Origin: Achromobacter dolens
GTDB lineage: Bacteria; Pseudomonadota; Gammaproteobacteria; Burkholderiales; Burkholderiaceae_B
Direction of reading: 5' to 3'
Assembly: GCF_902859745.1 (NCBI RefSeq)
Contig: NZ_CADIJW010000022.1
Coordinates: forward strand, 1-64,000
Length of the DNA stretch: 64,000 nt
Every line of letters starts with the position of its first letter. Within the stretch, counting starts at the first letter, position 1. The notes beneath the pieces are model-generated. The model did not search any database, was not told the DNA's origin, and was given only the letters and a program-made list of their open reading frames with translations. This document shows positions 1 through 64,000 of this stretch, one piece after another. A program made the translations under genes and the position numbers.

Positions 1-1379
1 GCCCGCACCGACCGCGGCGCCGGGCCGCCCGGCGACAGGCGCGCGGCCACATTGCGCACCGGGTCGAGGCAGGCGGCGATATCGTCGGCCGCCAGCGCCA
101 CCGGCCGGCCAAGCTGTTCCTCGGCCGCCGCCACGATCATCGCCGGCGCAATCGCGCGCGCCGGCAGGCCCTGCTCCAGCGCCTGCCGCACCACCGCGCC
201 GATGATGTGGTGCGCATCGCGAAACGACGCGTCGGCCTGGCGCACCAACAGGTCCGCCAGGTCGGTCACGGTCGAGAAATCATCCGCCGCGCGCGCCGCC
301 ATGCGCTCGCGGTTCGGCGCCACCTGCTCGACCAGCAGGTGGACCAATTCCAGCGCTTTCAGCGCCTCCTCGCAGGCCTCCCAACAGGTGCGGGTGCTTT
401 CGCGGCTGCTGTCGCCCGAATGGGTGAAGTGGGTCGACTTGACCGTCGACAGCGCCGCGCCGGTCAGGCCGATCAGGTGGCCGGCCTTGCCGCGCAGGTA
501 TTCCAGCACCGCCGGGTTCTTCTTCTGCGGCATGATGCTGGAGGTGCTGGCAATGCTGTCCGGAAACGACAGATAGCCGAACTCCGGCGTCGACCAGATG
601 TAGAAGTCCTGCACCATGCGGCTGCAGGTGATCATCATGATCGACAGCGTTGCGCTCAGTTCCAGCGCGAAATCGCGCGAGGCCACGCTGTCCAGCGCAT
701 TGGCCAGCGGGCCGCTGAAGCCCAGCATGGCGCTGGTGCTGTCGCGGTCGATCGGGAACGAGGTGCCCGCCAGTGCGCAGGCGCCCAGCGGCGAGGCGTC
801 CGCCGTTTCCAGCACGTGCGCCAGCCGGCCGATATCGCGCGACCACGCATCCACCAACGCCGACAGGTAATAGCCATAGGTGATCGGCTGCGCCGCCTGC
901 ATGTGGGTGTAGCCCGGCATCACGCAATCGGCATGGCGCTCGGCCTGCGCCAGCGCGGCGCGCGAGACGCCGATCAGCGCGCTGCCGATGCGCGCCGTGA
1001 AATCCCGCGCCCGCATGCGGTCGATGGTCGCGCCGATGTCGTTGCGGCTGCGGGCGGTGTGCAGCCGGCCGCCCAGTTCCTGCCCCACGGCCTTGATCAG
1101 GTGCGCCTCGTAGTTGAAGTAGGCCTCTTCGCGCGCCGCGTCCAGCTCGACCGCGTGCGGGCCGTCGGCCTGCATTTGCAACAGCGCCCGCGCCAGCCGC
1201 CGCGCGGCGTCGTGAGCGACGATGCCGCGCTCGCGCAGCATCAGCAGGTGCGCCAGGTTGATCTGCGTGAGCATGTCGAAGTTGGCGAAGAACTCGCGGT
1301 TCAGGCGCGGCAGGAAGAGATGCTCGAGCACCTCCTTGGCCAGGGGTTGCTTGAGACGGGCGCTGACTTTGGATTCCAT
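1..1379 (-). CDS. argH: Argininosuccinate lyase-like protein (partial, runs off left edge)
   Basis: Fumarase/aspartase superfamily enzyme. The visible 459 codons contain the argininosuccinate-lyase motif HTARSRND, the histidine region GYTHMQAAQP, and the superfamily signature TSSIMPQKKNP with the catalytic serine loop. Members of the family split argininosuccinate into arginine and fumarate. The frame has no stop before base 1, so the C-terminus is missing; the visible length is already close to a usual ArgH. The ATG at 1379 is the first in frame. A LysR gene reads away from it, which is unusual for biosynthetic argH and suggests a separately regulated paralog, perhaps for catabolism of an arginine derivative. 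The family is clear; the exact substrate is not. Confidence 0.85.
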   Translation of the reverse strand, partial: MESKVSARLKQPLAKEVLEHLFLPRLNREFFANFDMLTQINLAHLLMLRERGIVAHDAARRLARALLQMQADGPHAVELDAAREEAYFNYEAHLIKAVGQELGGRLHTARSRNDIGATIDRMRARDFTARIGSALIGVSRAALAQAERHADCVMPGYTHMQAAQPITYGYYLSALVDAWSRDIGRLAHVLETADASPLGACALAGTSFPIDRDSTSAMLGFSGPLANALDSVASRDFALELSATLSIMMITCSRMVQDFYIWSTPEFGYLSFPDSIASTSSIMPQKKNPAVLEYLRGKAGHLIGLTGAALSTVKSTHFTHSGDSSRESTRTCWEACEEALKALELVHLLVEQVAPNRERMAARAADDFSTVTDLADLLVRQADASFRDAHHIIGAVVRQALEQGLPARAIAPAMIVAAAEEQLGRPVALAADDIAACLDPVRNVAARLSPGGPAPRSVR

Positions 1380-1508
1380 ATCGGTCCGGAAGGAAACAAG
1401 GAAAGCCGTAGTCTCCCGCCGCGCCAATTCATACGTCAAATCAGATCTTTACGGCTTCTCATACAAAAATGATATGATTTGCCGGCTCGTCTCCGGACCG
1501 TCAAACGC

Positions 1509-2408
1509 ATGAATTTCAAACAAGTCGAGGCCTTCCGCGCCGTCATGATGACGCGCTCCATGACCACCGCGGCCGGCCTGCTGCACACCTCGCAGCCCAA
1601 CGTCAGCCGCTGGATCGCGTTGCTGGAAAAGACGCTGGGATTCGTGCTGTTCCAGCGCGTCGGCACCCGCATCATTCCGACGCCCGAGGCCGAGGCCTTC
1701 TACGCCGACGTCGAACGCGCCTTCATCGGCCTGGAATCGCTCAACGACAGCGCCAGCTCGATCCGCCGGCGCGGCACCGGCCTGCTGCGGGTCGGCGCGG
1801 TCGGCTCGATCACCCAATGCGTCCTGCCCGACGCAATCCGCCTGTTCCGCGAAAAGCATTCGGACATCCCGGTGGTGGTCAACACGGGCGGCTCCGACGC
1901 GGTCGCCAAATGGCTGGCCACCGGCGTCTGCGATATCGGCTTCTGCTCGCTGCACACCGACCTGCCGGGACTGCGTTACGAGCGCATCAACACCACACAC
2001 GGCGCCGCCATCGTGCCGCGCGCGCATCCGCTGGCGGCGCGGGCCGTGCTGACGCCCGCCGACTTCCGCGACCAGGACTTCATCTCGCTGCCGGCCGGCA
2101 GCTTCAACCGCGCCGCCATCGACCGGCACTTTCCCGACGACACCCGCGTGCTGTCGATCGAAACGCCGTACGCCACCACCATCTGCAGCATGGTCGGCAA
2201 GGGGCTGGGCGTGTCCATCGTCAACCCGGTGGTCCCGCGCGCGCTCGGCATCGCCGAGCTAAGCGAAATCCCGTTCTCGGAAAAAGTGGAGTTCCACAGC
2301 TACGCCGTCACCTCCGAGCACCACCCGGTCAACTCGCTGGCGCGGCGCATGGCCGATTGCGTGCGCGAGACGTTCGCGGCGTTGGAACGACCGCTGCCGG
2401 CGCGCTAG
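1509..2408 (+). CDS. LysR-type transcriptional regulator, OccR/NocR-like
   Basis: Protein of 299 residues with an N-terminal winged helix (FKQVEAFRAVMMTRSMTTAA, then a TSQPNVSRWI recognition helix) and a C-terminal periplasmic-binding-like effector domain. The N-terminus resembles regulators of opine, arginine and ornithine catabolism (OccR/NocR type), which fits its divergent neighbour, an argininosuccinate-lyase-like gene; the two starts are 129 bp apart. I chose the ATG at 1509 because the helix-turn-helix normally begins within a few residues of the start; an upstream in-frame start at 1479 would add ten uncharacteristic residues. The effector is unknown. Confidence 0.88.
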   Translation: MNFKQVEAFRAVMMTRSMTTAAGLLHTSQPNVSRWIALLEKTLGFVLFQRVGTRIIPTPEAEAFYADVERAFIGLESLNDSASSIRRRGTGLLRVGAVGSITQCVLPDAIRLFREKHSDIPVVVNTGGSDAVAKWLATGVCDIGFCSLHTDLPGLRYERINTTHGAAIVPRAHPLAARAVLTPADFRDQDFISLPAGSFNRAAIDRHFPDDTRVLSIETPYATTICSMVGKGLGVSIVNPVVPRALGIAELSEIPFSEKVEFHSYAVTSEHHPVNSLARRMADCVRETFAALERPLPAR

Positions 2409-2428
2409 CACGCCGGCAGTGCCGGCGC

Positions 2429-3646
2429 TCAACGCGCCGCCCGCCGCCGGCCGGGCTTGAAGCCGTGGCCCCTGGCGCTCCACGCCACCGCGATCGCCAC
2501 CCCCAGCAGCGCCAGGATGCCACGCGGCAGCGCCTGCGCGCCTGCCGTTTCGAGCAACACCCCGCCCAGCGCCCCGCCCGCCGCAAAGGCCAGGTTGAAC
2601 ACCGTCACCAGCATCGATTGCGCCACCTCGGCGCCCTCGCCCGCGGTATCCGCCAGCGCCGTCTGCAGCAACGTCGGCGCGCCGCCAAAACTCATGCCCC
2701 ACAGCGCGATCGCCACGAATACCGCCGGCCCCGTCGCCCACCCCAGGCCCAGCGCCAGGGCCACCAGCGCAAACACGCCCAGGCTGGCCAGCACCAGCGC
2801 CCGCAGGCCACGGTCCACCAGCAGGCCCGTCATCCAGATGCCGCACAGCGCCGCAACGCCAAAGACCAGCAGCGCCGCATCCACGCGCCCGGCCAGGCCG
2901 CGCGCCGCCATGAAAGGCGCGATATAGGTGTACAGGGTGTAGTGCGCGAGGATCCAGAACAGGATGACGGCCAGGACCGGCCGCACCCCCGGCGTCATCC
3001 AGACCTGCCGTAGCGGCAGGCGGCGGCGGGCAGCCTGCCCAGGGTAATCGGGCACCGAACGCAGCACCCATGCCGCCAGCGCCACGCTCAACCCGGACAA
3101 CGCGCCGAACACCGCGCGCCATCCCGCCAGCTCGCCCAGCCACGCGCTCAGCGGCACGCCGAACGCCAGGGCCATGGGAATGCCGACCATCGCCACCGCC
3201 ATCGCGCGTCCCTGCAACGGGCCCGGCACCATCCGCCGCGCATAGCCGGCCAGCAGGCTCCAGGCCAGTCCGGTGGCAATACCGGCCAACAGGCGCGCCG
3301 CCAGCGCCAGTTCGAAATACGGCGACAGCGCGGTCACCGCATTGCCGACGATGAATCCGGCCACCGACAACAGCAGCGCGAGGCGCCTCCGCCACGCGTG
3401 CAGCGCGATCGTCAACGGCATCGCCGCCAGCCCCGAGCCCAACGCGCAGGCCGTCACCCACTGCCCCGCCCAGCCCTGCGACACGCCGAAGCCGCGCGCA
3501 ATCTGCGGCAGCAGGCCGGCGGCCACGGTTTCATTGGCGGTCGCGATGAAACTGCACATCGTCAGCGCCAGCAACGCCGCCATCGGCAGCCGCGGCGCAG
3601 CGGCCTGCCGCTCCGCGCTTGCCGCCGCCCCGGAAATTCCGTTCAT
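2429..3646 (-). CDS. MFS transporter, DHA1/AraJ-like exporter
   Basis: Integral membrane protein of 405 residues with about twelve hydrophobic segments and the family A loop after helix 2 (LTIALHAWRRRLALLLS). Organisation and length match drug:proton antiporter family 1 exporters such as AraJ or arabinose/purine efflux pumps. The start at 3646 follows a good ribosome-binding site (AAAGGAGTG). It is divergent from a LysR gene at 3767, which probably controls it. The substrate cannot be read from the sequence. It converges with the upstream LysR, with only 20 bp between stops. Confidence 0.87.
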   Translation of the reverse strand: MNGISGAAASAERQAAAPRLPMAALLALTMCSFIATANETVAAGLLPQIARGFGVSQGWAGQWVTACALGSGLAAMPLTIALHAWRRRLALLLSVAGFIVGNAVTALSPYFELALAARLLAGIATGLAWSLLAGYARRMVPGPLQGRAMAVAMVGIPMALAFGVPLSAWLGELAGWRAVFGALSGLSVALAAWVLRSVPDYPGQAARRRLPLRQVWMTPGVRPVLAVILFWILAHYTLYTYIAPFMAARGLAGRVDAALLVFGVAALCGIWMTGLLVDRGLRALVLASLGVFALVALALGLGWATGPAVFVAIALWGMSFGGAPTLLQTALADTAGEGAEVAQSMLVTVFNLAFAAGGALGGVLLETAGAQALPRGILALLGVAIAVAWSARGHGFKPGRRRAAR

Positions 3647-3766
3647 GGTTCGCACTCCTTTGCCCCTCAGGGGCCACACCCCGATTGAAGAGGCGCCAGT
3701 GTGCTTCTTGCGGATTTATTTGATAATTGGCCCATTCATTGAATGACTTTCAAATCTGGATTTGAA

Positions 3767-4711
3767 ATGGCGACAGACCGATTGGGCGATATGCGTTTAT
3801 TCGTGGAAGCGGCGGCATTGGGCAGCCTGTCGGCGGCCGGGCGCAAGCTGGGGCTGTCGCCCGCCGCCGCCAGCGCGCGGCTGATCAAGCTGGAGGCCGC
3901 GCTGCGCACCCGGCTGTTCCATCGCAGCACGCGCCAACTGCAGTTGACCGACGAAGGCCGTCTCTACCTGTCGCACTGCGAGATCGCCCTGCGCGCCGTC
4001 GAGGACGCCGAGGCCGCGCTGCACGCGGGCCAGAACGCAGTGCGCGGCAAACTGCGGATCTCGGCCTCGGCCGATTTCGGCCGCCACCTGCTGAGCCAGT
4101 GGCTGGACGAATTCAGCGTCGCGCACCCGCAGTTGAAAATCGCGCTGACGCTGTCGGACTCGCTCTCGAACCTGTTGCAGGACGACATCGACCTCGCCAT
4201 CCGTTTCGGTCGGCCGCAGGACGGCGCGCTGGTCGCCCGCCCGCTCGCCCCCAACTGGCGCGTGCTGTGCGCATCGCCCGAGTATCTGGCGCGGCACGGC
4301 ATGCCGCGCGTGCCCGCCGATCTGGCGCATCACACATTCGTCGTGCTGGTCACCGCGGCCGGTCCGTTGAACACCTTTCACTTCGCGCGGGACGGCCGGC
4401 CCGAAACCTACACCGTACCGCTGGACCAGGCCTGGGAAACCAACGACGGCGCGCTGGCGCGCCGCTGGGCGCTGGCCGGTCGCGGCATCGCCCGCAAGAC
4501 CATCTGGGACGCCGCCGACGACATTCGCGCCGGACGCCTGGTAGCCCTGTTGCCTGAATACCGCGTGGCTGAAGCCGGCGTGCACGCCGTGTTCCACGGC
4601 ACCCGCTACCTGGCGCCGCGCGTGCGGCAATTGCTGGATTTCCTGGTGGAGCGCTTCGCCCGCGCCAGCGACGGCCTGCCGGCGCAGGCATCAACGCGAA
4701 CCGCCCCGTGA
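3767..4711 (+). CDS. LysR-type transcriptional regulator
   Basis: Regulator of about 314 residues: winged helix at the N-terminus (DMRLFVEAAALGSLSAAGRK, then SPAAASARLIKLE) followed by a LysR substrate-binding domain with the usual DIDLAIRFG strand. This subfamily is common beside efflux or redox genes. It is divergent from the MFS exporter, so control of that exporter is likely. An ATG at 3743 would add eight residues; I prefer 3767 because the family normally starts with a short MATDRLGDMR-like leader. Neither start has a strong ribosome-binding site. Confidence 0.86.
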   Translation: MATDRLGDMRLFVEAAALGSLSAAGRKLGLSPAAASARLIKLEAALRTRLFHRSTRQLQLTDEGRLYLSHCEIALRAVEDAEAALHAGQNAVRGKLRISASADFGRHLLSQWLDEFSVAHPQLKIALTLSDSLSNLLQDDIDLAIRFGRPQDGALVARPLAPNWRVLCASPEYLARHGMPRVPADLAHHTFVVLVTAAGPLNTFHFARDGRPETYTVPLDQAWETNDGALARRWALAGRGIARKTIWDAADDIRAGRLVALLPEYRVAEAGVHAVFHGTRYLAPRVRQLLDFLVERFARASDGLPAQASTRTAP

Positions 4712-4737
4712 CCGGCGGCCGGCCCGCAATTGACGCG

Positions 4738-5148
4738 CTAGGCCGTCCTGCCCATCACCCGCGCCAGCACGCGCTGCGCGCAGAGCTCGCGGTCGGCGCC
4801 ATCGGGGCGGGTCGCGGCATCGCGCATCAACGCCACCAGTTGCGCCTTGCTATGAGCCAGCCGCGCCTCCAGCGACTGGATCTTGTCCACTTTGCGCCGC
4901 AACGCCGCCAACAGCGCGGACGGATCCCAGCCATCGCGCCCGAGCGGCAACAGCGGCCGGATTTCGTCCAGGCCGAAGCCGGCCTGCTGCGCCGCCGTGA
5001 TGAACGTCAGCGCCAGCATGGCCTCCGGCAGATAGGTTCGGTTGTCGGCGTGCGGGCGGGTCACCGTCTTGAGCAGACCGGCGCTCTCGTAGGAATGGAT
5101 CCGCGATGGAGCCAATCCGGTGCGTTGCGCCAATTCCCCGATATTCAT
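4738..5148 (-). CDS. MerR-family transcriptional regulator
   Basis: Protein of 136 residues. The N-terminal MerR winged helix begins at once (MNIGELAQRTGLAPSRIHSY, ESAGLL), followed by the second wing and a long dimerisation helix ending near the C-terminus. It lacks the paired cysteines of metal sensors such as MerR, CueR or ZntR in the usual place, so a metal effector is not indicated. The ATG at 5148 is preceded by AAGGTCAGGA; an upstream start at 5193 would put fifteen unrelated residues before the helix. It converges on the LysR gene. No obvious target gene adjoins it. Confidence 0.85.
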   Translation of the reverse strand: MNIGELAQRTGLAPSRIHSYESAGLLKTVTRPHADNRTYLPEAMLALTFITAAQQAGFGLDEIRPLLPLGRDGWDPSALLAALRRKVDKIQSLEARLAHSKAQLVALMRDAATRPDGADRELCAQRVLARVMGRTA

Positions 5149-5258
5149 TCCTGACCTTGTAGAAAAACACTGGCGAAACGCCGGTAAATGCATGGCCGCG
5201 AGCCATGCGACGATCCGCCACGGCGCGCGGCCCGTGGCGAATCGCGGACTGCGCGGGC

Positions 5259-6020
5259 TTACTTGGCAGCGGCGGCAGGCGCGGCCTGCACCTTGTTGGG
5301 CGGACGCACCGGCACGGCGGGCAGCGGCGCGGCGCCATCCGGCTTGACGAAGGTCAGCGTGGCCACATAGCCGATGGCGTCGTAGTGCTCGGGTCCGCTT
5401 GCGCCCGGACGATCACCCGGCGTGCGGTCGATGTGCATGGTGCGCAGCACGTACTGCGTTTTCCACGGCAGGCTGAAATGGGCCTTGCCCTGCTCATCGG
5501 TGTAGGCGGTCTGTTCCCAGCCCGAGTCCACCATGGCGACGAGCTTGGTCTTGGGCAGCGGCTGACCCTTGAACACCACCTGGAACTGGCCGGCCTGCCC
5601 CGTGGGGACGATGTCCATGACCAGCTTGGGCGCCGTCGCGGCGGCCGCGTCGGGCACGTAGCGGGCATTCATCTGGAACCAGGTCTGCAGCGGTTCGCCG
5701 CCATGCTTGAACGTACGCAGCGTGTTCATGGGGCCGTCGACCACCACGCCGTCCTTGCCACCCACCTTCTGCGACAGCGTGAAGCCATCGGCGGCCTTGG
5801 TCGCCGTCAACGGCACCTCGCCCTTGGCGGTGAGCAAGGTCGCCGTCATCTTGTCAAAGCCGTCCAGGTATCCCGGCGAGGCTTCGCGCAGGTTCTCGGC
5901 GAATTCTCCGAAACGGATGATGGCGGGCTTGCCCGCGGGCTGTTCGATCCAGACCTGGTGGGCCTGCGCGGTGGCGGTCAGCGCCAACGCCGCGATCGCG
6001 AGTGACAGGGTTTTCTTCAT
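5259..6020 (-). CDS. DUF4198 domain-containing periplasmic protein
   Basis: Exported protein of 253 residues. A clear signal peptide (MKKTLSLAIAALALTATAQA) is followed at once by HQVWIEQPAG, the typical mature start of DUF4198 proteins, which have histidine-led, immunoglobulin-like folds and are often linked to metal (nickel, cobalt or iron) uptake. The C-terminus is proline-rich (VRPPNKVQAAP). It stands alone on this strand, between a MerR gene and a long leader. A Fur-like half site in the leader would fit iron control, but that is weak. The precise role is unknown. Confidence 0.82.
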   Translation of the reverse strand: MKKTLSLAIAALALTATAQAHQVWIEQPAGKPAIIRFGEFAENLREASPGYLDGFDKMTATLLTAKGEVPLTATKAADGFTLSQKVGGKDGVVVDGPMNTLRTFKHGGEPLQTWFQMNARYVPDAAAATAPKLVMDIVPTGQAGQFQVVFKGQPLPKTKLVAMVDSGWEQTAYTDEQGKAHFSLPWKTQYVLRTMHIDRTPGDRPGASGPEHYDAIGYVATLTFVKPDGAAPLPAVPVRPPNKVQAAPAAAAK

Positions 6021-6433
6021 TGCGTGCTCCGGAAAATGAAACGTGGGAGTGAACAGCCGGCGCGCCGGGCGCATGGCCACGCCTCGCTCCGTTCCGGGGG
6101 AATGGAAAACCGCGCCGCGGCGATCGACGGCGCTCGCTCGGTCCGAGCATTGAATCCTGGCATTCGAAGACAACCCAAAATCACAAAGGAGAATCAATCA
6201 ATCACGATTATGTAAAACGACCTGGGCATGTCAAGGAAGCGACCCGCCGCCGAATGGCCCCCGCGCGGACCGCCGCCATGCACCGTCGGTCTCGTGCGCA
6301 GCGGCCTCGCGCGGCGCGCCGGACCCACGCGAAACCGCCTGGGACGGAGAATCAAAATCGGACTCTTCGTCGGCCGGCCCGGCCCCGGCAATGTCGGCGG
6401 CCTGGCGGTGGCACTCGCGCCGCCGTCGCGTCA
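6021..6433. other. Intergenic stretch, no gene recognised
   Basis: About 410 bp between the start of the DUF4198 gene and the end of the TetR gene. Open frames here look like GC-biased noise with arginine/proline-rich translations. The only recognisable element is the AT-rich tract near 6189-6211, probably part of the DUF4198 promoter region. Confidence 0.5.
6189..6211 (-). promoter_or_regulatory. Possible Fur-like site upstream of the DUF4198 gene
   Basis: An AT-rich tract in otherwise GC-rich DNA contains GAGAATCAATCAATCACG. The first half resembles the GAGAATCATTC half of beta-proteobacterial Fur boxes, but symmetry is poor and part is a simple AATC tetramer repeat. It lies about 170 bp upstream of the DUF4198 start. 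Treated as weak. Confidence 0.25.
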
Positions 6434-7027
6434 TCAGGCCGCCGCGCCCACCCGGCCGCGCAGGCCGTCGACGATCACGCCAAGTCCGAACTCGAACGCC
6501 GCCTCGGCATCCATGGCCCCGGCCAACTCGTTCCCGCCGACCGCCTCGTCCGCGCCCCCTTGCGTCATGGCCGCGCGCGCCTGTTCCTCGAGCACGCAGC
6601 CCAGCGTGTACTGCCCGGCGGCGAACAACGCCATGCCCGCCTGCTCCCGGGTGAAGCCGGCGCCGACCAGGTAGGCGACCTTGCGCGCGATGCCCGCCAG
6701 ATCGCCCGGCCCCGGGGCCGTGCCTGCGTGCAGGCGCGCCCCGTCCCGATGGGCCAGCAAGGCGCGGCGGAAGCTGCGCATGTTGTCCGCGAACCAGGCG
6801 GGCCATTGCGCCGCGCTCGCCGGCACCGCGAGTGTGTGGTGCCGCGCCAGCACGGCCGACGCCATCTCGCCGAGCAGCACCGACTTGTCGCGGAAGTGCC
6901 AGTAGAGCGTCGCCGACTCGACGCCAAGCTGCTGCGCCAGTCGCCGGGTCGAGAGGCCATCCAGCCCCACCTCATCCAGCAGCTCGAGCGCCACGTCCAC
7001 CACTTGTTCCCTGCGGATTTTTGCCAT
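6434..7027 (-). CDS. TetR repressor, close relative of classical tetracycline-sensing TetR
   Basis: Protein of 197 residues that aligns without gaps to Tn10-type TetR, from memory, through residue 147. The recognition helix is TLYWH at 40-44. Residues that contact tetracycline in TetR are kept at H64, N82, F86, H100, T103, P105 and E147; R104 is Ala and Q116 is Lys. The segments HRDGA (93-97) and TLGCVLE (141-147) are hallmarks of the TetR_C effector domain rather than generic AcrR-type regulators. It is divergent from an FAD monooxygenase, with tet-operator-like palindromes between. I infer a repressor induced by a tetracycline or similar polyketide. The changed contact residues leave the true ligand open. 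Confidence 0.9.
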   Translation of the reverse strand: MAKIRREQVVDVALELLDEVGLDGLSTRRLAQQLGVESATLYWHFRDKSVLLGEMASAVLARHHTLAVPASAAQWPAWFADNMRSFRRALLAHRDGARLHAGTAPGPGDLAGIARKVAYLVGAGFTREQAGMALFAAGQYTLGCVLEEQARAAMTQGGADEAVGGNELAGAMDAEAAFEFGLGVIVDGLRGRVGAAA

Positions 7028-7036
7028 GGTTGATTT

Positions 7037-7052
7037 CTCTAACGGTGATAGA
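7037..7052. promoter_or_regulatory. tet-operator-like site 1
   Basis: CTCTAACGGTGATAGA matches the core of tetO1 (CTCTATCATTGATAGA, from memory) at 13 of 16 positions, with one intact TGATAGA half. It lies ten bases from the tetR start and overlaps a plausible rightward promoter for the monooxygenase (TTGATT at 7030-7035, 17-base spacer, TTAAAT at 7053-7058). Confidence 0.7.
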
Positions 7053-7058
7053 TTAAAT

Positions 7059-7071
7059 TATCAGTGATAGA
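7059..7071. promoter_or_regulatory. tet-operator-like site 2
   Basis: TATCAGTGATAGA is identical to the 13-base core of tetO2, from memory. Centred 19 to 21 bases from site 1, it reproduces the two-operator layout of tetA/tetR divergent control regions, between the TetR gene and the FAD monooxygenase. Confidence 0.8.
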
Positions 7072-7093
7072 TTTTACCCAAGAAAGGTGTCAC

Positions 7094-8632
7094 ATGCCTG
7101 CATTTCCCTCGCGTACCGCCGTCCTGATCGTGGGCGGGGGCCTGGTCGGTCTGAGCGCCGGCCTCTTCCTGCAACGGCTCGGCGTTCCGTTCATCCTCGT
7201 CGAAAGGCAACAGGGCGTCTCGCCCCTGCCCCGCGCCCGCGGCATCCACACCCGCACCATGGAGCTGTTCCGCCAGGTCGGCGTGGAGCAAGCGGTGCGC
7301 GCGGCGGCCGACGGCGCCTGGAAGCAAGGCGCGTTTGGCGGCGCCCGCCGCGGCGCCACCCTGGTCGACGCGCAACCGATCATCAACATCCCGGCCATGC
7401 GCGCAAAAATGGCCGCGGCCGGCGCCTCGCCCACCGGCTTCGTGGCCTGCCCGCAGACCTGGATCGAACCGGTGCTGCGCCACGCCCTGCAAACGCGGGG
7501 CGGCGATGTGCGTTTCGGCCATGAAATGCTGGCGTTCGAGGACTCGGGCGCCTGCGTCAGCGCCCGGGTGCGCGGCCCGGACGATCACGAATCGGTCATC
7601 GAGGCGGATTGGCTGATCGGCGCCGACGGCGGTCGCGGCGCCATCCGCCGGCAACTGGGCATCGGCAGGACGGACACGGCCGCCCCTCAACACCTGGTCA
7701 ACATCTTTTTCCAGGCCGACCTGGCCCGCGTCGTCGAAGGCCGCACCTTCAGTCAGTGCGAAATCGCCAACGACACGGTGCGCGGCCTGTTCCTGGCGAT
7801 GAACAACACCGACAAGTGGTCGTTCCACCTGGAATACGATCCGGCCCTGGGGCCGCCCGCCGACGACGCCCTGCCGGGGCTGGTGCGGGCGGCGATCGGG
7901 CTGCGGGATCTCGAGGTCCGGATCCTGCAGCACGGCGCCTGGAACACCGGCGTATCCGTCGCCGATGCCTATCGGTCCGGCCGCGTTTTCCTGTGCGGCG
8001 ACGCCGCCCACCTGATGCCGCCCTGGGGCGGCTTCAACGCCACCACCGGCATCGCCGACGCCCACAACCTGGCCTGGAAACTCGCCGCGGTCATGCGTGG
8101 CGAGGCAGTTCCGGATCTGCTGGACAGCTACGACGCCGAGCGGCGCCCGCTGGCGCTGCGCAATGGCCGCCAGGCGCTGCTGCGCACCGACTTCGACGCC
8201 CGCTTCGGCATCGAGACCGAGCGCAATCGCGACAGTTTCAGGGAACTGATCGACCCCGGCGCCCTGATCCTGCGGCACCGCTATCCGGCAGCCGGGGCGC
8301 CCACACACGCCGAGGCGCCGGCCGCCGTTGACGTCCTGCAGGCCCAGACCGGCACGCGCTTTCCGCACGCCTGGATCCAGCGCGGCGCCGAGCGGCTCTC
8401 GACGCTCGACCTGTTCGGTGACAGCTTCGTCCTGCTTGCCGGTCCGGCGGCATCGATCGCGGCATCGACCCGCGCCAGCCTCGATCCGGCCACGCCCCGC
8501 GTGCTTGCCGCGGGCCGCGACTTCGTCTTCAGCGACGGCGACTGGGGCAGCCTGACGGGCCTGGCGGACAGCGGCACGGTGCTGGTGCGGCCCGATGGCT
8601 TCGTGCTGCGTCGCTCGGATGACGGCGCATGA
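7094..8632 (+). CDS. FAD-dependent aromatic/polyketide hydroxylase-type monooxygenase
   Basis: Group A flavin monooxygenase of 512 residues. It shows the Rossmann fold GGGLVG at 14-19, the DG motif (LIGADGGRGAIRR, about 174-186), and the GD motif with FAD-ribityl binding (FLCGDAAHLMPPWGGFNATT, about 299-318). The length and C-terminal extension (a thioredoxin-like domain in the family) match phenol hydroxylase/TfdB, polyketide hydroxylases of the RdmE/PgaE kind and rifampicin monooxygenase, and exceed TetX-type enzymes (about 380 residues). The ATG at 7094 follows AAGAAAGGTG. Control by a TetR-like repressor suggests it acts on tetracycline-like or other polycyclic aromatic compounds; that is inference. 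Confidence 0.88.
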   Translation: MPAFPSRTAVLIVGGGLVGLSAGLFLQRLGVPFILVERQQGVSPLPRARGIHTRTMELFRQVGVEQAVRAAADGAWKQGAFGGARRGATLVDAQPIINIPAMRAKMAAAGASPTGFVACPQTWIEPVLRHALQTRGGDVRFGHEMLAFEDSGACVSARVRGPDDHESVIEADWLIGADGGRGAIRRQLGIGRTDTAAPQHLVNIFFQADLARVVEGRTFSQCEIANDTVRGLFLAMNNTDKWSFHLEYDPALGPPADDALPGLVRAAIGLRDLEVRILQHGAWNTGVSVADAYRSGRVFLCGDAAHLMPPWGGFNATTGIADAHNLAWKLAAVMRGEAVPDLLDSYDAERRPLALRNGRQALLRTDFDARFGIETERNRDSFRELIDPGALILRHRYPAAGAPTHAEAPAAVDVLQAQTGTRFPHAWIQRGAERLSTLDLFGDSFVLLAGPAASIAASTRASLDPATPRVLAAGRDFVFSDGDWGSLTGLADSGTVLVRPDGFVLRRSDDGA

Positions 8633-8644
8633 CGACGGCCGGCC

Positions 8645-9391
8645 TCAAAGATCGAGCTGGTCCAGCAGGTCCTTGAACAGGTCGCGTTCGGGCATCTCGT
8701 CCAGCGCGATGTCCGCGTCCACGAACCACGATTTCCCGGCTTCGGGATGCGGGCCGCTCAGGACCACCAGGCCGCGCTCGAACGAATAGCGGGCCGCGGC
8801 CAGATCGCCATTCTCGTAGGTGGCGATCGCGTGAAAGCGCGCATCGCCGGGTTGCGACCGCAGGTAGGGGCCGTCCTGGAAGAAGACGCTGTCGTCCCTG
8901 CCCGCCCAACGGACAGCGACCGCCGCGTCCTCGATGGTCTTGATCGGGAAGCCGGGGCGGCCGACTTCCGAATCCAGGTCCTGCGCGATCAGGCCCAGGT
9001 TGGACGCGTCGGCGAGGTAGGCGCCCATGCACAGCCCAAGATAACGTCCGCCGCGCGCGACGAAACGGCGGATCGCGTCCACCCGCTCGTCGCCCAGGCT
9101 GCTCAGCGCGGCGGGAATATCCTGGCCGCCGCCCGGCTGCACGTACACGTCGTAGCGCGCCAGGGTGGCGTCGGAGATGTCGATCGGCTCGTCGGGGCCG
9201 ACGAAGTCGACCTGATAACGCGCGTCCGTCTTTTCGATGGCGCGCCGGGCCGCGGCCGCGCAGGAGTCGCACGCGGCCGGCCCGCGATACACCGCGACGC
9301 GCACGGACCTGTCCGCGGTGCCGGCAAGCGCCGCGGCGGGCGCTGCCAACGATAGCGCCAAGGCCAGAAGCAGGAAACGCAGGAACGCCAT
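8645..9391 (-). CDS. Exported BPL_N domain protein (glutamine-amidotransferase-like fold)
   Basis: Protein of 248 residues with a signal peptide (about residues 1-24, ending in AALAG) and a domain related to the N-terminal part of eukaryotic biotin-protein ligase (BPL_N). It carries YVQPGGGQDI and a nucleophile-elbow-like LGLCMGAYLA, reminiscent of class I amidotransferases. Function is not established for bacterial members. Its stop lies 12 bp from that of the FAD monooxygenase and the two genes converge, so they are not co-transcribed. A C-A-C-D-S-C cluster near residue 42 could bind metal or form a disulfide in the periplasm. Confidence 0.8.
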   Translation of the reverse strand: MAFLRFLLLALALSLAAPAAALAGTADRSVRVAVYRGPAACDSCAAAARRAIEKTDARYQVDFVGPDEPIDISDATLARYDVYVQPGGGQDIPAALSSLGDERVDAIRRFVARGGRYLGLCMGAYLADASNLGLIAQDLDSEVGRPGFPIKTIEDAAVAVRWAGRDDSVFFQDGPYLRSQPGDARFHAIATYENGDLAAARYSFERGLVVLSGPHPEAGKSWFVDADIALDEMPERDLFKDLLDQLDL

Positions 9392-9441
9392 ATCGACCCG
9401 TCAAAAACCAAAGTATAGGCAAGTCCGATTACGCCCCCGCG

Positions 9442-10179
9442 TCAGTCCAGTCCCGTCTTGCCGGGCGCCCAGTATGCCTTGGCCATGATGCGTCCCGAGG
9501 CAACGCCCAGCGCTTTCAACGCCTGGCGCAGGCGCTGGATGGTCGACGCCCTGCCGGTCAGGATGAAGGCCGCGCCCGCGGCCGCCAGTGGCGGCAGGCG
9601 ATGCTCGATCGCATCGAGATGCGCGTCGCCGGCCTGCCGGCCGAACAGTTCGACCGCGTCCAGCCCGAGCCGCGCCAGCGCATCGCGAACAGCGGCCGCC
9701 TCGTTGACCTCGAGCAGGCAGCGCGCCTCGCCCCCCATCGCGCGTTGCAGGGCGCAAGCGACGCCAATCGAGGTCTCGTCGCCCAACAGCACGCAGGCCC
9801 CCACGGGGCGGTCCAGATTGAGCGACGCGCGCGGACCGAACACATCGCACGCCTCTCCGGGCTCGACGCGTTCGGCCCAGGCGCTGCCGGGGCCGCCGCC
9901 ATGCGAGTACGCCACGATGCGGGTGCGTCCGGTTGCGGCGTCCCAGTCCATCGGCGTGTAGGTCCGCGCGACGAAGGCCGACCCCATCGCGATCTGCACT
10001 TTCTGCCCCGGCACCCAGCGCGCTTCGCGGAACGCGGGACTCTGCAGCGTCAGCAGGCGCAAGCCGCCCGCCAGGCTTTCAGCCGCCATGATGCGCGTCG
10101 GCTTCATGAAAAGCCGGGTGAAAGCGCGGCTCATGCGGCCCTGCGAGGAATTCGTCATTTCTGCGCGCTCCCCGTTCAT
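9442..10179 (-). CDS. Siderophore-interacting protein (FAD/NAD(P)H ferric reductase family)
   Basis: Protein of 245 residues with a flavin-binding barrel containing the RTYT motif (about 72-75) and a C-terminal SIP nucleotide-binding region ending in KAYWAPGKTGLD. Relatives such as ViuB and YqjH reduce ferric siderophores in the cytoplasm to release iron. The start at 10179 overlaps the methyltransferase stop in an ATGA, so translation is coupled and the genes form one operon. A divergent AraC gene probably controls it. The pairing of a SIP with a methyltransferase is uncommon. Confidence 0.86.
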   Translation of the reverse strand: MNGERAEMTNSSQGRMSRAFTRLFMKPTRIMAAESLAGGLRLLTLQSPAFREARWVPGQKVQIAMGSAFVARTYTPMDWDAATGRTRIVAYSHGGGPGSAWAERVEPGEACDVFGPRASLNLDRPVGACVLLGDETSIGVACALQRAMGGEARCLLEVNEAAAVRDALARLGLDAVELFGRQAGDAHLDAIEHRLPPLAAAGAAFILTGRASTIQRLRQALKALGVASGRIMAKAYWAPGKTGLD

Positions 10180-10880
10180 CGCGTCACGATGGTGAATTCG
10201 TTGCCGCGGCCCTCGGTGACCGGCAGCGGTTGCGACAGATAGCCGTTGGCGGGGTCGCGCACGTAGTCCAGGTAGTCGTTGCCTTGCGTCCAGGCGTTCT
10301 CCGCCAGAATCGGGGCTCCGCCGCGCAAGTGCGGCTCGAGCAGCTTGAGCACCGGCAGGTAGAGGCTGAAGGCGCCGTCGAGCAGCACCAGGTCGACTTC
10401 GCCGTCGACCTGCGCCAGCGTCTCGCGGGCGTCGCCGACACGGATCTCGACCAGGTCCGCCAGGCCGGCGGCCTCCAGGTTGGCGCGGGCGCGCACCGCC
10501 TTCGCCGGCTCCAGCTCGGTGCCGATCAACTGGCCGCCCCCCATGTCGCGCAAGGCCGCGGCCAGGTAGATGGTGGAAATTCCCATCGACGTGCCGAACT
10601 CGACGATGCGCGTGGCCCGCCGCGCCCGCGCGCATTGGTACAGGAACCGGCCGTACGCCGGGGCGACATTGAGGAAGTTGCCGGCGTAGCCGCGATACAC
10701 GCCGCGCAGGTCGCGCCGTTCCTCGGCCACCATGTCAGCGATGATGTCGGCATGGGCCTGCTCGGACAGCGCGGCCATGCCGCCTTCGAACTGGTCCATC
10801 AGGCCCTTGTCTGCGATCTCCGCCTCGGCCAACAGGCGTTGCAGGGTGTGGGCGACGCGCCCGCTACTCAGTGAATCCAT
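10176..10880 (-). CDS. Class I SAM-dependent O-methyltransferase
   Basis: Protein of 234 residues with SAM-binding motif I, IVEFGTSMGISTIYLAAAL (about 92-110), an acidic motif II (IGTELEP), and a VDLVLLDGAF strand typical of the catechol O-methyltransferase/methyltransferase_24 group. The N-terminal 70 residues form a helical cap. ATG 10880 has the ribosome site GGAAG. It is the first gene of a two-gene operon with the siderophore-interacting protein. A small catechol or siderophore-like phenol is a plausible substrate given the partner; this is not shown by the sequence. Confidence 0.85.
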   Translation of the reverse strand: MDSLSSGRVAHTLQRLLAEAEIADKGLMDQFEGGMAALSEQAHADIIADMVAEERRDLRGVYRGYAGNFLNVAPAYGRFLYQCARARRATRIVEFGTSMGISTIYLAAALRDMGGGQLIGTELEPAKAVRARANLEAAGLADLVEIRVGDARETLAQVDGEVDLVLLDGAFSLYLPVLKLLEPHLRGGAPILAENAWTQGNDYLDYVRDPANGYLSQPLPVTEGRGNEFTIVTR

Positions 10881-11014
10881 GATTGCTTCCTTTGGCAATG
10901 AACGGTGGCGGATCGCACCGCCGTGCCGCCATCGTAGGAAGCCCTGGATCTGGCAGCATTGGTAAACTGCGCCAACAAATTCCGAATTCCTGCCAATCCC
11001 GCGCAATCGCCGCC

Positions 11015-11848
11015 ATGCCCGTCCTGACCAACCTCGACGACGCCCCGGAATGGACCGATCCCGACCTGGTGCCGCGCCCCGTCGTGACCATGGGCGCCGC
11101 CGGCATCGACGTGGCCAGCCTGGACCTGCACGGATTGGATCGGCTCGAAAAGGACTTCCATCGCCATCGCAAGGCGCAACTGATGCTGTTGCTGCGCGGC
11201 GTGCTCACGTGCGAGCTCGAAGGCGCCCTGTGGCTGGTCCCCCCGCAAAGCGCGCTGTGGGTGCCAGGCGATGTGCTGCACAAGATCACCGCCGCCGGCA
11301 CCATTGAGGTCTACGTCGCCTTCGTCGAACCCGCGGTCGCCGCCGACCTGCCCGCCACCTGCTGCGCGGTGTCGACCACGGCGCTGCTGCGCGAACTGGT
11401 GATCCGCTCCGCGCAACTGCCGCTGCTGTACCCGGAAGATGGCCCCGCCATGCACCTGGTCTGCCTGCTGCTGCATGAATTGGCATGCGCCCCGCTGGGC
11501 ACCCTGCACCTGCCGATGCCGTCCGATCCCCGCCTGCGCAAGATCGCGCAGCTCATCATGGAGCATCCCGCCGACCGCGGCACCATGCGGAGCTGGGCGC
11601 GGCGCGTGGGCCTGAGCGAGCGCACCCTGGCGCGGCTGCTCACGCAGCAGACCGGCATGAGCTTCGGCCGCTGGCGCCAGCAATTGCATCTGATGCTGGC
11701 GGTGAAATGGCTCGGCACCGGCGCGTCGGTGCAACAGGTGGCCGATGAACTGGGCTATGAAAGCGCCGGCGGCTTTGTCACGATGTTCCGCAAGGCGCTG
11801 GGGACGTCGCCCGCACGCTACATGGCGCAACGGCGCGCGGCGGGCTGA
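11015..11848 (+). CDS. AraC-family regulator with N-terminal cupin (NimR/YdiP-like)
   Basis: Regulator of 277 residues with a cupin sensor domain, including HRHRKAQLMLLLRG and a WVPGDVLHKI strand, then two helix-turn-helices (MSFGRWRQQLHLM and ADELGYESAGGFVTMFRKAL). It is divergent from the methyltransferase/SIP operon, the likely target. The start at 11015 gives the standard short leader; an open frame continues upstream to 10883 without homology. A second AraC gene at 28114 is a clear paralog with the same layout and stands next to a TonB-dependent receptor. Confidence 0.87.
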   Translation: MPVLTNLDDAPEWTDPDLVPRPVVTMGAAGIDVASLDLHGLDRLEKDFHRHRKAQLMLLLRGVLTCELEGALWLVPPQSALWVPGDVLHKITAAGTIEVYVAFVEPAVAADLPATCCAVSTTALLRELVIRSAQLPLLYPEDGPAMHLVCLLLHELACAPLGTLHLPMPSDPRLRKIAQLIMEHPADRGTMRSWARRVGLSERTLARLLTQQTGMSFGRWRQQLHLMLAVKWLGTGASVQQVADELGYESAGGFVTMFRKALGTSPARYMAQRRAAG

Positions 11849-11892
11849 GCCCCGGCGTACGGATCGCGCGCGCCGCGCCAGCTAATGATGCT

Positions 11893-12168
11893 TCAAACCC
11901 GGACGGGGTCTGGCGGTGGCAACGCCACCCCCGACAAGGCAGCGCATTGCGCCAGAAGCTCGTCCTGCAACGCGAGATCCAGCGCCTGAGGATTCGCCGC
12001 CTTGCGTTTCAGATGGTAGAAGTACGCCCCGGTCACATCGGCCCGGCGGTCCTCCCCCGCGGCCAGCCAAGCCTGGGTGCGGTGCGCCTGGTCCAGATCA
12101 TCCGGCGCGCCCGGACCTCCCATCCGGGTCGGCACCCACCCCGGCTCCAGGGCGTTGGCGTAGACCTG
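11893..12168 (-). pseudogene. C-terminal fragment of a short-chain dehydrogenase
   Basis: Reading leftwards from about 12168, the translation VYANALEPGWVPTRMGG and onward to the stop at 11893 (about 90 residues) matches the C-terminal third of SDR oxidoreductases: the post-catalytic PGWVPT loop, then TGAYFYHLKRKAANPQALD. The Rossmann start and the catalytic YxxxK are absent. Upstream, the reading switches abruptly to an MFS sequence in another frame, so this is a gene remnant. Confidence 0.75.
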
Positions 12169-12309
12169 CGGCCAGCGCCGCGCCCAGCAATGCACATCCG
12201 GCGCCGAACGCGTACACGGCTGCATAGCCGAAATGGCGGGCGATGACGCCCGCCGCCGGCCCCGCCAGGCCATAGGCGATATCGAGAAAGGCCACGAACG
12301 CGGTGCAGG
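12152..12309 (-). pseudogene. Internal fragment of an MFS transporter
   Basis: About 52 codons (TAFVAFLDIAYGLAGPAAGV, then IARHFGYAAVYAFGAG and LLGAALAAGLRQR) match two transmembrane helices from the C-terminal half of MFS exporters. The fragment has neither start nor stop of its own and is cut by the SDR fragment on one side and by a LysR fragment on the other. Confidence 0.65.
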
Positions 12310-12821
12310 CGCCTGATATCGGCGACCTGGTGACTGAAGGCATTGACGTGGCGGTGCGCTTCGGCCCGCAACCGCCGTCCACCATGACCTCACGCCTGCT
12401 GCTGCAGACGCGCGTCCTGACGGTGGCGTCACCCGCGTACCTGGCGCGCCACGGCCGGCCCAAGCGACCCGAGAAACTGGCCGAGCACGATTGCATCCAA
12501 TACATCGACCCGCGCCGCGGCCGACCTTTCGGCTGGGAGTTTCATCGCGGGCGGGAAGTGTTGCGGGTGGACACCCGGGGGCCGCTGACGACGACAGACG
12601 TGGACCTGATGGTGCAGGCGTGCCTGAACGGCGCCGGCGTGGCGCAGGTGCTGGCGCTGAACGTGCGCGAGCTGCTGGCCGACAGGAAGCTGGTCGAACT
12701 GTTTCCGGAATGGAACGGCGAGACGTATCCGCTGTATGTCACCCGGCCGTCGCGGCGCCTGGCGCCGGCGGCGGTGGAGGCATTCCTGGATTTCTGTTCA
12801 GAGATCTGCGCCGGTCTCTAA
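12309..12821 (+). pseudogene. LysR effector-domain fragment lacking the DNA-binding domain
   Basis: About 170 residues beginning at DLVTEGIDVAVRFG, the middle of a LysR substrate-binding domain, continuing through SPAYLARHGRPKRPEKL to a normal C-terminus and stop at 12821. The winged helix and the first half of the sensor are missing. An ATG at 12303 opens the frame but has no ribosome site. It joins an MFS remnant on the opposite strand at about 12310. Confidence 0.78.
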
Positions 12822-12863
12822 GCGGCAGGAGGGTCCAGCGGCAAGGCGTCTACCCACGACGCC

Positions 12864-13838
12864 TCACAGCCCGCGCAAAAACCCGATCAACGCCGCGTTG
12901 ACGGCATCCGGCGCCTCTTGCGGCAACCAATGCCCGGCGCCGGCAATCACCTGGGAGCCGCGCAGATCGGGCACGAGCCGCGGCATCGCCTCGATGATCT
13001 GGCGCATGCCGGGAATGGCCAGTCCCGTGTCGTACTCGCCCGCCAGGTACAGCGCCGGCACCTCGATAAGCAGCCCCGCGAAAGCGGCCTGGTCCCGCCA
13101 GTTGCGGTCCAGATTCCGGTAGTAATTCAAGCCGCCGCGAAAGCCCGATTTGGCAAACGCCCGCGCGAACTGCGCCAGGTCTGCCGTGGAAAGCCACGCG
13201 GGCAGCGCGGCCGGGTCGGGCAACACATCCAGCAGCCCGCCGCCGCGCGGCACCATGCCGAAGGGATTGGGCGTCGTCGCATCGCGCGGTCCCAACGCGC
13301 CCGACGCGCAGACATAGATCTTGCGCAACGTGGCCTCGGCATCCCGCTCGAATGCCGTTTCGGCCAGGCCCGGTTCGGAAAAGTAATGCGTGTAGAACCA
13401 CGCCTGCTCATTCTGCGGGAACAGAAGGCTCGGCGCCATCGGCGCGCGTCCCATCATCGGCACCCCGAGCGCCGCCACGGCCCGGAACCGATCCGGGCGC
13501 AACTGCGCCGCCTGCCAGGCAATCGACGCGCCCCAGTCGTTGCCGACCAGCACCGCCTGGCGCTGGCCCAGCGCGTCCGCCAGCCCGACCAGATCGCCGA
13601 TCACATCGAGCGCCGAATAGTGCGCGATGTCCGGCGGACAGTCGCTGTCGCCATAGCCGCGCAGATCCGGCGCGACCGCGTGAAACCCCGCCTGTCCCAG
13701 CGCGTCGAGTTGATGGCGCCACGCATGCGACGTTTCCGGAAAGCCATGGCAGAGGATGACCAGCGGCCCCTCGCCCTGCTCCCTCACATGGAGGCGGATA
13801 CCGTTGGTCTCGATGAAGCGTTGGCGGGCTGCGGGCAT
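12864..13838 (-). CDS. Alpha/beta hydrolase, epoxide hydrolase-like
   Basis: Protein of 324 residues with the oxyanion motif HGFPE, a nucleophile elbow GNDWGASIAW whose Asp replaces Ser as in epoxide hydrolases and haloalkane dehalogenases, and a C-terminal catalytic histidine in GAGHWLPQEAP. A cap with two tyrosines (FYTHYF, NYYRNLDRNW) fits soluble epoxide hydrolases of the EphA type. The start at 13838 gives PAARQRFIETNGIRLHV, the usual N-terminus. It is divergent from an Rrf2 regulator. The physiological substrate is unknown; a dehalogenase cannot be excluded. Confidence 0.86.
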   Translation of the reverse strand: MPAARQRFIETNGIRLHVREQGEGPLVILCHGFPETSHAWRHQLDALGQAGFHAVAPDLRGYGDSDCPPDIAHYSALDVIGDLVGLADALGQRQAVLVGNDWGASIAWQAAQLRPDRFRAVAALGVPMMGRAPMAPSLLFPQNEQAWFYTHYFSEPGLAETAFERDAEATLRKIYVCASGALGPRDATTPNPFGMVPRGGGLLDVLPDPAALPAWLSTADLAQFARAFAKSGFRGGLNYYRNLDRNWRDQAAFAGLLIEVPALYLAGEYDTGLAIPGMRQIIEAMPRLVPDLRGSQVIAGAGHWLPQEAPDAVNAALIGFLRGL

Positions 13839-13925
13839 GTCGGCTCTGGATAAAGGCGTGAGATGGCACAAATGTTCGCCAAAAGAGTAACATTAAAAGT
13901 TGCACATTTCCACGACCCCGAATCC

Positions 13926-14363
13926 ATGCAACGAGACACCCGCCTCGCCCGCCTGCTGCACGTCCTGGTCCACATGCACCTGCGCGGCGGCACGACCACG
14001 TCGCAGACCATCGCGCTGATGCTGCACACCAATCCCGTGGTCGTGCGCCGCACGATGGGCGCGCTGCGCGACGCGGGCTTCGTCACCTCCACCGGCGGCC
14101 CGGGCGGCGGGTGGACGCTGGCCCGCGATCTGGACACCCTGACGGTGCGGGACGTGTGCGAGGCCATCGCGCACACCACCCTGTTCGCGGTCGGCCCGGC
14201 GCAGGACAATGACGCCTGCCCGGTCGAGGCCGCGGTGAACCGACGGATCAATGCGGCGCTGGCGTCCGCGGAAACGGCGCTGATGGCGGCGTTCGGGGAG
14301 GTTCCGCTGTCAGAGATCGCGGGGGAAATCAGGGCGCCGGCGGCGCGCGGGCGGTCGCGGTGA
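13926..14363 (+). CDS. Rrf2-family transcriptional regulator
   Basis: Protein of 145 residues: an N-terminal winged helix (RLARLLHVLVHMHLRGG, then HTNPVVVRRTMGALRDAGFV), the GGPGGGWTLARD wing, and a dimerisation helix. Only two cysteines lie in the sensor part (about residues 78 and 99), so it does not have the three-cysteine cluster site of IscR or NsrR and looks more like the YwnA/CymR-type branch. It is divergent from the epoxide-hydrolase-like gene. Its 3' end overlaps the convergent AraC gene by 54 bp. Confidence 0.84.
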   Translation: MQRDTRLARLLHVLVHMHLRGGTTTSQTIALMLHTNPVVVRRTMGALRDAGFVTSTGGPGGGWTLARDLDTLTVRDVCEAIAHTTLFAVGPAQDNDACPVEAAVNRRINAALASAETALMAAFGEVPLSEIAGEIRAPAARGRSR

Positions 14364-15329
14364 CACGGGTCGCGACGGTGGCGCGCCCTCGGGCGCATCC
14401 CTCCTTGCGAACACGCTTGGCGATAGCCCCACCGAGCGGCTGAACGCCGCGCTGAAGGCGCTCGCGGACTGGTAGCCGATTGCATGCGCGACCTCTCCCA
14501 GGGACAAGCCGTCATGGCGCAACATGTCCTTGGCCAGCGCCATGCGCCAGCGCAGCACATACTCCATTGGCGGAACGCCCAGGACTTGCATGAAACGGGC
14601 CGCGAACGCCGCGCGCGACATCCCGATCCGGCCCGCCAGTTCCTCGATGGTCCAACGGTGCGCGACATCGCCATGGATCAGGCGCAGCGCGGCCGCCATG
14701 CGCGGATGCGCCAGCCCGGCCAAGAGGCCGCCAGGAGGCACCGCGCCGTCCGCGCGCGACGGATGCCAGCGCAATGCCTCGATCAGCATGATTTCGGCCA
14801 GGCGGGTGAGGATCGCATCGCCGCCAGGCCGCGGGTTCACGCTTTCCTCGCCAATCACGCCGGCTATCCAGCGCAACCGCTCCGCGCCGCGATCGCCCGA
14901 TTTGATATGCACCACCCTCGGCAACCGTTCCAACAGCAACGGCGCATTCGCGGCATCGAACATGAAGAAACCGCTCAACATCCTGACGGCAGCCTCGTCG
15001 CGCGGCTCGCCGTGACGCACCTCCGCCACGGGCTCGGTCGTGGCCACGCGTATCGTCGGCGTCTTCAACGCCTCCGGGTCACTGCCCATCCTGAAGCCCG
15101 GCGTGGAAGGCAACAGCAGGTAGTCTCCCGCCTCGAACAGGAATGGCTCGGCGCCGTCGACCTGGAGGCAGCACGCGCCGGTCAGCATCAAGCCGAAACT
15201 GGGATGCCCGAAGTCGGGATATTGCACTGCCCACCGCCCCGCGCCACTGACGAACTTGGACAGAACGGTTTGTGGACGCAGCAAGGCGACGACGGCGCCC
15301 AGCGGGTCTGAATCAAGACGATCTCGCAT
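14310..15329 (-). CDS. AraC-family regulator with cupin_6 sensor domain
   Basis: Regulator of 339 residues. The N-terminal half (WAVQYPDFGHPSFGLMLTG, YLLLPSTPGFRMGSD) is the cupin_6 type found beside oxidoreductase genes. The C-terminal half has two helix-turn-helices (IEELAGRIGMSRAAFAARF and HAIGYQSASAFSAAFSRSVG), followed by a basic, proline-rich tail of about 35 residues. It is divergent from the SDR gene at 15403, with 73 bp between starts, so control of that SDR is likely. The tail overlaps the Rrf2 3' end, so part of it may be a late extension. Confidence 0.86.
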   Translation of the reverse strand: MRDRLDSDPLGAVVALLRPQTVLSKFVSGAGRWAVQYPDFGHPSFGLMLTGACCLQVDGAEPFLFEAGDYLLLPSTPGFRMGSDPEALKTPTIRVATTEPVAEVRHGEPRDEAAVRMLSGFFMFDAANAPLLLERLPRVVHIKSGDRGAERLRWIAGVIGEESVNPRPGGDAILTRLAEIMLIEALRWHPSRADGAVPPGGLLAGLAHPRMAAALRLIHGDVAHRWTIEELAGRIGMSRAAFAARFMQVLGVPPMEYVLRWRMALAKDMLRHDGLSLGEVAHAIGYQSASAFSAAFSRSVGLSPSVFARRDAPEGAPPSRPVSPRPPARRRRPDFPRDL

Positions 15330-15402
15330 GGTTTAGAGATTATTCGCTATTTATCGTCTTGGTCAACCGATCTACGATGGCCCTATCGAACAAGGAGCGA
15401 CT

Positions 15403-16239
15403 ATGAAGACCGCACTGATCACCGGCTGCTCGTCGGGCTACGGCAAGGCCACCGCCGACTATTTCGCCGCGCACGGATGGAACGTCATCGCGACCATGCG
15501 CCGCCCGGATCCGGAGATGTTCCGTTCCTCTGGGCCAGGGGCCGTGCGCGTCGTGCGAATGGACGTCACCGACGCGGACAGCATCGACCAGGCCATCGCC
15601 CAGGGGCTGGAGGCATTCGGCCAGATCGACGTCCTGGTCAACAACGCCGGCATCGGTTTGCTCTCGCCGCTGGAATCCACGCCCCTGGCAACCATACGCG
15701 AGGTCTTCGAAACCAATACCTTCGGCGTCATGCGTACGAGCCAGGCCGTCATCCCGCTGATGCGCGAACGAGGCCAGGGCACGATCATCAACGTCACGTC
15801 CAGCGTCTGTTTCGCGGGCATGCCACTGGTGGCCCCGTACGCGGCCAGCAAGTGGGCAATCGAAGGCTTCACGGAGGCCCTGTACTACGAATTGCATGCC
15901 GTAGGAGTGCGCGTGCGCCTGGTCGAACCCGGCTATGGCCCCGGCACCGCGTTCACCGCGAACGGCATGCCGCGCATGAGCGGGCTGGTCACCGCCCCTT
16001 ATGAGCCGTATGCGGCCCAACTGTTCGCGCAACTGGGCGCGCCCGGCGCTGCCGTAACGACGCCCGAACAGGTTGCCGCGGCCATCCACGCCGCGGCAAC
16101 GGAAGAGAGCGAGCAACTGCGGTTTCCGGCCGGTCCCGACAGCGAGCATCTGGCGAACGCGCGCTGGCACAGCAGCGACGCCGAATTCCTGGCCGGCATG
16201 CAGGCAATGCTGCGCCTGCAACGCCAGCCCGCGCGCTGA
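15403..16239 (+). CDS. Short-chain dehydrogenase/reductase
   Basis: Classical SDR of 278 residues: cofactor motif TGCSSGYG (8-15), NNAG, INVTSSV containing the catalytic serine, and YAASK with Tyr146 and Lys150. The acidic or basic residue after beta-2 (TMRRP) suggests NADP(H). The ribosome site AAGGAGCG precedes the ATG. It is divergent from a cupin-AraC regulator, a common pairing for induced detoxifying reductases. It converges with a second SDR. The substrate is unknown. Confidence 0.87.
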   Translation: MKTALITGCSSGYGKATADYFAAHGWNVIATMRRPDPEMFRSSGPGAVRVVRMDVTDADSIDQAIAQGLEAFGQIDVLVNNAGIGLLSPLESTPLATIREVFETNTFGVMRTSQAVIPLMRERGQGTIINVTSSVCFAGMPLVAPYAASKWAIEGFTEALYYELHAVGVRVRLVEPGYGPGTAFTANGMPRMSGLVTAPYEPYAAQLFAQLGAPGAAVTTPEQVAAAIHAAATEESEQLRFPAGPDSEHLANARWHSSDAEFLAGMQAMLRLQRQPAR

Positions 16240-16259
16240 CATTGCCGGCGCGTCGCCGT

Positions 16260-17114
16260 TCAAGCAAAGTCCGTTCCCACCCCCGCCCGCTGGCGCCACG
16301 CATCGAAATCCCCCCGCACCGTCTCCAGCTTCTGCTCGGCCAGGTCATTGGCGATCTTGCCCACGAACAGATGCAGCGGCGGCGCGTCCAGGGCCGCGAC
16401 CTCCTGGATCAGCAGGGCCAGCTTCTCGGGATCGCCGTCCTGCCGGCCGTTCATGCCTTCGCGGTGCAGGTCCAGCGAGGCCTGGGCCGCGGTGTAGTCG
16501 GCGATCTTGCGGCGCGCGATGACCAGGCTGTTGTCGTTCAGGAAGTCCGTGCGCACCGGGCCGGGGTACACCACGGTGGCCTTGACGCCAAATTCGGCGG
16601 TCTCCGCCGCCAGGGTCTCGGTCAGCCCGGCCAACGCGAACTTGGTCGCCACGTAGCAGCCCCAGCCCGCGTAGCCGCCGGCGAAGCCGGCGATCGAAGC
16701 GACGTTGAAGACGTGGCCGCTGCCCTGCCTGCGCAGGTGCGGCAGCGCATGGCGCAGCACGTGCAGCGGCGCGAACACGTTGACATCGAAGTTGCGGCGC
16801 ACCTCGTCGTCGTCCAGCGCTTCCAGCGGGCCCTGCTGGCCGTAGCCCGCATTGTTGACCACGTAGTCGATGCGGCCAAAGGCGGCGATGGTCTTGTCGA
16901 TGGCGGCCTGGACGCTGGCCTCGGACACCAGGTCCACCTCCAGCGCCAAGAGGCGCGGATGCTCTTCGCCCAGCGCCTGGTGCAGGCCGGCCAGCGTGCG
17001 CGAAGTGGCGGCCACGTAGTCGCCGCGCGCCAGCAACTGGCGGGCCAGCGACAGCCCGATGCCGCGCGCCGCGCCGGTGATGAACCAGATCTTGTTGGTT
17101 TGGATCGTCTGCAT
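16260..17114 (-). CDS. Short-chain dehydrogenase/reductase
   Basis: Classical SDR of 284 residues with TGAARGIG (14-21), NNAG, NVASIAGF and the catalytic YVATK. TSRT after beta-2 suggests NADP(H). It resembles the oxidoreductases often annotated as 'oxidoreductase/YusZ-like', with a C-terminal extension that includes HLFVGKIANDLAEQKL. It is divergent from the AraC gene at 17284. It converges with the SDR at 15403, leaving 20 bp between stops. The two SDRs are only distantly alike, so this is not a recent tandem duplication. Confidence 0.87.
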   Translation of the reverse strand: MQTIQTNKIWFITGAARGIGLSLARQLLARGDYVAATSRTLAGLHQALGEEHPRLLALEVDLVSEASVQAAIDKTIAAFGRIDYVVNNAGYGQQGPLEALDDDEVRRNFDVNVFAPLHVLRHALPHLRRQGSGHVFNVASIAGFAGGYAGWGCYVATKFALAGLTETLAAETAEFGVKATVVYPGPVRTDFLNDNSLVIARRKIADYTAAQASLDLHREGMNGRQDGDPEKLALLIQEVAALDAPPLHLFVGKIANDLAEQKLETVRGDFDAWRQRAGVGTDFA

Positions 17115-17176
17115 TTCCTGATCTCCTGAGGGGTTGGATTACAGGATCAAATGCTAGGCGCGGCGGCCCCGTCCGG

Positions 17177-17207
17177 ATAGGCACAGGGCTATGGGATGAT
17201 TGCCTAT
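17177..17207. promoter_or_regulatory. Inverted repeat in the SDR/AraC divergent region
   Basis: ATAGGCA (17177-17183) and TGCCTAT (17201-17207) form a perfect 7-bp inverted repeat with centres 24 bp apart. The element lies between the divergent SDR (start 17114) and AraC (start 17284) genes, where an AraC-type activator would bind. Confidence 0.4.
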
Positions 17208-17283
17208 TCCTCTTTTCCGCTCTTTATTTATCGCGGATTCGGTGCAAAATGATGCCCAAGACTCTTAGCCAAGGCATTCCCCC

Positions 17284-18222
17284 ATGACGGCACCGCATCC
17301 CGCCCGTGACACCATGTCCGCCCTGCTCGCCCAGCTCGCGCCGCACCAGGGCTACACCCGGTCCCAGCTCGACGGCGTGCGCTTCATGCGCGCCGACCAC
17401 CCGCTGGGACGCACCCCGGTGCTGTACGAACCCTGCATCGTCATCGTCTGCCAGGGCAGCAAGCGCGGCTACCTGGGCGACAAGGTCTACCGCTACGACG
17501 CCCGTCATTACCTGGTGCTGTCGGTGCCGCTGCCGTTTTCCACCGAAACCGACGCCTCGCCCGAGGAACCGCTGCTGGCCATACAGATCCGGCTCGACCC
17601 GACCACGATCGCCGACCTGGTTCTCTCGCTGGACGGCCGCGAAGGCCAGACGCCGCCGGCGCCGGAAGGCATCACCTCCACGCCGCTGGACGATACGCTG
17701 GCGGACACCACGCTGCGGCTGCTGCGGGCGCTGGCCTCGCCGGTCGAAGCCCGCATCATCGGCCCGGGCATCGTGCGGGAATTGTGTTTTCGCGTGCTGG
17801 TCGGCGAACAAGGCGGCGCGATCCGCGCGGCGCTGGCCAGCCAGGGCAACTTCGGCCGCATCTCGCGGGTGCTGCAACGCATCCACGACGACTATGCGCA
17901 GCCCATGGAGGTCGCCACCCTGGCGCGCGAAGCGGGCCTGAGCGCCCCCGCCTTCCACGCCCATTTCAAGACCGTGGCGGGCACCTCGCCCATCCAGTAC
18001 ATCAAGTCCATCCGGCTGCACCAGGCCCGCCTGCTGATGATCCGCGACAACCTCACCGCCGCCGCGGCCGCCGGACGCGTCGGCTATGAAAGCGCGTCGC
18101 AGTTCAACCGCGAGTTCAAGCGCCTGTTCGGACGCAGCCCCGGCGAGGAAGCGCGCGAGATGAAGACCGTGTTTTCGCTATTGCCGGCCGCGCGGCTGGA
18201 GGGGCTGGCGGCCACGCATTGA
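17284..18222 (+). CDS. AraC-family regulator (AraC_N type)
   Basis: Regulator of 312 residues. The N-terminal domain (EPCIVIVCQGSKRGYLGDKV, then YLVLSVPLPF) is the AraC_N type found in regulators next to aldo/keto reductases and SDRs. The C-terminal domain holds two helix-turn-helices (VATLAREAGLSAPAFHAHFK and GRVGYESASQFNREFKRLFG). It is divergent from the SDR gene, the probable target, with an inverted repeat between them. It converges on the three-gene operon that follows, 5 bp between stops. Confidence 0.88.
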   Translation: MTAPHPARDTMSALLAQLAPHQGYTRSQLDGVRFMRADHPLGRTPVLYEPCIVIVCQGSKRGYLGDKVYRYDARHYLVLSVPLPFSTETDASPEEPLLAIQIRLDPTTIADLVLSLDGREGQTPPAPEGITSTPLDDTLADTTLRLLRALASPVEARIIGPGIVRELCFRVLVGEQGGAIRAALASQGNFGRISRVLQRIHDDYAQPMEVATLAREAGLSAPAFHAHFKTVAGTSPIQYIKSIRLHQARLLMIRDNLTAAAAAGRVGYESASQFNREFKRLFGRSPGEEAREMKTVFSLLPAARLEGLAATH

Positions 18223-18227
18223 CGCCG

Positions 18228-19436
18228 TCAATAGTCCCGAACCGCATCGAACCAACGCAGCGCCTGCGCCTCCGTCACGCCCAGCTCGGCCAGCCGCGCG
18301 AGCTGGCTGAATTGCCACACGGCCTCGCCGATGTCTTCGCGCTCGGCGGTCTCGATGCCCTTCATCCCGTTGAAATGGCCGGCGAACGCCTGGATGGCCG
18401 ACTGCGCCGCGTCGGCGTCACGGGCGCCCTGCAAGGCATCGAGGGCAATGTCATAGGCCGCGTTGGCCGACTTCGCCATGCGGCCGCTCCATCCTGAAAA
18501 CGGCCGCCCATATTCGCTTTGCCACCACTGCGGCTTGCGCAGCTTGCAGACCGACGTATAGTCCGCCCACGCCCGGACCTTTTCCCGCGCCTTCAGTTGC
18601 GCCTTCAAGCGCTTGCCGGCGTCGTCATCGACGTTAAAGCCAATGAACCGTTCCAACAGCGGCCAGGTGTCCAGCGGCGGCAGGCCCGCCAGGTCCGGCG
18701 CGAAGCGGATCTCCAGGCTCTTCAGATGCGGCAGCCGGGCCAGCGCGTCCCAGTCGGCGAAGCCGCCCCACAACGACAGGCGCTCCAACCCGGCAAAGCG
18801 CTCGATCCCCTGCAGCGATATTGGCTGCGCCAACGGCTCGCCGTACAGCGCCAGCGTCGTCACCGACCGCAGCATGCCCAGGTCGGGCAACTCATACGGC
18901 GCCTGGCTGGCGCGCCGGCCCAACGCGGGATGCAGCGACAGCATGTCCGGCGTCGCCCCCGTGACGGCGATCCGGGAAAGATCGCCCAGCAGGCCCAGCC
19001 GCAACCCGCCTGGCACCGTGATGTCCAGATGCCCCGCCACCGCATCGAGCCGGATCTGCAGCGTCTGGATATCGGCCGCGCGGGCGTCGATGCGGCGCGT
19101 GTCGGCAAACGCCGGCGCCCAGGTGAACTGTTCGATCGGACGCCGCTCGGACCAGCGCAGGAAGCCGCTGTCATTGCCGTGGTAGTAGAGGTGGCGCGGC
19201 CACGGCGACCCGGCCGGGGTGGCGAACGGATCGAACGCCGGCCAGTGAATCACGTCATCGAGCGCCACGCGCAGATCGGCCTTCGGGTCCACGCCGGCCG
19301 GCCCGATGACCAGGTCCCCGCGCCCCGCCTCCCTGACCAGCACATGGCTGTCGGGCCCGGTCAGGCCCAGCCGGAAACGGCCATCACGGGTCACCGACCC
19401 CGCAGGTTCGCCGGACACATCGATGGGTTCGGACAC
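18228..19436 (-). CDS. Hypothetical protein with leucine-rich-repeat-like middle
   Basis: Protein of about 402 residues, not recognised. The middle (about 200-275) has irregular leucine-rich strands such as GMLRSVTTLALYG, RFAGLERLSLWGG and RLPHLKSLEIRFAP, spaced like short LRR units. The C-terminal 100 residues look helical and resemble tails of STM4015-like proteins. There is no signal peptide. I prefer the GTG at 19436 because GGGAG lies just upstream; a further GTG at 19469 would add eleven residues. It is the last gene of a three-gene set on this strand after a membrane protein and an exported protein. Confidence 0.72.
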   Translation of the reverse strand: MSEPIDVSGEPAGSVTRDGRFRLGLTGPDSHVLVREAGRGDLVIGPAGVDPKADLRVALDDVIHWPAFDPFATPAGSPWPRHLYYHGNDSGFLRWSERRPIEQFTWAPAFADTRRIDARAADIQTLQIRLDAVAGHLDITVPGGLRLGLLGDLSRIAVTGATPDMLSLHPALGRRASQAPYELPDLGMLRSVTTLALYGEPLAQPISLQGIERFAGLERLSLWGGFADWDALARLPHLKSLEIRFAPDLAGLPPLDTWPLLERFIGFNVDDDAGKRLKAQLKAREKVRAWADYTSVCKLRKPQWWQSEYGRPFSGWSGRMAKSANAAYDIALDALQGARDADAAQSAIQAFAGHFNGMKGIETAEREDIGEAVWQFSQLARLAELGVTEAQALRWFDAVRDY

Positions 19437-19490
19437 ACCACACTCCCTTTCGTCAGCAAGATTCAGCACGCCTGCCGGGCTGGCAAGCGG

Positions 19491-20504
19491 TCACAACGTC
19501 ATGGGGGGCTGCTCTTCGATCCGGAAAGACAGCTCCCTTTGCCCCAGCGCGCCGGCGTCCACGTATTCGAATTCCACGCGCTGCCCCGGCTGGGCGGCGG
19601 GCCCGAGATGGTCGACCCGATACATCACGCCGCCCACGCGGTAATTGTGGGCCAGCGACACCGTGAGCGAGTTCGGCGTGCGCAGGCGATACGTCACGGC
19701 CTCTTCCACCACCCCGCGCACGCCCTGCTTGTGACGCGCGCGCTTCAGGCGCGGACTGCGCATGCCCAGCGCCAGCCCCATCAGCGCCAGGACCGCCGCC
19801 AGCAGGATCACCGGCGGCACGAACAGGCTGACCGCCAGCGGCGCCAGCGCCGCCAGCAGGAAGAACTTGCGCACGCCCCGCTCTTCGCGTCTAACGTTCT
19901 CGCGATCGGCGTCGCTGATCTCCTCGAGCGACGTCCAGGCCTGCCCGCTCATCGGGTAATCCACCCGCAGCAACAGGCCCGGCGCATCCGGCAGCAACGG
20001 CAGCACGTGCAGCCGCACCGGCAGATCCGTCAACGCCACGGCGTCGGCCGGCCGGGCGCCGCTGCGGGTATCGCTGGTGACCTCGTTCCAGAAAGGCAGC
20101 GCCACCTCCACCCGCTGTTCGCCAAACACGTAGCTGATGCCCGGCCGCTCGCCCGGCCCGAAGCCGGTCAGGTGTCCGGACACGATCTGCTTGGTCCCCC
20201 GCCCCTTGAGCGCGCGCGCGACGCTGCGCCAGGCGCGCGGCACCCGCAGCAACCGCCGCCCGAAGAACGCCACGCCCACGCCCGCGCCGACGGCCACCAG
20301 CAACACCATCACGCCATCGGCGCCGCGCAGCGAGCGCCATTCGGACACGGCCAAGACGCCGACCAGCAGGATCGTGCTGCCCAGCAGCAGGAACACGAGC
20401 AGGCAGGCTATCAGGGCCAGCGTCTTGCCGCGGGTGCATCGGCGCAGCAGCGCAATGTCGTCGCCCGTCAGCGGGGCCTCTTCGATCCGCAGGGCATCGC
20501 TCAT
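19491..20504 (-). CDS. Hypothetical integral membrane protein
   Basis: Protein of 337 residues, not recognised. Two hydrophobic hairpins are visible: about residues 29-51 and 62-81 near the N-terminus, and about 215-255 in the second half. They frame soluble segments rich in beta strands. The layout resembles DUF3592-like membrane proteins, with a C-terminal VEFEYVDAGALGQRELSF strand pair. It starts three bases after the stop of the exported protein gene and is followed by the LRR-like gene, so the three probably act together at the envelope. Confidence 0.72.
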   Translation of the reverse strand: MSDALRIEEAPLTGDDIALLRRCTRGKTLALIACLLVFLLLGSTILLVGVLAVSEWRSLRGADGVMVLLVAVGAGVGVAFFGRRLLRVPRAWRSVARALKGRGTKQIVSGHLTGFGPGERPGISYVFGEQRVEVALPFWNEVTSDTRSGARPADAVALTDLPVRLHVLPLLPDAPGLLLRVDYPMSGQAWTSLEEISDADRENVRREERGVRKFFLLAALAPLAVSLFVPPVILLAAVLALMGLALGMRSPRLKRARHKQGVRGVVEEAVTYRLRTPNSLTVSLAHNYRVGGVMYRVDHLGPAAQPGQRVEFEYVDAGALGQRELSFRIEEQPPMTL

Positions 20505-20506
20505 GC

Positions 20507-21100
20507 TCAATACGTCGCGAACGGCACTTCCACCTTCAATGCCGCGCCACCCGAGGCCGGGCGCAGACTGTAGGTGGTGACGCCGCCATCGTCGTCGGCC
20601 AGCGAAGCATCTTTGCGCGTCACGGTGTAGCGCTGGTCGCCAATCTCCAGTGCATCCCGCGCCGCCGCGCGGGCATCGGCCGGCACCAGCAAGCCGCCCC
20701 GCGCATCCGCGCCGCCGCCGAATTCGTGCCCGGCCAGCGCCCCTTCGACGCGCAGCAACTGCACGCGCGGCAGGTACGGCGCGGCGTCGAGGTTCCAACC
20801 GTTGGTCAGGTCGGTGATCCACGGGCCGGGAATGTCGTAGGTGCTTTCCAGCTCGGCCTCGGTGACCGCTTCGCCCTGCACCACCAGGCAGCACACCACC
20901 TTGCCGGCCTTGGCGTCGAAGGCCGCCCACTTGCTCGCCACCGGCGCGGCGGCGGGCAGCATCGAAAAATGGAATTGCTTGTCGAGCCGGGAATCGGAGA
21001 CCTTGCGCCATGCGCCGACCTGCGGCTGCTTTGCGTGGACGATCGTGGACGCCAGAAGGGTCATGGCGAAAACGCTTGCTCGGAACAATGAAGGTGTCAT
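20507..21100 (-). CDS. Hypothetical exported protein
   Basis: Protein of 197 residues with a signal peptide (MTPSLFRASVFAMTLLASTI, cleavage probably after VHA). The mature part contains KVVCCLVVQGEAV and a C-terminal YSLRPASGGAALKVEVPF. No family is recognised. The start at 21100 gives a proper signal peptide; an upstream extension of the frame to 21313 is GC noise. It is the first gene of the three-gene set and reads away from a MarR gene. Confidence 0.7.
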   Translation of the reverse strand: MTPSLFRASVFAMTLLASTIVHAKQPQVGAWRKVSDSRLDKQFHFSMLPAAAPVASKWAAFDAKAGKVVCCLVVQGEAVTEAELESTYDIPGPWITDLTNGWNLDAAPYLPRVQLLRVEGALAGHEFGGGADARGGLLVPADARAAARDALEIGDQRYTVTRKDASLADDDGGVTTYSLRPASGGAALKVEVPFATY

Positions 21101-21214
21101 CTGGCGCGGTATGGATAGGGGAGCGGACGCATCGACCCGCAATGCAATGTTGCGATAGTCTAAGGCACGCCGGGCTGGCGGCAGTCTCGCTGCCGCATGG
21201 TCTTTACAAATACG

Positions 21215-21230
21215 CTTATATGCCCGTAAT
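21215..21230. promoter_or_regulatory. Probable MarR operator, copy 1
   Basis: CTTATATGCCCGTAAT lies about 30 bp upstream of the marR-like start. Fourteen bases of it recur in inverted orientation, with one mismatch, in front of the next gene (21771-21784). The surroundings are GC-rich, so the AT-rich match stands out. Confidence 0.6.
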
Positions 21231-21260
21231 ATTGCGCCATCATCTGACCCGATCCGACCC

Positions 21261-21707
21261 ATGAGCCAACAAGACCTGCCTCCCGGGGTTTGCAATAGCA
21301 CCGCCATCCGCAAGGCCGCCCGTCACCTGGGCCGGTTTTACGACCAGTGCCTGGCCCAGGCCGACCTGCGCAACACGCAATACGCGATCCTGAATCTGCT
21401 CGCCACGCGGGGGCCGCTCACGATCGCCGAATTGGCCGAGCACCTGGTCACCGATCGCGCAACGATGGGACATAACCTGCGCCCTCTCGAGCGCGACGGG
21501 CTCATCCGCATATCCATAGGCAGGCAGGACCGCCGGGAAAGGGAAATCACCCTGACCGACGCCGGCGTGAAGATGGAAGCCGCGGGCAGAAAGGCCTGGC
21601 AACGCGCCCAGCAACAGTTCGAGGCCGTATTCGGCAAAGAAGACGCGCTGGCGATGCGGCGCATCATGCACCGCATCACCACCCTGGACCTTTCGGTTCC
21701 AAGCTAA
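21261..21707 (+). CDS. MarR-family transcriptional regulator
   Basis: Protein of 148 residues with the MarR winged helix (LTIAELAEHLVTDRATMGHN, then LRPLERDGLIRI and the basic wing GRQDRREREITLT), flanked by dimerisation helices. Cys11 and Cys31 are the only cysteines and could be redox-sensitive, but this is speculation. A repeated palindrome-like motif lies in front of it and in front of the following operon. That fits autoregulation and control of the SnoaL-like/oxidoreductase/SMP-30 genes. Confidence 0.88.
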   Translation: MSQQDLPPGVCNSTAIRKAARHLGRFYDQCLAQADLRNTQYAILNLLATRGPLTIAELAEHLVTDRATMGHNLRPLERDGLIRISIGRQDRREREITLTDAGVKMEAAGRKAWQRAQQQFEAVFGKEDALAMRRIMHRITTLDLSVPS

Positions 21708-21770
21708 TCCCCGTCCCGCCCCCTTCAGCCGCATTGCGTGACGCGCCCAGGTTCCGTCAATGCCTCCAAA

Positions 21771-21784
21771 TATGGGCATATAAG
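21771..21784. promoter_or_regulatory. Probable MarR operator, copy 2
   Basis: TATGGGCATATAAG is the reverse complement of CTTATATGCCCATA, differing at one base from the copy at 21215. It ends eight bases before the next start codon, a good position for repression. Confidence 0.6.
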
Positions 21785-21792
21785 GCTAAATC

Positions 21793-22332
21793 ATGTTGAA
21801 CCCCTCTCTCACGATGCCGCAGGCCGCCTTGCGGCTGCACAAAATGAAGACGGCATTCACAATGGCGCTGCTCGGCGGCATGGCCAGCGCCATGCCGCTC
21901 GCCGCCCACGCCGGCGCCGGCGCCGCATTCACGCTCGCCGATCGGCAACAGGTGCAAGCGGTCTTTGAACAACAGGCCCGGGCGGCGACAGCCCACGACC
22001 TCGACGCCTTCAGCGCTGTTTTCGCCCCGTCCGGCGCCGAGGGCGACCCGGTGACGTTCATCGCCCGGCCATACCAGTTCTGGGGCAAGGCCGAATTGAT
22101 CGAACACTTCCGCGAGACGTTCAAGGGCATCTGGAAATTCGAGCCCGACCTGGCAAAGCTGCGCATCGTTCCCCTGACGCCGGATGTTGCCCAGCTCTAC
22201 GCCCCGACCCGGATCACCTTGGGACGCACCGCCGCCGACGCGCGCACGGCCGCCTACCTGGTCTACGAAGTGGCGGTACGCACACCGGCGGGCTGGCGCA
22301 TCGGCTCGATCGTTCCCATTTCCGCGCAATAG
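21793..22332 (+). CDS. Exported SnoaL/NTF2-like protein
   Basis: Protein of 179 residues with a signal peptide from about residue 18 (MKTAFTMALLGGMASAMPLA, ending AHA) and an NTF2-like cone domain (QVQAVFEQQARAATAHDLDA, then LIEHFRETFKGIWKF). Members bind or isomerise small hydrophobic molecules, or act as polyketide cyclases. The true start could be 21844, which begins directly at the signal peptide; neither site has a strong ribosome site. First gene of an operon with a quinone oxidoreductase and an SMP-30 protein, behind a MarR regulator. Confidence 0.78.
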   Translation: MLNPSLTMPQAALRLHKMKTAFTMALLGGMASAMPLAAHAGAGAAFTLADRQQVQAVFEQQARAATAHDLDAFSAVFAPSGAEGDPVTFIARPYQFWGKAELIEHFRETFKGIWKFEPDLAKLRIVPLTPDVAQLYAPTRITLGRTAADARTAAYLVYEVAVRTPAGWRIGSIVPISAQ

Positions 22333-22354
22333 CGATCCAGGAAGGAGATTCACC

Positions 22355-23323
22355 ATGAAAGCAGCGGTCTATTATGAAAACGGCTCGCCTGACGTGTTCC
22401 GCTACGAAACAGTCGACGAACCGGTCTGCGGTCCCGATGACGTGCTGATCGGCATCGAGGCGATCTCCGTGGAAGGCGGCGACCTCATCAATCGCGAGAT
22501 CCGCCCGTTGGCGCGGATTCCCCACATCGTGGGATACCAATGCGCCGGCACCATCCTGGACGTGGGCGCGCAGGTGCGCGACCGAAAACCCGGCGATCGC
22601 GTCGTCGCGGTATTGGGCTGGGGTTCCCATGCGCAACGCGTCGCCGCGCCGGCCGCGGACACCTGGCTGATCCCCGCGACGCTGGACACGGTAACCGCCG
22701 CCGCGGTACACGTCGCCTGGGGAACCGCGCATGAATGCCTCTTTGCGGCAGGCGGCCTGGTCGCCGGCGAAACCGTATTGATACATGCCGGCGCCGGCGC
22801 GCTCGGATTGGCCGCCATTCAACTGGCGCATCGCGCCGGCGCGACGGTGTACGCCACGGCATCGGACGACGCGCGGCTGGCGCGGCTGAGCGCCTATGGC
22901 ATGACGGCAGGCATCAACTATGCCAGCAGCGACTTTGTGGAGCAGATCTCCCGCCTCACGGCCGGGCGTGGCGTGGATGTCATCGTCGACAGCATCGCGG
23001 GCAGCACCCTGGCGCGCGGGGTCCGGGCGTTGGCCTACAAAGGCAGGCTGGTGACAGTGGGCGTGTCCGGGCGCGACCAGGAAAAACTCGATCCGGTAAG
23101 CCTCTGGCGCGGCAACCAGAGCCTGCACGGCGTTTTCTTCCCGACGCTCCTGGATCAAGAGCACGCGCGCGTGCACGCCAGCGTCCAGGCGCTGCTGCAG
23201 CGCGTGGACGCGGGGGAACTGCGCGTGGCGATCGACAAGACATTCCCCTTGAGCGATGCCCGCGCGGCGCATCGCCATGTGATGTCCCGGCAGGCCTTCG
23301 GCCGGGTCATCATGATCCCCTGA
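22355..23323 (+). CDS. Zinc-independent alcohol dehydrogenase family, quinone oxidoreductase-like
   Basis: MDR-superfamily protein of 322 residues. GroES-like N-terminal domain, then an NADP(H)-binding domain with LIHAGAGALGLAAIQLA (about 146-162), the AxxGxxG variant of quinone oxidoreductases. Catalytic zinc ligands of alcohol dehydrogenases are absent. The start has a strong GAAGGAG site. It sits between the SnoaL-like and SMP-30 genes with short gaps, so the operon may process one reactive carbonyl or quinone compound. Confidence 0.88.
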   Translation: MKAAVYYENGSPDVFRYETVDEPVCGPDDVLIGIEAISVEGGDLINREIRPLARIPHIVGYQCAGTILDVGAQVRDRKPGDRVVAVLGWGSHAQRVAAPAADTWLIPATLDTVTAAAVHVAWGTAHECLFAAGGLVAGETVLIHAGAGALGLAAIQLAHRAGATVYATASDDARLARLSAYGMTAGINYASSDFVEQISRLTAGRGVDVIVDSIAGSTLARGVRALAYKGRLVTVGVSGRDQEKLDPVSLWRGNQSLHGVFFPTLLDQEHARVHASVQALLQRVDAGELRVAIDKTFPLSDARAAHRHVMSRQAFGRVIMIP

Positions 23324-23336
23324 CCGGAGCCCTTCC

Positions 23337-24224
23337 ATGTCCAGACTTCTCACCAGCCTCTTGCTCGCCGCGACCCTGGCGAGCAACGCCTGCGCCGAAT
23401 CCACGGCAATCAATGTCGTCGCCGACGGCCTGGGTTTTCCAGAAGGCACCATTCTCGTGAACCAGACGCTGTATTTCGTGGACTACCAGGCCTCGACGGT
23501 AAACAAGCTCGACGCCACGGGCCACAAGGTGGTTGCCGCCCTGCCCGGCTGCGGCGCCAATGGGCTGGCGGCCGCCAACGGCACGCTGTGGGTGGCCTGC
23601 TACGACGGCGGCGTGATCGAGAACATTTCCCTCGATGGCAAGCGACTGGGCGCTGTCCGCCAGGCGCGATCGGGCGAACGATTCAACCGCCCCAACGACC
23701 TGATCGCCAACCGGCGGGGCGACCTCTATTTCACCGCGTCCGGAGAGCGGCCGGGCGAAGGCAAGGTCTTTTTCCTGCCCAAAGCAAGCGACGTCGCCGA
23801 GGAAGTGGCCAGCGGCCTCGACAATGCGAACGGCATCGCGCTGGCCGCCGATGACCAAACCCTGTATGTCGGCGAGAGCGGCACGGACAGCATCCTGCAA
23901 TACCAGACGGCCGGCGACGGCACCTTGACTCATCCCCGTGTGTTCGCACGGCTCGACGCCCTGGCCCCGCCCTCGTCCAAGGGGCGGCATACGCCGGATG
24001 GCGTTCGCATCGGACCGGATGGATTGATGTACGTCGCCCTGTACAACGGCGGCGGCTATTGGGTGCTGGACCGTACAGGAGCGTTGCTGCAGGTGCGGGA
24101 CATCCCCGGCGAGCACCACTCGAATCTGGCCGTTGCGACGGAACCGCCAGACATCTACGTGACAGCCCTTTCAGGTTCGATCGGCCGCATCTACCGGCTG
24201 GCGCGCGGTGGCTCGCGATATTGA
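23337..24224 (+). CDS. Exported SMP-30/gluconolactonase-like beta-propeller protein
   Basis: Protein of 295 residues: signal peptide ending ASNACA, then a six-bladed propeller with the SMP-30 features FPEGTI, FNRPNDLIANRRGDLYFT and NANGIAL; the Glu and Asn/Asp here correspond to metal ligands of lactonases. A C-terminal TPDGVRIGPDGLMYVALYNG blade completes it. It probably hydrolyses a lactone or ester in the periplasm. It starts 13 bp after the oxidoreductase. Its stop codon lies inside the -35 box of the next gene's promoter. Confidence 0.85.
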   Translation: MSRLLTSLLLAATLASNACAESTAINVVADGLGFPEGTILVNQTLYFVDYQASTVNKLDATGHKVVAALPGCGANGLAAANGTLWVACYDGGVIENISLDGKRLGAVRQARSGERFNRPNDLIANRRGDLYFTASGERPGEGKVFFLPKASDVAEEVASGLDNANGIALAADDQTLYVGESGTDSILQYQTAGDGTLTHPRVFARLDALAPPSSKGRHTPDGVRIGPDGLMYVALYNGGGYWVLDRTGALLQVRDIPGEHHSNLAVATEPPDIYVTALSGSIGRIYRLARGGSRY

Positions 24225-24248
24225 CATATCGCGAAGTTCCGATATCAT
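24221..24248 (+). promoter_or_regulatory. Promoter with embedded ArsR operator
   Basis: TTGACA (24221-24226), a 16-base spacer and TATCAT (24243-24248) form a near-consensus promoter. Within it the imperfect palindrome at 24226-24245 has arms ATATCG and CGATAT. The expected start of transcription falls at or next to the ATG at 24256, so the mRNA would be leaderless or nearly so. Confidence 0.7.
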
Positions 24249-24255
24249 CCTTCCC

Positions 24256-24558
24256 ATGGACCTGCTCGACGTCTTCAAAGCCCTCTCCAACCGCACGCGC
24301 CTTGAAATCCTGAAGGGTTTGAAGGACCCCGTGAACAGCTTCCCCCCGCAGGACGAGGGAGATGTGCATACGGTCGGCGTCTGCGTCAGCAGCATCCAGG
24401 AAGGCGTCGGGCTATCGCAGTCCACGGTGTCCGACTACCTCGCCACGCTGCAACGCGCCGGCCTGGTCGAAGCCACCCGCATCGGCTCCTGGACGTATTA
24501 CAAGCGCAACGAAGCCGCCATCAGCGCCCTGGCCGAGATCATCGGGAAAGAGCTGTAG
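24256..24558 (+). CDS. ArsR/SmtB-family transcriptional regulator
   Basis: Protein of 100 residues: [16 protein letters not shown], then [20 protein letters not shown] as the recognition helix and WTYYKRNE as the wing. No CVC box or C-terminal metal site; the lone cysteine lies in VGVCVSSI, so metal sensing is not indicated, and it resembles the regulators paired with oxidoreductases. No ribosome site precedes the ATG, in keeping with a leaderless message. The palindrome in its own promoter suggests autorepression. The quinone oxidoreductase follows 79 bp downstream. Confidence 0.87.
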
Positions 24559-24578
24559 GGTTCCGGCTTTGCTTTTTT

Positions 24579-24609
24579 TTGACCCATCAAATCGACATTT
24601 TGCGATATC
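24579..24609 (+). promoter_or_regulatory. Possible second promoter with ArsR half site
   Basis: TTGACC (24579-24584), a 17-base spacer and GCGATA at 24602-24607 lie before the quinone oxidoreductase. GCGATATC here repeats one arm of the palindrome found in the ArsR promoter, suggesting shared control. The -10 element is poor. Confidence 0.35.
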
Positions 24610-24637
24610 CCGTTTTACCGAAATAAGGATCCACTCC

Positions 24638-25612
24638 ATGAAAGCCATCGTACTCACCGCCTTTGGCGGCCCCCACTCCTTGCAACTGCGCGACGTTCCC
24701 AAACCCGTTCCACAACCCGGCCAGGTCCTGGTACGCGTCCACGCCACCTCCATCAACCCGCTCGACTACCAGGTCCGCCGTGGCGATTACCCCGATCTGG
24801 TGCCCCTGCCCGCCATCACCGGCCACGACGTCTCCGGCGTGGTCGAAGCCGTCGGCCCGGGCGTGACGGCCTTCGCCCCCGGCGATGAAGTCTGGTACAC
24901 CCCGCAGATCTTCGATGGCCCAGGCAGCTACGCCGAATACCACGTGGCCGCCGAGAACATCATCGGCAGGAAGCCCGCCTCGTTGAGCCACCTGGAAGCG
25001 GCCAGCCTGACGCTGGTCGGCGGCACCGCTTGGGAAGCCCTGGTGGTGCGCGCCGGGCTGCGCGTCGGCGAAAGCATCCTGATCCACGGCGGCGCCGGCG
25101 GCGTCGGCCATGTCGCGATCCAGCTCGCGAAAGCCATCGGCGCCAGGGTCTACACAACCGTGCGCGAAGGCAATGTCGAATTCGTGCGCGGCCTGGGCGC
25201 CGACGTCGTCATCGACTACGAGAAGGAAGATTATGTCGACGCGATCCAGCGCGAGACCGGCGGATGCGGCGTCGACGTCGTGTTCGACACCATCGGCGGC
25301 AACACGCTATCGCGCAGCCCCGACGCGCTGGCGCAACTGGGGCGCGTCATTTCGATTGTCGATATCGCCCAGCCGCAGAATCTGATCCAGGCCTGGGGCA
25401 GGAACGCCAGCTTCCACTTCGTGTTCACACGCCAGAATCGCGGCAAGCTGGATGAGCTGAGCGCGTTGGTCGAGCGTGGTCAACTGCGGCCGCACGTGGG
25501 CGCGGTGTATTCGCTTGCCGATATTCCGGCGGCGCATGCGCGGCTGGAGGGCACGAATAATGGGTTGCGGGGGAAGATTGCGATTGCGGTGGCGGACCGG
25601 GCCGCTGCGTAA
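24638..25612 (+). CDS. Quinone oxidoreductase-like MDR family protein
   Basis: Protein of 324 residues: N-terminal GroES-like domain ([19 protein letters not shown]), the [14 protein letters not shown] segment, and an NADP(H)-binding domain with [20 protein letters not shown] (about 146-165). No zinc-ligand set. A start with the weak site AATAAGGA. It follows the ArsR regulator and is probably repressed by it. It is a distant paralog of the gene at 22355 with about the same length. Confidence 0.88.
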
Positions 25613-25642
25613 ACCGCACCAGCCCGCCCTCCGCGGCTACGC

Positions 25643-26779
25643 TCAGGGCGCCGTGCCGATCTGCAGCAAAGTGAACTCGCGGCGCATGTACCGATTCATC
25701 ACCTCGGCCAGCACCGGATTGCCGGCATCATCCGCCTTGGGCGCGGTCGCCCTCACGACCGCGGCGCACAGCTTGCCGGCCTGCACCGTCGTGCCGGCCA
25801 CCTTGGCATCCTGGGCGCCAGCCATGCTCTGCTTCCAGGCGGCGCGGATCCCATCGACGGCCTGCCTGGCCGTAGCGCAATCGGCGTAAGCCAGGGAAAT
25901 CACGACCGCGGGCAGCTTATTGACCTGGGCATCGGCCAGGATCCCCGAGAAGTACGGCGGAATACCCTTGCGGTTCGCTTCGACGGCTGCCTTGAGATTC
26001 TGCTTGGCGATATCCGCATCGACACTCGTCGACAACAGCACCTTCGCGGGATCCACCGTGGCCAGGCCCATGATGGGAGAGATGACCGCGGCCTGCACGA
26101 TCTGCCCCCGGTCCGCGGGCACGCCTTCCTTCAGCCCGGCAAGCGAGGCGGCCACGATTTCGCTATCGGCCACCGACGGCGTGGGTTGGGCCAGTATCTG
26201 CATCCCCTTTGCCGAAGACGCCTGGATCAGCGCCCGGTTCAACGGCAGGACAAAACTCGGCATGCCCATCATGCCGCGCCAGGGATCCTGCTGGTTGGCC
26301 TTTTGCAGATTCATCTTGCCTTCGCTGTCATTGGCGATGAGGCCCGGCGCATCGCCCTCCACCGCGGCAAAATCGATGCGCTTGAGGCTGGCGACCAGCT
26401 TCCCGACGGCCTCCTTGTTCTTCAAGCCCCAATAGCTGATGTTGGCGGGCGCGCGGCCAAATCCGGCGAAGAAGGCCACCTCATCGAACGGCACCTTCGC
26501 GTTCTCTGACCAGGACTGCAAGCCAGACCCGATGGATTCGAGCGGCCGGATCTGTCGCGCAATGCTCAGCCGCCGCATGCCGTCCGCCGAGGGCCCAGCC
26601 GGCTCCAGGCCGCGCCAGGCCTGCACATCCAGGAAAACGATCTGCATCGCGTCGGTACTGGACAGCACCACCTGCGGCATCTGCTTCAAGGCCTGCCGCA
26701 GTGTCAGGGTGCTGTCCTGGGCCGCGGCCGTGGCGGCGAACCCTGTCATCAAACACAGTGCAAGGGCCTTCATGCGCAT
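25643..26779 (-). CDS. Hypothetical exported protein
   Basis: Protein of 378 residues with a signal peptide (MRMKALALCLMTGFAATAAA), not recognised. The mature protein is soluble, alternates helices and strands, and has three segments opening with similar hydrophobic strands (MQIVFLDVQAWRG, NISYWGLKN, VNKLPAVVISLAYAD). Two cysteines near the C-terminus could pair. Start ATG 26779 is eight bases after GGAG; an internal ATG two codons later is possible. It converges with the quinone oxidoreductase and seems monocistronic. Confidence 0.72.
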   Translation of the reverse strand: MRMKALALCLMTGFAATAAAQDSTLTLRQALKQMPQVVLSSTDAMQIVFLDVQAWRGLEPAGPSADGMRRLSIARQIRPLESIGSGLQSWSENAKVPFDEVAFFAGFGRAPANISYWGLKNKEAVGKLVASLKRIDFAAVEGDAPGLIANDSEGKMNLQKANQQDPWRGMMGMPSFVLPLNRALIQASSAKGMQILAQPTPSVADSEIVAASLAGLKEGVPADRGQIVQAAVISPIMGLATVDPAKVLLSTSVDADIAKQNLKAAVEANRKGIPPYFSGILADAQVNKLPAVVISLAYADCATARQAVDGIRAAWKQSMAGAQDAKVAGTTVQAGKLCAAVVRATAPKADDAGNPVLAEVMNRYMRREFTLLQIGTAP

Positions 26780-27012
26780 TCGGGTTTCTCCGTTTTCTTG
26801 ATCTGTTGGGGGACGCTGCGGGAGCGAAGATCGTACCGCAGGGATGGGTCGTTCTTACCCGTGACTCTTGCGATCTGTGCCGAGCCATTAGCTGATGTAA
26901 ATGCCGCAGCGCATCCCCAATCTTGGAGATGCGCGCGTCGGCGGGTTTCGAATATTGTCCCCCCCGTCCACGTTCCCCATCCCGATACCGCACAACGCGC
27001 AGGACCGCCGCC

Positions 27013-27786
27013 ATGAAAATTGCCAGTCGAATCATTGCCCTCGTCATCTGCAGCCTGGCCTCCCCATATGCCCTGGCGGCATGTGAGGCTGAACAGATTC
27101 AAATGTATGGCCCGGCCAATGCAAATCAGCTCAACGAAGATCTGCAACGGTATCAGCGGAGCTTTCAGGACAGTAAAAGCACTTCTTCGATAGACCGCGA
27201 CATCGACATTACAAGGGATGAATTGGGCCGCATTCCCCCGGGCATTTATAAAACCTGGCGGACGTGCCAGCTCGGCGCCCTTCAGAAAGCCAGGGATGAG
27301 ATGCTGAAACAGGCGGCCGCCAGTTCGAGTCCGAATGCCAAGAAGACCGCATCGGCCGGCGCCGCCGCCAATGCCTCCGCCAAGCCGAAGCCGGCAAGCC
27401 AGACGCTGGTTTACGGCCCCAACCAGAGCGAATGTCTCAAGCAAGGGCGGACGGCCGACGGCTATATCACCTACACCAACACCTGCAAGGCATCAGTGGC
27501 TGTCGGCTACTGCAATGTGTACGCCGCCAAGGGGCAGAAGGACGGCACAGTCTGCGCCTCGCACAACAGCGAGTTCTCCCGCACGAAACGGACCTACGTC
27601 ACCCAGGACCTGGGGCTCGCGCCCGGCGCCACGCACCGCCTGGCATATCGCTACGACACGCAAGCCACGTTCATCGTCGCCTGCGTCGGCGGGCAGCCCC
27701 TGATCGAGTCGTTCGACACGAATCAGATCAGCGTCGGCAGCAAGGCGCGCACGGCCTGCTGGCGCTTTGCGTCCAGCAAGCCGTAG
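27013..27786 (+). CDS. Hypothetical exported cysteine-rich protein
   Basis: Protein of 257 residues with a signal peptide ending YALAA. The first half is helical (QLNEDLQRYQRSFQDSKS, then a long helix KARDEMLKQAA); an Ala/Lys/Pro-rich linker at about 100-125 leads to a C-terminal domain with paired cysteines (ECLKQG, NTCKASVAVGYCNVY, VCASHNS, VACVGG, TACWRF). The C-terminal domain looks like a disulfide-stabilised beta fold. No family is recognised. A strong terminator follows the stop by about 60 bp. Confidence 0.75.
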   Translation: MKIASRIIALVICSLASPYALAACEAEQIQMYGPANANQLNEDLQRYQRSFQDSKSTSSIDRDIDITRDELGRIPPGIYKTWRTCQLGALQKARDEMLKQAAASSSPNAKKTASAGAAANASAKPKPASQTLVYGPNQSECLKQGRTADGYITYTNTCKASVAVGYCNVYAAKGQKDGTVCASHNSEFSRTKRTYVTQDLGLAPGATHRLAYRYDTQATFIVACVGGQPLIESFDTNQISVGSKARTACWRFASSKP

Positions 27787-28113
27787 GCTGCCGCACCGAC
27801 ATCCGTATGTGACGCCGCGCGCCCTGACGCGGCAAACGCGAGCAATGAAAAAAGGCGCCAAGGCGCCTTTTTCAATTACCGTTCGCAATGCGACACCACC
27901 TCCTCACTTATGACCGGCGTCCCGGACATCGTGGCTGGCGAGTACCCTGCCCGAGCAACCGACGGCTCCCGCCGCAGCCCGTACAGCACGACCGGGCAGC
28001 ACGGTGAATCGCACCTTGGTTTTGGCGCCACTGGACGCAATTGAGCAAGATGACCATAATATTTTTCGTTCAGGCCAAAGCCTCATTTTCCAGTCGAGCC
28101 GCTACGAGACACC
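27787..28113. other. Intergenic region before the AraC/TonB island
   Basis: Holds the terminator at 27848-27872 and an AT-richer stretch just upstream of the AraC start (AAGATGACCATAATATTTTT near 28047) that may carry its promoter. No open frame here looks coding. Confidence 0.5.
27848..27872 (+). terminator. Rho-independent terminator (copy A of a repeated element)
   Basis: GGCGCC, AA, GGCGCC flanked by six A on the left and five T on the right makes an 11-bp stem usable in both directions. Together with flanking bases (27843-27890) it is nearly identical to the terminator behind guaA. Confidence 0.85.
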
Positions 28114-28953
28114 ATGTCGCGCGTCGCAATCACCGATCTAACCGTGCCAAGGGATGTCGATAGCGTCTCGCGCCCCGTTGTCGCCTTGAGTGCCACATCG
28201 GTAAGAAAGGACTGGGAGAACGCGAGGCACCAGCATCGCAAGGCGCAACTGATCTACTCCGTGCGAGGCATCCTCAACTGCGAAATTGAAGACGGCGTCT
28301 GGATCGTGCCGCCACAGTGCGCCATCTGGATACCGGGAGATTTACCCCATGCGGCGCGCGGGGCCGGTGAAACGGAATGCTATTGCCTGTTTGTCGAGCC
28401 GGACGCCACACCGGATCTTCCCAAAGACTGTTGCACGATTTCGGTATCGCCACTTCTGCGCGAATTGCTGCTGCGGGCGGCCGGTTTTCCTGAGCTATAC
28501 CCCCTGGGGGGACGGGAAGACCGGTTGATTGCCGCGTTGCTCGACGAGCTGGTGGAAGCGCCCGTCGAAGACCTGCATCTGCCCATGCCGCGCGACGCGC
28601 GCTTGCGCCGCTTGGCGCAAATGATGCTGGCCGATCCCACGGACAAGACCTCGAAAGCCGACTGGGCTATTCGCATCGGCATGAGCGAGCGAAGCATGAG
28701 CCGTCTTCTGCTGCACGAAATTGGCATGAGCTTCGGACGCTGGCGTCGGCAACTGCATGTGATCCTTGCCCTGCAACGCATGACCAAGGGCGAAAGCGTG
28801 CAAACGGTGGCTTTGGAGCTCGGGTACGAAAACGCGAGCGGGTTCGTAACGATGTTCCGCAAGGCAATGGGCAAGCCGCCGGCACGATACCTCTCGGATC
28901 GCCTGAACGGCGAAGCGCTGACTGGCGTTCCCGGCATCACGCTTCCCGATTGA
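28114..28953 (+). CDS. AraC-family regulator with N-terminal cupin (NimR/YdiP-like), paralog of 11015
   Basis: Regulator of 279 residues. The cupin segment HQHRKAQLIYSVRGILNCEI and WIPGDLPHAA, the inter-domain DLHLPMPRDARLRRLAQMM and the helix-turn-helix pair MSFGRWRRQLHVI / GYENASGFVTMFRKAM match the protein at 11015 almost motif for motif, so they are paralogs. It reads towards the TonB-dependent receptor gene, which it probably activates. The receptor pairing suggests iron or siderophore control; the ligand is unknown. Confidence 0.87.
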   Translation: MSRVAITDLTVPRDVDSVSRPVVALSATSVRKDWENARHQHRKAQLIYSVRGILNCEIEDGVWIVPPQCAIWIPGDLPHAARGAGETECYCLFVEPDATPDLPKDCCTISVSPLLRELLLRAAGFPELYPLGGREDRLIAALLDELVEAPVEDLHLPMPRDARLRRLAQMMLADPTDKTSKADWAIRIGMSERSMSRLLLHEIGMSFGRWRRQLHVILALQRMTKGESVQTVALELGYENASGFVTMFRKAMGKPPARYLSDRLNGEALTGVPGITLPD

Positions 28954-29064
28954 ATGCCCTGACGGGATCTGGCCTAACTGAATAACAATCTGGCCCAGTT
29001 TCGCCATGTGGCCGCCCCATGCGCAGTGTTTAATTTGGCATCCAAATGCAAATGAGTCTTGTTG

Positions 29065-31368
29065 ATGCCTACTCTCACCCCCGCTGGGAAGCCCCGTTGG
29101 CCGATGAATATGCCGAACGAACGCTTCGTCCGTTCTCGTCCGGATGGTCACTCCATGAGGGCTGCGCCCCGTAGCGCGCTCGGCTCGGCCGCCGCGGCCG
29201 TATTTTTCATTAGCGCACAGGGCGTATTTGCCGCGGAACCCGCGCCGGCCCAAGCCGAGGCGCGGGAAGCATCTCAAGGGGAAATCGCTTTGCCGGCCAT
29301 AACCGTAACCGGCCGCACGGATACGGCGACCACCGAAGGTACGGGCTCTTATACGACGGGCGAGACAACGGCCGCCACCCGCCTGCCGCTGTCGCTGCGG
29401 GAAACGCCGCAGGCGGTCACGGTGATCACGCGTCAGCGCATGGACGACCAGCAGTTGAATTCGGTGCAGAGCGTGCTGGATAACACGACGGGCATCACCT
29501 CCTACCAGTCCGACAGCGAACGAACGAGTTTCTATTCGCGTGGTTTCCTGATCAACAACGTTCAGTACGACGGCATCCCCACCGTCGTCGGCAACACCGT
29601 CAACGGGAGCGGAATCGGTTCCATCGATACCGCATTCTATGATCGCGTCGAGGTCGTGCGCGGCGGGTCCGGCTTGTTGACCGGCACCGGCAACCCGTCG
29701 GCCGCCATCAATCTGGTGCGCAAGCGACCGACCCGTGATTTCTCGGCCGCCGCTTCGCTTGGCGCGGGGAGCTGGGACACCTACCGGGGCATGGGCGACA
29801 TCTCGACGCCGCTGACCGAGGACGGCCGCATCCGCGCCCGCCTCGTCGGCACTTACCAAGATGGGCACTCGTACCTTGACGGCTACAGACCGGAAAGGAA
29901 GTCGTTCTACGGCATCATCGAGGCAGACCTGACCCCGGACACGACGGTGAGCCTGGGCTATGACTACCAGGACATCACGCCGAAGGGCGCCACCTGGGGT
30001 GGATTGCCACTATGGTTCAGCGACGGCACGCAGGCGGAATATTCACGCTCCAGGACTTACGCGCAGGACTGGAGCCATTGGGACAACACCCTCAAGACGG
30101 CGTTTGCCGAGGTCGAGCACCGCTTTGACAACGGCTGGAAACTGCGTGCCATCGCCAACCAGTACCGCACCGAATCCGACGCCAAACTGGCCGGCCTGGT
30201 CGGCCGCCCCGATCGCGCCACGGGACTGGGATTCTTTCCCTCCGGGGCCTATCCGGTAGCACTGGCGTCCGAAGCCCGCAGCCGTCAAAACACCTTCGAC
30301 GTGATGGCGAGCGGCCCCTTCAAACTGCTCGGCCGCCAGCATGACCTGGTGGTCGGGGCGACGAGTTCGCGCCGCACGGCCAGCCAGGAGGACATCGCGC
30401 CGTTCTATCCGGGCTTTACACCGGTCAACATCTATGACTTGACTCCGGCCTTGCCCCGCCCCGACTTCGAAGCCATGCCCTGGATACCGACCCGCACCCG
30501 AATCAAGCAGAGCGGTGTCTACAGCGCGGCCCGCTTCTCGCTGGCCGCGCCCCTGAAACTCATCGTGGGTGGCCGCTTCAGCAACTACGAAATCGACGAT
30601 ACCGCCGACGGCAGCTCGCTGCACTACAAGAAGCGCAACGAATTCACGCCGTATGCCGGCCTGATCTACGACATCGACAACACCTATTCGGCCTACGTCA
30701 GCTATACGGGCATCTTCAACCCGCAGACCGACTATCGCGACAGCAATGGCAACGTGCTCACGCCGTCAAAGGGAAAGACCAAGGAAATCGGCCTCAAGGG
30801 CGCTTACCTGGACGGGCGCCTGAATGCGTCGGTGGCCTTGTTCGAGACCCGGCTCGACAACGCGGCGCAGATCGTCGCCGGCTCCTATACGCCAGCCGGC
30901 GGCCAGGCCTACAAAGGCGCGGACGGGACGAAATCCCGAGGGATCGAGCTGGACTTGCAGGGCGAGCTGGCGCGTGGCTGGAACATCTATGCGGGTATCG
31001 CTCATTTCACGGCGCAAGACGGCGATGGCGTTCGCTTGAATTCGCAACTGCCGCGCACCACCGCGCAGCTTTTCACCACGTACCAGTTGCCGGGGGATTG
31101 GAGCAAGTTGACGCTGGGCGGAGGCATCAAATGGCAAAGCCGCTTCTACCAGGCGCCCAATACCGGCACCAGTTCGCTGGGCGGGGAACAGGGCTCCTAT
31201 GCGCTGGTATCGCTGATGGGCCGTTACGACGTCACGAAGCAGACCAACGTCACCGTCAACGTCAACAACGTTCTGGACAAGAAATACGCGCTGCAAAAAG
31301 GCGATTTCGACACCGTGGGTTATGGCGCGCCACGCAATGTGATGGTCACGCTGAACTATCGGTATTGA
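29065..31368 (+). CDS. TonB-dependent ferric-siderophore receptor (FpvA/FhuE-like)
   Basis: Outer-membrane receptor of about 767 residues. The hydrophobic export segment lies at ALGSAAAAVFFISAQGVFAA, far from this start. The plug follows (LRETPQAVTVITRQRMDD), with VEVVRGGSGLLTGTGNPSAA typical of siderophore receptors. A 22-strand barrel ends in the classical aromatic terminus NYRY. The start is uncertain: ATGs at 29104 and 29155 would shorten an unusually long leader, and none has a good ribosome site. Its neighbours are an AraC regulator and two small genes, but no siderophore biosynthesis, so it probably takes up a foreign siderophore. Confidence 0.88.
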   Translation: MPTLTPAGKPRWPMNMPNERFVRSRPDGHSMRAAPRSALGSAAAAVFFISAQGVFAAEPAPAQAEAREASQGEIALPAITVTGRTDTATTEGTGSYTTGETTAATRLPLSLRETPQAVTVITRQRMDDQQLNSVQSVLDNTTGITSYQSDSERTSFYSRGFLINNVQYDGIPTVVGNTVNGSGIGSIDTAFYDRVEVVRGGSGLLTGTGNPSAAINLVRKRPTRDFSAAASLGAGSWDTYRGMGDISTPLTEDGRIRARLVGTYQDGHSYLDGYRPERKSFYGIIEADLTPDTTVSLGYDYQDITPKGATWGGLPLWFSDGTQAEYSRSRTYAQDWSHWDNTLKTAFAEVEHRFDNGWKLRAIANQYRTESDAKLAGLVGRPDRATGLGFFPSGAYPVALASEARSRQNTFDVMASGPFKLLGRQHDLVVGATSSRRTASQEDIAPFYPGFTPVNIYDLTPALPRPDFEAMPWIPTRTRIKQSGVYSAARFSLAAPLKLIVGGRFSNYEIDDTADGSSLHYKKRNEFTPYAGLIYDIDNTYSAYVSYTGIFNPQTDYRDSNGNVLTPSKGKTKEIGLKGAYLDGRLNASVALFETRLDNAAQIVAGSYTPAGGQAYKGADGTKSRGIELDLQGELARGWNIYAGIAHFTAQDGDGVRLNSQLPRTTAQLFTTYQLPGDWSKLTLGGGIKWQSRFYQAPNTGTSSLGGEQGSYALVSLMGRYDVTKQTNVTVNVNNVLDKKYALQKGDFDTVGYGAPRNVMVTLNYRY

Positions 31369-31420
31369 TTTGAACCCAGGCGAACGCTTCCGCAGTCGCA
31401 AACCCATCGAGAAAGCCCTT

Positions 31421-31876
31421 ATGCCCCTCAAGCCTCCCCTGCCCCCCGCGCAAACCCTGGCCGTGAACAAACCCGACAAGGTCGCCTTGTTCTGGTTGAC
31501 GACAGCCGCTGGCGCCGTGCTGTTCGTCACCTTCCAGTTGTTCTTTTACGTCAATGACTTCGTGAGAGCGCAAGGAGCAACACCGGCGATCACGTTTGAG
31601 CCCGACATACTGTGGATGTTTCCCGCGTTCTATGGTTGCTGGATCGTCGCGGTGCTCTTCGCGCTGATCGGAACCCGTAAGACCCAGTGGGTTGCGCTGG
31701 TCCTGGGCAGCCTGCTTGTCGTTCTGAATACCCTCGGGGGAATCGCCGACGGGTTGCGCGACGGTTGGCACGTGGCCTTTTCGGCTGTGTTCTTCATTAC
31801 GCTGCCCGGCGTGTTCGCTATCGCGGCCACCTGGCGTCGCATCAAAAACAAGGAAAACGGCCATGCCGATGAATAG
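31421..31876 (+). CDS. Small integral membrane protein next to the TonB receptor
   Basis: Protein of 151 residues with about four hydrophobic segments (near 22-44, 62-80, 85-105 and 114-134) and a charged C-terminus (RRIKNKENG). Not recognised. It starts 52 bp after the receptor stop and overlaps the next gene by 14 bp, so it belongs to the receptor operon and may serve the inner-membrane step of siderophore handling. An upstream in-frame start at 31370 would add 17 residues. Confidence 0.74.
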   Translation: MPLKPPLPPAQTLAVNKPDKVALFWLTTAAGAVLFVTFQLFFYVNDFVRAQGATPAITFEPDILWMFPAFYGCWIVAVLFALIGTRKTQWVALVLGSLLVVLNTLGGIADGLRDGWHVAFSAVFFITLPGVFAIAATWRRIKNKENGHADE

Positions 31877-32267
31877 CTCTGACTTCCCCTTGGTCTGGAT
31901 GAATCTTGCGCAGGAACCCGGACACGATCACCAGAAGGACTTCGACGCGTTCGAAGCCAATTTGCAGCGCGACGAGCCGTTCGTCATCTTGAGCGATACC
32001 GCGCCGCCCGCGGAGGAACACCAGCACTCGCCGGAAGAGAAGAAACGCCTCGCGCTCTGGATGAAAAAGCACAAGGCCCAATTGCGAAAGCAGGTTCTGG
32101 CCATGATTCAGATCGAACCCAACCAGGCCAAACGCCTGGGTTACAAGGCATTCGCGGCCCTTTTCGCCAAGTTCTGGGGCTACCCGCTGCTTCTGGCGGC
32201 TTCGCGTGAGGAGGCTGTGGAGATGGCTAGAGCATTGCTCTCGAAGGATGGGGGGTCACCCGGTTGA
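31863..32267 (+). CDS. Hypothetical cytoplasmic protein, last gene of the TonB receptor operon
   Basis: Protein of 134 residues without signal or membrane segment. It is rich in charged helices (HQHSPEEKKRLALWMKKHKA) and ends in a small-molecule-binding-like tail (YPLLLAASREEAVEMARALL). Not recognised. The 14-bp overlap with the membrane protein gene indicates translational coupling. A histidine run (HDHQ, EHQH) could bind metal; that is speculation. Confidence 0.7.
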   Translation: MPMNSSDFPLVWMNLAQEPGHDHQKDFDAFEANLQRDEPFVILSDTAPPAEEHQHSPEEKKRLALWMKKHKAQLRKQVLAMIQIEPNQAKRLGYKAFAALFAKFWGYPLLLAASREEAVEMARALLSKDGGSPG

Positions 32268-32552
32268 TGGCCTACGCAGTGTCCGAGCGCTGATGCAACC
32301 GTATCGCTGCGCATTGTCGCGGCGCGATGCGGGCCTGACTGTTGATGGGCTGTGATCAATAAACGCTTTATCGCCAGAAAGGCGCGTCTTTTGCCAGTGC
32401 GAAAGATGGAGTAGCGACGCTTTCGAGCGCATTGCCATCCGGCTCCAATCTCACATTGTCTAGCCAGGAGCCGAAGCCCCCCCACTACGCCACACCCACT
32501 TCGATCAAGCGCTCGACAGTGACTCCGCCTGCTTCAGCAGCAGTCCCCAACC
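32268..32552. other. Intergenic region after the TonB receptor operon
   Basis: No gene is seen in about 285 bp between the last receptor-operon gene and the guaA terminator. The GC level is visibly lower than in the surrounding operons. Confidence 0.45.
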
Positions 32553-32584
32553 AATGAAAAAGGCGCCGAAGCGCCTTTTTCATT
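32553..32584. terminator. Bidirectional terminator behind guaA (copy B of a repeated element)
   Basis: AATGAAAAAGGCGC, loop CGAA, GCGCCTTTTTCATT: a perfect 14-bp stem with A and T runs on both sides. It ends guaA, whose stop is 25 bp away, and can also stop transcripts from the TonB receptor operon. Confidence 0.9.
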
Positions 32585-32608
32585 TACCGTTCGCGAAGCG
32601 AAGCGGAA

Positions 32609-34201
32609 TCACTCCCACTCAATCGTCGCAGGCGGCTTGCTCGACACGTCATACACCACCCGATTGATCCCCCGCACTTCATTGATAATCCGCGAGGAAA
32701 TCCGAGCCAGCAACGGATGCGGCAACGGCGCCCAATCAGCCGTCATGAAGTCAAACGTCTGCACCGCGCGCAGCGCGACCACGTACTCATACGTCCGACC
32801 GTCCCCCATCACCCCCACCGACTTCACCGGCAGGAACACGGCGAACGCCTGCGAGGTCAGTTCATACCAGGTCAGGCCACTGGCCTCGTCCTTGGTATTG
32901 CGCAGCTCTTCGATGAAGATCGCATCGGCGCGACGCAGCAGCTCGGCGTATTCATGCTTGACTTCGCCCAGAATGCGCACGCCCAGGCCCGGGCCCGGGA
33001 ACGGATGGCGGTAGACCATCTGCGGCGGCAGGCCCAGGGCCACGCCCAGTTCGCGGACTTCGTCCTTGAACAGTTCGCGCAGGGGTTCCAGCAGCTTCAG
33101 GTTCAGCGTATCCGGCAGGCCGCCGACGTTGTGGTGCGACTTGATCGAGGTAGCCTTGCCGGTCTTGGCGCCGGCCGATTCGATGACGTCGGGGTAGATG
33201 GTGCCCTGGGCCAGCCACTTGGCGCTCTTCTGCTTGCCGGCTTGCTCCTGGAACACTTCCACGAACTCGCGGCCGATGATCTTGCGCTTGGCTTCGGGGT
33301 CGGCCACGCCGGACAGCTTGCCCATGAACTGGGCGGTGGCGTCGACGTGGATGATCTTGACGCCCATGTTCTCGGCGAAGGTCTGCATGACCTGCTTGCC
33401 TTCGTCCAGGCGCAACAGGCCGTGGTCGACGAAGACGCAGGTCAGTTGGTCGCCGATGGCCTTGTGGATCAGGGCCGCGGCCACCGACGAATCGACGCCG
33501 CCGGACAGGCCGAGGATGACTTCGTCTTCGCCAACCTGCTCGCGGATGCGGGCGACGGCTTCGGCGACGTAGTCGGGCATGTTCCAGTCGCCCTGGCATT
33601 CGCAGATCTCGTTGACGAAGCGGGCCAGCATGGCCTTGCCTTGCACGGTGTGCGTGACTTCGGGGTGGAACTGCACGGCGTAGAAGCGGCGATCTTCGTC
33701 GGCCATGCCGGCGATGGGGCAGGACGGCGTGGAGGCCATCAGCTTGAAGCCCGGCGGCAGCTCGGTGACCTTGTCACCGTGGCTCATCCAGACCTTGAGC
33801 ATGCCGTGCCCTTCGTCCGTGGTGAAGTCTTCCAGGCCTTCCAGCAGCTTGGTGTGGCCGTGGGCGCGGACTTCGGCGTAGCCGAATTCGCGGTGGTCGG
33901 AGAAGCTGACCACGCCGCCCAGTTGTTGCGCCATGGACTGCATGCCATAACAGATGCCCAGCACGGGCACGCCCAGCTCGAACACGGCGTGCGGCACGCG
34001 CATGGAGCCTTCTTCGTAGGCCGATGCGTGGCTGCCCGACAGGATGATGCCCTTCAGGCCCTGCGCCATCTGGTCGCGGATGAAGGCATCGTCGACGTCG
34101 CCCGGGTGCACTTCGGAGTAGACGCCGGCTTCGCGCACGCGGCGGGCGATCAGTTGGGTGACTTGCGAACCGTAGTCGAGAATGAGGATGCGCTGGTGCA
34201 T
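32609..34201 (-). CDS. guaA: GMP synthase (glutamine-hydrolysing)
   Basis: Full-length enzyme of 530 residues that aminates XMP to GMP with glutamine and ATP in the cytoplasm. The N-terminal class I amidotransferase has its nucleophile Cys84 in [10 protein letters not shown] and the catalytic QFHPEVTHT. The ATP pyrophosphatase P-loop is [14 protein letters not shown]. The C-terminal dimerisation domain ends [20 protein letters not shown], the standard terminus. It follows guaB on the same strand with 120 bp between, but a terminator-like hairpin intervenes. A downstream bidirectional terminator closes the unit. Confidence 0.98.
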
Positions 34202-34229
34202 GGAGACTCTACCGGTAAGGAATGAAATC

Positions 34230-34288
34230 GCTGTAAATAAAACCGCACCGGCAGACCCGCTGACTGATTTTGCGGTTCTGCCGGTGCG
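34230..34288 (-). terminator. Terminator/attenuator-like hairpin between guaB and guaA
   Basis: CGCACCGGCAGA (34244-34255) and TCTGCCGGTGCG (34277-34288) make a perfect 12-bp stem. After one mismatch, CCGC and GCGG extend it inside the loop. On the guaBA coding strand it is followed by GGTTTTATTT, a U-rich tail. It lies 33 bp after the guaB stop and ends about 40 bp before guaA. Confidence 0.75.
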
Positions 34289-34321
34289 TGATGCATGACA
34301 TTGTAGTTGACTGTACGGGGA

Positions 34322-35875
<1,554 letters not shown>

Positions 35876-35903
35876 TCAATAGGCGTTGCGACCTTGCACT
35901 ATT

Positions 35904-35974
35904 TTTACCCGGGTTATATTGACAAGCACGTTGGCAAGCCGCACAATGCCAGACATTAAATTTATCCGGGTAAA
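35904..35974 (+). promoter_or_regulatory. Promoter between two copies of a TTTACCCGGGTAAA-like palindrome
   Basis: TTTACCCGGGTTAT (35904-35917) and TTTATCCGGGTAAA (35961-35974) are two versions of one palindrome, each with two imperfect pairs or fewer. Between them lie TTGACA (35919-35924), a 17-base spacer and CACAAT (35942-35947). Their centres are 57 bp apart. A repressor could bind both. The regulated gene is the DUF2239 gene. Confidence 0.65.
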
Positions 35975-35991
35975 TAAAACCCCTGTACGCC

Positions 35992-36612
35992 ATGACCCAA
36001 CCTCTCCTTCCCCATACCGCTTTCGAAGGCCACCGCCTGTTGGCGCGTGGCGCGCTCGCCGAGGTCGCCCTGGCCGTCAAGCAGGCCCAGGACGGTCACG
36101 CCAACCGTCATGGCGACGGCGCGATTCTGGTGTTCGACGACCACACCGGCAAGCAGGTCGACCTGGACCTGCGCGGCGCTGACGCCGACATCCGCGCGCG
36201 CTATCAGGCGCCGGCCGATGCCGCCCCCGCGCCCGCCGAGGAAGCGGACCACGCCGACGCCGCCCCGCGCGGGCGCGGACGGCCCAAGCTGGGCGTGGTG
36301 CCGCGCGAGGTGACGCTGCTGCCGCGCCACTGGGACTGGCTGGCGGCGCAGCCGGGCGGCGCGTCGGTGGCGCTGCGCAAACTGGTGGAACAGGCGCGCC
36401 GCGACAACGAGGCGCGCGACCAGCAGCGCCAGCGGCAGGAAGCGGCGTACCACTTCATGTCGAGCATGGGCGGCAACCTGCCGGGCTTCGAGGAGGCCAC
36501 GCGGGCGCTGTATGCCGATGATCGCGCGGGTTTCACGCGGCAGGTGGCCGCATGGCCGGCGGACGTGCGCGATTACGCCATGGCGCTGGCGTGGGCGGAT
36601 GAGCAGGCCTGA
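35992..36612 (+). CDS. DUF2239 family protein
   Basis: Protein of 206 residues. The N-terminal half has the family's FEGHRLLARGALAEVALAVK and ILVFDDHTGKQVDLDLRG. An acidic/proline linker leads to GRGRPKLGVVPREVTLLPRH, a DNA-binding-like motif recalling ribbon or HTH proteins. The C-terminal half is helical, with YHFMSSMGGNLPGFEEATRA. The family has no known function. The motif RGRGRPKLGVV and the palindromes upstream make self-regulation an attractive guess. Monocistronic as far as can be seen. Confidence 0.85.
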   Translation: MTQPLLPHTAFEGHRLLARGALAEVALAVKQAQDGHANRHGDGAILVFDDHTGKQVDLDLRGADADIRARYQAPADAAPAPAEEADHADAAPRGRGRPKLGVVPREVTLLPRHWDWLAAQPGGASVALRKLVEQARRDNEARDQQRQRQEAAYHFMSSMGGNLPGFEEATRALYADDRAGFTRQVAAWPADVRDYAMALAWADEQA

Positions 36613-36856
36613 GCGGCAGACCGCGTATCGCTGGGCGCGGTCCCTGTCCCTGCGCCCTATCCCTACGCGCATGCCTGCGCCCCACACCTGCGCCCCCTAC
36701 CTGCCCCCACCATGACTGCGGGCCGCCACTGCGCCCCATCGCTGCGCGCGCCGCTGGCGCGGGGCGGCGCGAGTGTCATGCGCCGCTTCCAATCGTGCGT
36801 CGGCAGCATCCCGGCGCCCCAAGCAAGCGACGCCCGCCGCTGGTAAGCTGTACGTC

Positions 36857-37246
36857 ATGGATACGGATACCGCGCCCCGCAACTTCCTGCTGTACGACGG
36901 CGACTGCCCGTTCTGCACCAACTACGTGCGGATGGTGCAGTTGCGCAAGGCCGTCGGCCCGGTCGAATTGCTCGACATGCGCCAACATCCCGAACTGGTG
37001 GCGTATTTCCGCGACCGTGGCTATGACCTGAACGACGGCATGCTGCTGCGGCTGGAGGGGCACATCTACTGGGGCGCCGATTGCATCAACCGGCTGGCTC
37101 TGCTCAGTTCCGACAGCGACCTGTTCAACCAGATCAATGCGGCCATCTTCCGCCGCCCGTGCCTGTCGGCGGCGCTGTATCCCTTCATGAGCCGTGGCCG
37201 CGCGCTGACGCTGGCGCTGCTGGGCAAGAAGAAGATGCCGGCCTGA
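36857..37246 (+). CDS. DUF393 (YuxK-like) thiol-disulfide oxidoreductase family protein
   Basis: Protein of 129 residues with the family motif LLYDGDCPFCTNYVRM (CxxC at about 17-20) followed by LLDMRQHPELVAYFRDRG and a hydrophobic C-terminal half. The fold resembles thioredoxin. The role is unproved; members are often linked to redox housekeeping. The start ATG 36857 places the CxxC where the family has it. A 314-bp stretch of degenerate pentamer repeats follows its stop. Confidence 0.87.
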   Translation: MDTDTAPRNFLLYDGDCPFCTNYVRMVQLRKAVGPVELLDMRQHPELVAYFRDRGYDLNDGMLLRLEGHIYWGADCINRLALLSSDSDLFNQINAAIFRRPCLSAALYPFMSRGRALTLALLGKKKMPA

Positions 37247-37270
37247 CAGCGGCGGCGCGCGCTTGGTCGC

Positions 37271-37510
37271 GCGCCTTGCCTCGCCTTGCCTCGCCTTGCC
37301 TCGCGTTGCCTCGCCTTGCCTCGCGTTGCCTCGCCTCGCGTTGCCTTGCCTGGCCTCGCCTTGCCTCGCCTCGCGTTGCCTCGCCCCGCCTCGCCTCACC
37401 GCGCCCTGCCTCGTCGCGACCTGCCTCGTCGCGACCTGCCTCATCGCGCCCTGCCTCTCCCCACCGCGCCTCTCCCCGTCCCGCCTAGCCTAGTTCCGTC
37501 CCGTCTCGTC
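37271..37510. repeat. Degenerate pentanucleotide tandem repeat (TTGCC/TCGCC)
   Basis: About 240 bp made almost wholly of variants of TTGCCTCGCC in tandem (units TTGCC, TCGCC, TCGCG), degrading to the right. It fills most of the gap between the DUF393 gene and the YcxB-like gene. All frames through it read as Leu/Pro/Ala/Ser or Arg/Gly/Glu/Ala repeats and I see no gene in it. Confidence 0.9.
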
Positions 37511-37560
37511 TCGCCCCGCAGCAATGCTAAATTGCGGATCACCCCCCTGACGGAGACCCC

Positions 37561-38865
37561 ATGCCCGAGCCGAGCACCGCTGCCGACGGCACGCTGACGC
37601 CGCCCGTTGCGCCCCCGAACGACGCGCCCGGCGCGATGCCGGCCGACGGTTTCTCGCTGACCGCGCCGATCACGCTGCAGGACCGCATCGCGGCCGCGCT
37701 GTTCAGCTACGCGGACATGTTCGGGGCCGCCCGGCGGCGCGCGCTGTACTTCCTGGCGTGGGTGGTGCTGACGCTGTTGGGAATGCTGGGGTTCTCTTCC
37801 TGGCGGGATAGCGGCGAGCGGGGCTTCGGCCCGTTCCTCTCGCGCTTCTTTCACGACCTGTTCGGCCTGGACGGCGTACCCATCCTGGTCGTGGCCATCC
37901 CGGTGCTGATCTACTACTTCCGCCATCCGGCGATCGTGCGCGGGCGCCTGGCGCGCTGGTGCCGCGACGAAGGGCTCGACCAGACCATCCACCCGCTCTA
38001 TTACTTTCAGCCGGGCGGGCTTACCGTCACCCTGCCGGGACGCAAGACGGCCATGGCGTGCTCGCGCATCCAGGGGCTTGCCGAAACCTCCGAACACCTG
38101 TTCATCCAGTTGCGCAACATCGAGGACGTGTACGCCCTGCCGCGACAGGCGCTATCCGACGAGCAGGTGGCGCGCATCAAGGCGTGGGCCGCATCCTGCC
38201 ACGCCGGCGCCCCCGACGCGACGCAGCACCCGCCGCAAGCGCGGCAGGCGCCCGAGGCCGCGCCGCCGCTGCTGACGACGCGCTTCCTGCTGAACCAGGA
38301 AGACCGGGCCGCCGCGATCTCGTGGCAGATCGAACGTCCCGGCATGCGGCGGCGCCGCCGGCGCGGTTTCCTGCTGGCCTTCGCGCTGACCGCCCTGCTA
38401 GTGCCGCTGATATTCGTGCTGCTGTGGCTGCTGGACCCCGAGCGGGTGCCGCTGCGCTATGCCTGGCCGCTGTTCGGCGAGATGTTCACGGACAGTTTCT
38501 GGAAGATCACGCTGGGGTTCTGGGCCATCCTGGCCGTCATCATCCTGCTGCATCCCTGGTCCCGGCGCCGCCACGCGTACAAGCTGGCCGGGCAGATGCA
38601 CCGGCGCATGCCGGCCGAGGAACACGAGGCGCGGCTGTATGACGATCGGCTCGAAGTCCGGCAGGACGGTTGGGTCAACAGCTTCGCGACGGCCGGCTTC
38701 GACCGGGTCGAGCGGCAAGGCGAACACCTGATCCTGATGCGGCGGGAGGGCGAACCGCTGATCCTGCCCCGACGCGCGCTGGACGCGGAGCAGTCGGCGC
38801 TGTTCGAACGCACCCTCACGGGCGGCGCGGGCGGCGATCATCGCCAGCGCGGGGGTACGCCATGA
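37561..38865 (+). CDS. Membrane protein with two YcxB-like modules
   Basis: Protein of 434 residues built twice from the same plan: a hairpin of two hydrophobic segments (about 60-83 and 98-118; again 265-292 and 308-330), then a beta-rich YcxB-like domain (YYFQPGGLTVTLPGRKTAMA and RLYDDRLEVRQDGWVNSFAT). Both copies end in a matching strand (YALPRQAL and LILPRRAL). No signal peptide; the first 30 residues are proline-rich and cytosolic. Function is unknown. Its stop overlaps the start of the next gene (ATGA), so the two are translationally coupled. Confidence 0.8.
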   Translation: MPEPSTAADGTLTPPVAPPNDAPGAMPADGFSLTAPITLQDRIAAALFSYADMFGAARRRALYFLAWVVLTLLGMLGFSSWRDSGERGFGPFLSRFFHDLFGLDGVPILVVAIPVLIYYFRHPAIVRGRLARWCRDEGLDQTIHPLYYFQPGGLTVTLPGRKTAMACSRIQGLAETSEHLFIQLRNIEDVYALPRQALSDEQVARIKAWAASCHAGAPDATQHPPQARQAPEAAPPLLTTRFLLNQEDRAAAISWQIERPGMRRRRRRGFLLAFALTALLVPLIFVLLWLLDPERVPLRYAWPLFGEMFTDSFWKITLGFWAILAVIILLHPWSRRRHAYKLAGQMHRRMPAEEHEARLYDDRLEVRQDGWVNSFATAGFDRVERQGEHLILMRREGEPLILPRRALDAEQSALFERTLTGGAGGDHRQRGGTP

Positions 38866-39446
38866 GCGGGCCGGCCTTGATCCGCCTGGCGGCCCTGTGC
38901 GCGGCGCTTGGCGCGCTGGCGCCCGCCGCGTCCGCCGAAACCCTCGATCTGCCGCATGGCCTGTCGGTGCAGTTGCCAGAGGGCTGGGTGGTGGACGGCT
39001 CGCCACAAGGCGAAGTCTCGCGCAGCGGCATGCGGCGCGTGCAACTGGTCTGCGAAAGCGAGGCCTGCGAACAGACGCAGGAAACCTGCACCCTGCTGAT
39101 GCAGGCCAAGCCGCTCGAAGGCGACGACGATGACGCCCGCTTGCAAGCGCTTTATGCGTCGCCGCTCAAGCGCTATTTCCGCCTGCGGGCGGTGCTGCGC
39201 GCGACCAGTCCCGACGCCGATATCCGCCAGCCGCTGGAGCGGGTGCGCATCGGCGATCGGGATTGGTACCGGGTCGAGACCGATGCGCGGCACCAGTACC
39301 GGTCGGGCGTGTTCGCCGAGACGGTGGTCGACGGCCTGTACGTCGGCGCGATCTGCAAGTCGTGCGAGACCGGCGAACAGCGCCACCGGGACGGACTGCG
39401 GATCATCGAGAGCCTGAAGTCGGATGCGAACGCCGTGTCGCGTTGA
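38862..39446 (+). CDS. Hypothetical exported protein coupled to the YcxB-like gene
   Basis: Protein of 194 residues with a signal peptide (MSGPALIRLAALCAALGALA, cleavage near ASA). The mature part has DLPHGLSVQLPEGWVV, the opening common to several secreted domains of unknown function, and three cysteine pairs (VCESEACEQTQETC, CKSC). It is the second gene of a coupled pair. Its last codons enter a 41-bp tandem repeat. Confidence 0.75.
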   Translation: MSGPALIRLAALCAALGALAPAASAETLDLPHGLSVQLPEGWVVDGSPQGEVSRSGMRRVQLVCESEACEQTQETCTLLMQAKPLEGDDDDARLQALYASPLKRYFRLRAVLRATSPDADIRQPLERVRIGDRDWYRVETDARHQYRSGVFAETVVDGLYVGAICKSCETGEQRHRDGLRIIESLKSDANAVSR

Positions 39447-39536
39447 ACGCCGCGAACGCCATGCAATGCCCTGGCCGGTTGCGTTGAACGCCACGGACGC
39501 CTGCGCAATGCCCTGCCCATCGCGTTGAACGGCGAC
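39441..39536. repeat. 41-bp tandem repeat beginning at a stop codon
   Basis: CGTTGAAC recurs at 39441, 39482 and 39523, exactly 41 bp apart, with CAATGCCCTG in each complete unit: about 2.3 copies, slightly diverged. The first copy supplies the TGA stop of the preceding gene. Confidence 0.85.
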
Positions 39537-39569
39537 GACACGCCGGGCGCGCCCCCGGCTGTGGCCCCT

Positions 39570-40460
39570 TCAGGGCGCGGGGGGCAGCACCTCGGCCACC
39601 TGCCGCAGGAACGCGGCCAGCGCCGGGTTGTCGTGCTGCGCATGCCAGGCCAGGTACATATCGGCATACAGGTCGCGCTGGCCCAGCGACCGGAACTCCA
39701 CCCCCTCCAGGCGCAGCTCGCGCGCCGAATCGGGCACGATGCCCACGCCCAGTCCGGCCCGCACCAGCGCCAGCAAGGTATGCGTCTGGCTGGCGCGCTG
39801 CACGTAGTCGGGCTGCACGTCGGCCAGGCCGAATGCGCCGACGATGCGGTCATAGAAGTATTTGCCTTCGCGCGGCGAATACAGCACGAAGGGCTGGCCC
39901 TGCAGCAGCCGCAGCGGCACCACGTCCTGTTCGCACAGCGGTGAATCCGCCGGCAGCGCCAGCACCAGCGGCTCGCGCTCGATCAGGCGGGCCTCGATGC
40001 CGGCCTGCTGCGGCACGCTGCGCGCCAGGATCGCGTCCAGTTCCCGCGCCAGCAGCAGGCGCGACAGGTCGGTGCTGACGGTTTCACGCAACTGGATCTC
40101 CACGCCCGGCAGCCGCTTGCGGGCCCGCATGATGAGCGATGGCATCAGGCGGTACGAGGCCACCGCCGTGAAGCCCAGCGTGATGTGGCCGGCGTCGCCG
40201 CCGGCGGTGCGGCGGGCGCTGGCGGTGGCGCGAGCCGAGTATTCCAGCAGGTGGCGCGCGTCGCGCAGGAAGCGGCGGCCGGCGGCGCTCAGCTCGACCT
40301 GGCGGCTGCTGCGCTCGAACAGCGTCACACCCAGATCCTGCTCCAGCAACTGGATCTGGCGCGACAGCGGCGGCTGCGTCATGCACAGGCGCTGGGCGGC
40401 GCGGCCGAAGTGCAGCTCCTCGGCCACGGCGATGAAGCATTCGAGCTGGCGGAATTCCAT
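39570..40460 (-). CDS. LysR-type regulator, CatM/BenM-like
   Basis: Regulator of 296 residues: MEFRQLECFIAVAEELHFGR, then TQPPLSRQIQLLEQDLGVTL for DNA binding, and an effector domain with DAILAR and GLGVGIVPDS. The N-terminus is typical of the CatM/BenM/CbbR branch that controls aromatic or organic-acid catabolism. ATG 40460 starts directly at the helix. It is divergent from the Bug receptor gene, with 174 bp between, and probably controls it and the 2-hydroxyacid dehydrogenase. Confidence 0.88.
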   Translation of the reverse strand: MEFRQLECFIAVAEELHFGRAAQRLCMTQPPLSRQIQLLEQDLGVTLFERSSRQVELSAAGRRFLRDARHLLEYSARATASARRTAGGDAGHITLGFTAVASYRLMPSLIMRARKRLPGVEIQLRETVSTDLSRLLLARELDAILARSVPQQAGIEARLIEREPLVLALPADSPLCEQDVVPLRLLQGQPFVLYSPREGKYFYDRIVGAFGLADVQPDYVQRASQTHTLLALVRAGLGVGIVPDSARELRLEGVEFRSLGQRDLYADMYLAWHAQHDNPALAAFLRQVAEVLPPAP

Positions 40461-40634
40461 CGATTCAATCCTTGAATTGATCAATGCTATTTATAGCTCG
40501 AATAGTCATCCATCGGCCGGCGTTCCTATACTCGGCCGCAGCACCGGGGCGCGTTTTTCCGCCCCGCGAAAGGAGTGCCATCGCAGCATCGACTTTCCGC
40601 GGCCCGCGCCGCTTACTACTACAAAGAGAAGACC

Positions 40635-41630
40635 ATGGAGACACGCAATTCCGCACGCCCGCGCCGCCGCTTCCTTGCCGCGGCCCTGGCCCTGGCCGCC
40701 TGTGGCGCCCTGCCCGCCGCGGCGCAGGCCGCGCCGTTCCCGGACCGCCCGATCAACCTGATCGTGCCGTTCTCGCCGGGCGGCGGCACCGACATTTCGG
40801 CGCGCCTACTGGCGGCGGCGCTGGGCGACAAGCTGGCGGCCTCGGTGGTGGTGGACAACCGCCCCGGCGCCGGCGGGCAGATCGCCGCCGATCTGGTGGC
40901 GCGCGCCAACCCCGACGGCTACACGCTGCTGTTCGCCAATTCGGGCATGCTGGCGATCAATCCGTGGATCTACAAGCTGCATTCCGATCCGGCCACCGCG
41001 TTCGCACCGGTATCGCTGTTCTCGGACCTGCCGTTCGTGCTGGTGGTGCCCACCACCCTGCCCGCCAAGAACGTGAAGGACCTGGTGACGCTGGCGCGCG
41101 CGCAACCCGGCAAGCACACCTTCGCCAGTTCCGGCACCGGCGGCGCGCCGCACCTGTCGGGCGAGATCTTCCAGCAGGCCACCGGCACCGACCTGATGCA
41201 CGTGCCCTACAAGGGCGGCGGCCCGGCCATGACCGACCTGATGGCGGGCCGCGTCGACATGCTGTTCGCATCGGTGCTGGAGACCATTCCGTACGTCAAT
41301 TCCGGCAAGCTGCGCGCGCTGGCGGTGACCGGCGCGACGCGTTCGCCCGCCCTCCCCGACGTGCCGACCATCGACGAGGCCGGCGTCAAGAACGCGCAGA
41401 CCGGCTCATGGACGGCGGTGCTGGCGCCGGCGGGCACGCCGCAGGCGGTGATCGACAAGCTGTCGGCCGCGATCCGCGAGGTGGCCAGCGACCCGGCGAT
41501 GCAGGCCAAGCTCGAATCGCAGGGCGCGCTGGCGCACGGTTCGACGCCGCAGGAACTGCAGGCGCTGGCGGCCAGCGAACGCGCGCGCTACGGGGAGATC
41601 ATCAAGACACGGCATATCCAGACCCAATGA
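40635..41630 (+). CDS. Bug-family tripartite tricarboxylate transporter substrate-binding protein
   Basis: Periplasmic receptor of 331 residues: twin-arginine-like leader RPRRRFLAAALALAACGALP, cleavage near AQA, then FPDRPINLIVPFSPGGGTDI, the Bug signature, and HVPYKGGGPAMTDLMAGRVD. Such receptors bind carboxylates for TctAB-type transporters or for sensing. No TctAB genes are in the window, as is usual for orphan Bug genes in Bordetella and Achromobacter. It precedes a 2-hydroxyacid dehydrogenase, so the ligand may be a hydroxy or keto acid. Confidence 0.92.
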   Translation: METRNSARPRRRFLAAALALAACGALPAAAQAAPFPDRPINLIVPFSPGGGTDISARLLAAALGDKLAASVVVDNRPGAGGQIAADLVARANPDGYTLLFANSGMLAINPWIYKLHSDPATAFAPVSLFSDLPFVLVVPTTLPAKNVKDLVTLARAQPGKHTFASSGTGGAPHLSGEIFQQATGTDLMHVPYKGGGPAMTDLMAGRVDMLFASVLETIPYVNSGKLRALAVTGATRSPALPDVPTIDEAGVKNAQTGSWTAVLAPAGTPQAVIDKLSAAIREVASDPAMQAKLESQGALAHGSTPQELQALAASERARYGEIIKTRHIQTQ

Positions 41631-41804
41631 TCGGGCGGGGGCAGCGACCGCCCACGATGCGATGACGCGCCCCGAGGGCGCTGCATTGCGCACCGCCCTT
41701 TTTTTGTCCCCTGTCCGTCCCGGCGCGGACGGCTTTCCTCTTCGGTCGTCCCGCCGCCGCCCCTTTTCTTGCGAATCCCGCGCCCGCGGGTCGCTGCAAC
41801 AACC

Positions 41805-42782
41805 ATGACACCCGACATGACCACGACTGCTTCCCAGCCCCTCGCCGACCTGCTGATGGTGGGCCCCTTGCTGCCCGAACTGACCGCCGAACTGGAATCG
41901 CGCTACCGCGTGCACCGCTGGTGGCAAAGCCCCGACCAGACGGCGCTGCTGCGCGACCACGGCGCGGCGATCCGCGGCATCGCCACCAGCGGCCGCTTCG
42001 GCGCATCGCGCGAACTGATCGACGCGCTGCCGGCGCTGGAAGGCGTATTCAGTTTCGGCGTGGGCTACGACACCATCGACCTGGCGGCGGCGCAGGCGCG
42101 CGACGTGCGGGTCACCAACACGCCGGGCGTGCTCGATGCCTGCGTGGCGGACACCGCGCTGGCATTGATGCTGGCGGCGTCGCGCCGCATCGCCGAGGCC
42201 GACCGCTTCGTGCGCGCCGGCCGCTGGCCGCAGGAAGGCTTCGGCCTGGGCACGCGCATGAGCGGCAAGCGCTGCGGCATCGTCGGGCTGGGCAATATCG
42301 GCCTGCAGATCGCGCGGCGCGCCGAAGCATTTGATATGCCCATCCTGTACACCAACCGCAAGCCGCGCGCGGACGCGCCGGCGCACTACCGTTATTGCCC
42401 GGACATCACGACGCTGGCGGCCGAGTGCGATTTCCTGGTGCTGGCAGTGCCGGGCGGCGGCGCCACGCGCCACCTGGTCAATGGCGAGGTGTTGCGGGCG
42501 CTGGGTCCGCGCGGCTGGCTGATCAATATTGCGCGCGGCACGGTGGTCGACGAAGCCGCGCTGGTCCAGGCGCTGCAAAGCGGCGCCATCGCCGGCGCGG
42601 GTCTGGACGTGTTCGAGCATGAACCGGCCACGCCGGCCGCCTTGAACGCGATGGACAACGTGGTGATGCTGCCGCACATCGCCAGCGGCACGCACGAAAC
42701 CCGCCGCGCCATGGCCGACCTGATGCTGGCCAACCTGGACGGCTGGTTCCGCGACGGCAAGACGGTAACGCGGGTGGTTTGA
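41805..42782 (+). CDS. D-isomer-specific 2-hydroxyacid dehydrogenase (glyoxylate/hydroxypyruvate reductase-like)
   Basis: Protein of 325 residues that should reduce a 2-keto acid with NAD(P)H in the cytoplasm. Catalytic and cofactor features: GLGNIG (161-166), TNRKP after beta-2 suggesting NADPH, the substrate arginine in NIARGTVVDE, glutamate in DVFEHEP, and the histidine in LPHIASGT. An ATG at 41817 is an alternative start. A terminator lies about 130 bp after its stop. Probably in one unit with the Bug receptor gene 174 bp upstream. Confidence 0.9.
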   Translation: MTPDMTTTASQPLADLLMVGPLLPELTAELESRYRVHRWWQSPDQTALLRDHGAAIRGIATSGRFGASRELIDALPALEGVFSFGVGYDTIDLAAAQARDVRVTNTPGVLDACVADTALALMLAASRRIAEADRFVRAGRWPQEGFGLGTRMSGKRCGIVGLGNIGLQIARRAEAFDMPILYTNRKPRADAPAHYRYCPDITTLAAECDFLVLAVPGGGATRHLVNGEVLRALGPRGWLINIARGTVVDEAALVQALQSGAIAGAGLDVFEHEPATPAALNAMDNVVMLPHIASGTHETRRAMADLMLANLDGWFRDGKTVTRVV

Positions 42783-42802
42783 GAGGGATGGCCGCAGCAA
42801 GC

Positions 42803-42852
42803 GTCCATTTAATGGACACTACATCTTGTAATTTATCTCATACATGATAAAT
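42803..42852. promoter_or_regulatory. Two palindromes in an AT-rich patch after the dehydrogenase
   Basis: GTCCATT, T, AATGGAC (42803-42817) is a perfect 7-bp-arm palindrome. ATTTATC (42831-42837) and GATAAAT (42846-42852) form a second inverted repeat with an 8-base loop. They look like operator or promoter elements, but neither neighbour starts here. Possibly a relic or an RNA processing site. Confidence 0.4.
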
Positions 42853-42909
42853 TTCTCACCGCACTGGCTCGTGCCGGCGAGCCGTTGTGCTTGTTGTTGT
42901 AAGTTTTTT

Positions 42910-42933
42910 CCGGCCTTCGGGCCGGATTTTTTT
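42910..42933 (+). terminator. Rho-independent terminator
   Basis: CCGGCC, loop TTCG, GGCCGG, then A and seven T. A textbook terminator for transcripts coming from the left, that is the Bug receptor/dehydrogenase unit or a transcript starting in the AT-rich patch. Confidence 0.92.
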
Positions 42934-43062
42934 GCATTGGCGCCTGGCGGCGAGTCGGGACGCCAGCAATCTCCGCCCAGGCGTATTGGCATTTTTCCGC
43001 GATTGCGGCGCCATCGCCCGCCATCGCCCGCCATCGCCCCACATTCGACGCGATTGCCCGCG

Positions 43063-43305
43063 TCACGCATCGATCGTGATGGATAGCCCATCGGCGCGCG
43101 CCGCGATCGACCGCACCCGGATCGTCCAGCCGGCGTTGATGGCCTCTTCCTGATCGTCGAACACGCCATATTCGGTCACCGCCACCGCGCCATGCAGGAT
43201 GCGGCCGTCGGGCGCCGGCCCCCGCGCCTCGATGACCGGCACGTAGCCGTCCTGGACCTGCAACGCGCCACGCGTGATCTGAAATCCGTTCAATGCTTCT
43301 TCCAT
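43063..43305 (-). CDS. Small hypothetical protein
   Basis: Protein of 80 residues starting MEEALNGFQITRGALQVQDG after a strong AGAGGAG ribosome site. It contains AVTEYGVFDDQEEAINAGWT and ends in Ile/Asp-rich residues. Not recognised; the pattern of alternating strands and the preserved length suggest a small beta-alpha protein. It is divergent from a GNAT gene, with only 61 bp between starts. Confidence 0.7.
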   Translation of the reverse strand: MEEALNGFQITRGALQVQDGYVPVIEARGPAPDGRILHGAVAVTEYGVFDDQEEAINAGWTIRVRSIAARADGLSITIDA

Positions 43306-43366
43306 GGCCGCTCCTCTTTTTGGGGCCGGACCATGGTAGCCTGCCGCCAAACGATCCGGAGACATC

Positions 43367-43786
43367 ATGGTGATCTGCAGCAGAATCGAGCCGTCCGCCT
43401 GGGCCCAGGCCTTTCCCCTGATCAGCCAATTGCGCGCCGCCCTCGATGAAGCCGAATTCCTGCAGCGCGTGCGGCGGCAATCGCATGGCGGCTACGAACT
43501 GGTCGGCGCCTACCGCGACGGCAGGCTGATCGGCGTGATGGGCATGCGGCCCGTGCACACGCTGGCGCGCGGTCCGCATCTGCATGTGGACGATCTGGTG
43601 GTCGACGAGGCCGTGCGTGGCAGCGGCGCCGGCCGCGCGCTGATGGCCTACGCCGAGGCGGACGCCCGCGCTCGCGGCATGGGGGCGGTGTTCCTGGATG
43701 CCCGGCCCGACGCGATTCCATTCTATGAACGCGAGCAATACACGCTGCATGCGGCGCCGTCGATGAAAAAAGTCATCAGCCAGTAG
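43367..43786 (+). CDS. GNAT-family N-acetyltransferase
   Basis: Protein of 139 residues with the GNAT acetyl-CoA pyrophosphate loop (VDEAVRGSGAGRALM, R/Q-x-x-G-x-G/A), preceded by the beta-4 strand HLHVDDLVV and followed by GMGAVFLDARPDAIPFYERE. The acceptor is unknown. ATG 43367 is preceded by CCGGAGAC. It is divergent from the small hypothetical gene. Confidence 0.88.
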   Translation: MVICSRIEPSAWAQAFPLISQLRAALDEAEFLQRVRRQSHGGYELVGAYRDGRLIGVMGMRPVHTLARGPHLHVDDLVVDEAVRGSGAGRALMAYAEADARARGMGAVFLDARPDAIPFYEREQYTLHAAPSMKKVISQ

Positions 43787-43852
43787 AGGGCCGGGACACG
43801 GCGCCGGCGCAGGAGTATCGTGAAAACCGGTACTTCGCGCCTGGAGCACGCC

Positions 43853-44170
43853 ATGTCCGACGACACCCCCGCCATCGAGGCCAGCGCCTCGCAATTGGGC
43901 AACCTGACGCAGTTCCTGATCTGGGTTGCCGAGCGCCCCCGCACCTATGCCGACATCATGGAGGCGTGGCGCACTTCGTGTCCGCGCCTGTCGGCCTGGG
44001 AAGACGCCACCAGCAACGGCCTGGTGGATCTGGCGCGCCGATCTGCCGGCGACGCCGGGACCGCCGTGGCCACGCTGACGCCCAAGGGCCGCGCCTGGCT
44101 GGCCGCGCGCCAGGCCGCCATGATCGCGATGCCGCGACAAGGCGCTGGCGTCGCGCCGCTTTCGCACTAA
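43853..44170 (+). CDS. Hypothetical winged-helix-like small protein
   Basis: Protein of 105 residues. TQFLIWVAERPRTYADIMEA followed by SAWEDATSNGLVDL and VATLTPKGRAWLAARQA looks like a minimal winged helix of the kind in MarR- or PadR-like small regulators, but I do not recognise it. ATG 43853 is seven bases after GGAG. Its stop codon is the first base triplet of a 31-bp tandem repeat. Confidence 0.65.
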   Translation: MSDDTPAIEASASQLGNLTQFLIWVAERPRTYADIMEAWRTSCPRLSAWEDATSNGLVDLARRSAGDAGTAVATLTPKGRAWLAARQAAMIAMPRQGAGVAPLSH

Positions 44171-44260
44171 ATGCGCGGGCGTCGCAACGCTCTCCCAATA
44201 AAGGCGCGGACGCCGCGCCCCGCTCCCGCTAAGGCGCGGGCGCCGCGCCGCTCTCCCGCC
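44168..44260. repeat. 31-bp tandem repeat spanning two convergent gene ends
   Basis: TAA followed by a GCGCGG-x-CG-C core and CTCCC recurs at 44168, 44199 and 44230, each exactly 31 bp apart (three diverged units). The first unit carries the TAA stop of the upstream gene; the third carries the TAG stop and last codons of the opposite-strand LysR gene. Confidence 0.8.
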
Positions 44261-45188
44261 AACGCGCCAGCACCGCGCCGCCGTCCGCTTGCAGTTGCGC
44301 GCGCAGGCTGGCGATGAAGGCCTTGGCCGCCTCGGGCAGCACGCGTCCAGCCAGCGTCTGCACCTCGAAGTGGCGTTCGTTCATTTCGCGGTCGCGCAGC
44401 GGCAGGGCCACCACCTGCCCGGCGCGCAGGCGATAACGGATCGCCAGTTCGCCGCAGAACGCCACGCCGCCGCCCGCGCCCGCGAACGCCACCAGCGCGT
44501 CGACGCTGCGGCTGGAGAACATCGGTTCGCATGACAACTGCTGGCGGCTGCAACTGATGTCGATCAGTTGCCGCAGCGTCGAATCGGCATCGGGCAAGGC
44601 CAGCGGATAGGCCATCAACTGGGCCAGCGATACCTCGGACCGGCCCGCCAGCGGATGGTCGGGCGCCACCACCGCGCGCACCGGCGCCGGCATGCGCAGC
44701 TCGACCCGTACGTCATGGTGCGAGGTCAGGCTGAGCGTGACGCCGATATCGGCCGTGCCGTCCCGCACCCGGACGGGCACCTCGCGCTGCGAGCACACGT
44801 CCAGCGAAAAACGGATGCCGGCGTATTGCCGGCGGAAAACGGCGATGGCGGCCGGCAGGAAGTCATGCGCGAAGCCTTCGGTGCAGACCACCCGCACCAG
44901 CCCCTGACGCAAGCCACGCAGGCCCATGATCTCGCCGGCAACGCGCTCCACGTCCTGGTGCGCGCGCTTGGCGTGGGCGGCCAGCAGTTCGCCGGCGGCG
45001 TTGAGCGCCATGCCGCGCGAGCGGCGCTCGAACAGCAGGGTGCCCAATTCGCGTTCGAGCCGGGCGATCTGGCGGCTGACCGCCGACGGCGCCACGTCCA
45101 GCCGCTCCGCCGCGACGCTGACGGAGCCGCAGCGCGCCACTTCCAGGAAGTAGCGCACGGCCATTTCCTGCAGGATTTGCGGGTTCAT
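44229..45188 (-). CDS. LysR-type transcriptional regulator
   Basis: Regulator of 319 residues: winged helix (RYFLEVARCGSVSVAAERLD, then APSAVSRQIARLERELGTLL) and a substrate-binding domain with SLDVCSQREVPVRVRDGTAD. It belongs to the group with the insertion MNPQ-leader often found beside amino-acid and dipeptide genes. It is divergent from the D-serine dehydratase/Bug/amidase operon and probably controls it. The C-terminal codons (RWRESGAAPAP) lie within a tandem repeat, so the tail may be recent. Confidence 0.87.
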   Translation of the reverse strand: MNPQILQEMAVRYFLEVARCGSVSVAAERLDVAPSAVSRQIARLERELGTLLFERRSRGMALNAAGELLAAHAKRAHQDVERVAGEIMGLRGLRQGLVRVVCTEGFAHDFLPAAIAVFRRQYAGIRFSLDVCSQREVPVRVRDGTADIGVTLSLTSHHDVRVELRMPAPVRAVVAPDHPLAGRSEVSLAQLMAYPLALPDADSTLRQLIDISCSRQQLSCEPMFSSRSVDALVAFAGAGGGVAFCGELAIRYRLRAGQVVALPLRDREMNERHFEVQTLAGRVLPEAAKAFIASLRAQLQADGGAVLARWRESGAAPAP

Positions 45189-45296
45189 CGGGTTTGCCCT
45201 TGGTTTGCGTAAAACGCAATGAATGATTCTAGCAATTCATATTGCCGCAATACGGAGCCCGCGCCTAGGATGTGACCGTTGCATGACGCTCCCTCT

Positions 45297-46700
45297 ATGG
45301 AACACGCAGGCATGACCCCGTCCCAGGCTTCCGTTCCCGCTTTTTCATTGCAGGCGTTGCGCGCGGCGCAACCGCTGCTGTGGACCCGCCCCGATGGCGG
45401 CGCGGCCGACACCGGCGTCCCCTTCGGCCTGGCCGACGTGCAGGCGGCCCACGACCGCTTCACGCGCTTCGCGCCGTTGCTGGCGCAGTTGTTCCCCGAA
45501 CTGGAAGCCTCGGCCGGCGTGATCGAGTCGCCGCTGCGCCAGGCCGCCGCCATGCAGCAGGCGCTGGGCCTGGCGCCGGATGGCGGACGCCTGTGGATCA
45601 AGGCCGACCACGCTTTGCCGGTGGCCGGTTCGATCAAGGCGCGTGGCGGCATTCATGAGGTGCTGGAGTTCGCCGAGAAGCTGGCGTGGGCGCAAGGCCT
45701 GATCGCGCCCGGCGATGATTACCGCAAGCTCGCCGCGCCCACCGCCCGCGCGTGTTTCGCGCAATACCAGGTGGCCGTCGGATCGACCGGCAACCTGGGC
45801 CTGTCCATCGGCGTGATCGCTTCGGCGCTGGGCTTTCGCGCCGCCGTGCACATGTCGGCCGACGCCAAGGAATGGAAGAAGGCGCGCCTGCGCGCCCGGG
45901 GCGTCGAGGTGGTGGAACACCCCGGCGATTACGAAAAGGCCGTGGCCGCCGGCCGCCGCCAGGTCCAGGCCGATGCGCGCGGCTACTTCGTCGACGACGA
46001 GCGCTCGCCCTCGCTGTTCCTGGGCTACGCGGCGGCGGCGCTGCGGCTGCGCGACCAGATCGCGCAGGCCGGCATCGTGGTCGATGCCGAGCATCCGCTG
46101 TTCGTCTACCTGCCCTGCGGCGTGGGGGGCGCGCCCGGCGGCATCGCCTTCGGCCTGTCGCTGCTGTACGGCGCGCACGCGCACTGCTTCTTTGCCGAAC
46201 CGGTGCAGTCGCCCTGCTTTCTGCTGCGCATGATGGCCGGCCATGGCCAGTTGCCCGGCGTGCCGGTGCCGCCGTCGGTCTACGACATCGGCCTGACCAA
46301 CCAGACCGAGGCCGACGGCCTGGCGGTGCCGCGCGCCTCCGACCTGGCGTATGCCGCCGTCGGCCGGTCGCTGGCCGGCGTCTACACCGTCGCCGACGAC
46401 ACCCTGTACGGCGATCTGGCGCGGCTGCACGACAGCGAAGGCCTGCGCATCGAGCCGTCGGCGGCGGCCGGGTTTTCCGGGCCGCGCCACTTGCTGCACA
46501 GCCCGGCCGGGCAGCAGTGGCTGCGCCAGCGCGGCCTGCTGCCGCATCTGACGCGCGCCACGCATCTGGCCTGGACCACCGGCGGGCTGTATGTGCCGGC
46601 CGAAGAGTACGACCGATTCCTGAGCCGCGGGCAACGACTCGCGGCCGCCCCCCAGGCGCCGACCGACGCGCCGTCCTTCCACCTCTCTCGTCGAGCATGA
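45297..46700 (+). CDS. dsdA: D-serine ammonia-lyase (dehydratase)
   Basis: PLP enzyme of 467 residues that deaminates D-serine to pyruvate and ammonia. PLP lysine Lys114 in [15 protein letters not shown], phosphate cup [11 protein letters not shown] (about 162-172), and the family's [20 protein letters not shown] and [16 protein letters not shown]. The length is typical. Usual dsdA genes sit beside the permease dsdX; here it leads an operon with a Bug receptor and an amidase. The start could also be ATG 45312. The next gene overlaps its stop by ATGA. Confidence 0.92.
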
Positions 46701-47683
46701 CCATGAAGACTGCCTTGATTGCCCTTGGTGTCACCCTGGCTGGCGCCCTTGCCGCCCCCGCCCCAGCCAGCGCCCAGACCGGCTATCCGACCCGCCCCAT
46801 CACGCTGGTGGTGCCATTTCCGCCCGGCGGCGCGACCGACGTGCTCGGCCGCGTCATCGCGCAGAAGCTCGGCCAGGAACTGGGCCAGACCGTAGTGGTG
46901 GAGAACCGCGCGGGCGCCGGCACCGCGATCGGCGCCGGCTACGTCGCCAAGGCCGCGCCCGATGGCTACACGCTGCTGGTCAGCTCGGGCACCACCTTCA
47001 CGGTCAACCCCGCGATCCAGGCCAAGCTGCCGTATGACCCGGTCAAGAGCTTCGAGCCGCTCGGCATCGTGGGCCGCACCGGGCTGGCGCTGCTGGCCAA
47101 TCCGCAGGTGCCGGTCAAGGACTTGAAGGAACTGGTCGCCTACGCCAAGGCGCGCGAGAAAGAGCCGCCGGCCTACGGCTCGTTCGGCGCCGGCACCACC
47201 GCGCATTTCGTCGGCGAGGCGTTCCTGGCCGCGGCCGGCATCAAGATGATCCACGTCCCCTACAAGGGCAGCGCGCCGGCCATGACTGACCTGATCGGCG
47301 GCCAGATTCCGTTCTCGGTCGACACCGTGGCGGCCGCGCTGCCGCAGAGCAAGCTGGGCAAGGTGCGCGTGCTGGCGGTGTCGGCCCCGACCCGCTCGGC
47401 CTTCCTGCCCGACGTGCCGACCTTCGCCGAACAGGGCTATCCGTCGGTGGCCATGGACACCTGGCTGATGTTCACCGCGCCGCGCGGCCTGCCGGCGGAC
47501 GTCAAGGCCAAACTGGAAACCGCGCTGCGCGCCACGGTCGAATCGCCCGACGTGCGCAAGAGCCTGGAAGCCCAAGGCTTCGAGGCGGCCTTCTCCAGCG
47601 CCGCCGAGGGCGAAGCGCTGATCCAGAAGGAACTGCCGCAGATGCGCGACGTCGCGCAGCGCGCCAACATCAAGATCGATTGA
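46697..47683 (+). CDS. Bug-family tripartite tricarboxylate transporter substrate-binding protein
   Basis: Periplasmic receptor of 328 residues: signal peptide ending PASAQ, then [20 protein letters not shown], the Bug signature, and [20 protein letters not shown]. It overlaps the dehydratase stop (ATGA), so translation is coupled. The neighbours suggest that its ligand may be D-serine or an amide or peptide-like derivative that the amidase would open; Bug proteins are known to bind amino acids as well as carboxylates. A second ATG lies two codons downstream. Confidence 0.92.
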
Positions 47684-47694
47684 AGGAAGCACTC

Positions 47695-49218
47695 ATGACC
47701 CTGGACGATTCGCTCGTCTCGTTATCCGCGGTGGAACTGCGGCGCCTGATCGGCGCGCGCCAGTTGTCGCCGGTGGAACTGCTGGAGGCGTGCATTGCAC
47801 GCATCGAGGCGGTCAACCCGTACATCAACGCCGTCACCGCCACGGCCTTCGAGCGCGCCCGCATCGAGGCGCGCGCGGCCGAGCAGGCGGTGATGGCCGG
47901 CGACACGCTGGGCCTGCTGCACGGCCTGCCGCTGGGCGTGAAGGACCTGGAGCCCACCGCCGGCCTGCTCACCACCTTCGGTTCGCCGATCTACCGCGAC
48001 CACGTGCCGACCGAGGACGTCACGCTGGTGGCGCGCCTGCGCCACGCCGGCGCCATCGTGGCCGCCAAGACCAACGTGCCCGAGATGGGCGCGGGCGCCA
48101 ATTCGCGCAACACCGTGTGGGGCGCGACGGGCAATCCCTTCAACCCGAACCTGAATGCCGGCGGCTCCTCGGGCGGCTCGGCCGCGGCGCTGGCCAGCGA
48201 CCTGTTCCCGCTGTGCACCGGGTCGGACACTGGCGGCTCGCTGCGCATCCCCGCCGCCAAGTGCGGCGTGGTCGGCTTCCGGCCGTCGCCGGGGGTGGTG
48301 CCGAGCGTGCGCAAGCCGCTGGGCTGGACGCCGATCTCGGTGGTCGGCCCAATGGGCCGCACCGTGGCCGACGCCTGCCTGCAGATGGCCGCCAGCGCCG
48401 GCCCGGACGCCGGCGACCCGCTCAGCTATCCGCTCGATCCGCTGCAGTTCCTGGCGCCAGGCAACGCCGACCTGGGCCGCCTGCGCGTCGCCTACAGCGA
48501 AGACTTCGGGCTGTGCGACGTGGACGACGGCATCCGCGCCACCTTCCGCGCCAAGATCGCCGCCATGCGCCACCTGTTCGCGGCCTGCGATCCCATCGAG
48601 ATCGACTTCGGCGAGGCCCACCGCTGCTTCGACGTGCTGCGCGCCGAAGCCTTCGTGGCCGGCATGCGCGAGGCCTACGAGAAAGACCCTGCCAGCCTCG
48701 GCCCCAACCCCCGCGCCAATTTCGAGATGGGCGCGGCCATGAGCCTGAAGGACTGCGCGTGGGCGCAGGCCGAGCAGACCCGCCTGATCAAGCGCTTCCA
48801 GCGCGCCTTCGACGACTACGACCTGATCCTGTCGCCCACCACGCCGGTGTCGCCGTTTCCGTGGACGCGGCTGTATGCCGAGGCCATCAACGGCAAGCGG
48901 CAGGAGAACTATTACCGCTGGCTGGCGCTGACGTACGTGATCACGCTGACCACGCATCCGGCGCTGACGCTGCCTTGCGGGCGGGATCACAAGGGGATGC
49001 CGTTCGGCTTGCAGATCGTGGGCAGGTTCCGCGGGGATCGCGAGGTGCTGGCGGCGGCGCAGGGGATGGAGTCCGCGTTCGCGGGCAATGAGGAACTGCG
49101 GCGGCCGCGGCCGGATCTGGCGGGGTTGAAGGCGGCGGAGCCGGCATTGACGTCGATCGTGACGGCGCCGCCGGGGGTGGCACGGGGACCGTCGGCGGCG
49201 GAAGTTTCGGCGGTATAG
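47695..49218 (+). CDS. Amidase signature family hydrolase
   Basis: Amidase of 507 residues with the full Ser-cisSer-Lys triad: Lys83 in LGVKDLE, Ser158 in GGSSGGSAAAL, and the nucleophile Ser182 in GSDTGGS. It resembles GatA and stereoselective amidases, but no gatB or gatC adjoins. It is third in the D-serine dehydratase/Bug operon, 11 bp after the receptor, with the ribosome site AAGGAAG. I infer hydrolysis of an imported amide to release the amino acid for the dehydratase. Confidence 0.9.
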   Translation: MTLDDSLVSLSAVELRRLIGARQLSPVELLEACIARIEAVNPYINAVTATAFERARIEARAAEQAVMAGDTLGLLHGLPLGVKDLEPTAGLLTTFGSPIYRDHVPTEDVTLVARLRHAGAIVAAKTNVPEMGAGANSRNTVWGATGNPFNPNLNAGGSSGGSAAALASDLFPLCTGSDTGGSLRIPAAKCGVVGFRPSPGVVPSVRKPLGWTPISVVGPMGRTVADACLQMAASAGPDAGDPLSYPLDPLQFLAPGNADLGRLRVAYSEDFGLCDVDDGIRATFRAKIAAMRHLFAACDPIEIDFGEAHRCFDVLRAEAFVAGMREAYEKDPASLGPNPRANFEMGAAMSLKDCAWAQAEQTRLIKRFQRAFDDYDLILSPTTPVSPFPWTRLYAEAINGKRQENYYRWLALTYVITLTTHPALTLPCGRDHKGMPFGLQIVGRFRGDREVLAAAQGMESAFAGNEELRRPRPDLAGLKAAEPALTSIVTAPPGVARGPSAAEVSAV

Positions 49219-49315
49219 CAAGACCGTACCCCTGCAGACGCGCATGGCACGGCGGCGGACTCGGGCATAATCCCCCCGCCCGCCGGCCTGGCCCGGCTTT
49301 GAAAAGACACCGCTC

Positions 49316-49642
49316 ATGCGCGCTCTGCCCCACGCCCTTCTCGCCTGCGCCCTGCTGGGCGCCGCTTTCACCGCCCAGGCCGGTGATGTCGACAAAAGTA
49401 GCTGCACCTACAAAGGCATTCCGCTGCGCGGCAAGGTCAAGATCGTCAGCGCGTTTCCCGACATCCGCGTCGAGGTGGTGGACGCCTTCGCCGATATCCG
49501 GGTGAAGAAAGTCAGCGCCTTCGCCGACCGCTGCGGCGAATGGAAGATCGTCGATGCCTTCCCGGACTTCAAGATCCAGTTCGTGGACGCGTTCCCCGAC
49601 GTGACGGTCAAGTGGGTGGATGCGTTTCCGGGCACCCACTGA
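49316..49642 (+). CDS. Exported 11-residue-repeat beta protein
   Basis: Protein of 108 residues: signal peptide (MRALPHALLACALLGAAFTA, cleavage near AQA), then six tandem units of about 11 residues (41-51, 52-62, 63-75, 76-86, 87-97, 98-108), each with V-x-V/I-x-AF-x-D. The third has a two-residue insertion carrying Cys73, which could pair with Cys30. The repeat should form a small beta-solenoid or beta-ladder. I recognise no named family. It is preceded by about 100 bp of non-coding DNA and converges with a lipoprotein gene. Confidence 0.8.
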   Translation: MRALPHALLACALLGAAFTAQAGDVDKSSCTYKGIPLRGKVKIVSAFPDIRVEVVDAFADIRVKKVSAFADRCGEWKIVDAFPDFKIQFVDAFPDVTVKWVDAFPGTH

Positions 49643-49657
49643 CGCAGGGCCGCGGCG

Positions 49658-50353
49658 TCAGCGCTGGCCGGCAGCCCGGGGCGGCGCGCAGCAATGGGCG
49701 GTGTCGATCACGCGGCCGCGGCAGGCCGCCAGCAGGGGGGGATTCCTGCACAACAGCGCGCTGGCCGGCAACGTGAACTGGAAGCCCCCGTCGAGCATGC
49801 ACAACTGCGCGGCGGCGATATCGTTGAGCAGCATGTCGTCGCCCGGCTCGATGACCGAGGCGTAGCCGCACGCCCGCATGGCTTGCTGCACGCGCTGGGC
49901 GTCGGCCTCCGGCCGGGTCCATTGTTCATAGGCGGGCGGACGTTGCCGTGCCCCCGCCGCCGCGACGCCGTCGGTTGCCGGACAGGCCGCCAGATGGGGA
50001 TGGGTGTCGCAGTAGGTGTGGCGCTCCTGGTAGGCGAAGCCCTTGCCGAGCATGCACTGCTCACCCCGTGCATAGTCGTTGTTGGTGATGGTCGTGCCGT
50101 CGACATGGCTGGCGCTGGGATAGCCGCAGTCGAGCAGCGCGTCACGCACGCCTTGCCGGTCCACCCCGGGCTTGGCCCACAGGGGGTACAGCGGTGGCGG
50201 CGGCTGCATCGGCCGGACATTGATGCAGGCGCTCAAGCCCAGGCACAGCAATGCCGCAAGCGGACGCAACAGGCGCGCGCGGTCACTCGCGACGCGGCGC
50301 CGGCCGGCGGCCAACGGCGTGGCGCGCGCCGCTCCCCACATCCGTCTTTGCAT
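49658..50353 (-). CDS. Lipoprotein with two copies of a four-cysteine module
   Basis: Protein of 231 residues. A long basic leader ends in the lipobox LSAC (Cys43), and there are two copies of a module of about 66 residues (59-124 and 145-211), each with Trp, Pro, x5-V/A-R-x-A/Q, CGY, a QCML/LCML helix and two more cysteines (C76, C100, C115, C124; C162, C185, C202, C211). Not recognised, but similar single-module lipoproteins occur in Bordetella. The ATG 50353 has GGGGAG upstream; an upstream start at 50389 adds residues before the basic leader. Confidence 0.78.
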   Translation of the reverse strand: MQRRMWGAARATPLAAGRRRVASDRARLLRPLAALLCLGLSACINVRPMQPPPPLYPLWAKPGVDRQGVRDALLDCGYPSASHVDGTTITNNDYARGEQCMLGKGFAYQERHTYCDTHPHLAACPATDGVAAAGARQRPPAYEQWTRPEADAQRVQQAMRACGYASVIEPGDDMLLNDIAAAQLCMLDGGFQFTLPASALLCRNPPLLAACRGRVIDTAHCCAPPRAAGQR

Positions 50354-50515
50354 CGGTTCTCCCCAGGGTTGACGAATCGGGACGCGCATCTGCCGCCCGA
50401 CCGGATTTCGGACCCCATTCTATATAGCGTCGCCAGGCAATGCGAAACCAGGCCATCAATGGCAAGCGCCAGGAGAAGAATTGCCACTGGCTGGCGTTCA
50501 AAGTCGGCCCTGCCG

Positions 50516-53224
50516 CTAAAACGACATCCTGAACCCTGCGGTGGCAGTGACGACATAGCTGCCGGAGAAATCCGCATCGGCGTCGACCTGACCGTAGATG
50601 GCATAGCGCCCGCCCCAACCGTAATTGGCGCCGACGCCCAGGTTGCCCCAGGTGCGCGCCATTCGGCTGCTGAACGGCACATCGGCAACCCGCAGGCGGG
50701 TCCCGTCCAGGAACTCGTGCTTGAGGTTGACGACACCGTAGATGCTCGCTTCACCGTTGCGCCCGCCGGCCTGAGAATCGCGCTTGTAGTCCAGCGCCAC
50801 ACCGAAGCGACCCATAAGGCTGTTGCCCTTGTCGCCGTCGACGCGAGCGCCAAACCTGTCATTGAAACTGCCCCAGTGCGTCGATGCGTACGCAAGCTGG
50901 GCCTGCGGGATCAGGGCCAGGCGATCGTTCAAGGAGAAGGCCTTGCCCGCTTCGATACCGAGGCCAAGACTGCGCGCGTGCTGGCCATCCTTGAGCTTGC
51001 CCGCGAGCCGGGACTTCAGGTCGCTGTCGAACCAGGTTGCCTGCGCCTGCGTATCAACATAGAGGCCGTCCTTGCCGTACCAGGTCAGCGTCGGCATCAG
51101 GCCGTAGGCCGCCGTGTCGATCGTGCCATTGCCATACACTGACGACACTCGGGTGTCGGCCTTGCCATAGTGCAAGGCCAGACCGCCCACGAGGCGCGAG
51201 CCGCCCGGCTCGCCCGACAGGATGCGATCCACGCCGAATTGCGCTTTCCAACTGTCGATATTCTGGTGCTGGCCCGTGGTGGACACCGAGGGCTCAAGCC
51301 TGGCCGTGGATCCCTCGACCCGGCTCCATACGCCGTTGCGGCCGCTGTCCGCAGGATCATAAAGGCGATTGCCCACGCGCTGACGCAGCGTCGGCAGACG
51401 GCTCAATTGAAGCAGCGTGTTGGCGTAGGCTTCATAGACGGGCGCGCCGGGCTGGTACAACGGGCGTTGTGCGGCCGGCGAACCGCTGCCGACCTGGGGC
51501 GCGCCGAGGTCGGCCAGGGACGAGCGCAGATACCAACCGCCGTCGGCCGGATCCTGCTGCAGCACATAGCCATAGGCGCCCGCCACGAGGGCCGGGCGCC
51601 CGCCGATGACGTAGTCGCCGTTGGCAAGGTTGAATTGGCCCGCGGAGACGCCGTTGACCTGCACGACCTGGATGCCGCGTTGTGTCTGCGCGCCGGCGCC
51701 GCCGATGTTCTTCACGGTGACCGGCGTGGCGCCCGCGGTGGCGCCGGTGATCACCAGCTTGTCGGTCGGCGAGTCATCGCCGCCCAGTCGGGTGCGGACT
51801 TCCAGGTTGCCGCCCTGCGCGGCGTAGTCGCCGGCGATCGTCAAGGTGCCGAAGCCCGTGCGCGGGCCCGGCGCGATGGTGCCTTTGTTGCTCGTCGCGC
51901 CGACGCGTCCGGTCCCGGTCAGCCGCGCGCCGGTCAGCACATCCACCGGGCCGCCCAGGACGCCGTCGACCTGCAGCGTACCGGCCTGCACCTCGGTGTT
52001 GCCGGTGAAGGCCGCGCTGTTGCCCGACAACGTCAGCGTTCCAGCGCCCAGCTTGTTGAGGCTGGATGTGCCGGAGAAAGCGGTGCGCACGCCGACATCA
52101 TGGCCGTTTGTGTCGAACCAGGCGCCGCCGGCGCCCACCGCCTGCGTCGCAAAGCCCCTCAGGAAATTGGCCTCGTCCCGGTTGGCGCGCAGGACGCCGC
52201 CATTCAGGTTGACGGTGACATTGCCCGCGCCCTTGATGACCGAACCCGTCTCCAGCACGCCACGACCGCTGGCGTCGCCGGTCAGGTTCAGCGTGCCGGT
52301 GGCCGTGCCGTCGGTGGCAACCCATGTATCAACGGCCGCGATGGCCAGGCCGCCCTTCGCGACCGTGAACGTTCCCGTGCCCGCCGAGCCGACTTCGATG
52401 CGGTCCGTGGACGAGAGGGTCGAGATGTCGCCCGTCGTGCTCGAGACGGTCACCGTGCCGATGCCGCCCACGCCCCTGCCGATGTAGATCGATGCCGCGC
52501 CCCCGGGGCGGGTCGACGCCTCGGTGTGCACGGTGGCGCCATCCTGCACCAGCAGCTCCCCGGTGCCGTCGAAACCGACGTAGATGTTGTTCAGCGGGTC
52601 CCAGACCGATGCGCGCCCCGATACCGTAACGTGCCCTTCGCTGCCGGCGTTCCAGCCGATCATCCCCTGGCCGCTATGCACGGCGCCGCCATTGTCGATT
52701 TGCAGCGTGCCCTTGCCGTCCGAACCGATCAGGAAGGCGCTGACCGTGTTGAGATTCCAGGTGGATCGCGCACCGGATACGACAACCGTGCCGACGCTGC
52801 CGGCACTGCCGCCAAGGGTGCCCGACTGGCTTTGCGCCACGCCGCCGTCCAGGATGCGCAGCGTGCCGGTACTGCCCGGGTCGGTGCCGATATACACGGC
52901 GCCGAGGCTGGTCCAACTGGACGCCTTGCCGCTGCCGTCGATACCCGTCACGGTCAGGGTGCCCACGCCGCCGTTGAGATTGCCGATGAAGGCCCAATCG
53001 TTGCGCACCGACCCGCCATTGCTGATGGTCAGCGTGCCGGTGGCGGAATCGCCGACGATGAGGTCGCCGCCGACGTCCCAGTCCGGCGATACCACCGGCC
53101 CGGGCTGCACGTCGCCGGTACTGGAGACCGTTTGCCCGCCAGCGGGATTCGAGAGGCTGGCGGCGGAAGCGGCCAGGATTATCCAACTTGACCACCCGGC
53201 ACGATTACGCTTTTCGTCGACCAC
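50516..53224 (-). CDS. Type V autotransporter with AIDA-like passenger
   Basis: Protein of about 902 residues. A short hydrophobic leader (WSSWIILAASAASLSNPAGG) is followed by a passenger of repeated beta strands of the form GTLTISNGGSV, GTLRILDGG and GTLQIDNGGAV, the autotransporter-associated strand (KLGAGTLTLSGNSAAFTGNT), and a C-terminal barrel from about residue 640 that ends TATAGFRMSF. I chose the GTG at 53224 because GGGAGG lies seven bases before it. The passenger has no visible protease or RGD motif, so an adhesin role is likely. The signal peptide is weak. Confidence 0.88.
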   Translation of the reverse strand: MVDEKRNRAGWSSWIILAASAASLSNPAGGQTVSSTGDVQPGPVVSPDWDVGGDLIVGDSATGTLTISNGGSVRNDWAFIGNLNGGVGTLTVTGIDGSGKASSWTSLGAVYIGTDPGSTGTLRILDGGVAQSQSGTLGGSAGSVGTVVVSGARSTWNLNTVSAFLIGSDGKGTLQIDNGGAVHSGQGMIGWNAGSEGHVTVSGRASVWDPLNNIYVGFDGTGELLVQDGATVHTEASTRPGGAASIYIGRGVGGIGTVTVSSTTGDISTLSSTDRIEVGSAGTGTFTVAKGGLAIAAVDTWVATDGTATGTLNLTGDASGRGVLETGSVIKGAGNVTVNLNGGVLRANRDEANFLRGFATQAVGAGGAWFDTNGHDVGVRTAFSGTSSLNKLGAGTLTLSGNSAAFTGNTEVQAGTLQVDGVLGGPVDVLTGARLTGTGRVGATSNKGTIAPGPRTGFGTLTIAGDYAAQGGNLEVRTRLGGDDSPTDKLVITGATAGATPVTVKNIGGAGAQTQRGIQVVQVNGVSAGQFNLANGDYVIGGRPALVAGAYGYVLQQDPADGGWYLRSSLADLGAPQVGSGSPAAQRPLYQPGAPVYEAYANTLLQLSRLPTLRQRVGNRLYDPADSGRNGVWSRVEGSTARLEPSVSTTGQHQNIDSWKAQFGVDRILSGEPGGSRLVGGLALHYGKADTRVSSVYGNGTIDTAAYGLMPTLTWYGKDGLYVDTQAQATWFDSDLKSRLAGKLKDGQHARSLGLGIEAGKAFSLNDRLALIPQAQLAYASTHWGSFNDRFGARVDGDKGNSLMGRFGVALDYKRDSQAGGRNGEASIYGVVNLKHEFLDGTRLRVADVPFSSRMARTWGNLGVGANYGWGGRYAIYGQVDADADFSGSYVVTATAGFRMSF

Positions 53225-53295
53225 GATATTCCTCCCAAGTAGATGCGAGCCACACGCGAGCACTACGGCACGCGGCGCCGTGTTTTTATAGGTGT

Positions 53296-54531
53296 TTACC
53301 CATGCTGGACGGCGCCTTCGACGCCATGTCGCCGCGCCGGACCTGTTCCCGAGGCGCCAAAGGCGCGCCGGCCAGGTCCCGTGTCGGCTGGCGCCGGACC
53401 CGCGACCGTGCAGTTCCGTCCTCGCCGCTTGGCCGTGTAGAGCAGGTCATCCACGCGCTTGAGCGCGCTGGCGAAGGGCTCTCCCGCCTGCATCAGCGTC
53501 ACGCCCATGCTGGCCGTGAAGCGTGAATCGGGCGCATGCTGCGCCCAGCGCTGCGCCGCGAAATCCGCACGGATCTCCTCGGCGATCGCGGCGGCGCTCT
53601 CCAGATCCGCAGCGGGCAGCAACAGCAGGAACTCTTCTCCTCCCAGGCGCGCGGCATGGGCGCGCGCCTGCGCATGCGGCCGGAGCAAGGCGCCAAATCG
53701 CGCCAGCACCATATCGCCAAACGGGTGGCCGTACCGATCGTTGATGCGCTTGAAGTTGTCGATGTCGGCCATGATCAGGGCCGTCGGCGTCTCGCCTTCG
53801 GTAAAAGGGCGTCCCGAAACGGTGGCGAGCAGGCTGTCGAGTCCTTGCCGGTTCAACAGGCCCGTGAGGGCGTCGGTATGAGCGTGACGCCGGTATTTCT
53901 CTATCGCGTCGTAGCTCGTCGCGATGAAGACCGCCAGCGTCAGCACAATGCTGCCAAGCAGGCCGGTGTACTGGATCAGGATCCCCCACACGGACGCTCG
54001 CCATTCTCCCGTTGCGAGCATGGGCGCAGGAGCAGCGATGTACAGGACGCATTGCCCCGTCAATACCAGCGCGATGAAGAGAAAGGTGGCGGCAAGCACC
54101 CTGTCCGACGTGGTCGCGGCCTGTTTGGCGAAGGACAGCGTGGTCCGCCAGGTGACCAGCGCGCAACAGGCCAGGACGAAGAAGGTCTCCAGCTTCGCGC
54201 TCGCGAACAGCGCCACCGAGACAACCACCATCGCCGTCGAGGCAAGCAGGACCGCAACATCGAAGTGGAGCGGAATCTGGCGGCCGCGCCGGCTCAGCAA
54301 TGCGCGACAGGCGAGGATGACGCCGCCCAGGATGAAAGCATCCTCGACGACCTGCTTGTACGGGGCAAGGTTGCTCGCCTGTACGAGCATGACGGCGTAG
54401 CCCGCGCCCAGGCAGCCCAGGGCGCCGCCCCACCGTAGCGTGTGGAAGCCGGCAAAGCGCGCGGCGCAGAGGCCTGCGGCGCAAATCAGGATCGCCGCCG
54501 GCACGGACCACTCAAGGAGGGTGACGGGCAT
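53296..54531 (-). CDS. Membrane-bound diguanylate cyclase (GGDEF protein)
   Basis: Protein of 411 residues: six or so membrane helices in the first 205 residues, then a GGDEF domain opening at TDALTGLLNRQGLDSLL. The metal-binding ADIDNFKRINDRYGHPFGD (from 256) and active-site GGEEF (297-301) are intact, so it should make cyclic di-GMP. The RxxD product-inhibition site is absent (QARA in its place). The next gene downstream on the same strand is the autotransporter, only 71 bp after its stop, so coexpression is possible. Confidence 0.9.
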   Translation of the reverse strand: MPVTLLEWSVPAAILICAAGLCAARFAGFHTLRWGGALGCLGAGYAVMLVQASNLAPYKQVVEDAFILGGVILACRALLSRRGRQIPLHFDVAVLLASTAMVVVSVALFASAKLETFFVLACCALVTWRTTLSFAKQAATTSDRVLAATFLFIALVLTGQCVLYIAAPAPMLATGEWRASVWGILIQYTGLLGSIVLTLAVFIATSYDAIEKYRRHAHTDALTGLLNRQGLDSLLATVSGRPFTEGETPTALIMADIDNFKRINDRYGHPFGDMVLARFGALLRPHAQARAHAARLGGEEFLLLLPAADLESAAAIAEEIRADFAAQRWAQHAPDSRFTASMGVTLMQAGEPFASALKRVDDLLYTAKRRGRNCTVAGPAPADTGPGRRAFGASGTGPARRHGVEGAVQHG

Positions 54532-54637
54532 AGTCAGGGGACGCTTGGAATGACACCCAGTCCGGCCTTTGCCCGACTGACACAATGTGTGCCGAAAAGA
54601 TTACAGTGTGTCGTAATGTATCGCCAGGACTCAACAG

Positions 54638-55645
54638 TCAAGGATTGTCAAGCGCAGGGGATCCGTGGCGGCTGCCGCCGCTTGCGCCGCGGCCGAGATA
54701 CTGCGAAGGCGCGAGTCCGAAGCGTCTTTGAAATGCCTTGGAAAGCTGCGCCTCCGAACGGAACCCCGTGGCCCTGGCCAACATCTTGAGCGATTGATCC
54801 GCCTCCAGCCCGGTTCGCACCGCCTCCAGGCGCAGCGCTTCCAGGAAGTCGCGTGGCGTGAATCCGGTGGCGCGCGTGAATCCGCGGTGGAAGGTGCGCG
54901 GCGCCTGCCCCGCGACTTGAGCCATGCGCTCGACGCTGATCGCTTCGGCCAGGTGTTGTCGTAGCCAATCGACCAACTCGCCATAGGCGCCGGCCTGCCC
55001 CTCCAGTATCAGCGAGTACTGCGCCTGGTTGCCTGGGCGCCTCAGTGCCAGATTCAGTTGCCGGGCAACGCGCGCGGCGAGCCAGCGCCCGGCATCCTGT
55101 TCGACCATGGCCAGGCACATGTCGATGCCCGCGGTCACGCCGCCCGAAGTCCAGAGCTTGCCATCCTGGAGGTACAGGGCATCGGCATCCACGTCCATGT
55201 CCGTGAAGTACTGCCCCAGCACTCGCGCCGACTCCCAGTGAGTCGTCACGCGCCGGCCGCCGAGCAGGCCCCAATGCGCCAACAGAAACGCGCCCGTGCA
55301 TACCGAAGCCAGGCGACGCACTGGCCCGCGGGCGTGCCCTACCCAGGCCGCCAACGAGGCGTCGGCCGCGGCATGCTCCAACCCTTCGCGTTCGCCGCCG
55401 GCAATGATCAACGTGTCGATGCCGAGCGGATCGATGTCCGCCGCGGCTGCGGTATGCAAAGTCAGCCCGTTCGATAGCGTGACGGGGCCGCCGCCGCCGG
55501 ACAGCACGACAACACGGTAGGGCGAGTCAACGCCCAACGCGCAGGCCATCGCAAAGACGTCCGCCGGACCCGCGATATCCAGATGTTGTGCTTTCGGAAA
55601 CGCCACAATGGCGACAAGGCGTGGCGAGGCAGCGGCAGACGGCAT
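54638..55645 (-). CDS. GlxA-family AraC regulator with DJ-1/PfpI sensor domain
   Basis: Regulator of 335 residues: an N-terminal DJ-1/PfpI-like domain (LIIAGGEREGLEH, and the elbow VCTGAFLLA with the conserved cysteine), then an AraC helix-turn-helix pair (VERMAQVAGQAPRTFHRGF and ATGFRSEAQLSKAFQRRFG). It is divergent from a DJ-1/PfpI enzyme-like gene at 55791, which makes a regulator/target pair that share a fold. The ligand is unknown. Confidence 0.88.
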   Translation of the reverse strand: MPSAAASPRLVAIVAFPKAQHLDIAGPADVFAMACALGVDSPYRVVVLSGGGGPVTLSNGLTLHTAAAADIDPLGIDTLIIAGGEREGLEHAAADASLAAWVGHARGPVRRLASVCTGAFLLAHWGLLGGRRVTTHWESARVLGQYFTDMDVDADALYLQDGKLWTSGGVTAGIDMCLAMVEQDAGRWLAARVARQLNLALRRPGNQAQYSLILEGQAGAYGELVDWLRQHLAEAISVERMAQVAGQAPRTFHRGFTRATGFTPRDFLEALRLEAVRTGLEADQSLKMLARATGFRSEAQLSKAFQRRFGLAPSQYLGRGASGGSRHGSPALDNP

Positions 55646-55790
55646 GGCGTTCGAAGCGGTGAATGCGGAACCGGCGATCTTAACGCGGGGTTGGCAGAAA
55701 ACAGCCGGATTTTGTCATTGCTGCCAACTGCGCCCGGCACGTAGGCTAACGGGATTGAGGTAGCCCTCGTCGTCTGGAAGCGGTGTGTCA

Positions 55791-56942
55791 ATGTTCGGTA
55801 AGCGGTATCGCGTGGCCTTTTTTTATTGTGCGTTGGCTGTTGCGTCGGCTGCCGCCGCGCTTTGGATGGGGTGGGATCGCGCCGACATATCCGCGCCGAT
55901 CCTGAGCGGCGAAAGCTCACCCCCGCTACCCGATCCACGCCTGCCGGTGGCGCAGCGCAAGCCTGTGATTGCCGTCATCGCGCACAACGCCAATACCGAG
56001 CTGGTCGATTTCGTGGTGCCGTACGCGGTGCTGAAGCGATCGGGGGCCGCCGAGGTGTGGGCCCTGGGGATCGAGTCGGGACCAATACGCTTCTTTCCGG
56101 CGTTGAGCGCGCGGCCCGATGCCGATGTCGCCGCTTTCGATCAACGCCATCCCCAGGGCGCCGACTATGTCATTGTTCCCGCCGTGCATGACGACGCGGA
56201 CCCGCGCCTGGTGTCCTGGGTACGTTCCCAGTCCCAAAAAGGCGCGGTGGTCATCGGCATTTGCGACGGCGTGTGGGTGCTGGCGCGGGCAGGTCTGCTG
56301 GACGGGCGCCAGGCGGTTTCGCACTGGTATTCCCGAGGCGCCCTGGCGCGCGGCTTCCCCTCGGTTCAATGGCGGCAGGACCGGCGCTACGTGGCGGATC
56401 GAAACGTGGTGACCACCACGGGTGTCAGCGCCTCGATCCCCTTGTCGCTGGCATTGGTGGAAGTCATCGCGGGCCAATCGAAAGCCCGTGAATTGGCGCG
56501 GGACCTGGGCGAGCAAGGTTGGGAAGATACGCATGACGGATCGGCCTTTCGCTTACGGCCCGGGCATGTCGCCACAGCGGCGAAGAACGCCGTCGCCCTC
56601 TGGAACCATGAGACGTTGGTGGCGCGGCTATCGCCGGGCGCCGATGACCTGCGCCTGGCGCTCGCCGCCGACGCATTTGCGCGCACCTATCGCACCGCGG
56701 TGGTCGGCGCCACGATCGACGCGGCGCCCGTCGCGCTGGCAAGCGGCTTGATCTACCTCTCCGACGGCGGAGGTTGGGGCGCGGGCGATCCCCTGCCACT
56801 GCAGGCGCGGGAACCAGGCGCAGACCGCACGGCTGCCCGAACCGTGTTGGCGGACATCCTCGAACTGCTGCGGACGCGTTATGGGCAGGACACCGCGGAA
56901 TTCGTCGCGCTGCAGTTGGAGTATCCCGGACCGCGGCCTTGA
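55791..56942 (+). CDS. Exported or membrane-anchored DJ-1/PfpI family protein
   Basis: Protein of about 383 residues. An N-terminal hydrophobic segment (RVAFFYCALAVASAAAALWM) should anchor or export it. The DJ-1/PfpI core has VIGICDGVWVLARAGLLDGR with the nucleophile-elbow cysteine, and HWYSRG, VVTTTGVSASIPL. The C-terminal third is extra, with SGLIYLSDGG. A GTG at 55785 is an alternative start with better spacing from GGAAG. It is divergent from the GlxA-type regulator. Confidence 0.82.
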   Translation: MFGKRYRVAFFYCALAVASAAAALWMGWDRADISAPILSGESSPPLPDPRLPVAQRKPVIAVIAHNANTELVDFVVPYAVLKRSGAAEVWALGIESGPIRFFPALSARPDADVAAFDQRHPQGADYVIVPAVHDDADPRLVSWVRSQSQKGAVVIGICDGVWVLARAGLLDGRQAVSHWYSRGALARGFPSVQWRQDRRYVADRNVVTTTGVSASIPLSLALVEVIAGQSKARELARDLGEQGWEDTHDGSAFRLRPGHVATAAKNAVALWNHETLVARLSPGADDLRLALAADAFARTYRTAVVGATIDAAPVALASGLIYLSDGGGWGAGDPLPLQAREPGADRTAARTVLADILELLRTRYGQDTAEFVALQLEYPGPRP

Positions 56943-56997
56943 CCTGTGCGGGCATTCATCATCTGTCCCGCACCCGGATCGGCATTGCCCGCCGCGC

Positions 56998-57225
56998 TCA
57001 CGACGGCTCGTCGGTGGCGGGATCGGGCGGCAAGCCAGCCTGACGACGTTGCAGCGGGCCGCGGCCGTATGCGTCCTTGCCCTGTTCGCGCCGATGCCCG
57101 CCGGCGGGGTAGCCCGACCCCGTATCCGGGTCGGGATTGGGAACGTCGCGTCCCGGCTTGTCCGCCTCGGGCTGGCCGTTATGCCGCTCGCTGTTCGACG
57201 CTGCATGAAATATTGGCTTCGACAT
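56998..57225 (-). CDS. Small hydrophilic hypothetical protein
   Basis: Protein of 75 residues starting MSKPIFHAASNSERHNGQPE, very rich in Gly, Pro, Asp, Arg and likely disordered. It has a strong ribosome site, CGGAGAACACC, before ATG 57225, and stress-induced small proteins of this composition are common near CinA/DUF421 genes. No family recognised. It follows the DUF421 gene on the same strand by 74 bp. Confidence 0.65.
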   Translation of the reverse strand: MSKPIFHAASNSERHNGQPEADKPGRDVPNPDPDTGSGYPAGGHRREQGKDAYGRGPLQRRQAGLPPDPATDEPS

Positions 57226-57299
57226 GGTGTTCTCCGATTTCACCGGCCGCGCTGCGCCGGTGCGGGACGGGCCAGCAATTGCCATGCCGAAGGGCCGTC

Positions 57300-57809
57300 T
57301 CATGCCTTCGGACTCTCCCGCCGCCCGTCCTCGAACTCGATCACGCTGAACTCGCCCGTCGACTCGAGATACGCCCGCTTGACGCGCGAGAGGCGGTCCA
57401 CCCCTTTCAGCCGCAATTGCTCCATCAATTCACCCCGGGTGATGTGTTCGCGCCGCAGGCCGGACACAATCAACTGCCCGTCTCGAACCAGGCATACCCG
57501 CTTCGGCTCCAGCACCCGACGCAGCGGCGGGACGTAATAGCTGACGCGATCCAGAAAATAGCTCCAACCGACAATGGTCGCCACGACGATGATCCCGTCG
57601 CCGAGCGAATACGAATCGCCGGACATCGCATTGCCCGCCGCGTCCGCGACCAACACCAGGACGAGCATGTCGGCCACGCCGAGCGACCCCAGATCGCGCC
57701 GGCCCGACGCCCGGAGCAAGGCATACAGGACCCAGTACATGGTGGTTCCGCGAATGAACATCTCGGCAAAGCCGGCCTGCAGCGCGAAGATCTCCGAAAG
57801 CTCGCTCAT
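57300..57809 (-). CDS. DUF421 family membrane protein
   Basis: Protein of 169 residues: three membrane helices in the first 90 residues (FIRGTTMYWVLYALLRASGR, MLVLVLVADAAGN, IIVVATIVGWSYFLDRVSYY), then the cytosolic DUF421 (YetF-like) domain with VRDGQLIVSGLRREHITRGE and the terminal FSVIEFEDGR. In Bacilli such proteins assist spores; in Proteobacteria the role is unknown. It starts 14 bp after the CinA-like stop. Confidence 0.88.
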   Translation of the reverse strand: MSELSEIFALQAGFAEMFIRGTTMYWVLYALLRASGRRDLGSLGVADMLVLVLVADAAGNAMSGDSYSLGDGIIVVATIVGWSYFLDRVSYYVPPLRRVLEPKRVCLVRDGQLIVSGLRREHITRGELMEQLRLKGVDRLSRVKRAYLESTGEFSVIEFEDGRRESPKA

Positions 57810-57823
57810 ATCCAGGCCCCTTG

Positions 57824-58327
57824 TCAGCGTTGCACCGCGCGCCACTCGGTGTAATAGGTGACCATCCTTTCCAAGGCATGCCGCGCGCTCGCCGCTCGGA
57901 TGGCATTGCGGCCTCCGGTGAAGCGCAGGGTCTCCGCGTAAACCGCGGGCGCGGAATCCGCCGCCCCTTCTTTGAACACCCAGGCAAAACACTGCGTGCC
58001 CGCGGGGATTGCCGCATCGGTGTCGTCGGTCACGCCGGTGTTCGATATCGCCACGTTCGCTCGGCTGCGCCGGGCCGCGCCCAGAGCCATTTCGCCCGCG
58101 ACGGCTTCGCTCGTCAGGTTGTGGGTTCTGAGCGTGCGGGCCGAAACGCCCAGGCATCGCATTTTGGCCTGGGGCGAATAGACGACGAATGCGCAATCCA
58201 ACAGTGCCCCGGCGCCGGGCACGTCCGCCAAGGTGGCGGCGATGAGTCCGGCCGTGCAGGACTCGGCAGTGACCAATGTCAGCCCTTCCCTATGCATGAA
58301 AGCCGCCACCCGCTCGATTGCATTCAT
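57824..58327 (-). CDS. CinA C-terminal family (nicotinamide-nucleotide amidohydrolase-like)
   Basis: Protein of 167 residues, equal to the CinA C-terminal domain alone (PncC type). TLVTAESCTAGLIAATLADV is the family motif with the catalytic serine and cysteine, and AISNTGVTDDT follows. PncC converts nicotinamide mononucleotide to nicotinate mononucleotide. Here the sequence departs from PncC in the middle (VVYSPQAKMRCLGVSARTL), so it may be a paralog. It starts the set with DUF421 and the small hydrophilic protein. Confidence 0.85.
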   Translation of the reverse strand: MNAIERVAAFMHREGLTLVTAESCTAGLIAATLADVPGAGALLDCAFVVYSPQAKMRCLGVSARTLRTHNLTSEAVAGEMALGAARRSRANVAISNTGVTDDTDAAIPAGTQCFAWVFKEGAADSAPAVYAETLRFTGGRNAIRAASARHALERMVTYYTEWRAVQR

Positions 58328-58489
58328 CTCACGCCTCCCGGTAGTCGAGATCTCATGCTTTCAGCAACTTCCATGCCGAGGAAGTCGCCGGCGAGGCCGC
58401 GCGCGGCGTGACACGCCCGATCTTGCGGGACAGTCCCGGGGGAGCGATGCAGGCAGGCCCGCAATGCGCGGCGGGCCCGCGGCGCCTGG

Positions 58490-58639
58490 TCAGCAGTTCC
58501 CTTTCTTTGCCTGGCCCGGCGGACAGAAACCGCCGCCGCCGCCGCGGTGGGGGTCCACCACCACTGCCCCATCGGGCGTGTAGACCGCACAGCCGGCGAG
58601 AAGGGCAACCATGACGGTCAGGCTACAGAGAATTTTCAT
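58490..58639 (-). CDS. Very small lipoprotein (49 residues)
   Basis: Reading from ATG 58639: MKILCSLTVMVALLAGC, a signal peptide with lipobox LAGC (Cys17), then about 32 residues including AVYTPDGAVVVDP, a glycine run of five and FCPPGQAKKGNC at the end. Two further cysteines could pair. No strong ribosome site, but the signal peptide and composition are convincing. Small lipoproteins of this kind are common in Bordetella and Achromobacter. Confidence 0.7.
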   Translation of the reverse strand: MKILCSLTVMVALLAGCAVYTPDGAVVVDPHRGGGGGFCPPGQAKKGNC

Positions 58640-58963
58640 GTCAGTAACAGCGAGTTGAGGATGCGGCAGTGTATTTCGGCTCCCTGCAACCAGGGCGAAG
58701 CAGGCGTTACACGGTGTACTTCAGACCGGGACGGGTTGAGCCTTTCCGAGCCTATCCCTGGCTTTGTTATCGCCTGTAGCGGGCGCCGCTCCGCCAGGGC
58801 GACCGCCGCGAGCCTCGCCATGAACGCCTAAGTCGTTGAAATAACGCGAAGTAATGAAAAGGCATAAGGAAATCCCGATTAGGGAATTTGCTTATGCCCT
58901 TTAATTATTTGCCGGGCGCATACTCGATACGCAAGAATTCGTCCTTGGCATAAAGCAAGACAG
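58640..58963. other. Intergenic region before the LysR/FAD/ABC operon
   Basis: About 320 bp without a gene. It contains the large hairpin at 58857-58901 and ends at the LysR start. Nothing else is recognised. Confidence 0.5.
58857..58901. terminator. Long inverted repeat just upstream of the LysR start
   Basis: AAAAGGCATAAG (58857-58868) pairs with CTTATGCC and following T bases (58891-58901), and inside AAATCCC (58870-58876) pairs with GGGAATTT (58882-58889) with one bulge. The stem is about 18 bp with A and T runs outside, like a bidirectional terminator. It lies 62 bp before the operon's first ATG, so it could also be an attenuator. Confidence 0.65.
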
Positions 58964-59932
58964 ATGGAACTTCGTCAACTCGAGGCCTTCGCGGCCGTCA
59001 TGTCCACGGGCAGCGTCACCGCTGCCGGGCGTCTGCTTGGCCGCTCGCAACCCGCGATCAGCCGCCTGCTGCAGGAACTGGAGGCCGAGATCGGCTATGC
59101 CCTGTTCGCCCGCAGCGGGCCGCGCGTGACGCCGACCGAGCAGGGCTTCCTGCTCTATGACGACGTGGAACGCGCCCTGTCCAGCCTGCGCCAGATCCGC
59201 GACCGGGCCGAGGAAATCGCCCGCGGCCAGGCGCAGCCGCTGCTGCTGGCGGCCACCTCGGCGCTGGCTGCCGGGCTGGTGCCGGACGCGCTCAAGCGCA
59301 TCGAGCCGCACGCCAACCTCGCCCCCCGCATCGAACTGCGCAGCGCCTCGCCCGAGCGCGTGGTGCACGCCGTCCTGAGCGGTACGGCGCAACTGGGCGC
59401 GACCAGCCTGCCGCTGGAGCATCGCGGCCTGACCGTGCACTGGATCGGCCAGGCGCCCTGTGTGGTGGCGCTGCCCGAAAACGATCCCGCCGCGCGCCAT
59501 GACGTGGTGCCGGTGGCCGAGCTGGCCGGGCGCCGCGTCATCACCATGGCCAATCCCTACCGTCTGCGCCGTCGGCTGGATGCGGCGCTGGGCCATGCCG
59601 CCGGCGCCATCGAAACCAATTCGTCCGTCAACGCCCTGGCCGCCGTGCGCGCAGGCCTGGGCGTGTCGGTGCTGGAACCCATTACCGCCTACGGCGCGCC
59701 GATGGCGGGCGTGGCGATCCGCCCGATCGACCTGGACATCCCCTTTTTCTTCGGGGTCATCACCTCGCAGTCGCAGCCCCTGACGCCGGCCTGCCAGGCC
59801 ATGGCCGATGCCCTGGCGCAGGCCGCCGCGCAACTGCTGCCCGGCTTCGTGCTGCACGACGCCTGCCAGCACGGCGCGCTGCTGCAGTCGATCTACGGCG
59901 ATGACACCCCTCTTACGGATACCCCCGCATGA
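58964..59932 (+). CDS. LysR-type regulator, first gene of an FAD-oxidoreductase/ABC operon
   Basis: Regulator of 322 residues: MELRQLEAFAAVMSTGSVTA, then RSQPAISRLLQELEAEIGYA for DNA binding, and an effector domain with AVRAGLGVSVLEPI. It resembles regulators of opine/arginine-type uptake. Unusually for this family it is not divergent: its stop overlaps the start of the next gene (ATGA), and a chain of such overlaps runs through the ABC genes. Autoregulation of the whole operon is therefore likely. Confidence 0.88.
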   Translation: MELRQLEAFAAVMSTGSVTAAGRLLGRSQPAISRLLQELEAEIGYALFARSGPRVTPTEQGFLLYDDVERALSSLRQIRDRAEEIARGQAQPLLLAATSALAAGLVPDALKRIEPHANLAPRIELRSASPERVVHAVLSGTAQLGATSLPLEHRGLTVHWIGQAPCVVALPENDPAARHDVVPVAELAGRRVITMANPYRLRRRLDAALGHAAGAIETNSSVNALAAVRAGLGVSVLEPITAYGAPMAGVAIRPIDLDIPFFFGVITSQSQPLTPACQAMADALAQAAAQLLPGFVLHDACQHGALLQSIYGDDTPLTDTPA

Positions 59933-61404
59933 ACCAACCCCTCGCTCCCGCCCCGCAAGGCCTGGCCGCGCTGGAAGCGCGCCTGCGCCAGGACCTGTCC
60001 TGGCTGGAAATCCCCGCCAAGCCCTGGGTCACGCCGCGCCTGGTCGACGGCCAGCCGGTGCTGGACGTGGCCATCATCGGCGGCGGCATGGCCGGCCTGG
60101 CCGCGGCCGCGTCGCTGACCCACCTGGGCATCGTCGCGCCGATCTTCGACCAGTCGCCCGAAGGCTATGAAGGGCCGTGGGCCACCACCGCGCGCATGGA
60201 AACCCTGCGCTCGCCCAAGCAGTTGACGGGCCCGGCGCTGGGCCTGCCCGCGCTGACCTTCCGCGCCTGGTTCGAGGCGCAGTTCGGCGCCGAAGCCTGG
60301 GACGCGCTGGACAAGATTCCGCGCCTGCAATGGATGGACTACCTGCGCTGGTACCGCCGCGTGCTGAACCTGGACGTGCGCAACCAGCACCGCGTGCTGG
60401 CCGTGCTGCCGCGCGCCGACCGGCTGGTGCAACTGGACATCGAAGCGCCCGCCGGCCGCCAGACCGTGCTGGCGCGCCGCGTGGTGCTGGCCACCGGCCG
60501 CGACGGGCTGGGCGGCGCCTACGTGCCGGACTTCGCGCGCAAGCTGCCGCGCGACCGCTGGGCGCATTCGTCGGACGTGCTGGACTACGCCACCCTGGCC
60601 GGCAAGCGCGTCGGCGTGGTGGGCGCGGGCGCGTCGGCCATGGACAGCGCCGCCACCGCGCTGGAAGCGGGCGCGGCCAGCGTCGACCTGCTGATCCGCC
60701 GCGACGACATTCCGCGCATCAACAAGGGCAAGGGCGCCGGCAACCCCGGCCTGACCCACGGCCACCTGAACCTGCCCGATGACTGGAAGTGGAAGATCCG
60801 CCACTACATCAACGCCGCCCAGGTGCCGCCGCCGCGCGGCAGCACGCTGCGCGTGTCGCGCCACCCGAACGCCCGCTTCAACCTGGGCTGCGGCGTGCAG
60901 GATCTCGCGCTGGTCAATGACGAAATCCGCGTCACCACGCCCAAGGGCGTCTTCACGCTCGACTTCCTGGTGTTCTCCACGGGTTTCCGCATCGACTGGA
61001 CCGTGCGTCCGGAATTCGCCGCGCTGGCGCCGCACGTGCGCGCCTGGGGCGACCGCTACACCCCGCCCGCCGGCGAGGAAGACCAGGAGCTGCATGACTC
61101 GCCCGACCTGGGCGCGGCCTTCGAATTGCAGGAGAAGACCCCGGGCGCCTGTCCGGGCCTGGACCGGGTGCACTGCTTCTCGTACCCGGCCGCGCTGACG
61201 CACGGCACCGTGTCGGGCGACATCCCCGCGATCAGCGAAGGCGCCAAGCGCCTGGCGCAGGGTATCGCGGGCCTGTTCTACCGCGAGGACGTGGCCACGC
61301 ACTACGCCAACATGGAAGCGTTCGCGGAACCCGAGGTGTTCGGCGACGAATGGACGCCGGCCCCGGCGCCCGGCGCGGCCCGGCAGGCGGAGACCGCGCA
61401 ATGA
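59929..61404 (+). CDS. FAD/NAD(P)-binding oxidoreductase, flavin-containing monooxygenase-like
   Basis: Protein of 491 residues with two Rossmann motifs: an FAD site IIGGGMAGLAAAASL (about 49-63) and an NAD(P) site VGVVGAGASAMDSA (228-241), and ATGRDG (188-193), the usual hydroxylase marker. The spacing matches flavin-containing and N-hydroxylating monooxygenases, though no FxGxxxHxxx(Y/F) Baeyer-Villiger fingerprint is visible. No signal peptide. It lies between the LysR gene and the first ABC permease, overlapping both by ATGA. It probably oxidises the imported compound. Confidence 0.86.
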   Translation: MNQPLAPAPQGLAALEARLRQDLSWLEIPAKPWVTPRLVDGQPVLDVAIIGGGMAGLAAAASLTHLGIVAPIFDQSPEGYEGPWATTARMETLRSPKQLTGPALGLPALTFRAWFEAQFGAEAWDALDKIPRLQWMDYLRWYRRVLNLDVRNQHRVLAVLPRADRLVQLDIEAPAGRQTVLARRVVLATGRDGLGGAYVPDFARKLPRDRWAHSSDVLDYATLAGKRVGVVGAGASAMDSAATALEAGAASVDLLIRRDDIPRINKGKGAGNPGLTHGHLNLPDDWKWKIRHYINAAQVPPPRGSTLRVSRHPNARFNLGCGVQDLALVNDEIRVTTPKGVFTLDFLVFSTGFRIDWTVRPEFAALAPHVRAWGDRYTPPAGEEDQELHDSPDLGAAFELQEKTPGACPGLDRVHCFSYPAALTHGTVSGDIPAISEGAKRLAQGIAGLFYREDVATHYANMEAFAEPEVFGDEWTPAPAPGAARQAETAQ

Positions 61405-62375
61405 CCGCTTGGCTGCTCCGCCGCGTGGCGCAAGCCGCGGTGGTCGTGTTCCTGATGACGCTGATCGTCTTCGTCGGGCTGCACGCCATCGGCAACCCCG
61501 TCGACATCCTGATCGGCCAGGACGTCGACCAGGTCGACCGCGCCCGCATCATCGCCGAACTGGGGCTGGACAAGCCCCTGTGGCAACAGTACCTGGGCTT
61601 TCTGAACGGGGCGCTGCACGGCAACCTGGGCAACAGCTTCGTCTACAACATTCCCGCCGTGGAACTGGTGATCCAGCGCCTGCCGGCGACCCTCGAACTG
61701 GCCATCGCCGCGCTGCTGCTGGCGGTGATCATCGGGCTGCCGCTGGGCCTGTTGGCCGGGCTGTACCCCGACAGCCGTTTCTCCAAGCTGGTGATGGCGG
61801 GCAGCATCGTCGGCTTCTCGCTGCCGACCTTCTGGGTCGCGCTGATGCTGATCATGACCTTCAGCGTGTCGCTGGGCTGGCTGCCGGCCAGCGGCCGCGG
61901 CCAGACGGTGGAATTCCTGGGCTTCCAGTGGTCGTGGCTGACGGCCGACGGCTGGCGCCACCTGATCCTGCCGGCGCTGAACCTGTCGCTGTTCAAGATC
62001 TCGCTGGTGATCCGCCTGACCCGCGCCGGCGTGCGCGACGTGATGCCGCTGGACTTCGTCAAGTTCGCCCGCGCCAAGGGCCTGTCGCCGTTCCGGGTGG
62101 TCTGTGTGCACGTGCTGCGCAACACCATGATCCCGCTGGTGACGGTGCTGGGCCTGGAGCTGGGCTCGACCATCGCCTTCGCCGTCATCACCGAAAGCAT
62201 CTTCGCCTGGCCCGGCGCCGGCAAGCTGATCCTGGACAGCCTGAACGCGCTGGACCGCCCGGTGATCGTGGCCTACCTGATCGTGGTGGTGTGCCTGTTC
62301 GTGACGCTCAACCTGATCGTCGACATCCTGTACAAAGTGCTGGACCCGCGGGTGCGGCTGGAGGCCTCGGCATGA
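61401..62375 (+). CDS. ABC transporter permease, DppB-type
   Basis: Membrane protein of 324 residues with six helices, the N-terminal LLRRVAQAAVVVFLMTLIVF signature of DppB/OppB permeases, the EAA-like loop in FAVITESIFAWPGAGK, and FARAKGLSPFRVVCVHVLRN as its coupling helix. It imports dipeptides, nickel or opine-like compounds with the neighbouring DppC-type permease. ATGA overlap with the FAD oxidoreductase. The periplasmic binding protein gene is not seen in the window. Confidence 0.92.
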   Translation: MTAWLLRRVAQAAVVVFLMTLIVFVGLHAIGNPVDILIGQDVDQVDRARIIAELGLDKPLWQQYLGFLNGALHGNLGNSFVYNIPAVELVIQRLPATLELAIAALLLAVIIGLPLGLLAGLYPDSRFSKLVMAGSIVGFSLPTFWVALMLIMTFSVSLGWLPASGRGQTVEFLGFQWSWLTADGWRHLILPALNLSLFKISLVIRLTRAGVRDVMPLDFVKFARAKGLSPFRVVCVHVLRNTMIPLVTVLGLELGSTIAFAVITESIFAWPGAGKLILDSLNALDRPVIVAYLIVVVCLFVTLNLIVDILYKVLDPRVRLEASA

Positions 62376-63307
62376 GCGCTCCGAACACTCCCCAGGCAAA
62401 TGCCATGCAAACCGCCGCCCCTGCGCTGAAGCGTGAATCGCCCTGGCGCCGCAACCTGCTGGAATTCCTGTCGTCCAAGACGGCGGTGTTCGGGCTGGTG
62501 ATCGCCACCCTGCTGATCCTGGCCGCCATCCTGGCGCCGTGGATCTCGCCGCAGAACCCCTACGACCTGCTGCAGATCGACGTGCTGGACGCGCGCCTGG
62601 CGCCGGGCACGATGAACGGCCTGAACACCTTCCACTACTGGCTCGGCACCGACGGCCAGGGCCGCGACCTGCTGTCGGGCATCCTGTACGGCCTGCGCAT
62701 CAGCCTGATGGTGGGCGTGGGCTCGGCGCTGATCGCCGGCATTATCGGCACGCTGCTGGGCCTGTTGGCGGCGTATGCCGGCGGCAAGGTCGACGCGCTG
62801 ATCATGCGGCTGGTCGACCTGATCCTGTCGTTCCCGTCGATCCTGGTGGCCATGATGATCCTGGCCTACCTGGGCAAGGGCGTGGGCAACGTGGTGCTGA
62901 CGCTGGTGATTCTGGAATGGGCCTACTACGCCCGCACCGCGCGCGGCCAGGCCCTGGTCGAACGCCGCCGCGAGTACGTCGAGGCGGCGCGCTGCCTGGA
63001 CATCCCCAACTGGCGGATCATGCTCAAGCACATCCTGCCCAACTGCCTGCCGCCGCTGATCGTCATCGGCACCCTGCAGATCGCGCGCGCCATCACGCTC
63101 GAAGCCACCCTGAGCTTCCTGGGCCTGGGCGTGCCCGTGACCGAACCGTCGCTGGGGCTGCTGATCTCCAACGGCTTCCAATACATGCTGTCCGGCGAAT
63201 ACTGGATCAGTTTCTACCCCGGCATCGCGCTGCTGGTCACCATCGTCGCCATCAACCTGGTGGGCGACCGCCTGCGCGACGTGCTGAACCCGAGGACCCA
63301 CAAATGA
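62372..63307 (+). CDS. ABC transporter permease, DppC-type
   Basis: Membrane protein of 311 residues with an N-terminal cytosolic segment, a long first helix, and the DppC features GTDGQGRDLLSGILYGLRIS and the coupling segment EAARCLDIPNWRIMLKHILP. Its start overlaps the stop of the DppB-type permease by ATGA. Together they form the channel. Confidence 0.92.
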   Translation: MSAPNTPQANAMQTAAPALKRESPWRRNLLEFLSSKTAVFGLVIATLLILAAILAPWISPQNPYDLLQIDVLDARLAPGTMNGLNTFHYWLGTDGQGRDLLSGILYGLRISLMVGVGSALIAGIIGTLLGLLAAYAGGKVDALIMRLVDLILSFPSILVAMMILAYLGKGVGNVVLTLVILEWAYYARTARGQALVERRREYVEAARCLDIPNWRIMLKHILPNCLPPLIVIGTLQIARAITLEATLSFLGLGVPVTEPSLGLLISNGFQYMLSGEYWISFYPGIALLVTIVAINLVGDRLRDVLNPRTHK

Positions 63308-64000
63308 GCGCCGCCCGTTCCGTCGCGGCGCCGGCCGCCGCCAACGTGCCGACCCTGGAAGTGCGCAACCTGCGCACCCACTTCTTCACCCGCGCCGGCA
63401 CCCTGCCCGCCGTGGACGACGTGTCGTTCACGCTGGAGCGCGGCAAGATCCTGGGCCTGGTCGGCGAGTCCGGCTCGGGCAAATCCGTCACCGGCTTTTC
63501 GATCATGGGCCTGGTGGACGCCCCCGGCCGCGTGGTCGGCGGCCAGGTGCTGTTCCAGGGCCGCGACCTGACCAAGCTGGCGCCGCGCGAGCTGCGCAAG
63601 CTGCAGGGCAACCGCATCGCCATGATCTTCCAGGATCCGATGATGACGTTGAACCCGGTGCTGCGGGTCGACGTGCAGATGATCGAAACGGTGCGCGCGC
63701 ACAACAGCATGAGCAAGGCGCAGGCGCGCGAGCTGGCCCGCGACACGCTCGGCATGATGGGCATTCCCAGCCCGGAAGAACGGCTGCTGGCGTATCCGCA
63801 CCAGTTGTCCGGCGGCATGCGCCAGCGCGTGGCGATCGCCATCGCCATGCTGCATCGGCCCGACCTCATCATCGCCGACGAGCCGACCACGGCGCTGGAT
63901 GTCACCATCCAGGCGCAGATCCTGTCCGAAGTGCAGAAGCTGGCGCAGCAACACGGCACCAGCCTCATCTGGATCACCCACGACCTGTCGGTGGTGGCGG
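63304..64000 (+). CDS. ABC transporter ATPase, DppD-type (partial, runs off right edge)
   Basis: The 232 visible codons contain the Walker A GESGSGKS, Q-loop FQDPMMTLNP, signature LSGGMRQR and Walker B LIIADEPTTALD, then the switch histidine in WITHDLSVV. It is the DppD/OppD type that powers dipeptide-like import. The ATG at 63304 overlaps the DppC-type stop by ATGA. The C-terminus, and probably a DppF-type partner and the binding protein, lie beyond the window. Confidence 0.92.
   Translation, partial: MSAARSVAAPAAANVPTLEVRNLRTHFFTRAGTLPAVDDVSFTLERGKILGLVGESGSGKSVTGFSIMGLVDAPGRVVGGQVLFQGRDLTKLAPRELRKLQGNRIAMIFQDPMMTLNPVLRVDVQMIETVRAHNSMSKAQARELARDTLGMMGIPSPEERLLAYPHQLSGGMRQRVAIAIAMLHRPDLIIADEPTTALDVTIQAQILSEVQKLAQQHGTSLIWITHDLSVVA

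What the first reader, a model, noticed from the sequence alone, without database searches (positions are those of the whole stretch)
6434..8632. Classical tetracycline-type TetR with near-exact tet operators controls a large flavin monooxygenase
The repressor aligns gaplessly with Tn10 TetR through residue 147, keeps the TLYWH recognition helix and most tetracycline contacts (H64, N82, F86, H100, T103, P105, E147), and stands opposite two palindromes, one carrying the exact 13-base tetO2 core. But the controlled gene is neither an efflux pump nor a TetX-size enzyme; it is a 512-residue polyketide-hydroxylase-type monooxygenase. This could be a chromosomal tetracycline- or polyketide-sensing detoxification module, possibly close to the ancestor of mobile tet control. 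R104 to Ala and Q116 to Lys hint at a different ligand.
Basis: partly seen in the sequence, partly recalled or inferred. Interest (0 to 1): 0.8.

Follow-up and report, generated by a model that had tools for sequence, protein, structure and literature searches.

The report
Tet-operator-controlled polyketide-type flavin monooxygenase cassette
An Achromobacter-type bacterium carries a small two-gene cassette in which a cousin of the famous tetracycline repressor, with tetracycline-type operator sequences, appears to control an enzyme of the kind that hydroxylates large ring-shaped natural products, which suggests an inducible defence against tetracycline-like compounds whose exact chemical trigger is unknown.

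Summary
TetR (6434-7027, -) and a 512-aa flavin monooxygenase (FMO; 7094-8632, +) diverge from 66 bp holding two tet operators centred at 7045 (imperfect) and 7064 (13 bases of Tn10 tetO2). The pair is a cassette (6387-8632), missing from the same site in a related species. I found this FMO clade at nine loci (Achromobacter, Burkholderia, Pantoea); each has tet-operator-like sites. Eight have an adjacent tet-class TetR; the ninth has one perfect operator in a good promoter, its only tet-class TetR lying elsewhere. Trees indicate that the same enzyme is served by at least two, probably three, lineages of tet-type repressors. Across 80 TetRs, recognition-helix residue 40 matches the operator's flanking base in 76.

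The ancestor idea fails: this TetR lies in a separate clade, away from the Tet(A)-type efflux repressors tested. A104 and K116 do not by themselves exclude tetracycline. Best reading: an inducible detoxification cassette for tetracycline-like or other Mg-chelating aromatic polyketides; binding, ligand and enzyme activity are untested. MabTetRx-MabTetX is the working precedent. New variant of a known kind.

The parts
6434..7027 (-). tetR: tet-class repressor, 197 aa (TetR_N + TetR_C_1)
7094..8632 (+). FMO: 512-aa class A flavin monooxygenase with Rng_hyd_C domain, RdmE/GrhO5 type
   Evidence: G002 90%, Burkholderia 69-71%, G008 56-59%, Pantoea 46-48% identical
7055..7073 (.). tet operator, FMO side (core TATCAGTGATA 7059-7069, centre 7064)
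   Evidence: exact core once in genome; 13-base match to tetO2; conserved in G002 and, with base changes, in Burkholderia and Pantoea
7036..7054 (.). tet operator, tetR side (core 7040-7050, centre 7045, 2 mismatches), 19 bp from the first
   Evidence: the site at this place has 1 mismatch in G002 and in L048, L052, L053
7030..7058 (+). candidate FMO promoter: TTGATT, 17 nt, TTAAAT, with the tetR-side operator in the spacer
   Evidence: direct reading, inference; 8 of 12 consensus bases, and the scan with a cut-off of 9 found none. The G008 homologue has TTGAAA-17-TATAGT, 10 of 12
6387..8632 (.). cassette missing from the same site in G026, which holds 27 bp instead
   Evidence: blastn of L168 against the window: matches end at 8633 and resume at 6386; G015 also has the two flanking genes 572 bp apart
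8645..9391 (-). flanking gene, BPL_N domain protein; outside the cassette
   Evidence: present without the cassette in G026 and G015
5259..6017 (-). flanking gene, DUF4198 protein; outside the cassette

Best explanation
An inducible two-gene detoxification cassette. A TetR dimer (inferred from its family) binds two tet operators 19 bp apart between the divergent genes, one of them in the likely -35/-10 spacer of the FMO promoter, and so shuts off both genes. A Mg-chelated polycyclic aromatic ligand (a tetracycline, anthracycline, angucycline, anthraquinone or the like) binds the conserved H64/N82/F86/H100/T103/E147 pocket, frees the DNA, and the RdmE-type FMO then hydroxylates and inactivates that compound. 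Shown: genes, operator sequences, conservation, cassette boundaries, residue-40/operator match. Inferred: repression, ligand class, enzyme substrate, protective role.
For: Operators far beyond chance in this gap. All nine loci of this FMO clade that I found carry tet-operator-like sites: eight have two sites and an adjacent tet-class TetR, the ninth (G008) has one perfect site in a 10-of-12 promoter, whereas seven FMO relatives outside the clade have none at up to 1 mismatch in 6.5-11.5 kb of surroundings. Across 80 TetRs, Thr/Ser40 goes with C (165 of 176 half-sites) and Ala40 with T (121 of 132) next to TATCA; 76 of 80 rows agree, 3:0 in independent pairs. N82, H100 and K116 in 22 of 22, E147 in 21 of 22 of the clade. 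TetRs of the same clade include 11 beside another FMO family, tetracycline-destructase-like, in Actinobacteria. The FMO's closest solved relatives are named as aromatic polyketide monooxygenases (their reactions recalled). Precedent: MabTetRx represses MabTetX, an FMO, and is induced by tetracycline, doxycycline and anhydrotetracycline (PMC6143652 section 8).
Against: No binding, induction or enzyme data. Sequence is a poor guide to tetracycline inactivation: 21 of 26 candidates picked by destructase profiles gave no resistance in E. coli (PMC10944477, passages), and MabTetX gave none in M. smegmatis or E. coli (PMC9430549, passages). The pocket lacks R104 and Q116, and helix 9 is cut to about five residues in the model. 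The window's tetR-side operator has two mismatches; at 2 mismatches the genome holds as many control (reversed) matches as real ones, so that site rests on position and conservation. The FMO promoter misses the scan's cut-off. The independent-pair test has too few pairs to reach significance, and the four exceptions to the residue-40 rule include three Burkholderia FMO repressors and the G008 TetR's own degenerate upstream site.
Confidence: 0.65

Rival explanations
1. The narrower case: the inducer and substrate are tetracyclines themselves, so this is a third, Rng_hyd_C-bearing kind of tetracycline-inactivating enzyme under its own tet repressor.
For: H64, N82, F86, reported as the most important tetracycline contacts (PMC8326586, passages), are kept in the window TetR, with H100, T103, P105, E147. 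In G008 an FMO of the same clade has that genome's only exact match to TWTATCANTGATARW in its promoter, and the only tet-class TetR found there has H64, N82, F86, R104, Q116 and A40; A40 fits the T flanks of the FMO site. It looks as if an efflux-type tetracycline repressor controls the FMO in trans.
Against: NCBIfam tetracycline destructase is not among the FMO's matches at 1e-40 nor in its best 25. Both Pantoea repressors have W64 and H103. Trans control in G008 is inferred from sequence only, and the site upstream of the G008 tetR itself is degenerate (2 mismatches).
Confidence: 0.3
2. The enzyme is an ordinary aromatic hydroxylase acting on a simple phenol; the repressor and operators are inherited by descent and now sense a small phenolic.
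For: Phenylpropionate hydroxylase models also match the FMO, more weakly, and G002 has a second, 30%-identical FMO right beside tetR (L035 7716-9440). R104 and Q116 are lost.
Against: Best full-length relatives are aromatic polyketide monooxygenases. The metal-chelate residues H100 and E147 are kept. The same enzyme clade kept tet-operator-like sites through changes of repressor lineage. The two immediate neighbours are not ring-cleavage genes.
Confidence: 0.15
3. The operators are chance AT-rich palindromes and the TetR controls something else.
For: One of the two sites in the window is imperfect, and sites at 2 mismatches are as common as in the reversed control genome-wide.
Against: 0 of 20,000 shuffles; sites conserved in place in G002, four Burkholderia loci and two Pantoea plasmids; residue-40 match.
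Confidence: 0.02

Closest known systems
MabTetRx-MabTetX of Mycobacterium abscessus (MAB_1497c-MAB_1496c)
   Same: TetR-family repressor, tet operator and FAD monooxygenase; induced by tetracyclines (PMC6143652 section 8)
   Different: There the two genes form one operon; here they diverge. Sequence relation not tested, because its proteins were not at hand.
tetR-tetA of Tn10 and the other Tet(A)-type efflux determinants
   Same: repressor fold, operator core, divergent layout, most ligand contacts
   Different: partner is an FMO, operators 19 bp apart instead of 30 in Tn10, TetR in a separate clade, A104, K116, short helix 9 in the model
RdmE, GrhO5, RubL aromatic polyketide monooxygenases
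   Same: FAD_binding_3 plus Rng_hyd_C; full-length matches, E 5e-73 to 2e-84
   Different: RdmE profile scored 345 bits against a cut-off of 700; immediate neighbours are not polyketide genes; beside tet operators
TetR + destructase-like FMO pairs in Actinobacteria
   Same: same TetR clade, divergent FMO, at least two tet-operator-like sites in 10 of 11
   Different: FMO of about 425 aa without the Rng_hyd_C domain in the four given to Pfam; H64 replaced in all 11 (Ala in 9)

Membership tests
Tetracycline repressor TetR (classes A-H and kin) | TetR_N and TetR_C_1 domains above gathering score | tested here: met
   47.9 and 69.2 bits against 24 and 21
Tetracycline repressor TetR (classes A-H and kin) | NCBIfam NF010319 equivalog cut-off | tested here: not met
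   best family of the protein, but 212 bits against 265
Tetracycline repressor TetR (classes A-H and kin) | tet operator sequences between divergent genes | tested here: met
Tetracycline repressor TetR (classes A-H and kin) | groups with the Tet(A)-type efflux repressors in a tree | tested here: not met
   separate side of a 100/99 split; p-AU 4e-46 against grouping with Tn10 and TetR(Y); not every mobile class was in the tree
Tetracycline repressor TetR (classes A-H and kin) | release from DNA by tetracycline-Mg | not testable with these tools
   contacts H64, N82, F86, H100, T103, P105, E147 kept; A104, K116
Tetracycline destructase (Tet(X), Tet(47)-(56)) | matches the tetracycline destructase profile | tested here: not met
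   no NF033476 or NF033111 row at 1e-40 or in the best 25 of 55 families; a weaker match was not looked for
Tetracycline destructase (Tet(X), Tet(47)-(56)) | inactivates tetracyclines | not testable with these tools
   no assay
RdmE/GrhO5-type aromatic polyketide monooxygenase | FAD_binding_3 followed by Rng_hyd_C | tested here: met
   288.7 and 38.9 bits
RdmE/GrhO5-type aromatic polyketide monooxygenase | NCBIfam RdmE equivalog cut-off | tested here: not met
   345.6 bits against 700
RdmE/GrhO5-type aromatic polyketide monooxygenase | part of an aromatic polyketide gene cluster | tested here: inconclusive
   the immediate neighbours are BPL_N and DUF4198 proteins; the rest of the window was not annotated
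MabTetRx-MabTetX type TetR-FMO module | TetR repressor with tet operator beside an FAD monooxygenase | tested here: met
   by sequence only
MabTetRx-MabTetX type TetR-FMO module | one operon | tested here: not met
   genes diverge
MabTetRx-MabTetX type TetR-FMO module | induction by tetracycline, doxycycline, anhydrotetracycline | not testable with these tools
   no assay

The most novel reading that the evidence does not exclude
Tet repressors and tet operators are at root a sensing system for flavin monooxygenases as much as for efflux pumps: a whole clade of tet-operator-type repressors (17 of its 22 rows beside FMOs of two families, in Actinobacteria, Betaproteobacteria and Enterobacterales) guards polyketide-inactivating enzymes, and the RdmE-type branch is an undescribed family of inducible tetracycline/anthracycline-inactivating enzymes that spreads as a 2.2-kb cassette and keeps tet-operator control while changing the repressor that reads it.
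Probability: 0.3. Interest if true: 0.78.

Novelty: new variant of a known kind. Interest (0 to 1): 0.56.

Why it matters
The tet repressor is the textbook bacterial switch, known mainly from mobile efflux pumps. Finding the same operator code in front of polyketide-type monooxygenases, with a clade of its own repressors and with one enzyme served by different repressor lineages, gives a direct route to the natural ligands of tet-type switches and to a possible reservoir of enzymes that inactivate tetracyclines or anthracyclines. It also gives a natural TetR with the standard operator core but an altered pocket, of use as a sensor.

Tried and rejected
AlphaFold model of the FMO: only three rows were given and it failed (mean pLDDT 34), so no structural claim about the FMO rests on a model. 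Ancestor-of-mobile-tet idea: rejected by the tree and AU test. One clade of FMO_R-linked TetRs: rejected (p-AU 1.2e-6; the Pantoea row is a long branch, so its place is less sure). Defence-system reading: no PADLOC match. Phage origin: two weak phage hits, 28% over 42% of the FMO. Flanking repeats at the cassette ends: none stands out among the repeats listed (10 direct families; 25 of 37 inverted pairs shown). Wider occurrence: 0 of 394 genomes sampled from the order of Klebsiella had the FMO at E 1e-90 (no positive control in that set, so this shows little); of 399 genomes sampled from the window's order, three matched at E 1e-70: the window's own, and two at 38-39%; in both searches only up to three candidates per genome were scored. 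Tetracycline as the ligand of the FMO_D group: H64 is replaced in all 11, so I do not claim that those sense tetracycline. Paper searches that could have shown this pairing: over open-licence full texts only; none of the listed titles and abstract beginnings described an RdmE-type FMO under tet operators. The original MabTetX paper is not held, so it is cited through a review.

Rows dropped before counts: the 81-row tree and residue table leave out rows identical over residues 6-180 and do not hold L042, which is the same locus as L082; the careful tree leaves out 26 further near-duplicate or odd rows and adds L159; L163 is in neither tree; the operator test has 80 rows because L122 has no site.
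Full report
1. What is there. The window is contig 22 of a 6.29-Mb genome. The genus is taken to be Achromobacter because four relatives' contigs have the same lengths as named Achromobacter records (G004:C4 and L082 648,665; G025:C22 and L094 66,033; G012:C13 and L096 153,811; G031:C109 and L103 69,719). TetR (6434-7027, -, 197 aa) and FMO (7094-8632, +, 512 aa) diverge from a 66-bp gap. TetR has TetR_N and TetR_C_1; its best NCBIfam family is the tetracycline repressor, at 212 bits against a cut-off of 265. The FMO has FAD_binding_3 and Rng_hyd_C; its best solved relatives are GrhO5, RubL and RdmE over the full length, and its best NCBIfam model is aklavinone hydroxylase RdmE, below cut-off.

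2. Operators. The gap holds AAATTATCAGTGATAGATT (7055-7073) and TCTCTAACGGTGATAGATT (7036-7054), centres 19 bp apart; the first shares 13 bases with Tn10 tetO2. TATCANTGATA occurs exactly once in the genome (expected 0.35 by composition); 0 of 20,000 shuffles of the gap give one exact and a second site. Looser sites are uninformative genome-wide: at up to 2 mismatches to a longer pattern the reversed control matches about as often. The tetR-side site fills the 17-nt spacer of TTGATT-TTAAAT, a promoter guess that misses the scan's threshold.

3. A cassette. In G026 the flanking BPL_N and DUF4198 genes lie 407 bp apart. Blastn against the window ends at 8633 and resumes at 6386, so the pair with its gap (6387-8632) is replaced there by 27 bp. 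G015 also has both flanking genes, 572 bp apart. Whether this is gain or loss is not decided. By FMO, 3 of 43 genomes of the genus and 3 of 65 of Burkholderia have it, so it is sporadic.

4. Same pair elsewhere. Divergent tet-class TetR and FMO with two operator-like sites: G002 (TetR 87%, FMO 90%), Burkholderia arboris twice (L048, L053), B. cepacia LK29 (L052), a third Burkholderia genome G506 (L159) and two Pantoea plasmids (L049, L163). Spacing is 19 bp except 21 in Pantoea. In the plasmid collection, all 3 records with an FMO hit at 1e-90 have this pair. A ninth FMO, in Achromobacter G008 (59%), has no adjacent tet-class TetR. It has that genome's only exact match to TWTATCANTGATARW, centred in the spacer of TTGAAA-17-TATAGT (10 of 12). 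G008 has one tet-class TetR, elsewhere (C17), and no efflux partner was found beside it.

5. Repressor changes around one enzyme. In the FMO tree the eight proteobacterial rows of this kind form one clade (100/100), with G008 and Pantoea as sisters (100/99) (L163 was not in that tree). In the TetR tree (56 rows) the Achromobacter and Burkholderia repressors lie in one group, the Pantoea one among the actinobacterial FMO repressors, and the G008 one among the Tet(A)-type efflux repressors; one clade for the seven FMO_R-linked repressors is rejected (p-AU 1.2e-6). The Pantoea row is a long branch, so that join is the least sure. Seven more distant FMO relatives (L050, L051, L143, L144, L160, L161, L162) have no site at up to 1 mismatch in 6.5-11.5 kb.

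6. The wider clade. Their divergent partners: 62 Tet(A)-type pumps, 8 destructase-like FMOs, 3 EmrB-type pumps, 2 RdmE-type FMOs, 1 Tet(42)-like pump, 1 Rox-like FMO, 3 without a partner that matched my references (Pfam and NCBIfam of representatives). 74 of 80 have at least two sites at up to 2 mismatches within 160 nt (base shuffles expect 0 to 0.35 per locus). With same-genus and plasmid rows added and duplicates removed (81 rows), the tree splits into 22 rows (FMO_D 11, FMO_R 6, EmrB 3, Tet(42)-like 1, Dyella 1) and 59 rows that hold the 55 Tet(A)-type efflux repressors, Tn10 and TetR(Y) among them, the Rox-linked one and three without a partner (the split has 100/99). The best-matching solved structure 3fiw was not itself placed in the tree.

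7. Recognition code. Residue 40 of TetR and the base next to TATCA agree: Thr 112 C of 120, Ser 53 C of 56, Ala 121 T of 132 half-sites; 76 of 80 rows; 3:0 in independent pairs with one tie, too few for significance. The window (T40) has C at 3 of 4 half-sites. The G008 FMO site has T on both sides, as its Ala40 TetR would need. The four exceptions are L048, L052 and L053 (A40, one T-type and one C-type site each) and L039, the G008 TetR itself, whose own upstream region has only two overlapping sites of 2 mismatches.

8. Ligand. N82, H100, K116 are invariant in the 22-row clade, E147 in 21; R104 is kept in 2. On the other side Q116 is in 37 of 59, K116 in 18, R104 in 40. H64, N82 and F86 are the strongest tetracycline contacts in AbTetR, and R104A there still binds tetracyclines (PMC8326586, passages). 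The two Achromobacter repressors keep H64, N82, H100, T103 and E147 (G002 has L86); the Burkholderia ones tested have S103; both Pantoea ones have W64 and H103; the 11 actinobacterial ones lack H64. The predicted helix 9 is only residues 167-171; in TetR(D) helix 9 keeps the drug in the pocket (PMC8326586, passages). So a Mg-chelated polycyclic ligand is likely; tetracycline is possible for Achromobacter and less so for Pantoea. This is inference.

9. Mechanism and known systems. Best reading: repression of both genes, release by a polycyclic aromatic ligand, hydroxylation by the FMO. The nearest worked example is MabTetRx-MabTetX (PMC6143652 section 8). MabTetX did not give resistance when moved to M. 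smegmatis or E. coli (PMC9430549, passages), and 21 of 26 profile-picked destructase candidates were inactive in E. coli (PMC10944477, passages). Such results warn against calling this FMO a destructase from sequence.

10. Verdict. The claim of closeness to the ancestor of mobile tet control fails. Substrate and inducer remain open and are directly testable.

Noticed in passing
L039 5541-6569 (G008:C17): A tet-class TetR reads straight into a NUDIX hydrolase domain (342 aa, TetR_N + TetR_C_1 + NUDIX); its usual efflux partner was not found beside it.
   Followed up: partly
L054, L055, L057 (Klebsiella grimontii, Raoultella terrigena, K. michiganensis): Tet-class TetR (55-56% to the window's) opposite a DHA2/EmrB-type pump, with tet-operator-like sites 19 bp apart.
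   Followed up: partly
L059, L060, L068, L071, L073, L075, L107, L116, L134-L136: Actinobacterial TetR of the same clade opposite a FMO that, in the four scanned, scores for tetracycline destructase well below cut-off (202-220 of 550 bits); at least one tet-operator-like site in all 11.
   Followed up: partly
L121 5995-6624 and 4408-5910 (Actinoallomurus): A TetR relative opposite a rifampin-monooxygenase-like FMO with one weak operator-like site; the usual ligand residues N82, H100 and E147 are not kept.
   Followed up: no
L058 6001-6618 (Dyella monticola): TetR close to the window's (59%) with two tet-operator-like sites 19 bp apart but no FMO or pump matched opposite; D147 and E105.
   Followed up: no
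L035 7716-9440 (G002): A second FMO (574 aa, FAD_binding_3 + Rng_hyd_C, 30% to the window FMO) lies between tetR and the DUF4198 gene.
   Followed up: no
L051 3902-5554 (Streptomyces fungicidicus plasmid p1): A roughly 39% relative of the window FMO lies within 3 kb of ketosynthase and chain-length-factor genes, in line with an aromatic polyketide type of substrate in the wider family.
   Followed up: no
80 TetR-operator pairs: Residue 40 of the recognition helix predicts the operator base next to TATCA in 76 of 80 rows.
   Followed up: yes
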